Below are positions 1 to 32,296 of a stretch of DNA of 32,296 nt, in pieces. How positions within the stretch are numbered: position 1 is the stretch's first letter; every line of letters starts with the position of its first letter. The notes below the pieces were generated by a model. The model had not been told where the DNA came from. It saw only the letters and a program-made list of their open reading frames with translations, and did not search any database. Both the position numbers and the translations under genes were made by a program. The stretch comes from Pseudomonadota bacterium (GTDB taxonomy: Bacteria; Pseudomonadota; Gammaproteobacteria; Steroidobacterales; JBCBZW01): contig JBCBZW010000007.1 in NCBI GenBank assembly GCA_039815145.1, positions 65,192 through 97,487 of the forward strand. The letters are read 5' to 3'.

Positions 1-165
1 ATCGCCGGCATCTCGATCTGGAACCTCGATCCGGCGGGGATCGGCTTTGACGACATCGTCTTCGACGTGCCCGGTATCCAGGTGCCCGAGCCGAGCTCGC
101 TCTTCCTCGTGGCGCTGGGCCTGCTCGGAGGCGCCTACGTGCGCCGTCAGGGGGGCGTCGTCTAG
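1..165 (+). CDS. C-terminus of a PEP-CTERM exported protein (5' partial)
   Basis: Only the last 54 residues are in the window; the frame is open from base 1 and stops at TAG 163-165. The tail has the three parts of a PEP-CTERM sorting signal: the motif V-P-E-P-S-S, a hydrophobic stretch (LFLVALGLLGGAYV), and a short basic end (RRQ). In known systems such tails are recognised by exosortase EpsH/XrtA and the protein goes to the cell surface or the exopolysaccharide matrix. The preceding residues (IWNLDPAGIGFDDIVFDV) resemble the end of a beta-sandwich ectodomain, as is common in these proteins, but the domain itself lies outside the window. No exosortase gene is present here, so it must be elsewhere in the genome. 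The sorting-tail call is strong; the molecular function is unknown. Confidence 0.85.
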   Translation: MAGISIWNLDPAGIGFDDIVFDVPGIQVPEPSSLFLVALGLLGGAYVRRQGGVV

Positions 166-196
166 CCCACCAGATTATTGAAAATGTTAGTGCCCT

Positions 197-229
197 GCGT
201 GGGGGCTGGCTGATTGGCTGCCCCCGCGC
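197..229. terminator. Terminator-like hairpin after the PEP-CTERM gene
   Basis: GCGTGGGGGC (197-206) pairs with GCCCCCGCGC (220-229): ten pairs with one G-U, around a 13-nt loop. It lies 32 nt past the PEP-CTERM stop and before sixA. There is no clean T-run after it (TCGTCTTGTC follows), so intrinsic termination is only likely. Confidence 0.4.
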
Positions 230-285
230 GTCGTCTTGTCGTCTCGGTGGTCAGCTCGTTGTCGATCCCTTACGCTAGCTGCGCT

Positions 286-786
286 ATGCGCGAGCTGATC
301 ATCTTCCGTCACGCCAAGTCTTGCTGGGACGATCCTGAGCTGGACGACATCGACCGCCCTCTCAACGCGAGGGGCAAGCGCAGTGCGCCTGAGATGGGCG
401 CCCGCCTGTTGGCGCGAGGGTGCGTTCCCGATCGCTTGTATTGCAGCCCAGCGCGACGGGCTCGCGACACGGCTTACCTGCTGGCGTCCGAGCTGGACTG
501 CGCGCCGGATCGCATCGACGTGGTCGAATCCCTCTATCCGGGGGATCCGCAAGACTGGCTCGGCGTGATCAAGCGCCTGGCCGACGAGGACGCACGCGTA
601 CTCCTCATCGGTCACAATCCCGGCCTCACCGACACGGTCAATGCATTGGCCACTGCCGATATCGACAACGTGCCCACGGCCGGTTACGCCTCGATCGCGT
701 TCGATGCACTTACGTGGAAGCGCGTGGAATGGGGCAGCGGACAGCTCGCGCGATTTGATTATCCGAAGTCGCGTAAGCCGACCTGA
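286..786 (+). CDS. sixA: Phosphohistidine phosphatase SixA
   Basis: A 166-residue histidine-phosphatase-superfamily protein. The phosphoacceptor motif is F-R-H9-A-K-S at the extreme N-terminus, followed by RPLNARGKR (24-32), the LYCSPARRARDTA segment (51-63) and the second catalytic His in G-H110-N-P-G. This length and layout fit SixA, which removes phosphate from histidine of phosphotransfer domains (ArcB, and the nitrogen PTS protein NPr, in E. coli). The frame is open upstream to 214, but only the ATG at 286 puts the RHG-type motif seven residues from the start as in the family, so I chose it. No strong Shine-Dalgarno is visible. It converges with the ETF-QO gene, with five bases between the stop codons. 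The target protein here cannot be told from sequence. Confidence 0.88.
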   Translation: MRELIIFRHAKSCWDDPELDDIDRPLNARGKRSAPEMGARLLARGCVPDRLYCSPARRARDTAYLLASELDCAPDRIDVVESLYPGDPQDWLGVIKRLADEDARVLLIGHNPGLTDTVNALATADIDNVPTAGYASIAFDALTWKRVEWGSGQLARFDYPKSRKPT

Positions 787-791
787 AGCGA

Positions 792-2447
792 CTACATGTT
801 CGAGTAGTTCGGCCCGCCGCCGCCCTCCGGCGTCACCCAGTTGATGTTCTGCTGCGGATCCTTGATGTCACATGTCTTGCAGTGCACGCAGTTCTGCGCG
901 TTGATGCGCAGCGCTTGAGCGCCATCCTCCTGCACCACCTCGTACACGCCGGCCGGGCAATAGCGCTGGGCCGGTTCATCAAAGGTCGGCAGGTTCACCG
1001 CGATCGGCAGGGACGGGTCGCCAAGCTGCAGATGTACCGGCTGATCCTCCTCGTGGTTGGTGCTCGAGAGGAACACGGAGGAGAGCTTGTCGAAGCTGAT
1101 CACGCCGTCGGGCTTGGGGTAGTCGATCTTCGGTGCCTGCGCCGCGGGCACGAGGGAGTCGTGGTCCGGTGTCGTGTTGCGCAGGGTGAAGGGCAGGCGG
1201 CCGCGGAAGATCGCCTGATCGATCCAGGTGAAGGCGGCGCCTAACCATAGTCCTAGCTTGTGCTGGGCCGGGCCGAAGTTGCGGCCCTGGTGCAGCTCCT
1301 GGTGGACCCAGGAGGCGTCGACGGCCTGCGGGTACGTCTCCAGCGTCTGGCCACCCTCATCACCGGCGAAGAGTGCCTCGCAGACCGCTTCGGCCGCGAG
1401 CATGCCCGTCTTCATGGCAGTGTGATTGCCCTTGATCTTCACGCCGTTCAGAAAGCCAGCATCGCAGCCCACCAGCATGCCGCCCGGGAACACGAGCTTC
1501 GGCAACGATTGGAGGCCGCCCTTGTTCACGGCCCGGGCGCCGTAGGAGGCGCGCTCACCGCCTTCGAGGGTCTCGCGGATCCGCGGGTGTTGCTTCCAGC
1601 GCTGGAACTCGTCGAAGGGGCTGAGGTGCGGGTTGCGGTAGTTGAGGGCGACGATCATGCCGAGAAACACCTGGTTGTTCTCGGCGTGGTAGAGGAAGCC
1701 ACCGCCTTCCGTGTGGCTGTCGAGGGGCCAGCCGAGCGTGTGCACGACCAGGCCCTCGCGGTGCTTCTCAGGATCGATGCGCCAGACTTCCTTCAGGCCG
1801 ATGCCGTAGTGCTGCGGGTCGACGCCGTCGCGAAGGTCGAACTGTTGCATGAGGCGCTTGCCGAGGTGGCCGTGGCAGCCTTCGGCGAAGATGGTGTACT
1901 TCGCGCGCAGCTCGTAGCCCGGCTCGAAGGCATCCTTCGCCTCACCGTCGCGGCCCACGCCCATGTCCTGGGTGACGATGCCCACCACGCGACCGTTCTC
2001 CACGATCACATCGGCGGCGGGGAACCCAGGAAAGACGTTGACCTCCATCGCCTCGGCCTGCTCCGCCAGCCAACGGCACAGCTTGCCCATGCTGACGATG
2101 CGGTTGCCGGCGTTGTGCATCGGCGGCGGGATGAACATGTCCGGCACGCGCATGGACCTGGCGTCGTCGCGCAGCATCCAGAACTCATCGCCGTTCACTT
2201 CACTGCCGAGGGGCGCGCCGTTCTCGGCTGCGTCGGGGAACAGCTCGTCCAGCGCGCGGGTTTCCAGCACGGCGCCGGACAGGATGTGGGCGCCGATCTC
2301 CGAACCCTTCTCCACCAGGCACACGCTGAGGTCTGCGCCCTTCTCCTGGCACAGCTGGCGGATGCGACAGGCCGCGGCGAGACCTGAGGGGCCGCCGCCG
2401 ACGATGACCACGTCGAACTCCATCGTCTCGCGTTCTACATCAGCCAT
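792..2447 (-). CDS. etfQO: Electron transfer flavoprotein-ubiquinone oxidoreductase
   Basis: A 551-residue protein of normal family length. An N-terminal FAD-binding Rossmann motif (VVIVGGGPSG, residues 13-22) is followed by the long central FAD and quinone-binding part with the membrane-associated segment. The C-terminal 4Fe-4S site has its four cysteines at 497, 520, 523 and 526 (Cys-Pro, then C-V-H-C-K-T-C). The enzyme takes electrons from reduced ETF and passes them to ubiquinone at the inner membrane. It is the electron outlet for the acyl-CoA dehydrogenase and EtfAB encoded further along the same strand, although two other genes and a strand switch separate it from that operon. The ATG at 2447 has AAGGTG about nine bases upstream; a second ATG eight codons later is possible. 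The call is secure. Confidence 0.96.
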   Translation of the reverse strand: MADVERETMEFDVVIVGGGPSGLAAACRIRQLCQEKGADLSVCLVEKGSEIGAHILSGAVLETRALDELFPDAAENGAPLGSEVNGDEFWMLRDDARSMRVPDMFIPPPMHNAGNRIVSMGKLCRWLAEQAEAMEVNVFPGFPAADVIVENGRVVGIVTQDMGVGRDGEAKDAFEPGYELRAKYTIFAEGCHGHLGKRLMQQFDLRDGVDPQHYGIGLKEVWRIDPEKHREGLVVHTLGWPLDSHTEGGGFLYHAENNQVFLGMIVALNYRNPHLSPFDEFQRWKQHPRIRETLEGGERASYGARAVNKGGLQSLPKLVFPGGMLVGCDAGFLNGVKIKGNHTAMKTGMLAAEAVCEALFAGDEGGQTLETYPQAVDASWVHQELHQGRNFGPAQHKLGLWLGAAFTWIDQAIFRGRLPFTLRNTTPDHDSLVPAAQAPKIDYPKPDGVISFDKLSSVFLSSTNHEEDQPVHLQLGDPSLPIAVNLPTFDEPAQRYCPAGVYEVVQEDGAQALRINAQNCVHCKTCDIKDPQQNINWVTPEGGGGPNYSNM

Positions 2448-2871
2448 GACGTTTCACCTTGGTGCCGCGATGGGTGACCGGTGGCGTTTGGCGGAGGTTG
2501 CGGCGGACATCGGACGCACGGTATCTCACGGGTTCGTTCTACTCTCGGTGTATCCAGGGGTTGCCTATCAGGTGCTCGATTGCACGATGTCGCGATTGTG
2601 CTCGACCCGGCGACGTTCGCGCCGTTGCCTCGCGCGGGCGACATCTCGCCGGGCTGATTGTATCTGATCGCCCCGCTGCAGGTGGGCACGAGCCCCATTC
2701 CGGCGAACCCTCAGAGCGGCACCCCGATGAGCCAGCCGTGCAACCAATGGGCGGGCCTTCGAATCTCAGTACGAGGCGACGCCGCGTTCGGCCCTGGGTG
2801 GCGTGTGCGGGCCGTCCAATGCAGTATCCGGGGATCGCACGACCGTGCGAATAGCAGGCAGGGAGTCAGGG
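2448..2871. other. Divergent intergenic region, no gene seen
   Basis: This 424-nt gap lies between the divergent ETF-QO and 2872-3903 genes and should hold promoters for both. I found no convincing -35/-10 pair. Short open frames on both strands here have neither recognisable protein sequence nor good ribosome sites. A TCGCCGGG-type inverted repeat (2606-2613 with 2646-2653, 32 nt apart) is too loose to call. Confidence 0.5.
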
Positions 2872-3903
2872 ATGTTTCGATTCGGCCGCTTTGGCATCGT
2901 GCTCGCGAGCCTGGCACTGGTGGGTCTCGTCGGGTTGTCGCAATGGCAGCGAGCGTCGCGCGAACCGGTGGTCGAATCCGTGCAGGGCGGCCGCTCGCTT
3001 CCAGCCCTGCCGGAGCTCAGGGCCTTTCGTCGCGACGGCGAGTTGAGCGCCAACCCGCTCGAGGTGATGCAAGCGCTGGAAGACGCTCCCGAGGCTGATC
3101 GCATCGGCACTATCCGCCTCGACCTCGAGTACGGCGACTTCACGATTCTGCCGGGTGAGCCCGGCGAGGGCGTGCGCATCACGGGCACCTACGAACCCGA
3201 CGCCTTCCGCCTCGAAGAGCGCTTCGAGGACGCCGGTGGCGCGTGGGAGTACAGCGTCACCTTCCGCGCCAAGGGCGGCACGATGGGCCTGCTCGTGAGC
3301 GGCGCGGGCAACCAGCCTCAGAACGAACTGACCATCACGCTGCCCCCGGACTTGCTCTTCGATCTCGAAGGCGAGTGGGGGATCGGTTTGCTCGAGGCGG
3401 AGCTCGGTGGCCTTTGGCTGCGCAACGTCGAGCTCGAGACGCGCACGGGCTCGCACAGCTTGAGCTTCAGCGTCCCCACCCAGTGGCCGCTCCGACGCCT
3501 CGAGGTGGACAAGGGCGTCGGCGAGTTCGCCATCCGCCAGTTGGGCAATGCGTCAGCGCAGTCCACGCGCGTGAAGCAGTCCATCGGCAGTGCCCAGGTC
3601 GACCTCGGCGGCGCCTGGGTGATCGACGGTGAGGTGGCGATCAAGTCTTACATCGGGGAACTGGGCGTCGATGCGCCGGACCAGGCCCGCCTCGACGTGG
3701 CGGACACCAGCGTGTGGGTGGGCGAGAACCTCATCGACGAGGACGCGCAGGACGCCGTCGTGCCCGATAGCGCACCGACCGTGAGCCTTCGCGCCGAGCT
3801 GAGCGTAGGGGAGCTGCGCGTGCGGGGGCCGAGAGCTCCCGAGGCGCCGGACGAGGCGGAGGACGAGGAGATCACCGAAGAGGGCGATGCGGAGTTCCTC
3901 TGA
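2872..3903 (+). CDS. Membrane-anchored protein with repetitive beta (DUF4097/toast-rack-like) region, unknown function
   Basis: A 343-residue protein. Residues 8-23 are one hydrophobic segment after a short basic start (MFRFGRFG), consistent with an N-terminal membrane anchor or uncleaved signal. The rest should then lie in the periplasm. From about residue 80 to 320 it is rich in short alternating beta stretches with repeated patterns such as GELRV, GEFAIRQL and GSAQVDLGG, the look of DUF4097 or LiaF/toast-rack right-handed beta folds. The last 20 residues are strongly acidic. I chose ATG 2872 because GGGAG lies six bases upstream and the hydrophobic segment then falls at the N-terminus; the frame also opens at 2803. 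Its stop is 13 bases from that of the convergent yheS. Fold type is inferred from pattern only, and I do not know its function. Confidence 0.7.
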   Translation: MFRFGRFGIVLASLALVGLVGLSQWQRASREPVVESVQGGRSLPALPELRAFRRDGELSANPLEVMQALEDAPEADRIGTIRLDLEYGDFTILPGEPGEGVRITGTYEPDAFRLEERFEDAGGAWEYSVTFRAKGGTMGLLVSGAGNQPQNELTITLPPDLLFDLEGEWGIGLLEAELGGLWLRNVELETRTGSHSLSFSVPTQWPLRRLEVDKGVGEFAIRQLGNASAQSTRVKQSIGSAQVDLGGAWVIDGEVAIKSYIGELGVDAPDQARLDVADTSVWVGENLIDEDAQDAVVPDSAPTVSLRAELSVGELRVRGPRAPEAPDEAEDEEITEEGDAEFL

Positions 3904-3916
3904 AGATGCCCCGGGA

Positions 3917-5821
3917 CTAAGGCTCACCCGCCGACGCCGCTTCGAGCGCCTCGCTCGCCTCCAGCCACTCCCACTCCTGCGTCTCGATCAGGGTCTTGTG
4001 TTCGCCCTGGTCCTTCAGCAGTCGCTTCAGCTCGTCCTTACGTCCGCCATCGGCGTAGAGGTCGGCGTCGGCCAGCTGTGACTCGATACCCGCCAGCGTC
4101 TCGCGGTGTTTGCTGAGCTCCTTCTCGATGCGCTTCACCCGGTCGAGGAGCGGCTTGAGGCGCTTGCGCGCTTCTGCCTGCGCTTGTCGCTGCTGCTTTT
4201 TGTTAGGTGTGCGGGCAGATGATGCGTCTGCTTCCGGCTTCGCCCCGTCTTCCGTCTCCCGCTCCTTGAGCCAGTTCGGGTACTCATCGAGGCTCTCCGC
4301 GAAGCGATCCACCGTGCCGTCGTGCACGATGAGCAGCTCATCGCAAGCGCTGCGCAGCAGATGGCGATCGTGGGAGATCACCACCACGGCGCCCGCGTAC
4401 TCCATGAGGGCGATGCTGAGCGCCTGGCGCATCTCCAGGTCGAGATGGTTGGTGGGCTCATCGAGCAACAGCAGGTTGGGTCCTTGGCGAATCAGCAAGG
4501 CCAGCACCAGGCGGGCCTTCTCGCCGCCGGAAAACGGCGCGACCGGTTCGAAGATGCGCTCGCCGTTGAAGGCGAAGCGACCGAGGAAGTTGCGATGGTC
4601 CTGCTCGCGGTCATCGGGCGCCACCCGCCGCAGGAGTTCGATCGGGCTTTGCGCGGGGTCCAAGAGTTCGAGTTGGTGTTGGGCGAAGTAGCCGACGCGG
4701 GTGTCCTTGGCCAGGGTCCGCTCGCCCGTGAGCAGGGTGCTGCCCGTGGAGAGCGCCTTGACCAGCGTCGACTTGCCGGCGCCGTTCACGCCGAGGAGTC
4801 CGATACGATCGCCCGCGGCGAGGGTCACGTTCACGCCGCCGAGAACGGTGGTTTCGCCGTAGCCCACCGCGGCGTCGCGCAAGCTCAGCAGATGCTGGGG
4901 TTGTTTGACCGGATCGGCGAAGCGAAAGCTGAACTGCGAGTCCACGTGCGCGGGGGCGATTTGCTCCATGCGCTCGATCATCTTCAAGCGGCTTTGGGCC
5001 TGCTTCGCCTTCGAGGCCTTGTAGCGGAAACGGTCGACGAAGCTCTGCAGGTGCTTCACCTGTTTCTGCTGCTTCACGTGCATGGCTTGCTGCAGGGCCA
5101 GTTGCTCGGCGCGGATCTTCTCGAACTCGCTGTAGTTGCCCGTGTACTGGTGGAGTGCGCGGTGCTCGATGTGGGCGATGCGGGTGCAGACGGCGTCGAG
5201 GAAATCCCGGTCATGGGAGATCACCAGCAGCACGCCTTCGTAGGCCCTTAGCCAGCGCTCGAGCCAGAGGATCGCTGGCAGGTCTAAGTGGTTGGTGGGC
5301 TCATCGAGGAGCAGGATGTCGGAGCGACACATGAGCGCGCGGGCGAGATTTAGGCGCATGCGCCAACCGCCGGAGAAGGCCTCCACGGGCTTGCGGTACT
5401 CCTCCGGCGCGAAACCCAGGCCGTGCAGCAGGCGGGAGGCGCGTGATTCGGCGGTGTACCCGTCGATGAGTTCCATGCGTTCGTAGAGATCGTGCAGGTC
5501 GGTCTTGCCTGCGGCCTCGCCGCGAGCGATGGCGGATTGCACCTCGCGCAGCTCGCTGTCGCCGTCCATGACGTACTCGACGGCAGGCGCTGGGCCGTGC
5601 GGGCTCTCCTGGGCGACGTGGGCGATGACGTCCTTCGGGTCGATGGAGAGGGTGCCGTCGTCGGCTTCGAGTTCGCCGAGGAACATGGCGAAGAGGGACG
5701 ACTTGCCGCAACCGTTGGCGCCGATCACGCCGAGGCGTTGGCCGGCGTGGGCCTGGAGCGTGGCGTTGGAGATCAGGACTTCACGCCCGCGGCGGACGGC
5801 GATGTTAGTGAGCGATAGCAT
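3917..5821 (-). CDS. yheS: ABC-F family ATPase YheS
   Basis: 634 residues, matching E. coli YheS (637) in length and in many remembered stretches. It has two ABC ATPase domains and no membrane segments. Walker A motifs are at 34-41 (GANGCGKS) and 344-351 (GVNGAGKS). The first signature is SGGWRMRL (150-157) and the second SGGEKARL, and both domains carry LLLDEPTNHLDL. Between them is the charged helical linker (about 240-290) that in ABC-F proteins reaches into the ribosome E site, and a lysine-rich coiled-coil tail starts near 545. ABC-F members act on ribosomes; the exact role of YheS is less well defined. It is the last gene of the minus-strand run, six bases after zapE, so it may be co-transcribed with the leucine genes or have its own promoter inside zapE. 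Confidence 0.93.
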   Translation of the reverse strand: MLSLTNIAVRRGREVLISNATLQAHAGQRLGVIGANGCGKSSLFAMFLGELEADDGTLSIDPKDVIAHVAQESPHGPAPAVEYVMDGDSELREVQSAIARGEAAGKTDLHDLYERMELIDGYTAESRASRLLHGLGFAPEEYRKPVEAFSGGWRMRLNLARALMCRSDILLLDEPTNHLDLPAILWLERWLRAYEGVLLVISHDRDFLDAVCTRIAHIEHRALHQYTGNYSEFEKIRAEQLALQQAMHVKQQKQVKHLQSFVDRFRYKASKAKQAQSRLKMIERMEQIAPAHVDSQFSFRFADPVKQPQHLLSLRDAAVGYGETTVLGGVNVTLAAGDRIGLLGVNGAGKSTLVKALSTGSTLLTGERTLAKDTRVGYFAQHQLELLDPAQSPIELLRRVAPDDREQDHRNFLGRFAFNGERIFEPVAPFSGGEKARLVLALLIRQGPNLLLLDEPTNHLDLEMRQALSIALMEYAGAVVVISHDRHLLRSACDELLIVHDGTVDRFAESLDEYPNWLKERETEDGAKPEADASSARTPNKKQQRQAQAEARKRLKPLLDRVKRIEKELSKHRETLAGIESQLADADLYADGGRKDELKRLLKDQGEHKTLIETQEWEWLEASEALEAASAGEP

Positions 5822-5827
5822 GCGTGC

Positions 5828-6943
5828 TCACGGCAGGTGGGCCTGCGCCAGGTATTCTGTGCTCTGCATCTCCAGCAGGCGACTGCGCGTACGCTCGAAC
5901 TCAAAGGTGAGTCGCTCGCCCACATACAACTCCTCGAGCGGCGCCGCCGCGGAGAGGATCAACTTCACGTTGCGATCGTAGAACTCATCCACCAACGCGA
6001 TGAACCGTCGCGCCTGGTTCTCCAGCAACCCGGTGAGCACCGGCACGCCGGACACCATCACCGTATGAAACTCCTGGGCGATCTGGATGTAGTCGACCTG
6101 GCCACGAGGCCCGTCGCAGATGGCGTAGAAGTCGAACCACACCACGCCTTCCGCTGCTCGCCGCACCTCGATCGAGCGGCCTTCGATGTGCAGGGGGCCG
6201 GCGTGGCATTGGCCGTCCGTGCAGAAGGAGTCGAAGTAGCGGTTGATGTTCTGCTCGGCCTGATCGTCCAGCGGATGGTGGTAGATCTCCGCACGCTCGA
6301 GCAGGCGCAGGCGGTAGTCGGTGCCGCCGTCGAGGTTGAGCACTTGCGTGTGCTCCTCGAGCAATGCGATGGCGGGCAGGAACCGCGCCCGCTGCAGGCC
6401 GTTAGCGTACAAGCCTGATGGCGGTACATTGGAGGTGGCGATCAGCGTGACGCCGCGCTCGAAGAGCTCGCCGAACAGGGTGCCCAGGAGCATGGCGTCG
6501 GTGATGTCGGAGACGAACAGTTCGTCGAAGCACAGCACCCGGGCACGCTCGGCGAACTGATCCGCCACATGCTTGAGCGGGTCGCGTGTGTCCTGCAGGG
6601 TGGCGAGCGTGTTGTGGACTTCGTACATGAAGCGATGGAAGTGCGCGCGGTAGCGCTGCTCGAGCGGCAGGCACTCGTAGAAGAGATCCATCAGCCAGGT
6701 CTTGCCGCGACCGACACCGCCCCAGAGGTAAAGCCCCTTCACAGGCCCCGAGGGAGTGTCGGTGCTGCGACCTAACAGCGCTCGGAAAGCACGCCGAACG
6801 GAAGGGCCGGTGGCGGGGGCCTGCTCACGTTCGAGCAGGCGTCGGGTGAGATCGCTGAGCGCCTCGACGGCTTGCGCCTGCGCGGGATCGGCGATCGCCT
6901 CGCCGCTCTCGACCAGCTGCTGATAGCGTCGCTTCAGCTCCAT
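5828..6943 (-). CDS. zapE: Cell division protein ZapE (AFG1-like AAA ATPase)
   Basis: A 371-residue AFG1/ZapE P-loop ATPase. Walker A is GGVGRGKT (75-82), preceded by the conserved KGLYLW. The Walker B-like CFDELFVSDITDAMLLG and the sensor region LIATSNVPPSGLYANGLQR follow. The C-terminal segment with ALVDEFYDRNVKLILSA is typical of the family. ZapE associates with the Z-ring and is needed for division under some stress conditions in E. coli; mitochondrial homologues handle misfolded inner membrane proteins. It starts 20 bases after scoB and ends six bases before yheS, so it lies at the tail of the leucine operon. That link is likely positional rather than functional. The call is firm. Confidence 0.94.
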   Translation of the reverse strand: MELKRRYQQLVESGEAIADPAQAQAVEALSDLTRRLLEREQAPATGPSVRRAFRALLGRSTDTPSGPVKGLYLWGGVGRGKTWLMDLFYECLPLEQRYRAHFHRFMYEVHNTLATLQDTRDPLKHVADQFAERARVLCFDELFVSDITDAMLLGTLFGELFERGVTLIATSNVPPSGLYANGLQRARFLPAIALLEEHTQVLNLDGGTDYRLRLLERAEIYHHPLDDQAEQNINRYFDSFCTDGQCHAGPLHIEGRSIEVRRAAEGVVWFDFYAICDGPRGQVDYIQIAQEFHTVMVSGVPVLTGLLENQARRFIALVDEFYDRNVKLILSAAAPLEELYVGERLTFEFERTRSRLLEMQSTEYLAQAHLP

Positions 6944-6963
6944 CGGCGCTCAGCGTTCAGGGG

Positions 6964-7608
6964 TCAGGCGAGCCCGTCGGCGACGCGGAAGTCCGCCGCC
7001 GTGGCAGCGCGTACCTGATCGACGGTCACTTCCGGGGCCAGCTCCACCAGGGTGAGGCCGTCCTCGCCGATGCTCATCACGCCGAGGTCGGTGATGATCT
7101 CATCGACCACCCCAACGCCGGTCAGCGGCAGGGTGCACTCCGGCAGGATCTTGGGCGAGCCGTCGCGCGCCGTGTGCTCCATGATCACCACCACCTTCTT
7201 CACGCCGGCGACCAGATCCATGGCACCGCCCATGCCCTTCACCATCTTGCCGGGGATCATCCAGTTGGCGAGGTCACCGTTGGCGGCCACCTGCATGGCG
7301 CCCAGGATCGAGAGGTCGATGTGGCCGCCGCGGATCATGGCGAAGCTGTCGGCGGAGGAGAAGTAGCTGGTCTGCTTAAGCTCCGTGATCGTCTGCTTGC
7401 CGGCGTTGATGAGGTCCGCATCCACCTCTTCCTCCAGGGGGAAGGGGCCCATGCCGAGCATGCCGTTCTCGCTCTGCAGCGTCACGGTCATGCCTTCGGG
7501 GATGTAGTTGGCGACCAGCGTAGGCATGCCGATGCCGAGGTTCACGTAGTAGCCGTCGCGCAGTTCACCGGCGGCGCGGCGAGCGATGTCGTTTCTGGAC
7601 CAGGGCAT
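6964..7608 (-). CDS. scoB: Succinyl-CoA:3-oxoacid CoA-transferase subunit B
   Basis: A 214-residue type I CoA-transferase beta subunit. The catalytic glutamate is E47 in the motif S-E-N-G ([11 protein letters not shown]), which forms the glutamyl-CoA thioester intermediate. GIGMPTLV (25-32) and the late [16 protein letters not shown] segment are also typical. With ScoA it moves CoA from succinyl-CoA to acetoacetate, giving acetoacetyl-CoA for thiolase. The start lies four bases from the ScoA stop, so the subunits are probably translationally coupled. In this operon it disposes of the acetoacetate made by HMG-CoA lyase. The substrate is inferred from context; other 3-oxoacids are possible. Confidence 0.93.
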
Positions 7609-7612
7609 GGCG

Positions 7613-8320
7613 TTAGGCTCCCGCTTCGCGCACGGTGCGCTGTTCGATGCGTTTCTCGTAGTGCTCGCCGCGGATCAGGCGGTCGACGAAGATGCCGGGC
7701 GTGTGAATCTGGTCGGGATCGAGTTCGCCCACTTCCACCAGTTCCTCCACCTCAGCCACGGTGACGCGGCCGGCGGTGGCCATCATCGGATTGAAGTTGC
7801 GCGCGGTCTTGCGGTAGACGAGGTTGCCTTCCGCATCGCCCTTCCAGGCCTTCACCAGGGCGACGTCGGCGGTGAGGCCGGTCTCGAGCACGTAGGTCAC
7901 GCCGTCGAAGTCCTTCAGCTCCTTGCCCTCGGCGATCTTGGTGCCGACGCCCGTGCGGGTGTAGAAGCCGGGGATCCCGGCGCCGCCGGCGCGGATGCGC
8001 TCGGCTAGCGTGCCCTGGGGGTTGAACTCGAGCTCCAGCTCGCCGCTCAGGAACTGCTTTTCGAAGGTTTTGTTCTCGCCCACGTAGGAGGAGACCATCT
8101 TCTGAATCTGGCGGGTCTGCAGCAGGAGCCCAAGGCCGAAGTCGTCGACGCCGGCGTTGTTGCTGATCACCGTGAGGCCCTTGGCGCCGGAGTCGCGCAG
8201 GGCCGCGATCAGGTGCTCGGGGATGCCGCAGAGGCCGAAGCCCCCCGCCATCAGCGTCATGTCGTCGCGCAGGAGGCCCTCGAGGGCTGCCGTGGCGTCG
8301 CTGAAGATCTTGTTGTTCAT
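7613..8320 (-). CDS. scoA: Succinyl-CoA:3-oxoacid CoA-transferase subunit A
   Basis: A 235-residue type I CoA-transferase alpha subunit. The N-terminal CoA-binding motif is [13 protein letters not shown] (residues about 22-34). [15 protein letters not shown] and the late [33 protein letters not shown] segment (shown here only to mark the region) are close to family consensus. It forms the heteromer with ScoB. It starts 28 bases after etfA. Together with the thiolase at 16767-17957 it completes acetoacetate use, so leucine carbon can end entirely as acetyl-CoA. Confidence 0.93.
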
Positions 8321-8348
8321 CCCCGCTCCCTAGTGATGACTGCCCGTG

Positions 8349-9299
8349 CTAGCCGATCGCTTCTTCGAGTTCCGGCAGCAGCTTGAACAGGTCGCCCACC
8401 AAGCCGTAGTCGGCGATCTCGAAGATCGGCGCCTCCGGATCCTTGTTGATGGCGACGATGATACCTGCGTCCTTGATGCCCGTAACGTGCTGGATGGCGC
8501 CGGAGATGCCGATGGCGAGGTAGAGGTCCGGCGCGATGATCTTGCCGGTCTGCCCCACCTGCATGTCGTTGGGGACGTAGCCCGCGTCCACGGCGGCACG
8601 CGAGGCGCCGACGGCGGCGCCCAGCTTATCGGCCAGGGAGAAGATCACCTTGAAGTTCTCCTCGCTGCCGACGCCGCGACCGCCGGAGACCACGCGCGGC
8701 GCGGACTGCAGATCCGGGCGCTCGCTCTCCTGGCTGGCAAGGCCGACGTACTCGGAGTGGCTCGGCAGTTCTGCCGCGACGCTGACCGCTTCGATGGGCG
8801 CCGCGCTGGTGCCATCCGCCGCCCCCTGGAAGGAGGCGGTGCGCACGGTGCCGATGATCTTCACGCCCTCGGGCACCTTCACGTCGACGATGGCGTTGCC
8901 CGCGTACATGGGCCGGCGGAAGGTGCGGGCACCCGCATCCACCACCTCCATGATGTCGCTCACCTGCGGTGCGCCCAGCAGGGCGGCGGCGCGCGGCAGC
9001 ACGTCCTTGCCGAAGGTGGTGGACGGGGCGAGCACGGCGTCGTAGCCGTCGGCGAGCGCCGCGATCTGCGGCGCCAGGACGGCGGCCAGGGGCGCACCGT
9101 TTTCGGTGCGCTCGACGGTAAGCACCTTCGCCACGCCTTCCAGCTGAGCGGCAGCGTTAGCCACATCGCCCGCGCTGGCGGCGAAGACCACCACGTGCAC
9201 CTCACCGCCGAGGCCGTTGGCGCAGGCCAGGGCGCGGGCGGTGGAGGGGTTCAAGGTGTTGCCGTCGTGTTCGGCAAGGAGCAGGACCTTCATGCTCAT
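8349..9299 (-). CDS. etfA: Electron transfer flavoprotein alpha subunit
   Basis: 316 residues, normal for EtfA. The N-terminal domain begins [16 protein letters not shown]. The C-terminal FAD-binding domain contains [37 protein letters not shown] and [19 protein letters not shown]. EtfAB carries electrons from acyl-CoA dehydrogenases to ETF-QO. The ATG at 9299 overlaps the EtfB stop by one base (TGATG), which indicates translational coupling; a second ATG lies two codons later. Its position in a leucine operon makes isovaleryl-CoA dehydrogenase its obvious partner, though ETF generally serves several dehydrogenases. Confidence 0.96.
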
Positions 9300-10048
9300 C
9301 AGAGGACTCCTCGGGACTTCAGGGCCGACACGAGGGCGGGCACGTCTTCCAACATCTCACCGCGGCTGCGCTGCGGGGGCGGCGCGTAGGTGAGGGCCTC
9401 GAGCCCCGGCGGCGCTTCCACGGCGAGATCGGCGAGGGCGATCTCCTCCAGGGGCTTGCGCTTGGCCTTCATGATGTCCGGCATCTTCACGAAGCGCGGC
9501 TCGTTCAGGCGCAGGTCCGTGGTGATCACCGCCGGTAGCTGAACGCGGATGGTCTCCAGGCCCGCGTCGACTTCGCGCACGGTGGTGGCGCTGTCGCCGT
9601 CCACCTTCAGCTCCGAGGCGAAGGTGGCCTGGGGGCGGCCCCAGAGGGCGGCGAGCATCTGGCCGGTCTGGTTGCAGTCGTCATCGATCGCCTGCTTGCC
9701 GGTGATCACGAGGCCCGGGGCCTCCTTCTCCACCAGCTTGAGCAGGGTGCGCGCGGCGTAGAGCGGCTGCATATCGACGTCGTCAGCGCGGACCAGGATG
9801 GCGCGGTCCGCACCCATGGCCAGCGCCGTGCGCAGCTGCTGCTGGCAGTCGGCGGAGCCGATGGAAGCGACCACCACCTCGCTCGCCACGCCGGCCTCGC
9901 GCAGGCGCAGGGCCTCTTCCACGGCGATCTCGTCGAAGGGGTTGACGCTCATCTTCACGCCGTCGGTCTCCACGCCGGAGCCGTCGCGCCTCACCTGCAC
10001 GCGCACGTTGTAGTCGATCACGCGCTTGACGGTTACCAGGATTTTCAA
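9299..10048 (-). CDS. etfB: Electron transfer flavoprotein beta subunit
   Basis: 249 residues, standard EtfB size. It opens with MKILVTVKRVIDYNVRV, then has SVNPFDEIAVEEALRLRE and the AMP-binding part with GMGADRAILVR. The family signature LVITGKQAIDDDCNQTGQMLAALWG is followed by the RFVKMPDIMKAKRKP segment. It binds AMP and forms the heterodimer with EtfA that shuttles electrons. It lies 40 bases after the SDR gene and overlaps etfA by one base. The motifs are those of the housekeeping type, not of the bifurcating FixAB group, judging by size and context. Confidence 0.96.
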   Translation of the reverse strand: MKILVTVKRVIDYNVRVQVRRDGSGVETDGVKMSVNPFDEIAVEEALRLREAGVASEVVVASIGSADCQQQLRTALAMGADRAILVRADDVDMQPLYAARTLLKLVEKEAPGLVITGKQAIDDDCNQTGQMLAALWGRPQATFASELKVDGDSATTVREVDAGLETIRVQLPAVITTDLRLNEPRFVKMPDIMKAKRKPLEEIALADLAVEAPPGLEALTYAPPPQRSRGEMLEDVPALVSALKSRGVL

Positions 10049-10088
10049 CTCATCATCCTCTTAGGTTGTTTGGGGTCCGCGCGCCGCG

Positions 10089-10856
10089 TTACTTCGGCTG
10101 CATGCGGATGGCGCCGTCCAGACGGATGGTCTCGCCGTTCAGGTAGCTGTTGCCCACGATGGTGGCGACCATGTCGGCGAACTCCGCCGGATCGCCGAGG
10201 CGCGAGGGGAAGGGCACCTGCTGCGCCAGGGACTCGCGGAACTCCTCCTTCACCACCTCCATCATCGGCGTCATGAAGATGCCAGGGGCGATGGTCATCA
10301 CACGTACGCCGATGCGTGAGAGCTCGCGGGCCATCGGGAGCGTGAGGCCGACCACGCCGCCCTTGGAGGCCGCGTAGGCCACCTGGCCGATCTGCCCGTC
10401 GTAGGCGGCGACGGAGGCGGTGTTGACGATCACGCCGCGCTCGCCGTGCTCGTTGGGCTCGTTGTGCTGCATGACGTCCGCGGCCGTGCGGCCGAGCAGG
10501 AACGTGCCCACCAGGTTGATGGTGATGGTGCGCGCGAACTGCTCGGCGGGCATCGGTGCTTCGCGGCCGAGCACGCGGCCGGCGCCGAGCACGCCCGCGC
10601 AGCTCACGGCGAGGTCCACGCCGCCGAAGGCCTCGCGGGCCGCGTCCACGGCGGCTTCCACGCTGGTCTCGTCGGCCGCGTCCGTGCGCACGAATAGGGC
10701 GCGCTCGCCGAGTTCGGCAGCGAAGGCCTGGCCGCGCGCCTCGTCGATGTCGAGCAGGGCGGCGTGGCCCCCCTCGGCGATCACCCGGCGGGCGACGGCG
10801 GCGCCAAGGCCGGAGGCGCCGCCCGAGATGACGGCGCGACTGCGCGAGATATCCAT
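10089..10856 (-). CDS. SDR dehydrogenase, HSD10-like (3-hydroxyacyl-CoA dehydrogenase type II)
   Basis: A 255-residue short-chain dehydrogenase. The NAD-binding glycine motif is SGGASGLG (11-18), with D36 ending the second strand (LLDID), which favours NAD over NADP. Catalytic Ser148, Tyr161 and Lys165 are present (YAASK). The stretches QIGQVAYAASKGG and IAPGIFMTPMM are the pattern of HSD17B10/type II 3-hydroxyacyl-CoA dehydrogenases, which act on 2-methyl-3-hydroxybutyryl-CoA in isoleucine breakdown and on short 3-hydroxyacyl-CoAs. I chose ATG 10856 because GGGAG lies six bases upstream; the frame could start at a GTG seven codons earlier. Leucine breakdown itself does not need this step, so it suggests the operon also serves isoleucine or short fatty acids. 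The precise substrate is inferred. Confidence 0.85.
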   Translation of the reverse strand: MDISRSRAVISGGASGLGAAVARRVIAEGGHAALLDIDEARGQAFAAELGERALFVRTDAADETSVEAAVDAAREAFGGVDLAVSCAGVLGAGRVLGREAPMPAEQFARTITINLVGTFLLGRTAADVMQHNEPNEHGERGVIVNTASVAAYDGQIGQVAYAASKGGVVGLTLPMARELSRIGVRVMTIAPGIFMTPMMEVVKEEFRESLAQQVPFPSRLGDPAEFADMVATIVGNSYLNGETIRLDGAIRMQPK

Positions 10857-10913
10857 GTGTTTCTCCCTTCGTGTCACCGCCGTCGCCCGCGTGGGGCGGG
10901 CGGCGGCGAGGCG

Positions 10914-11855
10914 TTAGTGTACGGGTTCGCCGCGCTCTTCGAGGCGCAGCTGGCCGAGGCGGCTGCTCGGCGGGCGGCCGAGGGCGTCGCTGATGAACAG
11001 GCTGGCGTCGATCAGGCGCTCGAGGTCCACGCCGGTCTCGATGCCGAGGCCCTGCAGCATGTAGAGCAGGTCCTCGCTGGCCACGTTGCCGCGGGCGCCG
11101 TTGGCGTAGGGGCAGCCGCCGAGGGCGGCGACGGAGGAATCCACCGTGGCCACGCCGAGCTGCAGGCAGGCCATGACGTTGGCCAGGGCCTGGCCGCGCG
11201 TGTCGTGGAAGTGCACCGCCAGGCGCTCCACCGGTACCTCCGTCATCACCGCTTCCACCATGCGCTGGGCGGCGGCCGGGGTGCCGATGCCGATCGTGTC
11301 GCCCAGGGAGATCTCGTAGCAGCCGAGCTCCGACAGTTCGCGGGCCACGGCAGCGACCTTGCTCGGCGCGATGTCCCCCTCGTAGGGGCAGCCGAGGGCG
11401 CAGGAGACGTAGCCGCGCACGCGCAGCTCGTGTTCTGCCGCGAGCTCCATCACCGGCGCGAAGCGTTCCAGCGATTCCTCGATGGTGACGTTGGTGTTGC
11501 GGCAGTTGAAAGTGTCCGAGGCCGCGGTGAAGACGGCCACTTCGCGCACGCCCACGTCGATGGCGCGCTTGAGCCCCGTCACGTTCGGCACGAGCACGGG
11601 GTAGTAGATGTCCGGGTTACGCTCGATGGTGCTGAACACCTCGGTGGCGTCCGCCATCTGCGGCACCCAGCGGGGGCTAACGAAACTCGTCGTCTCGATG
11701 GTGCGCAAGCCCGACTGGGAGAGGCGGTTGATGAACTCGATCTTGAGTTCCGTGGGCACGGGGTTGGGCTCGTTTTGCAAGCCGTCGCGCGGACCCACTT
11801 CCACCATCTTCACCCGCTTGGGCAGCTCGCCCATGAAGTCGCCTGATCGCATCAT
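10914..11855 (-). CDS. liuE: Hydroxymethylglutaryl-CoA lyase
   Basis: 313 residues with an HMG-CoA lyase TIM barrel. [13 protein letters not shown] near the N-terminus holds the catalytic Arg23 and metal-binding Asp24. The HFHDTRGQ motif gives metal-binding histidine. The signature [17 protein letters not shown] carries the conserved active-site Cys248. It splits HMG-CoA into acetyl-CoA and acetoacetate, the last leucine-specific step. The start ATG overlaps the LiuD stop by four bases (ATGA), so the two are translationally coupled. Two further in-frame ATGs lie one and seven codons in. The next gene follows after 57 bases, the widest gap inside the operon. Confidence 0.95.
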
Positions 11856-13882
11856 GAGTCGTCCTGCTGCAGGGTGACCAGGGGCACTTCGGCATCGACC
11901 ATGTCGCCGACGGCGCAGTGCACGGCTTCCACACGACCGGCCTTGCGGGCGCGTACGGTGAATTCCATCTTCATGCCTTCGAGGGTGAGCAGGGCGGCGC
12001 CTTCGGCGACCTCATCCCCTTCGCTGACCTCCAACGCGACCACCGTGCCGGGCATCGGCGCCGTCGGGTTGCTGTCCTCGTCAGCGGCTGCACGGGCGAC
12101 TGGGTAGGCGGAGGTAACGTCGAGTTCCTGCAGGCGGCCGTCGGCGCGGACCAGTAAGCGCTCGCCGTAGCGGGTGACCTGGACGGCGCCGAAGGCGTTC
12201 TCGCCGACGGCAAGGGCGAAGGGGCCGGCGCTCGGCTCGCCACGCGTGCGCACGGTGTAGCGTTCCGGCGCGGCGTCCGTGTCCTCTTCGCGCACGAGGA
12301 TCTCCAGGGCTGGGCGCCGGTCGCTCACCTCGAGGAGGAACGCTTGCCCCGAGTGGGCCGTGAGGCGCAGGCGACGCACGTCGACGCCCGCGGCGCGCCA
12401 GTGGTCGTCGCGCAGCCAGGGGCTGGCCGCTTCCTCAGTGTCGCCGATCAATCGGCGCGGCAAGGTGAGCGCGGCGGCCGCCGCCAGCAGGTGCGCGGGA
12501 CTGATCCGCCCAGCACCGGCGACGAGAGCGGCTAGCTCGCGATCGACGAAGGTCGTGTCGACGTCGCCCGCGTCGAAGGCAGGGTGGCCGAGGAGCTCGC
12601 CGAGCAGGGGCACGTTGTTGCCCACGCCGACGACGGTCGTTTCGCCGAGGGTTTGGCGCATGCGATGCAGGGCCTGCGCGCGGTCCTCACCGTGGCAGAT
12701 GAGCTTCGCGATCATCGGATCGTAGTGGATGCTCACGGCGTCGCCCGTCTCCACGCCCGAGTCGATGCGCAGACCGGGGGTGGTCTCGGGGTTGGGGAAC
12801 ACCAGCGCCTCGATCGTGCCCGTGGCCGGCAGGAAGTCCTGCTCCGGGCGTTCGGCGTAGAGGCGACACTCGATCGCGTGGCCCTGGGTGCTGATCTCAT
12901 CCTGGCTGACGGGCAGGGCCTCGCCCGCCGCGACGGCCAGCTGCCAGGCCACCAGGTCCACGCCCGTGATCATCTCCGTGACCGGGTGTTCCACCTGCAG
13001 GCGGGTGTTCATCTCCATGAAGTAGAAGCGGCGCTGATCGTCCACGATGAACTCGACGGTGCCCGCGTTCTCGTAGGCGACGGTGCGCGCGGCTTCCACG
13101 GCGGCGGCCGTGATGGCGCTGCGCAGCTCGTCGTCACAGTAAGGGGACGGCGTCTCTTCGATGATCTTCTGGTGCCGGCGCTGGACCGAACACTCGCGTT
13201 CGTAAAGGTGCAGCACGTTGCCGTGGGCATCGCCGATCACCTGTACTTCGATGTGCCGCGGGCGTTCCAGGTAGCGCTCGACGATCAGGCGATCGTCGCC
13301 GAAGGCGCTCATCGCTTCGCGACGTGCGCCGGCGGCGGTGGCGACGAACTCATCGCTCGAGCGCGCCACGCGCATGCCCTTACCGCCGCCGCCCGCGCTG
13401 GCCTTGATCAGCACCGGGTAGCCGATGGCTTCCGCTTCAGCGCGCAGGCGTTCGTCGGATTGGTCGTCGCCGTCGTAGCCGGGCAGCACCGGCACGCCCG
13501 CGTCGCGCATCCGGGCGCGGGAGGCGGCCTTGGAACCCATGAGTTCGATGGCGTCGGCGCCGGGGCCCACGAAGTGCAGCCCCGCCTCGCGCACCCGTTG
13601 CGCGAAGGTGGCGTTCTCGGACAGGAAGCCGTAGCCCGGGTGCACGGCGTCGGCGCCCGAGAGGGCGGCGGCCTCGAGCAGGGCATCGATGTTCAGGTAG
13701 CTCTCGCTGGCCGGTGCGTTGCCGATGGGCCAGGCCTCGTCGGCCTCGCGCACGTGGCGGGCGTTAGCGTCCGCGGTGGAGTACACGGCCACGCTCGCCA
13801 CGCCGAGCTCGCGGCAGGTGCGCATGATGCGGCAAGCGATCTCGCCGCGGTTTGCGATCAGGAGTTTGGTCAGCTTCGCCAC
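11852..13882 (-). CDS. liuD: Methylcrotonyl-CoA carboxylase, biotin-containing alpha subunit
   Basis: A 676-residue biotin carboxylase/carrier fusion. The biotin carboxylase domain has [13 protein letters not shown] (7-19), [10 protein letters not shown] (81-90), the ATP-grasp glycine loop [10 protein letters not shown] (161-170) and [14 protein letters not shown]. The middle part is the MCC-specific BT region. The C-terminal biotinyl domain has the biotin site E-G-M-K-M with Lys638; most homologues have Ala or Ser before M-K-M, so the Gly is a small variation. Together with LiuB it carboxylates 3-methylcrotonyl-CoA. Translation begins at GTG 13882, overlapping the end of liuC by 13 bases; no nearby in-frame ATG fits. 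Geranyl-CoA carboxylase is the nearest alternative, but neighbours favour MCC. Confidence 0.95.
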
Positions 13883-14661
13883 GCGGGTGTCCGTTTGTCG
13901 AGGAAGGCGCCGATGCCCTCGCGCCCCTCGGCGCTGTCGCGCACGCGGGCGATGAGGTCGGCGGTGTAGGCGTCCGTCTCGCCAGCATCGGCGTGATCGC
14001 CGCTAACGAGCGTGTTGATCAGGGTCTTGGCTTCGCGCTGGGCGGCGGGGCCGGCCTGGGCGAGTTCGCGCAGGATCTGTTCCAGGCGCGCATCGAGTAC
14101 CGGTGCGGGCACCACTTCGTGGACGAGGCCGATGCGCTGCGCGGTGGCGGCGTCGAAGGACTCGCCCGTGAGGAAGTAGCGATGGGCCTGGCGCGCGCCG
14201 ATTGCCTCGACCACGAAGGGCGAGATCACGGCGGGCACGAGCCCGAGGCGCACCTCGCTGAGGGCGAAGCGCGCGTCGTCTGCGGCGAGGACGATGTCGC
14301 AGGCGCTCGCGAGGCCGACGGCACCGCCGTAGGCGTAGCCGTGCACGCGGGCCACCACCGGCTGGGGCAAGCCCGTCAGGCGTCGCAGCATCTGCGCCAG
14401 GGCGAGGGCGTCGTCGCGGTTGGCCCGCGCATCCGCCGCGGCCATGCGCTTCATCCAGTTGGCGTCGCCGCCGGCGGAGAAGGAGCGACCGTTCCCGCGC
14501 AGCACGATCACCCGCGCGTCAGCGTCGTCCGCCAGGGAGGCGAAGGTTGCCGATAGGGCGGCGATCGTGTGCTCGTCGAAGGCGTTGTGCACCCGGGGCC
14601 GGTCGAGGGCCACGGTGACGATGCCGTCTTCACGGGTGATCTGGAGGGGTGAGTCGCTCAT
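13870..14661 (-). CDS. liuC: Enoyl-CoA hydratase, probable 3-methylglutaconyl-CoA hydratase
   Basis: A 263-residue crotonase-fold protein. NAFDEHTIAALSATF and the oxyanion-hole motif VLRGNGRSFSAGGDANWMKRM are followed by the second conserved loop with HGYAYGGAVGLASACDIVLAADDARFALSEVRLG. The tail carries [12 protein letters not shown]. The D-A-N-W-M-K stretch is typical of LiuC/AUH-type methylglutaconyl-CoA hydratases rather than fatty-acid crotonases. It hydrates 3-methylglutaconyl-CoA to HMG-CoA, between MCC and HMG-CoA lyase. It sits between gloA (16 bases) and liuD (13-base overlap), and this order supports the assignment. Confidence 0.92.
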   Translation of the reverse strand: MSDSPLQITREDGIVTVALDRPRVHNAFDEHTIAALSATFASLADDADARVIVLRGNGRSFSAGGDANWMKRMAAADARANRDDALALAQMLRRLTGLPQPVVARVHGYAYGGAVGLASACDIVLAADDARFALSEVRLGLVPAVISPFVVEAIGARQAHRYFLTGESFDAATAQRIGLVHEVVPAPVLDARLEQILRELAQAGPAAQREAKTLINTLVSGDHADAGETDAYTADLIARVRDSAEGREGIGAFLDKRTPAWRS

Positions 14662-14677
14662 CGATCGGTATCGGGCC

Positions 14678-15118
14678 CTACCAGGTGCCCGTGTTCTCCA
14701 TGCTGGCCCAAGGCTCCTGCGGCGCCAGGGAGTCGCCCTTCTGCAGCAGTTCGATGGAGATGCCGTCGGGGCTGCGCACGAAGGCCATGTGGCCGTCGCG
14801 CGGCGGGCGGTTGATGGTGACGCCTGCGTCCATGAGCTTCTGGCACAGGGCGTAGATGTCGTCGACGCGGTAGGCGAGGTGGCCGAAGTTGCGCCCGCCC
14901 GTGTACTCCTCGGGATCCCAGTTGTGGGTCAGCTCCACCATGGGCGCCTTGCGCTCGCGCGCGGCGGCCGCGTCTTCGGGGGCGGCGAGAAAGACCAGCG
15001 TGAAGCGGCCCTTCTCGTAGTCGCGCTTGCTGATCAGCTCCAGGCCTAGCTTCTCGCAGAAGAAGTCGAGAGCCGCGTCGAGGTCGGCGACGCGCAGCAT
15101 GGTGTGCAGGTATTGCAT
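14678..15118 (-). CDS. gloA: Lactoylglutathione lyase (glyoxalase I)
   Basis: A 146-residue vicinal-oxygen-chelate protein with two beta-alpha-beta-beta-beta modules. The four metal ligands of bacterial GloA are in place: His5 (YLHTMLRV), Glu62 ([11 protein letters not shown]), His80 ([13 protein letters not shown]) and Glu123 (SIELLQ). The WDPE and [11 protein letters not shown] stretches are specific to glyoxalase I. It would isomerise the methylglyoxal-glutathione hemithioacetal to lactoylglutathione. It lacks the look of methylmalonyl-CoA epimerase, the other VOC enzyme one might expect here. It lies between the MCC beta gene (31 bases) and liuC (16 bases), a curious position for a detoxification enzyme inside a leucine operon. 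Confidence 0.88.
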
Positions 15119-15149
15119 GAGCTTCTAAGTACCTTCGAAAAACGTTGGC

Positions 15150-16757
15150 TTACATGCGGAACACGCCGTAGCCCGGGCCATCGTCGCGCGGCACGCGCAG
15201 GACGCTGGAGAGGGCCAGGGACAGGACGCGACGGGTGTCCACCGGATCGATCACGCCGTCATCCCACAGGCGGGCCGTGGCGTGGTAGGGGTTGCCCTGG
15301 GCCTCGTACTGGCCGGCGATCTCGTCCTTGAAGGCCTGCTCTTCGGCCTCGGGCCACTCGCCGCCGCGGGCTTCGAGGCCGTCGCGACGGATCTGCGCCA
15401 GCACGGAAGCGGCCTGCTCGCCGCCCATCACGGAGATGCGCGCGTTGGGCCAGCTCCAGAGGAAGCGCCCGCCGTAGGCGCGCCCGCACATGGCGTAGTT
15501 ACCGGCGCCGAAGCTGCCGCCGATGATCACCGTGAGCTTGGGCACGACGCTCGTGGCCACGGCGTTCACCATCTTGGCGCCGTCCTTGGCGATGCCGGCC
15601 TGCTCGTACTTCGAGCCGACCATGAAGCCGGAGATGTTCTGCAGGAACAGCAGGGGGATGCCGCGCTGGTTGCACAGCTGAATGAAGTGCGCGCCCTTCA
15701 GCGCGCTCTCCGAGAAGAGGATGCCGTTGTTGGCGATGATCCCCACCCGGTAGCCACCGAGGTGGGCGAAGCCCGTGACCAGGGTCTTGCCGTAGAGTGG
15801 CTTGAACTCCTCGAACGCCGAGTCGTCCACGAGGCGCGCGATCACTTCGCGCACGTCGTAGGGGTAGCGGTTCTCCGTCGGCAGCAAGCCGTAGATCTCC
15901 TCCGGCGCGTAGCGCGGCGGGCGTGGCGCGCGGTCCGGCGCGATCGGGGCGGGCTGGTTCAGGTGGCTGACCACGCCGCGGGCGAGTTCCAGCGCGTGCG
16001 CGTCGTTGTCGGCCAGGTAGTCGGTGACGCCGGAGGTGCGGCAATGGACGTCGCCGCCGCCGAGGGTCTCCGCGTCCACGATCTCCCCCGTGGCGGCCTT
16101 CACCAGGGGCGGGCCGCCGAGAAACACGGTGCCCTGCTTGCGCACGATGATCGACTCATCACACATCGCCGGCACGTACGCGCCCCCGGCAGTGCAACTG
16201 CCCATGACCACCGCGATCTGCGGGATCCCCGCCGCCGAGAGCCGCGCCTGGTGGTAGAAGATGCGGCCGAAGTGATCGCGATCGGGGAACACCTCGTCCT
16301 GCAGAGGCAGGAAGGCACCGCCGGAGTCCACGAGGTAGATGCAGGGGAGCCGGTTCTCGAGGGCGACCTCCTGTGCGCGCAGGTGCTTCTTCACCGTCAT
16401 CGGGAAGTAGGCGCCGCCCTTGACCGTGGCGTCGTTGGCGACGATCACCGCCTCCGTACCCGCGATGCGACCGATACCTGCGACCACGCCAGCGCTTGGC
16501 GCCTGCCCATCGTATAGATCGACCGCGGCGAGGGCGGAGAGCTCCAGGAAGGCACTGCCCGGGTCGAGGAGCGCATCGATGCGATCACGCGGCAGCAGCT
16601 TGCCGCGTGAGAGGTGACGCTCACGGGCGCGCTCGCCGCCGCCGAGGCGCACCTGGGCGAGGCGCTCGCGCAGGTCCTGCGCCAGGCGCCGGTGGTGGGC
16701 GTCGCTGCGCTGGAAAGCCTCCGAGCGCGGATCGATCTGGCTACTCAGTACGGGCAT
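15150..16757 (-). CDS. liuB: Methylcrotonyl-CoA carboxylase, carboxyltransferase beta subunit
   Basis: 535 residues, the exact size class of MCC beta. It starts with the conserved [18 protein letters not shown] and [16 protein letters not shown]. The N-terminal crotonase-like half has [25 protein letters not shown] and [17 protein letters not shown]. The C-terminal half has [29 protein letters not shown] and [15 protein letters not shown], ending [14 protein letters not shown]. It transfers carboxyl from biotin on LiuD to 3-methylcrotonyl-CoA. The gene is nine bases after the thiolase gene. The sequence is closer to MCC than to propionyl-CoA carboxylase beta, as the QNISGFMVG stretch shows. 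Confidence 0.95.
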
Positions 16758-16766
16758 TAGGTTCCC

Positions 16767-17957
16767 TTAGCTCACGCGCTCGACGGCGACGGCCGTGGCC
16801 TCGCCTCCGCCGATGCACAGGGAGGCGATGCCGCGACCGCTACCCTCGTGCTGACGCAGGGCGTGCACCAGGGTGACGAGGATGCGGGCGCCGGTCGCGC
16901 CGATCGGGTGGCCGAGGGCGCAGGCACCGCCGTGCACGTTCACCTGGGCCGGGTCGAGCTTGAGGTCGCGCATGGCGGCCATGGTGACCACGGCGAAGGC
17001 TTCGTTGATCTCGTAGAGCTGTACGTCGGGCGGCGTCCAGCCGAGCATGTCCTGCACGTTGGCGATCGCCTTCACGGGGGCCGTGGTGAACCACTCGGGC
17101 TCCTGCGCGTGGCCCGAGTGCCCGGCGATCCGCGCCAACGGCGTGAGGCCGCGGCGTTCGGCTTCCGCCTCGCTCATGAGCACCAGGGCCGCGGCGCCGT
17201 CGGAGATGGAGGAGGACGAGGCCGCGGTCACGGTGCCGCCGTCGCGCTTGAAGGCGGGCTTCAGGGAGCGGATGCGATCGAGATCGCAGCGCGGCGGCTC
17301 TTCGTCCACGCTTACGGTGTTGGTCTTGCGACGGTGCGTGACCTCGACGGGCACGATCTCGGCGTCGAAGCGACCGTCGGCGGCGGCGGCGAGGGCGCGC
17401 TCCACCGACTGGATCGCGAAGGCGTCCTGGTCGTCACGGCTGAAGGCGTACTCGCCAGCGGTGATCTCGGCGAAGTCGCCCATCATGCGCTTGTCGGCGG
17501 GGTTCTGAAGCCCGTCGAAGAACATATGATCGAGCAGTTCCTGATGCCCCATGCGCAATCCGCCGCGCGCGCCCATCGTGAGGTACGGCGCGTTGGTCAT
17601 GGACTCCATGCCACCGGCGACGACGATGGAGGCGGAGCCGGCGCGGATGAGGTCGGCGCCGAGCATCACGGCCTTCATGCCGGAGCCGCACACCTTGCTC
17701 ACGGTGGTGCAGCCCACACGCAGGTCGAGGCCCGCGGCGAGGGCGGCCTGGCGTGCCGGCGCCTGGCCGAGGCCGGCGGGCAGCACGCAGCCCATCAGCA
17801 CCTCAGAGATCTCATCGCCCTTGAGGCCAGCGTCGGCGACGGCGGCGCGGATGGCGTGGGCGCCAAGCTCGGGCGCTGGCACGGGGGCGAGGGCGCCCTG
17901 GAACGCACCCAACGGAGTGCGGCGGGCGGCGACGATGACGACGGAGTCTGCACTCAT
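16767..17957 (-). CDS. atoB: Acetyl-CoA acetyltransferase (thiolase)
   Basis: 396 residues, a standard thiolase. The acyl-accepting cysteine is Cys90 in [12 protein letters not shown]. The [20 protein letters not shown] block holds the active-site His, and the C-terminal [17 protein letters not shown] carries the general-base Cys. It would cleave acetoacetyl-CoA to two acetyl-CoA here, using the product of ScoAB. It could also cleave 2-methylacetoacetyl-CoA from isoleucine, which would match the HSD10-like SDR in the same operon. It follows liuA by 37 bases and precedes liuB by nine. Biosynthetic (acetoacetyl-CoA forming) use is equally possible chemically. Confidence 0.93.
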
Positions 17958-17994
17958 GGCTGATTCCTCAGTGTTCGTGGTTGGGGGGCGGCGC

Positions 17995-19167
17995 TTAGGA
18001 CGCCGGAGCGGACGCGCGGTAAAGCTCGCGGCCGATCAGCATCTGGCGGATCTCCGTGGTGCCGGCGCCGATCTCGTAGAGCTTGGCGTCGCGCAGGAGT
18101 CGCCCTGCGGGGTAATCGTTGATGTAGCCGTTGCCGCCGAGGATCTGCACGGCCTCCAGGGCATGCTTCACGGCGTTGCAGGAGCCGAGCATGAGCGCAG
18201 CGGCGGCGTCCTGGCGGGTCGGGCGACCGGCGTCGAACTGCTCGGCCGTGCGGTAGGCGAGGGCGCGAGTGGCCGCCAGGGAGGCGTACATATCCGCTAG
18301 CTTAGCCTGCATGATGCCGAACTCGCCGATCGGCTGACCGAACTGTTTGCGCTCGTGCACGTAGGGCAGCACGAGGTCCATGCAGGCCTGCATGATGCCG
18401 AGGGGGCCGCCGGTGAGCACGAGGCGCTCGGAGTCGAGGCCCGCCATCAGAATGTAGACGCCCTCATCGATGGTGCCGAGCACGTTCTCGACCGGAATGC
18501 GGCAGTCCTCGAAGACCAGCTCACAGGTGTTGGAGCCGCGCATGCCGAGCTTGTCGAGCTTCTGCGCCGTGCGGAAGCCTTCCATGCCCTTCTCGACGAT
18601 GAAGGCGGTGATGCCGCGCGAGCCGCGCGAGCTCGTGTCCGTGCGCATGTAGACCACGAGCACGTCGGCCTCGGGGCCGTTGGTGATCCACATCTTGTTG
18701 CCGTTGGCCACGAAGTGATCGCCCTCGCGGCGCGCTGTGCACGCCATGGAGCCGACCACGTCGGAACCCGCGCCGGGCTCGGACATCGCGAGCGCCCCCA
18801 CCCATTCGCCCGTACACAGCTTCGGCACGTACTTCTCACGCTGGTTGGGCGTGGCGTGCAGGAAGAGGTTGTTCAGGCACAGGTTGGAGTGGGCGCCGTA
18901 GGAGAGGCCGACGGACGCCGAGGCGCGCGAGATCTCCTCCATCGCCACCAAATGGGCCAGATAGCCGAGGCTGGAGCCGCCGTACTGCTCGTCGACGGTC
19001 ATGCCGAGCAGGCCCATCTCACCCAGCTCCTGCCACAGGGGCTGGGGGAAGGTGTTGGTGGCGTCGATCTCCTCGGCGAGCGGGGCGATCTGGGTCTCGG
19101 CAAAGCGGCGCACGGACTCGCGCAGCATGTCGAGATCGTCGTTGATGTGGGTGTTGAACAGGCTCAT
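17995..19167 (-). CDS. liuA: Isovaleryl-CoA dehydrogenase
   Basis: A 390-residue acyl-CoA dehydrogenase. FAD and substrate motifs include GLSYGAHSNLC (87-97), ALAMSEPGAGSDVVG (125-139) and KMWITNGPEADVLVVY (158-173). The catalytic base is Glu247 in MAGLDSERLVL, the position used by isovaleryl-CoA dehydrogenases (human Glu254), rather than the late glutamate of straight-chain enzymes. The late region has QILGGNGYINDYPAGRLLRDAKLYEIGAGTTEIRQMLI. It oxidises isovaleryl-CoA to 3-methylcrotonyl-CoA and hands electrons to ETF. I chose ATG 19167 because it gives the family N-terminus; the open frame runs 36 codons further but through the promoter and operator. It is the first gene of the operon. Confidence 0.96.
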   Translation of the reverse strand: MSLFNTHINDDLDMLRESVRRFAETQIAPLAEEIDATNTFPQPLWQELGEMGLLGMTVDEQYGGSSLGYLAHLVAMEEISRASASVGLSYGAHSNLCLNNLFLHATPNQREKYVPKLCTGEWVGALAMSEPGAGSDVVGSMACTARREGDHFVANGNKMWITNGPEADVLVVYMRTDTSSRGSRGITAFIVEKGMEGFRTAQKLDKLGMRGSNTCELVFEDCRIPVENVLGTIDEGVYILMAGLDSERLVLTGGPLGIMQACMDLVLPYVHERKQFGQPIGEFGIMQAKLADMYASLAATRALAYRTAEQFDAGRPTRQDAAAALMLGSCNAVKHALEAVQILGGNGYINDYPAGRLLRDAKLYEIGAGTTEIRQMLIGRELYRASAPAS

Positions 19168-19223
19168 CGCAGGCTCCAGGGCACAGACGCGCTCGCCGGG
19201 TGGGGCGGCACAGTTCGACCGAG

Positions 19224-19252
19224 TTGGCGAAAGTTCTACCGTGCGGTAGATT
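19224..19252 (+). promoter_or_regulatory. Candidate promoter of the tetR-family gene
   Basis: On the plus strand, TTGGCG (19224-19229, 4/6) and TAGATT (19247-19252, 4/6) are 17 bp apart. The palindrome lies within this promoter, so the regulator would repress itself as well as the liu operon. The match is moderate. Confidence 0.4.
19235..19250. promoter_or_regulatory. Palindromic operator between liuA and tetR
   Basis: TCTACCG-TG-CGGTAGA is a perfect inverted repeat with 7-bp arms and a 2-bp centre. It overlaps the last base of the candidate liuA -10 and covers that gene's expected start site. On the other strand it fills most of the spacer and part of the -10 of the candidate tetR promoter. 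It is the obvious binding site for the TetR-family protein encoded next to it. I found no second copy in the other intergenic regions of the window. Confidence 0.75.
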
Positions 19253-19277
19253 AGATTAAACCCTGGGTCGATCACAA
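19250..19277 (-). promoter_or_regulatory. Candidate sigma70 promoter of the liu operon
   Basis: On the minus strand, TTGTGA (19272-19277, 4/6) and TCTAAT (19250-19255, 5/6) are separated by 16 bp. Transcription would start near 19243, inside the palindrome, giving a leader of about 75 nt before liuA. Confidence 0.55.
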
Positions 19278-19354
19278 GCGTTTTCGTCCCCCAGTCGAGG
19301 CGGCGGCGGCGGCCGTTCCTGCGTCCTCTGCGACCCGGCTTTTGGAGTGCGACG

Positions 19355-20050
19355 ATGACGGAAAGTACAGATTCAACAGGAAGTTACGAGGTGTCCCGGG
19401 AGCCCGTGGGCGGTGCCGCGGCGGGCCCCACGCCCTGGGCTGCGACGGTGCCCGACCGGGAGGCCCAGCACGCCATCAAGCGCCGGGTGATCGCCGAACA
19501 CGCCGCTATCCTGTTTAACGAGAAGGGGTTTCACGCCACCTCCCTGAACGAGCTGGCGGAGCGTCTGAACGTCACTAAAGGGGCGCTCTACCACTACGTC
19601 TCCGGCAAGGACGACATCGCCGTGGAGATCCTGCGCATCATCACCGAGGAGTCGAAGGCGGTGATGGCGGCGGCGAGCTCGGCGGCCACGGGCCTCGAGC
19701 GCTTACGCCTGTTTTTCGTGCACTACGCGCGGATGATGGCGACCCCCGTGGGCGCCTGCGGCGTGCAGATCGGCTCCCTGCCGCACAGCGACGACATCCG
19801 CGGCCAGATGACGGCCTTTCTGAAGGACTTGGACGCGCGCCTGCGCGCCATCTTGAAGGCGGGTATCGAGGACGGTTCGATCGCCGCCGAAGCAGATATC
19901 CGGATGACGGACTTTGCCGTCTTCGGCGCCCTGCACTGGTTGAGTCGTTGGTACCGGGAGGATGGCCCGGCCTCGCCGGAGGAGTTGGGCGAGGCGTTGT
20001 TCGACACCTTCGTACGCGGCCTTGCACCGCGTGCCCCGGCGTCCGCGTGA
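19355..20050 (+). CDS. TetR-family transcriptional regulator of the leucine operon
   Basis: A 231-residue TetR-family protein. After an unusual 38-residue polar leader, the DNA-binding domain starts (IKRRVIAEHAAILFNEKGF). Its helix-turn-helix is at about 63-82 (SLNELAERLNVTKGALYHYV), followed by the usual S-G-K-D-D-I. The C-terminal ligand domain includes VHYARMMATPVGACGVQIGSL. ATG 19355 has GGAG seven bases upstream; a start further in would leave no good ribosome site. It is divergent from liuA across 187 bp holding a palindrome, so it most likely represses liuA onward and itself, with an acyl-CoA intermediate as likely inducer. Leucine genes in many gammaproteobacteria use the MerR-type LiuR; a TetR-type regulator is the other known arrangement (LiuQ). 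I cannot confirm orthology. Confidence 0.88.
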   Translation: MTESTDSTGSYEVSREPVGGAAAGPTPWAATVPDREAQHAIKRRVIAEHAAILFNEKGFHATSLNELAERLNVTKGALYHYVSGKDDIAVEILRIITEESKAVMAAASSAATGLERLRLFFVHYARMMATPVGACGVQIGSLPHSDDIRGQMTAFLKDLDARLRAILKAGIEDGSIAAEADIRMTDFAVFGALHWLSRWYREDGPASPEELGEALFDTFVRGLAPRAPASA

Positions 20051-20069
20051 CGCCGGGTTTGGCGTGTAG

Positions 20070-20090
20070 GCCCCTAGCCCTGCGAGGGGC
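20070..20090. terminator. Hairpin at the tetR/leucine dehydrogenase convergence
   Basis: GCCCCT (20070-20075) pairs with AGGGGC (20085-20090) around a 9-nt loop at the junction of the two convergent stop codons. It is short and lacks a T-run, so it is only a possible bidirectional terminator. Confidence 0.25.
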
Positions 20091-21192
20091 GCCAGGGCTT
20101 GCGACCGCTCAAGCGATCCTTGAAGCGCAGCGTGTACGGCATGCGCGTGCTGGAGACGGCACGGATGCGCTCCTCGGCGAGGCGGTTGGCCGCCTGCCAG
20201 GAGGGGATGCCGTCGCGCTCGGCGATGCCGAAGATGTTGCCGACGCTCGTGTAAATGGTTTCGATAGCCTGGTAGGCGCGACCCCGGTCGTAGCCCTGAA
20301 GCTCCAGGGCGACGTTGATCAAACCGCCGGAGTTCACCGCGTAGTCCGGTGCGTAGAGGATGTTGCGCGCCTCGAGCTCGGTACCCCATTCCTCGCTCTC
20401 GAGCTGGTTGTTGGCGCTGCCGCAGACGATGTCGCAGCGCAGGCGCGGCACGGTGTCGGCGTTGATGATGCCGCCGAGGGCGCAGGGGGCGAACACTTGG
20501 GCGTCCACGTCGTAGATCTCGCTCATGGGCACGGGCTCGATGCCGTGCTCGTCGGCCAGCTGCTGGACGCGATCTTCGTTGAGGTCGCAGGCGAACACCT
20601 TGGCGCCGCGCTCGCGCAGCAGCACGGCGAGCTTGCCGCCGACGCTGCCCACGCCCTGTACGGCGTACGCGAGCTTGGACAAGTCCGTATGGCCGTAGCG
20701 CTTGTTGAGGCAGGCGCGGATGCCCTCGAGGGTGCCGGCCGCGGTGAAGGGGGAGGGATCGCCGCTACCGCCGTGCACCGGGTGCACGCCGACCACGCGA
20801 TCGGTCTCCTGGAAGATGTACTCCATGTCCTCGACCGTGGTGCCCACGTCTTCGGCCGTGATGTAGCGCCCACCGAGGGAGCCGATGAAGCGGCCGAGGG
20901 CGCGGAACAGGGCCTCGCTCTTGTGCGTCTCGGGATCGCCGATCAGCACCGCCTTGCCGCCGCCGAGATTCAGTCCAGCCACGGCCGCCTTGTAGGTCAT
21001 GCCGCGGGAGAGGCGCAGCACGTCCTTCACCGCATCAGCCTCGCTGGAGTAGGGCCACATGCGCAGGCCGCCGAGGGCGGGGCCGAGGGTGGTGTTGTGG
21101 ATGGCAACGATGGCGCGCAGACCCGATTCCTTGTGGTGGAAGAAGACCACCTCTTCGTGACCTTGCTCCGCGAGGATGTCGAACAGTTGCAT
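20074..21192 (-). CDS. ldh: Leucine (branched-chain amino acid) dehydrogenase
   Basis: A 372-residue Glu/Leu/Phe/Val dehydrogenase. Lys68 (GMTYKAAVAGL) and Lys80 (NLGGGKAVLIGDP) match the substrate-binding and catalytic lysines of leucine dehydrogenase, Lys80 even in number. GPALGGLRMWPY precedes them. The NAD domain has the motif VQGVGSVGGKLA and an acidic residue after the next strand (CDLNEDRV), which fits NAD. It oxidatively deaminates leucine, valine or isoleucine to the 2-oxoacid, feeding the operon next door. I chose ATG 21192 because GGAGG lies just upstream; the frame runs 25 codons further without a ribosome site. At 372 it is a little longer than usual (about 345-366). Valine dehydrogenase is an alternative name for the same family. 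Confidence 0.9.
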   Translation of the reverse strand: MQLFDILAEQGHEEVVFFHHKESGLRAIVAIHNTTLGPALGGLRMWPYSSEADAVKDVLRLSRGMTYKAAVAGLNLGGGKAVLIGDPETHKSEALFRALGRFIGSLGGRYITAEDVGTTVEDMEYIFQETDRVVGVHPVHGGSGDPSPFTAAGTLEGIRACLNKRYGHTDLSKLAYAVQGVGSVGGKLAVLLRERGAKVFACDLNEDRVQQLADEHGIEPVPMSEIYDVDAQVFAPCALGGIINADTVPRLRCDIVCGSANNQLESEEWGTELEARNILYAPDYAVNSGGLINVALELQGYDRGRAYQAIETIYTSVGNIFGIAERDGIPSWQAANRLAEERIRAVSSTRMPYTLRFKDRLSGRKPWRPSQG

Positions 21193-21492
21193 GGGACCTC
21201 CGTGGCGCTGGGCAGCGAGTCTCCGGGCTTTGAGGCCGGGGCGCCCTGGCGCGTTCTGAACAGGCACGACTGTGCCGAGTGGGGCGGCATTCTAGCGCAA
21301 GAACGCGCGATGGGAAGTCGTCTTCGATCATCGACGAAAGCGAGCGATGAAAGCACTCCTGTTATCAGTCTGCTTGCGCAGTGCAAAAAATTTCATGTGA
21401 AACCAATTGCCCCGGTACACAAGATCCGCAGCGCCGCGTAAGGGTACGCTGTCGCCTGCTAACTCAAGTTCAACCGAAAGAGCTCAAAACCG
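21193..21492. promoter_or_regulatory. Divergent control region between leucine dehydrogenase and icmF
   Basis: A 300-nt divergent gap. Bases 21385-21407 form a marked AT-rich patch in this GC-rich genome and contain TTTCA-TG-TGAAA (21391-21402), a 5-bp-arm inverted repeat. This is a plausible activator or repressor site, but no protein can be assigned. I found no convincing -35/-10 for icmF. I also looked for a cobalamin riboswitch B12 box ahead of this B12 enzyme and saw none. Confidence 0.4.
21289..21316 (-). promoter_or_regulatory. Candidate promoter of leucine dehydrogenase
   Basis: On the minus strand, TTCCCA (21311-21316, 4/6) and TAGAAT (21289-21294, 5/6) are 16 bp apart. The leader would be about 90 nt. 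The -10 match is good, the -35 fair. Confidence 0.4.
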
Positions 21493-24400
21493 ATGAATGC
21501 ACCGCTATCTGCCGTCGATAACCGCCAGTCGGCCGTCGATCGTCCGCCCGTGCGCTTCGTCACCGCAGCGTCGCTCTTCGACGGCCACGACGCCGCAATT
21601 AACATCATGCGCCGCCTGCTCCTGGCCAAGGGGGCGGAGGTCGTTCACCTCGGCCACAACCGTAGTGTCGAGGAGGTCGTGCGCGCGGCAGTGCAAGAGG
21701 ATGCCGCCGGTATCGCGTGCTCGTCCTACCAGGGTGGTCACGTCGAGTACTTCAAGTACATGGTCGACCGCCTGGCCCACTACGGCGCGCAACACATCCG
21801 CGTGTTCGCCGGCGGCGGTGGCACGATCAGCCCGGAGGAAATTCGCGACCTCGAAGCCTACGGCGTGACTCGTGTCTACAGCCCCAACGACGGCCTGCGC
21901 CTGGGCCTCGAGGGCATGATCGACGATGTGATCGAGCGGGCCGGCGAAGTGAACCGGCCAGGGCTCGCCGGCGAACAGAATCGCTCGCTGCGCGCGGAGG
22001 ATCACACGGCGATTGCCCGCGCTATCAGCGCCTTGGAGGAGGGGCAGACCGATCTGTCCTCGCTGGTGTCGCGTCCTGGCGAGCACGCGCGGCCGCCGGT
22101 GATCGGCATCACCGGTACGGGTGGTGCGGGCAAGAGCAGCCTGCTCGATGAGTTGCTCCAGCGCATCCTCGCCACCTTCCCCGAGTACCGGGTGGGGGTG
22201 CTCGCCGTGGATCCCACGCGTCGACGCACGGGAGGCGCCCTGCTCGGGGATCGGATCCGCATGAACTCGCTGGCGAGCGATCGCATCTTCATGCGCTCCC
22301 TCGCCACCCGACGCCAGCACCTGGCCACGGCCGAAGTGCTGGGCGATTGCATCAACCTGCTCACTCACACGGGTTTCGATCTCGTCGTCGTCGAGACCGC
22401 CGGTATCGGCCAGAGCGATACGCAGATCGTCGACCTGGTGGATCTCTCGCTCTACGTGATGACCGTCGATTTCGGCGCACCCAGCCAGCTCGAGAAGATC
22501 GACATGCTGGACTTCGCCGATCTCATCGTTCTCAACAAATTCGAAAGGCGCGGTTCGGAAGATGCCCTGCGCGAGATTCGCAAGCAGTGGCGGCGCAACC
22601 GCGTGCGCTTCGACGTGCCCGACGAGGAGGTTCCGGTATACCCGGCGATCGCCAGCCGCTTCAACGATGCCGGGGTGAACCGCTTGTTCGCCGCCCTGTG
22701 CGGGGCCCTGGGGGAGAGCAGCGAGGCACGCGGCCTGCGTGGCGGGGCGGCCGCCTGGTCTGCCGACGGCAAGCAGAACGCGCCCGGGGCGGTGAGCACG
22801 GAGGTGCCCGCGGGCAGCAACGAACCGTTGGTGCCGGCCGCGCGTGAACGCTACCTGGCGGAGATCGTGGCCAGTGGCCGCGATGTGCGTGCCACGATTG
22901 ACGCCGCAGCGGACGCGGCGAGTCGCGCGTACGCCTGCTTCGGCGCTCTGCAGGCGTTGCTGCCGGACGGCGCGCCTCTACCAGCCTTCGAGACCCTCGG
23001 TGAGGCGCAGCTGGCGGCGCTCGACATACCCGCTGCGGTACGCGACGGCGTCGACGCCCTCGTCGCTCGCTACAACGAAGCGCTGGAGCGTATCGGCGCC
23101 GAGGGCCTGGGCCTGCTTCGCGAGTGGCCGGCACGGGCCGACGCCGCTCGCAGCGAACGCTACGCCTACCAGGTGCGCGGCCGCACCATCGAAGGCGACA
23201 ACTACACCCAGAGCCTCTCCGGCCTGTCGCTGCCGAAGATCGCCGTGCCCGATCGACGCGACTGGGGCGACCTGCTGCGGTTCCTCATGGAGGAGAACCT
23301 GCCCGGTGCCTACCCCTACACGGCGGGCGTCTACCCCTACCGTCGCGAAGCGGAGGACCCAACGCGGATGTTCGCCGGTGAGGGCACGCCGGAGCGCACC
23401 AACCGACGCTTCCACTACCTGGCCGCCGGCCAGTCGACCACGCGCCTGTCCACCGCCTTCGATTCGGTCACCCTCTACGGCGAGGACCCGGCCACGCGTC
23501 CGGACATCTACGGCAAGATCGGCAACGCCGGCGTCTCCATCGCGACGCTGGACGACATGAAGAAGCTCTACTCGGGTTTCGACCTGTGCGCGCCCACCAC
23601 GTCCGTGTCGATGACCATCAACGGCCCGGCGCCCGTGCTGATGGCCATGTTCCTGAACACGGCCATCGACCAGCAGGTCGAGCGCTACCTGCGCGAGCAG
23701 GGGCAACTGGATCAGGTGCGCAAGGACCTGGCGGTGAGCGGAGCCGTCTACCAAGGTGACCTGCCTGGCACGCACGACGGGCTGGGTCTGGGGTTGCTCG
23801 GCACCCATGGCGCCGCCGTGGTGGAGCCGGAGGTGTACGCGAAGATCCGGGACGACGCGCTTCGCGCCGTGCGCGGTACCGTGCAGGCGGACATCCTGAA
23901 GGAGGACCAGGCGCAGAACACCTGCATCTTCTCCACCGAGTTCGCCATGCGCCTGATGGGCGACGTGCAGGAGTACTTCAGCCACAACGGCGTGCGCAAT
24001 TTCTACAGCGTGTCCGTGAGCGGCTATCACATCGCTGAGGCAGGGGCGAACCCGATCTCCCAGCTCGCCTTCACCCTGGCCAACGGCTTCACCATCGTCG
24101 AGTACTACCTGAGCCGCGGCCTGCCCATCGACAGCTTCGCGCCGAACCTGAGCTTCTTCTTCTCCAACGGCATGGATCCGGAGTACGCGGTGATCGGGCG
24201 CGTAGCGCGACGGATCTGGGCGCGGGCCATGCGCGAGCGCTACGGCGCCTCGCCGCGCAGCCAGATGCTGAAGTACCACATCCAGACCTCGGGCCGGAGC
24301 CTCCACGCGCAGGAGATCCAGTTCAACGACATCCGCACCACCCTGCAGGCCATGTACGCCCTGTTCGACAGCTGCAACAGCCTGCACACCAATGCCTTCG

Positions 24401-24981
24401 ACGAGGCCCTGACCACGCCGACCGAGGACTCCGTGCGCCGGGCCATGGCGATCCAGCTGATCATCAACCGCGAGCTCGGCATCAACCAGAACCAGAACCC
24501 CTGGCAGGGTTCCTTCGTAATCGAGGAGCTGACGCGCGCGGTAGAAGATGCGGTGTACGCGGAGTTCGAACGCCTCGCCGAGCGCGGCGGCGTGCTGGGG
24601 GCGATGGAGACCATGTACCAGCGCGGTCGTATCCAGGATGAAAGCATGCTGTACGAAGCGCGAAAGCACGACGGCAGCCTGCCCATCATCGGCGTCAACA
24701 CCTTCCTCAAGGAGGGCGGCGAGGCGAGCGAGGAGGAACAGACCGAGAACGAGCTGATCCGATCCTCTGAGGAGGAGAAGCGTCAGCAGGTGGCGGCGGT
24801 CGAGGCCTTCGTCGCCAACGGCCGGGACCCCGGCGCCGAGGCGCTGGCCGCGTTGCAGGGGGCGGCCCGCACGGGCGACAACCTCTTCGATCACCTGATG
24901 GTGGCCGTGCGCCACTGCTCGTTGGGTACGATCAGTGACGCGCTCTATCGCGTGGGGGGGCGTTACCGGCGTAACTTGTAG
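21493..24981 (+). CDS. icmF: Fused isobutyryl-CoA mutase IcmF (B12-binding, G-protein chaperone and mutase domains)
   Basis: 1162 residues in three parts. The N-terminal B12 domain has the axial ligand His32 in F-D-G-H-D-A-A, then the base-off binding loops GGHVEYF and FAGGGGTI. The MeaI-like GTPase domain has Walker A GTGGAGKS (208-215), VVVETAGIGQSD and the LNKFERRG base motif. The C-terminal mutase barrel begins near residue 590. Two substrate-contact positions, Phe627 (TRMFAGEG) and Gln808 (KEDQAQNTCIF), are of the isobutyryl-CoA type; methylmalonyl-CoA mutase has Tyr and Arg there. His846 (SGYHIAEAGA) is conserved. It interconverts isobutyryl- and n-butyryl-CoA, and IcmF is also known to act weakly on isovaleryl/pivalyl-CoA. 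It is somewhat longer than the roughly 1,090-residue Cupriavidus enzyme, mostly in the linker around 420-590. Confidence 0.95.
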   Translation: MNAPLSAVDNRQSAVDRPPVRFVTAASLFDGHDAAINIMRRLLLAKGAEVVHLGHNRSVEEVVRAAVQEDAAGIACSSYQGGHVEYFKYMVDRLAHYGAQHIRVFAGGGGTISPEEIRDLEAYGVTRVYSPNDGLRLGLEGMIDDVIERAGEVNRPGLAGEQNRSLRAEDHTAIARAISALEEGQTDLSSLVSRPGEHARPPVIGITGTGGAGKSSLLDELLQRILATFPEYRVGVLAVDPTRRRTGGALLGDRIRMNSLASDRIFMRSLATRRQHLATAEVLGDCINLLTHTGFDLVVVETAGIGQSDTQIVDLVDLSLYVMTVDFGAPSQLEKIDMLDFADLIVLNKFERRGSEDALREIRKQWRRNRVRFDVPDEEVPVYPAIASRFNDAGVNRLFAALCGALGESSEARGLRGGAAAWSADGKQNAPGAVSTEVPAGSNEPLVPAARERYLAEIVASGRDVRATIDAAADAASRAYACFGALQALLPDGAPLPAFETLGEAQLAALDIPAAVRDGVDALVARYNEALERIGAEGLGLLREWPARADAARSERYAYQVRGRTIEGDNYTQSLSGLSLPKIAVPDRRDWGDLLRFLMEENLPGAYPYTAGVYPYRREAEDPTRMFAGEGTPERTNRRFHYLAAGQSTTRLSTAFDSVTLYGEDPATRPDIYGKIGNAGVSIATLDDMKKLYSGFDLCAPTTSVSMTINGPAPVLMAMFLNTAIDQQVERYLREQGQLDQVRKDLAVSGAVYQGDLPGTHDGLGLGLLGTHGAAVVEPEVYAKIRDDALRAVRGTVQADILKEDQAQNTCIFSTEFAMRLMGDVQEYFSHNGVRNFYSVSVSGYHIAEAGANPISQLAFTLANGFTIVEYYLSRGLPIDSFAPNLSFFFSNGMDPEYAVIGRVARRIWARAMRERYGASPRSQMLKYHIQTSGRSLHAQEIQFNDIRTTLQAMYALFDSCNSLHTNAFDEALTTPTEDSVRRAMAIQLIINRELGINQNQNPWQGSFVIEELTRAVEDAVYAEFERLAERGGVLGAMETMYQRGRIQDESMLYEARKHDGSLPIIGVNTFLKEGGEASEEEQTENELIRSSEEEKRQQVAAVEAFVANGRDPGAEALAALQGAARTGDNLFDHLMVAVRHCSLGTISDALYRVGGRYRRNL

Positions 24982-25003
24982 ACCACCCTAGGCAGGCCGC
25001 TTT

Positions 25004-25027
25004 GTGCACCAGGATCCCTTGGTGCGC
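25004..25027. terminator. Terminator-like hairpin after icmF
   Basis: GTGCACC (25004-25010) pairs with GGTGCGC (25021-25027), with one G-U, and the pairing continues inward through AGG/CCT with a bulge. It lies 22 nt past the icmF stop. No T-run follows, so its strength is doubtful. Confidence 0.35.
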
Positions 25028-25042
25028 CGCAACAATAGCGAG

Positions 25043-25075
25043 TACGTCACACTCGAAGCGCGGAACTGTGACGTA
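25043..25075. repeat. Perfect 9-bp inverted repeat upstream of xerD
   Basis: TACGTCACA (25043-25051) and TGTGACGTA (25067-25075) are exact reverse complements, 15 nt apart. The loop and right flank can form a competing pairing, GCGCGGAAC with GTTCGCGC (one bulge). It sits in the 248-nt gap between icmF and xerD. It may be a hairpin in the xerD leader or a two-half-site operator. No other copy was seen in the window. Confidence 0.6.
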
Positions 25076-25229
25076 GTTCGCGCGCCCTCCGCGTCAAGTG
25101 CGATATGTGAATAGGTTCACGGCCCCCTGCGCCGCGCCTCGCCATACTCTGCCTGTACTCCGGGCGGACTTACGTTGCGCCCACAGGTCGGACCGCCAAC
25201 GGAAGGCCAGGCTGCAAGGGATGCGACCG

Positions 25230-26225
25230 ATGCTTCTGAGTTGCGACAACGCGGGTGAGATAGAGGTGGAGCCGGTGAATGCGGTGGTGCCGCTTAATAA
25301 AGCGAAGAAAGACGAGCCGCCCTCGCCCCGAGTGGCGCAGGCGGAAGGTGTAATCGACCGCTTCCTCGATGCCATCTGGGCGGAGAGAGGCCTGTCGAAG
25401 AACACGTTGTCTGCCTATCGGGCGGACCTGATGTCCCTGGCCCGCTGGTTGGCCGAGAAGGACATGGGGCTGCTCGACGTGGATCGAGAGGTCCTCGTGC
25501 AGTTCATCGATCACCGCGTTGAGGGCGGCGCCCGTCCGCGCTCGACCGCACGTCAGCTCTCCAGCTTCCGTCGCCTGTACCGCTACATGGTGCGCGAGGG
25601 CAAGCTGCAGGAAGACCCGACCGCGCACATTCAAATGCCGAAGATCGGCCGCACCTTGCCGAAGTCCCTGACCGAGGAAGAGGTGGAGTCGTTGCTCGGA
25701 GCACCTAACGTCTCCGATCCGCTCGGTTGCCGCGATCGCACGATGCTCGAAGTGTTGTACGCCACCGGCCTGCGCGTGACCGAGCTCATCAACCTGCGCT
25801 ACACGGAAGTGAGCCTGGTGCAGGGCGTGGTGCGCATCTCCGGTAAAGGTGATCGCGAGCGCCTGATTCCCCTCGGCGAAGAGGCGCAGACCTGGTTGCA
25901 GCGCTTTATCGAAGGCCCTCGCCTGGAGATCCTCCTCGAGCGCCAGACCGAGTATCTCTTCCCCACCCGACGCGGCGATCGCATGACGCGCCAGGCCTTC
26001 TGGCACATCATCAAGCGCTACGCCAAGGCGGCCGGCATCGACGGCGATCTCTCGCCGCACACGCTGCGCCACGCCTTCGCGACCCATCTGCTGAACCACG
26101 GCGCTGACCTGCGCGTGGTGCAGATGCTGCTCGGCCACAGCGATCTGTCGACGACGCAGATCTACACCCACGTGGCCCGCGAGCGCCTGAAGGACATCCA
26201 CTCCGAGCATCATCCCCGCGGCTGA
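25230..26225 (+). CDS. xerD: Site-specific tyrosine recombinase XerD
   Basis: A 331-residue tyrosine recombinase. The N-terminal SAM-like core-binding domain includes GLSKNTLSAYRADL and SFRRLYRYMVREG. The catalytic set is complete: Arg182 (TGLRVTEL), Lys206 (GKGDRERL), His277 and Arg280 (SPHTLRHAFATHLLNHG), His303 (LLGHSDLSTTQIYTH) and nucleophile Tyr312. The end H-H-P-R-G and the closeness to E. coli XerD mark the chromosome-dimer resolution enzyme, partner of XerC at dif, not a mobile-element integrase. It is followed by dsbC, the usual gammaproteobacterial order. The start is uncertain: ATG 25230 has AAGGG nine bases upstream, ATG 25221 abuts it, and either adds some 30 residues to the usual 298. 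The frame opens at 25098. Confidence 0.94.
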   Translation: MLLSCDNAGEIEVEPVNAVVPLNKAKKDEPPSPRVAQAEGVIDRFLDAIWAERGLSKNTLSAYRADLMSLARWLAEKDMGLLDVDREVLVQFIDHRVEGGARPRSTARQLSSFRRLYRYMVREGKLQEDPTAHIQMPKIGRTLPKSLTEEEVESLLGAPNVSDPLGCRDRTMLEVLYATGLRVTELINLRYTEVSLVQGVVRISGKGDRERLIPLGEEAQTWLQRFIEGPRLEILLERQTEYLFPTRRGDRMTRQAFWHIIKRYAKAAGIDGDLSPHTLRHAFATHLLNHGADLRVVQMLLGHSDLSTTQIYTHVARERLKDIHSEHHPRG

Positions 26226-26238
26226 CCCCCAGCCGCGG
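26216..26238. terminator. Strong hairpin overlapping the xerD stop
   Basis: CCGCGGCTG (26216-26224) and CAGCCGCGG (26230-26238) are perfect 9-bp arms around ACCCC. A second hairpin, GGCGAGG/CCTCGCC (26245-26251, 26263-26269), follows at once. There is no U-tract beyond TTCC, so this may attenuate rather than stop transcription into dsbC. Confidence 0.45.
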
Positions 26239-26311
26239 ATGCTCGGCGAGGGCGCTCAGCGGCCTCGCCTTCCCCACCCAATCATTCCGCCATGAGGGTC
26301 TGATAGACTCG

Positions 26312-26329
26312 CTTGCGATCCGTCGCAAG
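26312..26329. repeat. Inverted repeat in the dsbC leader
   Basis: CTTGCGA-TCCG-TCGCAAG is a perfect 7-bp inverted repeat with a 4-nt centre, about 95 nt before the dsbC start. It follows a TAGACT sequence (26304-26309) that could be a -10. It may be an operator or a leader hairpin. Confidence 0.45.
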
Positions 26330-26423
26330 ACCCTGGCGCCGTGTGGGACCAGCGAACTTCGCGCCGACCCGGCGGTCGAATCGACGCAACTAACTCGCAA
26401 CCCAGCCTCAAGGCCGAATTCCA

Positions 26424-27212
26424 ATGAAATACAACATGATCCGCTCGATCCCGGTGGCCTCGGCGGCCGCTGCCTCGCTGCTGTGCGCGATGGGCGCGCA
26501 GGCGGCCGATCCCGCCGCTGAGAAGGCCCTGTCGAAGACCGACCAGGTGGCCGCTGCCCTCGTGGAGCGCATGCCTAACTTCACCGACGCGGAGGTGAAG
26601 GAGTCGACCATCCCCAACCTGTACGAAGTGGCTGTCGGGGGTGGCACGGCCGTCTACTACATGTCCGAAGACGCTCGCTACGTGATCCAGGGCGACATGA
26701 TCGATCTGGAGACGCGCGAGAACGTGACGGAGATGCGTCGCAGCGGCGCGCGCCTGTCGCTGATGTCCGAGCTGGATCCCGAGTCCACGGTCGTCTTCGC
26801 CCCCGAGGGCAAGCCGGTGGAGCACTCGATCACCGTCTTCACGGACATCGACTGCGGCTACTGCCGCAAGCTGCACCAGGAGATCGCCCAGCTGAACGAT
26901 CTCGGCATCAAGGTGAGCTACGCCCTGTACCCGCGCAGCGGCCCGAACTCGCCGTCGTGGACCAAGGCCGTCGAGGTGTTCTGCGCTGACGATCGCAACG
27001 CGGCGCTCACCAATGCCAAGGCTGGTATCGATGTGCAGGCCGAGTCCTGCGAGACCGATGCGGTGGACAAGGGCTGGAACGTGGGACGTAACGCCGGCGT
27101 CACCGGGACGCCGGCTATCGTCACCGAGAGCGGTTATCTGATCGGGGGCTACCTGCCGGCACCGCAGCTGAAGGCGCGCCTGGAGCAGATCGCGGGCGGC
27201 AACGAAAGCTGA
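26424..27212 (+). CDS. dsbC: Periplasmic thiol:disulfide interchange protein DsbC
   Basis: 262 residues. A signal peptide (basic MIR, hydrophobic AAAASLLCAMG, cleavage after A-Q-A at about residue 27) sends it to the periplasm. The N-terminal dimerisation domain (about 40-110) contains VGGGTAVYYMSEDARYVIQGDMID. The thioredoxin domain has the active site C-G-Y-C (144-147), cis-proline Pro230 (VTGTPAIV), and a second cysteine pair (187, 209) like the structural disulfide of E. coli DsbC. It isomerises wrong disulfides and is kept reduced by DsbD. AAGG lies ten bases before the ATG. It follows xerD by 198 nt with hairpins between, so it may have its own promoter. Confidence 0.94.
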   Translation: MKYNMIRSIPVASAAAASLLCAMGAQAADPAAEKALSKTDQVAAALVERMPNFTDAEVKESTIPNLYEVAVGGGTAVYYMSEDARYVIQGDMIDLETRENVTEMRRSGARLSLMSELDPESTVVFAPEGKPVEHSITVFTDIDCGYCRKLHQEIAQLNDLGIKVSYALYPRSGPNSPSWTKAVEVFCADDRNAALTNAKAGIDVQAESCETDAVDKGWNVGRNAGVTGTPAIVTESGYLIGGYLPAPQLKARLEQIAGGNES

Positions 27213-27235
27213 TCGCTCTTCGTTCGCTAGCATCC

Positions 27236-27272
27236 TCAGCCGCTGCGTTCCACATCGGGGCGCAGCGGCTGA
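27236..27272. terminator. Bidirectional terminator-like hairpin between dsbC and fdxA
   Basis: TCAGCCGCTGCG (27236-27247) and CGCAGCGGCTGA (27261-27272) form a perfect 12-bp stem with a 13-nt loop. It lies in the 66-nt gap between the convergent genes dsbC and fdxA. T-tracts are weak on both sides, but stem and place fit a shared terminator. Confidence 0.6.
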
Positions 27273-27278
27273 TTGCGT

Positions 27279-27602
27279 TCAGCGCTCCAGGTATTGGAGC
27301 TTGTCTTCCACCTTATCCCACTCGCCCGCATCGTCCGGAGAGTCCTTCTTCTCCGTGATCACCGGCCAGTTCTTGGACAGCTCGGCGTTGAGCTCGAGGA
27401 ACTGGTGCTGCCCATCGGGCAACTCGTCCTCCGAGTAGATCGCCTCGACCGGGCACTCCGGCTCGCACAGGGTGCAGTCGATGCACTCCTCCGGGTCGAT
27501 TACGAGGAAGTTCGGTCCCTCGTGAAAGCAGTCGACGGGGCACACTTCCACGCAGTCGGTGTATTTGCACTTGATGCACGATTCGGTAACCACGAAGGTC
27601 AT
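27279..27602 (-). CDS. fdxA: 7Fe ferredoxin FdxA
   Basis: 107 residues, almost a copy in layout of Azotobacter vinelandii ferredoxin I. Cysteines 9, 17 and 50 are placed to hold a 3Fe-4S cluster and 21, 40, 43 and 46 a 4Fe-4S cluster; Cys12 and Cys25 are also present. The C-terminal extension ending K-L-Q-Y-L-E-R is typical of the group. It is a low-potential electron carrier; in Azotobacter FdI also affects the oxidative stress response of an NADPH:ferredoxin reductase. No partner is evident here. A weak promoter may lie at 27637-27664 (CTGACT, 16 bp, TATTCT), overlapping the Nudix stop, so it need not depend on the Nudix gene. Confidence 0.95.
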
Positions 27603-27660
27603 TCGCCTGGAACTCCGTTTCTCTTAAGTGTCAACAAGAATAGACGCTAGTGTGCCACAG

Positions 27661-28200
27661 TCAGCGCTTCATGCGCTCCACGCGCGTCATGTGCAATCGC
27701 TCCACCTGATCGCGGCGGTCGTCCAGGTAGCGTTCGAGGGAGAAGCGCACGCTGGGGAAGGCGAGTTCGTCCCAGGGAATGTCCTCGATCGGCACCAGCG
27801 CTGACTCGAGCGTCTCCTCCCCCACACCGTACTGACCGTCGCGCAGGGTGGCGCGGAACATGATGTGCACCTGATCCACGTGGGGCACGTTGACCACGGC
27901 GAGCATGGAGCCCATGTCCACCTCCGCCAAGGCCTCTTCCCGTACCTCGCGGGCGGCGCCTTCAGCGACCGTCTCGCTACACTCCATGAAGCCCGCCGGG
28001 GCCGTCCAGTAGCCGTGGCGGGGCTCGATGGCGCGGCGACAGAGCAGGATGCTGCCCTCCCACTCCACGACGCAGCCCACCACGTTGCGTGGGTTGATGT
28101 AGTGGATCGTGTGGCAGTTGTCGCAGACGTAGCGGGGAAGGTTGTCGCCGGGCGGGACCCGTTGGGTAACGGGATGGCCACAGTTGGTGCAGAAGTTCAT
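27661..28200 (-). CDS. Nudix hydrolase with N-terminal zinc ribbon
   Basis: A 179-residue protein. The N-terminal zinc ribbon has Cys4, Cys7, Cys26 and Cys29 (FCTNCG, VCDNCHTIHY). The Nudix domain follows with PRNVVGCVVEWEGSILLCRRA and the Nudix box from Gly70 to Glu89 (G-x5-E-x7-R-E-V-x-E-E). The position normally Gly after E-E-x is Leu, as in several relatives of this zinc-ribbon group. The box would bind the metal that drives cleavage of a nucleoside-diphosphate derivative. The ribbon recalls NADH pyrophosphatase NudC, but the NudC signature SQPWPFPxS is absent, so substrate is unknown. ATG 28200 makes the ribbon N-terminal; the open frame reaches further upstream without support. It ends 58 bases before fdxA on the same strand. 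Confidence 0.88.
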   Translation of the reverse strand: MNFCTNCGHPVTQRVPPGDNLPRYVCDNCHTIHYINPRNVVGCVVEWEGSILLCRRAIEPRHGYWTAPAGFMECSETVAEGAAREVREEALAEVDMGSMLAVVNVPHVDQVHIMFRATLRDGQYGVGEETLESALVPIEDIPWDELAFPSVRFSLERYLDDRRDQVERLHMTRVERMKR

Positions 28201-28365
28201 AGGGCTGCGATTATCCTCCCTCGGCGCGACGGTGGCCACCGTACGGCCCTTGCCTGTTCTCTCTCTCGCGAAGCGCAGGGGCGTTGCTTGGCGAAGCCGT
28301 GCGCATCGTGTCCAATGGCGGGTCTGGCCCTCTGTAGCGTCTCCTGGGGAGTGAGCCCTCCAGCC

Positions 28366-29409
28366 ATGTCGAACCTCCAGTACATCTACGGCAAGCGTGT
28401 GCCCAACGCGGACGAAGTGCGCACGCCGCTCACGCACCACGACGTGCTGGAGCTGGTGGCGCCGTTCTCCGCCGCCGACCGCCAGGTGGACCTGGAGGCG
28501 AGCGATCGGGCTCGGCGGCGCCTCGACTTCAAGCCCCTCGAGCATCCGGCCACCGAATCGATGCCCGCGGTCACCGAGCACCTCACCCTCGAGGCGCCGG
28601 AGCGCTCAGGGGACAGCTTCGTGCTCGAGCGCCAGCTGAGGGCCACCACCCCGGAGGGTGAACTCGTGGCGACCCTCAAGGCCACGGGCAAGCCGGTCGC
28701 CCGCCTGCTCGAGTGGGTGACGTCTGTCCCCCTGGCGCGTCACTGGCGCGAGATCGATGGCACCTGGCTCGCGCGCAGCTATCGAATTCGCTCGTCGAGC
28801 GCGCAGAGCGGCACACCGGCGCCGCAGATCGACGCGGCCCACGCGCGCTTCGCGCAGGGAGCGTTGATGACCGTGGAGCACACGCTGGCGGGATCGCCGT
28901 TGGAGGTGCGCTTGCAGGCCCTCGACGACGGCGCGCATCTGCTGCTGCCGGACGATTTTCTCTCCGTCGCTGGCCGGGCCTGGCGGCCTCTGCGCAAGAC
29001 GTCCCATCGCGGCTGGCGAGGCTCCTTGCGCGTGCCGCCGAAGGAACCCGACCGGACGCGCGAGGCCGAAGCCGCCGTCGACGGCATCGTGAGTCACGTC
29101 GCGCAGACGCTCGCCGCGGGGCCTGGCGAGTATCACACGCGCCACAAGAGCGCCCGCTGGCGCGCGGCGCTGCAGCGGATCTCGCCCGCCCTGGCGTTGG
29201 TCGCCTTCATGATCATCACGCCGAGTCTGATGTTCCTGCCCACGGCGAAGAACCCCGGCTTCCTCGTGATCATCTTCCAGCTGCCCACGGTGGCGCTGAT
29301 CGCCTTCTTCTCCCTGCGCGAGCTGCCCGTGCTGGAGATACCGCCGCGCCCGACACCCCTGAAGCAAACCGTGTGGTTGCAGCCGGCGGCGACGCCCCCT
29401 AACAAATAG
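28366..29409 (+). CDS. Unknown protein with two C-terminal membrane segments
   Basis: I do not recognise this 347-residue protein. Residues 1-265 are soluble and charged. They include the regular, probably beta-rich stretches TEHLTLEAPERSGDSFVLERQL and GALMTVEHTLAGSPLEVRLQAL. Two hydrophobic helices follow at about 275-291 and 298-315, with a proline-rich tail (LEIPPRPTPLK). A hairpin anchor with both ends in the cytoplasm is the simplest reading. ATG 28366 has GGGGAG about 14 bases upstream; a GTG at 28351 is an alternative start. It is 26 bases ahead of the MoxR ATPase gene and probably in its operon, so it may anchor or serve that ATPase at the membrane. A weak promoter (TTGGCG 28288-28293, 17 bp, TCCAAT 28311-28316) fits. 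Confidence 0.72.
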   Translation: MSNLQYIYGKRVPNADEVRTPLTHHDVLELVAPFSAADRQVDLEASDRARRRLDFKPLEHPATESMPAVTEHLTLEAPERSGDSFVLERQLRATTPEGELVATLKATGKPVARLLEWVTSVPLARHWREIDGTWLARSYRIRSSSAQSGTPAPQIDAAHARFAQGALMTVEHTLAGSPLEVRLQALDDGAHLLLPDDFLSVAGRAWRPLRKTSHRGWRGSLRVPPKEPDRTREAEAAVDGIVSHVAQTLAAGPGEYHTRHKSARWRAALQRISPALALVAFMIITPSLMFLPTAKNPGFLVIIFQLPTVALIAFFSLRELPVLEIPPRPTPLKQTVWLQPAATPPNK

Positions 29410-29435
29410 TTCCATTAGCACCCAGGAGATCGTTG

Positions 29436-30539
29436 GTGCAGGCCAATCCCATGAACATCCCGGCGGTCTCGATCACCGCTGCCAAGTCGGCCCTGCTCGG
29501 TCAGTTCGCCGATCCGGTGCTGCGCCAGCGCGCGACGATGCTGTGGGGCACGCGCGGTGTCGGCAAGTCCTCGATCGTGCGCCAGGTGGCCGAGCACCAT
29601 CAGGTACCGTTGGTGGACCTGCGCCTGACCAGCATCGAGCCGGTGGACATCCGCGGTGCCATCTACGCGGACGACGAGCAGCAGCGCACGGTGTGGTTTC
29701 CGCCGGAGTTCCTGCCCGACGGCTCGAACCCCGAGGGCATCCTGTTTCTCGATGAACTCACCGCCGCCGATCAGCGCCTGCAGATCAGCGCCTACTCCCT
29801 GATCCTCGATCGTCGCGTCGGCAACTACCGCCTACCGGACGGCTGGCTGGTGGTGGCCGCGGGCAACGCCGCCTTCCACGGCGCCGTGAGCCACGACATG
29901 GGCACGGCACTGGCCGATCGCATGTTCCACTTCAACGTGCAGAGCACGGTGGATGCGTTCCTCGCTTACGCCCTGGCCAACGGCCTCGCGCCACAGGTCA
30001 TGGCCTATCTGAAGGTACGACCCGATCGCCTCGACGACACCGCCTCGCAGGTGGCGAACGACCACCTCGTCGGCGCCAGTCCACGGGGCTGGGAGGACGT
30101 CTCGCGGGTGCTGCAGTCGAACGCCGATCCTGAGCAGCAACGGTTGTTCGTGCAGGGACGCATCGGCGCGGCCAACGCCGCCGAGTTCTTCGGCGTGCTG
30201 CGCGAGATCGAAGCGGGCACCAACGTGCTCGAACTGCTCGCCGCCAAGGCGGGGCCCGAGACCGCCGAGCTGCTGCCGCGCACCCTCGATGCCCTGTACG
30301 GCATGATCTACGGCCTCCTGGCTGCCTGCGATGAATCGGCGCGCGTGACCCGGGCCCTGGAGATCATCGAGCAGCTGCCGGACACCAAAGCCCAGCAGCC
30401 CCTGCCCATCCGCGAGGCGCAGACGCTCACCATGGAGTTGCTGTTCGAACGGGCCCTCAACCAGGGCTTGGAGGGGGCGATCCTGGAGAGCCCCGTCTAC
30501 CAGCGCTACGTGGCCCAGCGCGACGACGCCAGCGCATGA
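29436..30539 (+). CDS. MoxR-type AAA ATPase
   Basis: A 367-residue AAA+ ATPase. Walker A is GTRGVGKS (38-45). Walker B is ILFLDEL with Asp106 and Glu107. The segment after it, TAADQRLQISAYSLILDRRVGNYRLPDGW, and VVAAGN give the sensor 1 region of MoxR-like proteins. The C-terminal helical lid contains ASPRGWEDVSRVL. MoxR ATPases act with VWA-domain partners in assembling or inserting cofactors into protein complexes. The VWA gene follows with a 4-base overlap (ATGA), the classic pairing. I chose GTG 29436 because AGGAGA lies six bases upstream; TTG one codon earlier and ATG 29451 are less well placed. Confidence 0.9.
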   Translation: MQANPMNIPAVSITAAKSALLGQFADPVLRQRATMLWGTRGVGKSSIVRQVAEHHQVPLVDLRLTSIEPVDIRGAIYADDEQQRTVWFPPEFLPDGSNPEGILFLDELTAADQRLQISAYSLILDRRVGNYRLPDGWLVVAAGNAAFHGAVSHDMGTALADRMFHFNVQSTVDAFLAYALANGLAPQVMAYLKVRPDRLDDTASQVANDHLVGASPRGWEDVSRVLQSNADPEQQRLFVQGRIGAANAAEFFGVLREIEAGTNVLELLAAKAGPETAELLPRTLDALYGMIYGLLAACDESARVTRALEIIEQLPDTKAQQPLPIREAQTLTMELLFERALNQGLEGAILESPVYQRYVAQRDDASA

Positions 30540-31957
30540 CCACCACCTCGCCCGCCGGTGCCGTGCACGAGCATCGCGGCACGCGCGCGATCCAGCGCAT
30601 GGTGGAATACGCCCCCGCCACCGGCAGCCTCGCCCTGTGGATCGCCCATCGCGACGATGACGACCTCGGCAAGCGCGAGCTCGAGGCGGCTACGGACGGT
30701 GAGGAGATCCGCTACGGCCCCGCCTTCGAGGGGCTCACCCTGGCGCGCCAGACGGGGCTCGTCGCGCACCAGGTGTTGCACGTGGCCCTGCGCCATCCGC
30801 AGCGGAGCGAGGCCCTGCGTCAGGTGGTCGGCGACGTCGATCCCGAGCTCTTCAACGCCTGCGCCGATGCGATCGTCAACAGTGCCCTTGGGCACCTCAG
30901 TTGGTTGGAGCTGTCACCGCGCGCCGTGCGCCTGGAGGCCTTGCTGTCCCGCGTGTTGCGCATCGATGAGCCGGTGGAGAAGTCGCTCCTCGAATGGGAC
31001 GTCGAGCGCTTGTATCGTGCCATCGACGATCGCCAGGGGCGCTCCGCCAGCGGTGGGGGCGGTGGCGGTCGCCAGGAGGCGAGCGCGGGGGAGGGCGAGG
31101 GCCAGCAGGGGAGCGGTGGCCAAGGCGGCGATCCGCAGCAGCAGGAGGAGGACTCGGCGGAGCGTGCGGCCTCCAGCGCGCAACGCGCATCCGATCTCGA
31201 TCAGATGACCGATGGGCCCCGCGCCAGCGCCACCCGCGACCTCGCCGCCGGCGAGCCCCGTGATCTCCTGCCCGCCGCGGCCGGCGATGCCCCTGAGGCG
31301 GAGGCCGAACGGGCGCGCGATTGGCGCGAGCGCATCTCACGCGGCCACGCCCGCGACGGCGCCCACTCCTTGCTAAGAGAACTACTCGCCGACGTGCCGA
31401 TGCCGCGGACGCCGTGGCAGGCGCTGCTGCGCACGTGGCTGGCGCGAGGCCTCGCGCCGCTTACCTCGATCAGCTGGTCGCGCCCGGCCCGGTCCTGGCT
31501 CGCCAACCAGGGGCGCGACAGCCGCGGGCGACGCATGCCCTTCGAGCCGGGCACCTCGTCGCTGCGGGCTGTCACGCGGTTGGTGGTCATGGTCGATGTC
31601 TCAGGGTCCATCGATGAGCCGTTGCTACGGCGCTTTTGCGGCGAGATCACGGCCATCGGCCGGCGTTGCGAAGCGCACGTGAGCTTGATCGTCGGCGATG
31701 ATCAGGTGCGTCACGTGAAGCACTTCCGTCCCGGCATGCCGTTCAGTGTGCCGACCTTGGATATCGATGGCGGCGGCGGCACGGACTTCACGCCGCTGCT
31801 CGAAGCGGCCGACGAGTTGCGACCGGACATCGGTGTGGTGCTCACGGACCTTGAGGGTCCCGCCCGCCTGCGTCCCCGTTGGCCAGTGATCTGGGCCACT
31901 CCTGCGAGCGCCGCTGAGGTGGAGACGCCCTTCGGCCGTCGTCTGCTCCTCGACTAG
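30536..31957 (+). CDS. DUF2201/VWA-like protein, partner of the MoxR ATPase
   Basis: A 473-residue protein. The N-terminal part is a DUF2201-type metallopeptidase-like domain with H78-Q-V-L-H82 (VAHQVLHVALRH) and the helix FNACADAIVNSALG. The usual glutamate of HExxH is Gln, so it may bind metal without peptidase activity. Residues about 175-270 are a low-complexity Gly/Gln/Glu/Ala linker. The C-terminal VWA domain has a MIDAS site with D354-V-S356-G-S358 and Thr416-Asp417 in GGGGTDF. Such proteins pair with MoxR ATPases as adaptors that bind a client through the metal ion site. It overlaps the ATPase gene by four bases. The client is unknown; nothing nearby looks like a metalloenzyme that needs it. 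Confidence 0.87.
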   Translation: MTTTSPAGAVHEHRGTRAIQRMVEYAPATGSLALWIAHRDDDDLGKRELEAATDGEEIRYGPAFEGLTLARQTGLVAHQVLHVALRHPQRSEALRQVVGDVDPELFNACADAIVNSALGHLSWLELSPRAVRLEALLSRVLRIDEPVEKSLLEWDVERLYRAIDDRQGRSASGGGGGGRQEASAGEGEGQQGSGGQGGDPQQQEEDSAERAASSAQRASDLDQMTDGPRASATRDLAAGEPRDLLPAAAGDAPEAEAERARDWRERISRGHARDGAHSLLRELLADVPMPRTPWQALLRTWLARGLAPLTSISWSRPARSWLANQGRDSRGRRMPFEPGTSSLRAVTRLVVMVDVSGSIDEPLLRRFCGEITAIGRRCEAHVSLIVGDDQVRHVKHFRPGMPFSVPTLDIDGGGGTDFTPLLEAADELRPDIGVVLTDLEGPARLRPRWPVIWATPASAAEVETPFGRRLLLD

Positions 31958-32026
31958 GTGGTCGAGAGGCGCCGCCACCGCGTCCTCGTGTACATTGGAG
32001 AACGGTTGACGGCAGGGGACTGAGCG

Positions 32027-32296
32027 ATGACGAGACGGGTTCGACGCAGCGCGGCGTTGCTGCTGGTGGGGTTGGCGTTGGCGTCCCCTTTGACGAAGGC
32101 GGCGCAGTGGACCGTCGTGCATGCCGGCCAACTGCTACCGGTGCCCGGGGCAGAGGTGCTCGACACCTCCAGCGTCGTCATACGCGACGGACGCGTGGAG
32201 CGGGTGGCGCCGGGCTATCTCACCGCTGCGGACCTACCCATCGCCGAGGGTGACGCCGTCACCCTGCATGATTTGTCCTCCCACTTCGTCATGCCC
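32027..32296 (+). CDS. Exported amidohydrolase-family protein (3' partial)
   Basis: The first 90 residues are present and the gene runs off the window. A signal peptide is clear: basic MTRRVRRS, hydrophobic AALLLVGLALAS, and likely cleavage after T-K-A-A. Then WTVVHAGQLLPVPGAEVLDTSSVVIRDGRVERVAPG is the small beta-sandwich domain that opens amidohydrolases of the imidazolonepropionase/dipeptidase-like group. The end (LHDLSSHFVMP) is where the metal-binding H-x-H strand should come next. AGGGG lies eight bases before the ATG, 69 bases after the VWA gene, so it may be in the same operon. The catalytic part is not visible, so no substrate is offered. Confidence 0.75.
   Translation, partial: MTRRVRRSAALLLVGLALASPLTKAAQWTVVHAGQLLPVPGAEVLDTSSVVIRDGRVERVAPGYLTAADLPIAEGDAVTLHDLSSHFVMP

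Follow-up and report, generated by a model that had tools for sequence, protein, structure and literature searches.

Three consecutive genes, encoding a membrane protein (here called P1), an AAA+ ATPase ring and a metal-binding partner, appear to constitute a machine that has so far escaped recognition and, as the evidence suggests, helps bacterial photosynthesis. They occupy positions 28366–31957 on the plus strand of the window, i.e., of the whole stretch of 32,296 nucleotides that was analysed. The three genes almost certainly work as one functional unit, and there is a high probability that this unit is tied to phototrophy.

Purple-bacterial photosynthesis is one of the most thoroughly studied bioenergetic systems. 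If the proposal is true, the ATP-driven trio is a missing part of it, one that follows it through three proteobacterial classes and into two other phyla. The MoxR-VWA machines, which are poorly understood, would gain a membrane-anchor subunit and a client class, both of them new. The trio is not described among the literature matches listed, and the accessible main text of a paper on longevity in Rhodopseudomonas (PMC5705917) mentions neither MoxR nor von Willebrand.

The gene set

An earlier note on this DNA had listed three open reading frames here, and all of them lie on the plus strand as follows:

28366..29409, +, P1, a 347-residue membrane protein without Pfam family; soluble alpha/beta N-terminal part and C-terminal two-helix hairpin
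29164..29235, +, predicted membrane helix 1 of P1, residues 267–290 by hydropathy (261–290 in the structure model)
29260..29316, +, predicted membrane helix 2 of P1, residues 299–317 by hydropathy (297–315 in the structure model)
29424..29429, +, AGGAGA, probable ribosome-binding site for translation of the MoxR-like ATPase, seen in the sequence
29436..30539, +, MoxR-like AAA+ ATPase of the AAA_5 type (alternative start TTG 29433)
29547..29570, +, Walker A motif GTRGVGKS of the ATPase, seen in the sequence
30536..31957, +, DUF2201_N (putative metallopeptidase) plus VWA (DUF2201) protein, by Pfam matches
30767..30796, +, HQVLHVALRH, zincin-like motif of the DUF2201_N/VWA protein with the catalytic Glu replaced by Gln, from sequence and alignment
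31595..31609, +, DVSGS, MIDAS motif of the VWA domain, from sequence and alignment

The first start codon of the MoxR-like gene is the TTG at 29433. The GTG at 29436 is the likelier start, because AGGAGA is found 6 nt upstream and the open reading frame of the sister genome begins at that codon. P1 and the ATPase gene are separated by 26 nt (29410–29435) and the ATPase and VWA genes overlap by 4 nt, which fits a single operon.

Conservation of the trio

The best 80 genome loci were gathered with the ATPase sequence alone, and their neighbours were scored within 5 kb for P1. A P1 homologue was present within this distance in 76 loci, the VWA gene in 77 and the complete trio in 75. By record titles, the set ranges over Alpha-, Beta- and Gammaproteobacteria and extends to one Myxococcota and one Gemmatimonadales MAG. 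Being kept across bacterial classes, the gene arrangement is more than chance. The earlier note had imagined a membrane-tethered unit of three and had named conserved co-occurrence as a check; with P1 linked to the ATPase in 76 of the best 80 loci, the gene data support such a unit well. P1 homologues detached from MoxR-VWA genes would have spoken against it. Overall the link holds, the exception being one additional paralogue each in the own and the sister genome, which stands solo and adjoins a serA-like gene. The note's candidate for a client, an amidohydrolase starting at 32027, fared worse: it has a counterpart only in a genome of the same genus and none in the best 80 loci or the G163 locus. 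It was set aside as a neighbour that is not conserved.

The trio also occurs in Rubrivivax gelatinosus (DSM 1709 and IM 151) and in three records that bear the title Rhodopseudomonas palustris. The genetics of both species are established.

Association with phototrophy

The earlier note had overlooked what is the strongest clue, namely that the trio is associated with photosynthesis of the purple type. PF00124 (PufL/M) scores over its cut-off in 46 of the 50 tested genomes with the ATPase subfamily, three of them (G435, G444 and G451) containing fragments only; in the sample from the class to which the window belongs, the count is 7 of 369. The own genome is over the cut-off and thus bears the purple-type reaction-centre family; the Myxococcota and Gemmatimonadales MAGs are equally positive. 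The other four of the 50 (three without a PF00124 match, one below cut-off) are all MAGs, and absent contigs may explain the gaps. In the class sample, P1 is found in 2 of 7 phototrophs and in none of the 362 other genomes (Fisher p 0.0003, or 0.016 minus the own genome); this count leaves out weak hits in G310, G323 and G260, which are short, have internal stops and were taken as chance. DUF2201_N is far more widespread, being present in 117 of the 369 class genomes, of which only the own genome (G000) and G163 have P1. Among 130 PF00124-negative alphaproteobacteria, the top score for the subfamily ATPase was 111 bits versus 661 for the true member.

The converse fails. P1 is missing in 5 of the 7 phototrophs of the class sample and the subfamily ATPase in 11 of the 12 alphaproteobacterial ones, so that 16 of 19 sampled phototrophs lack the module; the trio-positive phototrophs in both samples include the two genomes on which the samples were centred. 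The trio is dispensable for phototrophy as such. In G377, a faint DUF2201 match interrupted by a stop had the look of a decayed trio, but a tblastn search with the trio proteins of G163 gave no significant hit there, and no decayed trio is claimed.

That many phototrophs do without the trio is compatible with a general chaperone of membranes or respiration, resembling RavA-ViaA, which the purple-bacterial lifestyle with its membrane area and redox shifts might demand, the photosystem itself not being the client. MoxR-VWA pairs working on respiratory complexes and membranes are indeed known from the accessible parts of the literature, and bch or crtI genes adjoin the trio in merely 10 of the best 80 loci. 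Against a chaperone of such generality stand the lack of P1 in all 362 non-phototrophs of the class sample, the PF00124-positive Myxococcota and Gemmatimonadales MAGs with the trio and the vicinity of bchID or crtI in two lineages. We consider it possible, yet unlikely.

The neighbourhoods are as follows. In four loci of Burkholderiales (L107, L112, L115 and L128), which group as one clade in the P1 tree, bchI-bchD lies upstream of the trio and diverges from it, in L107 and L115 with one DUF3422 gene in between. In six Ectothiorhodospira loci and in G163, crtI is the second gene beyond the VWA gene. Among the genes probed for, a bch or crtI gene is near the trio in the said 10 of the best 80 loci, plus G163. 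In the own genome, the trio and pufLM are on separate contigs. A comparison of pufLM surroundings, up to 40 kb in size, between 11 phototrophs with the subfamily and 10 without revealed no cluster of open reading frames (in at least 4 genomes) that was exclusive to either group. The distances of trio and photosynthesis genes correlate only moderately over 11 genomes (Mantel r 0.53, p 0.002), and their trees disagree, e.g., in the placement of the Myxococcota genome.

Alternatively, the trio could support the oxygen-independent synthesis of bacteriochlorophyll, i.e., BchE or a related metal or cobalamin step, instead of complex assembly. BchE exceeds its cut-off in 31 of the 46 genomes with the subfamily and in 4 of the 15 phototrophs that lack it (Fisher p 0.008, the genomes not being independent), and the chelatase subunits BchI and BchD are themselves an AAA+/VWA pair. 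The remaining 15 of the 46 lack BchE over cut-off, for some of which MAG gaps may account; among the 15 are the four Burkholderiales with the trio right beside bchI (G447, G449, G452 and G460). We regard the idea as improbable.

The three proteins

P1 has no match in Pfam, NCBIfam or PADLOC up to E 1. The best Pfam match of 49 family members had an E of 0.007, with any one family appearing in at most two of them. The earlier note was thus right in calling the protein unrecognised. It was also right about its architecture: hydropathy and a confident structure model agree on a folded soluble N-terminal part and a C-terminal helix pair. Helix 1 opens with a positively charged stretch, ARWRAALQR (residues 263–271), and positive residues at this place fit a cytoplasmic soluble part. 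The histidines H24, H25 and H244 are conserved in 49 of 49 rows and H257 in 48. Foldseek with the P1 model yielded no PDB match at E 0.001 or better, and a P1 profile gave chance-level translin matches only among PDB sequences. With VIA, the best Z was 6.8, for residues 22–132 only; over residues 22–133, Z was middling for CapZ, DR_1245 and ExsC.

P1 is fast-evolving. It is 75% identical between the sister genomes, as compared to 99% for the ATPase. This is what a ternary vWA-MoxR system serving defence or conflict might display, and such systems likewise combine an ATPase and a VWA protein with a third one. Yet the best PADLOC match has an E of 0.013, bpMoxR scores 12.3, far under its cut-off of 27, P1 is a single homologous family rather than a set of exchanged effectors, and the trio associates with phototrophs. 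A conflict system is therefore highly improbable.

The ATPase has an AAA+ core with Walker A (GTRGVGKS) and Walker B (ILFLDE). It passes the Pfam model AAA_5 (24.7 bits, cut-off 22) and fails the MoxR model AAA_3 (PF07726; 13.3 bits, cut-off 27), and for this reason is termed MoxR-like, AAA_5 type. The earlier assignment as a MoxR ATPase thus stands for the AAA+ core and the VWA partner, not for the Pfam family. A sequence search of the PDB gave no match for the ATPase and chance-level matches only for the VWA protein. The latter matches DUF2201_N (E 2e-65, 221 bits) and DUF2201 (E 3e-35, 122 bits), both over cut-off. In a fold search with the VWA model, a NorD VWA structure ranked third (E 0.004). 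DVSGS, Thr416 and Asp438 of the VWA domain are invariant across 34 aligned rows, as are the three histidines of HQVLHVALRH.

DUF2201_N is annotated as a putative metallopeptidase, and one might think of a regulated membrane protease that cleaves what the ATPase delivers, the more so as HEALH is retained in 28 of 28 loci of common family members. The subfamily itself has kept the catalytic Glu in merely 45 of 77 members; 28 have Gln, 4 have Ala, and the window's own protein, reading HQVLH, has no HExxH with the catalytic Glu either. Proteolysis is very improbable.

Related machines and a possible mechanism

NorQ and NorD are a MoxR-type AAA+/VWA pair that inserts non-haem iron into the membrane-bound nitric oxide reductase, as described in the accessible parts of two papers (PMC9976466, PMC13036017). 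As in that pair, the AAA+ ring gene of the trio adjoins a VWA gene with intact MIDAS, and the client is likely a membrane protein. Unlike NorD, the VWA protein begins with DUF2201_N, and the trio adds P1 as a third, predicted membrane-anchored partner. The MoxR-DUF2201 pairs that are common in the window's class show the identical gene pairing, and the ATPase found a match at 26 of the 28 loci inspected; their ATPase, however, is only 31–44% identical to that of the trio. No P1-like open reading frame was seen in these 28 loci with ~1.5 kb of flank each; in view of such short flanks, the genome-wide P1 search is the better test. BchI/BchD magnesium chelatase is, like the trio, an AAA+/VWA pair of phototrophs and its neighbour in four loci, but the families are separate and both sets stand side by side in L112.

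CbbQ/CbbO, the Rubisco activase for which PMC4660213 is among the papers listed, is again a MoxR/VWA pair with the same logic, to which the trio adds a membrane subunit. Could the trio be an activase of this kind? PF00016 is over cut-off in 30 of 45 trio genomes (Rubisco-like proteins counted too), and many of them may fix CO2. The other 15 have none over cut-off, the Rubisco-bearing phototrophs G164 and G377 lack P1, and the own genome has no PF00016 match, which excludes Rubisco as its client unless the gene is in missing sequence. The probability of an activase is very low.

The conserved unit, the intact ATPase and MIDAS motifs, the predicted helices and the phyletic, partly also physical, linkage lead us back to a membrane-tethered remodelling machine for the photosynthetic apparatus, similar to NorQD. 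We infer the complex, its topology, direction of action, step and client, and hold the chances for and against this picture to be balanced. The two-helix hairpin of P1 would be anchored in the cytoplasmic membrane or its intracytoplasmic photosynthetic counterpart, with the folded part facing the cytoplasm, and would hold the ATPase ring and the DUF2201-VWA adaptor beside a membrane client. By analogy to NorQ/NorD, the ring would hydrolyse ATP to shift the VWA protein, and the MIDAS site of the latter would grip the client. The client would open, permitting assembly, insertion of a cofactor or metal, or repair. Most likely it would belong to the purple-bacterial photosynthetic apparatus, be it the reaction centre, the light-harvesting complexes or pigment steps feeding them. 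That the trio acts on photosystem biogenesis or repair is a tentative proposal, somewhat more doubtful than the general picture. A dedicated maturation machine for type II photosynthesis, which would treat the reaction centre, e.g., its non-haem iron/quinone site, as NorQD treats its reductase, with the P1 histidines handling metal or pigment, and which only certain phototrophs or certain conditions would require, is rather unlikely. The non-haem iron/quinone site of the reaction centre, it may be added, faces the cytoplasm.

The gene trio and its products

Three consecutive genes encode a membrane protein of 347 residues (P1), a MoxR-like ATPase and a DUF2201/VWA protein:

28366-29409, plus strand: open reading frame of P1
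29436 (or 29433)-30539, plus strand: open reading frame of the MoxR-like ATPase
30536-31957, plus strand: open reading frame of the VWA gene (DUF2201_N and VWA)

The earlier note had placed them in one operon, and they are indeed real and in operon order, with a gap of 26 nt between P1 and the ATPase gene and an overlap of 4 nt between the latter and the VWA gene. The Walker motifs of the ATPase are intact; it passes the AAA_5 model and fails AAA_3. The third protein combines DUF2201_N with a VWA domain, the MIDAS residues of which are intact. Searches of Pfam, NCBIfam and PADLOC with P1 were negative.

For P1, structure prediction gave a high-confidence model (pLDDT 91, pTM 0.86), in which a soluble alpha/beta part is followed by helices 229-250 and 253-259 and then by a membrane hairpin. 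No PDB entry matched this model at E 0.001 or better; a second comparison, of residues 22-133, gave middling Z scores, too weak for naming a fold. All 49 aligned rows share the histidines H24, H25 and H244, and 48 of them also have H257. The model of the VWA protein is of medium confidence (pLDDT 77). Fold matches to its VWA part include many VWA structures, among them NorD of NorQD (rank 3, E 0.004).

Conservation as a unit

The earlier note had made its case depend on P1 being linked to MoxR-VWA genes elsewhere, and it is. Named genomes were scanned with the ATPase alignment as the sole seed, and the best 80 of 121 relatives were retained, with 72-78% identity to the window's ATPase across classes and phyla. 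Within 5 kb of the ATPase, a P1 homologue is found in 76 of these 80 loci, the VWA gene in 77 and the complete trio in 75; the incomplete loci L054 and L081 lie at contig ends. L090 has ATPase and VWA genes but no P1 within 5 kb; L096 (a Chromatiaceae MAG) and L098 (Lamprocystis purpurea) have neither partner within that distance. P1 lies upstream on the same strand in 72 loci, solely downstream in L056, L062 and L120, and downstream on the opposite strand in L069; L129, L133 and L072 have two copies. In the P1 tree the downstream copies, L069 excepted, share one subclade with two upstream copies.

Searches seeded with P1 yielded two copies in the window's own genome, two in the sister genome of the same genus (G001) and one in G163, which belongs to another family of the class. 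In each of the three, one copy directly precedes MoxR-VWA. The second copy stands alone, with a serA-like gene as neighbour and no MoxR-VWA genes (L015:3947-4993 on contig C201 of the own genome; L014:8121-9194 in the sister). This solo paralogue, kept in both genomes of the genus, is joined in the tree with P1 of Myxococcota (a long-branch join). The trio's P1 is only 75% identical between the sister genomes, as against 99% for the adjoining ATPase (window 28366-30539), an unusually fast change of one subunit.

MoxR-DUF2201 pairs of the common kind have a much broader distribution: DUF2201_N occurs in 117 of 369 sampled genomes of the class, of which just two, the own genome and G163, have P1. 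The ATPases of these common pairs share 31-44% identity with that of the trio in the window (26 of 28 loci giving a match). All 28 common DUF2201 proteins examined retain the motif HEALH, whereas of 77 members of the trio's subfamily 45 have the catalytic Glu, 28 have Gln in its place and four have Ala. All three motif His are unchanged throughout a 34-row alignment, and metal binding may therefore persist without proteolysis.

Association with phototrophy

The record titles of the ATPase relatives are rich in purple phototrophs, and phototrophy was therefore tested by PF00124, the PufL/M reaction-centre family. Fifty subfamily-bearing genomes were covered, 49 from the 80 loci, picked to include unclear names, plus G163. 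PF00124 exceeds the cut-off in 46, in three of these only as fragments; of the other four, all MAGs, one has a match below the cut-off and three have none. In the class sample, where seven of 369 genomes have PF00124, P1 occurs in two of these seven versus none of the other 362 (three weak hits dropped). PF00124 is present in 12 of 142 genomes sampled from the class of one Rhodopseudomonas; a strong subfamily ATPase (661 bits; runner-up 111) is confined to that Rhodopseudomonas. Presence of the trio thus nearly implies phototrophy. The trio is absent from 16 of the 19 phototrophs of both samples, two of the three bearers being the genomes around which the samples had been drawn.

Two adjacent PF00124 matches in PufL/PufM arrangement are present in the own genome, on a contig separate from the trio. 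PufL/M-type matches and bchE exceed the cut-off (C1:169478-171139 and C37:34958-36457) and there is no PF00016 (Rubisco family) match; judged by these markers, the 6-Mb host, which is probably a gammaproteobacterium, is likely to be an uncharacterised photoheterotroph.

Photosynthesis genes adjoin the trio in some loci. In one Burkholderiales clade (L107, L112, L115, L128), P1 has bchI and bchD on its upstream side in divergent orientation. They adjoin it directly in L112 and L128, loci that extend far enough to show bchO next, and are beyond a DUF3422 gene in L107 and L115. In six Ectothiorhodospira loci and G163, crtI is the second gene beyond the VWA gene. Linkage to bch or crtI thus amounts to 10 of the best 80 of 121 loci plus G163. 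The trio of Rhodopseudomonas infernalis appears to share a contig with pufLM, some 25 kb apart, as judged from equal contig sizes (155,422) and from transporter genes that match where the two stretches join. Seven Rhodopseudomonas loci carry a dioxygenase of the lignostilbene/carotenoid-cleaving type (PF03055) after the trio, e.g., L061:7530-8933.

The trio copies of Myxococcota and Gemmatimonadales are in MAGs that also bear PF00124; the latter, on an 8.7-kb contig, may result from mis-binning. Across 11 genomes, a Mantel test found a moderate correlation between the distances of the trio proteins and those of the photosynthesis proteins (r 0.53, p 0.002). The trees of the two sets are incongruent, however, and the correlation therefore falls short of showing a one-block transfer. 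That Myxococcota received the photosynthesis cluster by transfer has been described (PMC10576062); the main text of that paper does not mention MoxR. Among the matches listed (titles and abstract starts), neither the trio nor a phototrophy link of a DUF2201-VWA pair is described; the claim to novelty is limited to this literature, subscription papers and supplementary tables being outside it.

Possible function and clients

The trio is a conserved MoxR-VWA variant, associated with phototrophy and equipped with a new membrane subunit. This bears out what the earlier note observed and supports its interpretation in part: the three genes form a conserved unit, but the exported amidohydrolase is not supported as client, its counterpart being found only in the same-genus genome (80 loci, G001 and G163). 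In that sister genome (L013:5906-7029) it appears split across two reading frames. The matches of the NUDIX and ferredoxin neighbours are restricted to the same genome in this set.

Reaction centres carry a non-haem iron near the cytoplasmic face. The trio has the two core parts of NorQD, AAA+ and VWA, and adds an anchor, for which reason a membrane-tethered remodelling machine is proposed, the client of which would be a member of the photosynthetic apparatus. With regard to that iron, the reaction centre is an attractive putative client. NorQD is described as an AAA+ hexamer, where a finger of the VWA partner enters the pore and contacts the membrane client; in a later model, the partner twists the client open for iron insertion (PMC9976466, PMC13036017). 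As the trio is missing in most sampled phototrophs, the machine would be conditional or serve a variable part, e.g., antenna complexes or electron donors. BchE is enriched yet not required: it exceeds the cut-off in 31 of 46 subfamily genomes and, among phototrophs that lack the subfamily, in 4 of 15. A role as Rubisco activase is argued against by the lack of PF00016 in the own genome and, over cut-off, in 15 of 45 subfamily genomes.

Elsewhere in the window, the ORFs 2803-3903 (366 aa) and 19948-21441 (497 aa) have no Pfam match at E 1e-5, and either may be a chance ORF. Genes of acyl-CoA catabolism extend over 795-24981: ETF-QO, two CoA-transferase subunits, biotin carboxylase, carboxyl transferase and thiolase, and among them, identified by eye, a fused mutase-like protein (21493-24981).
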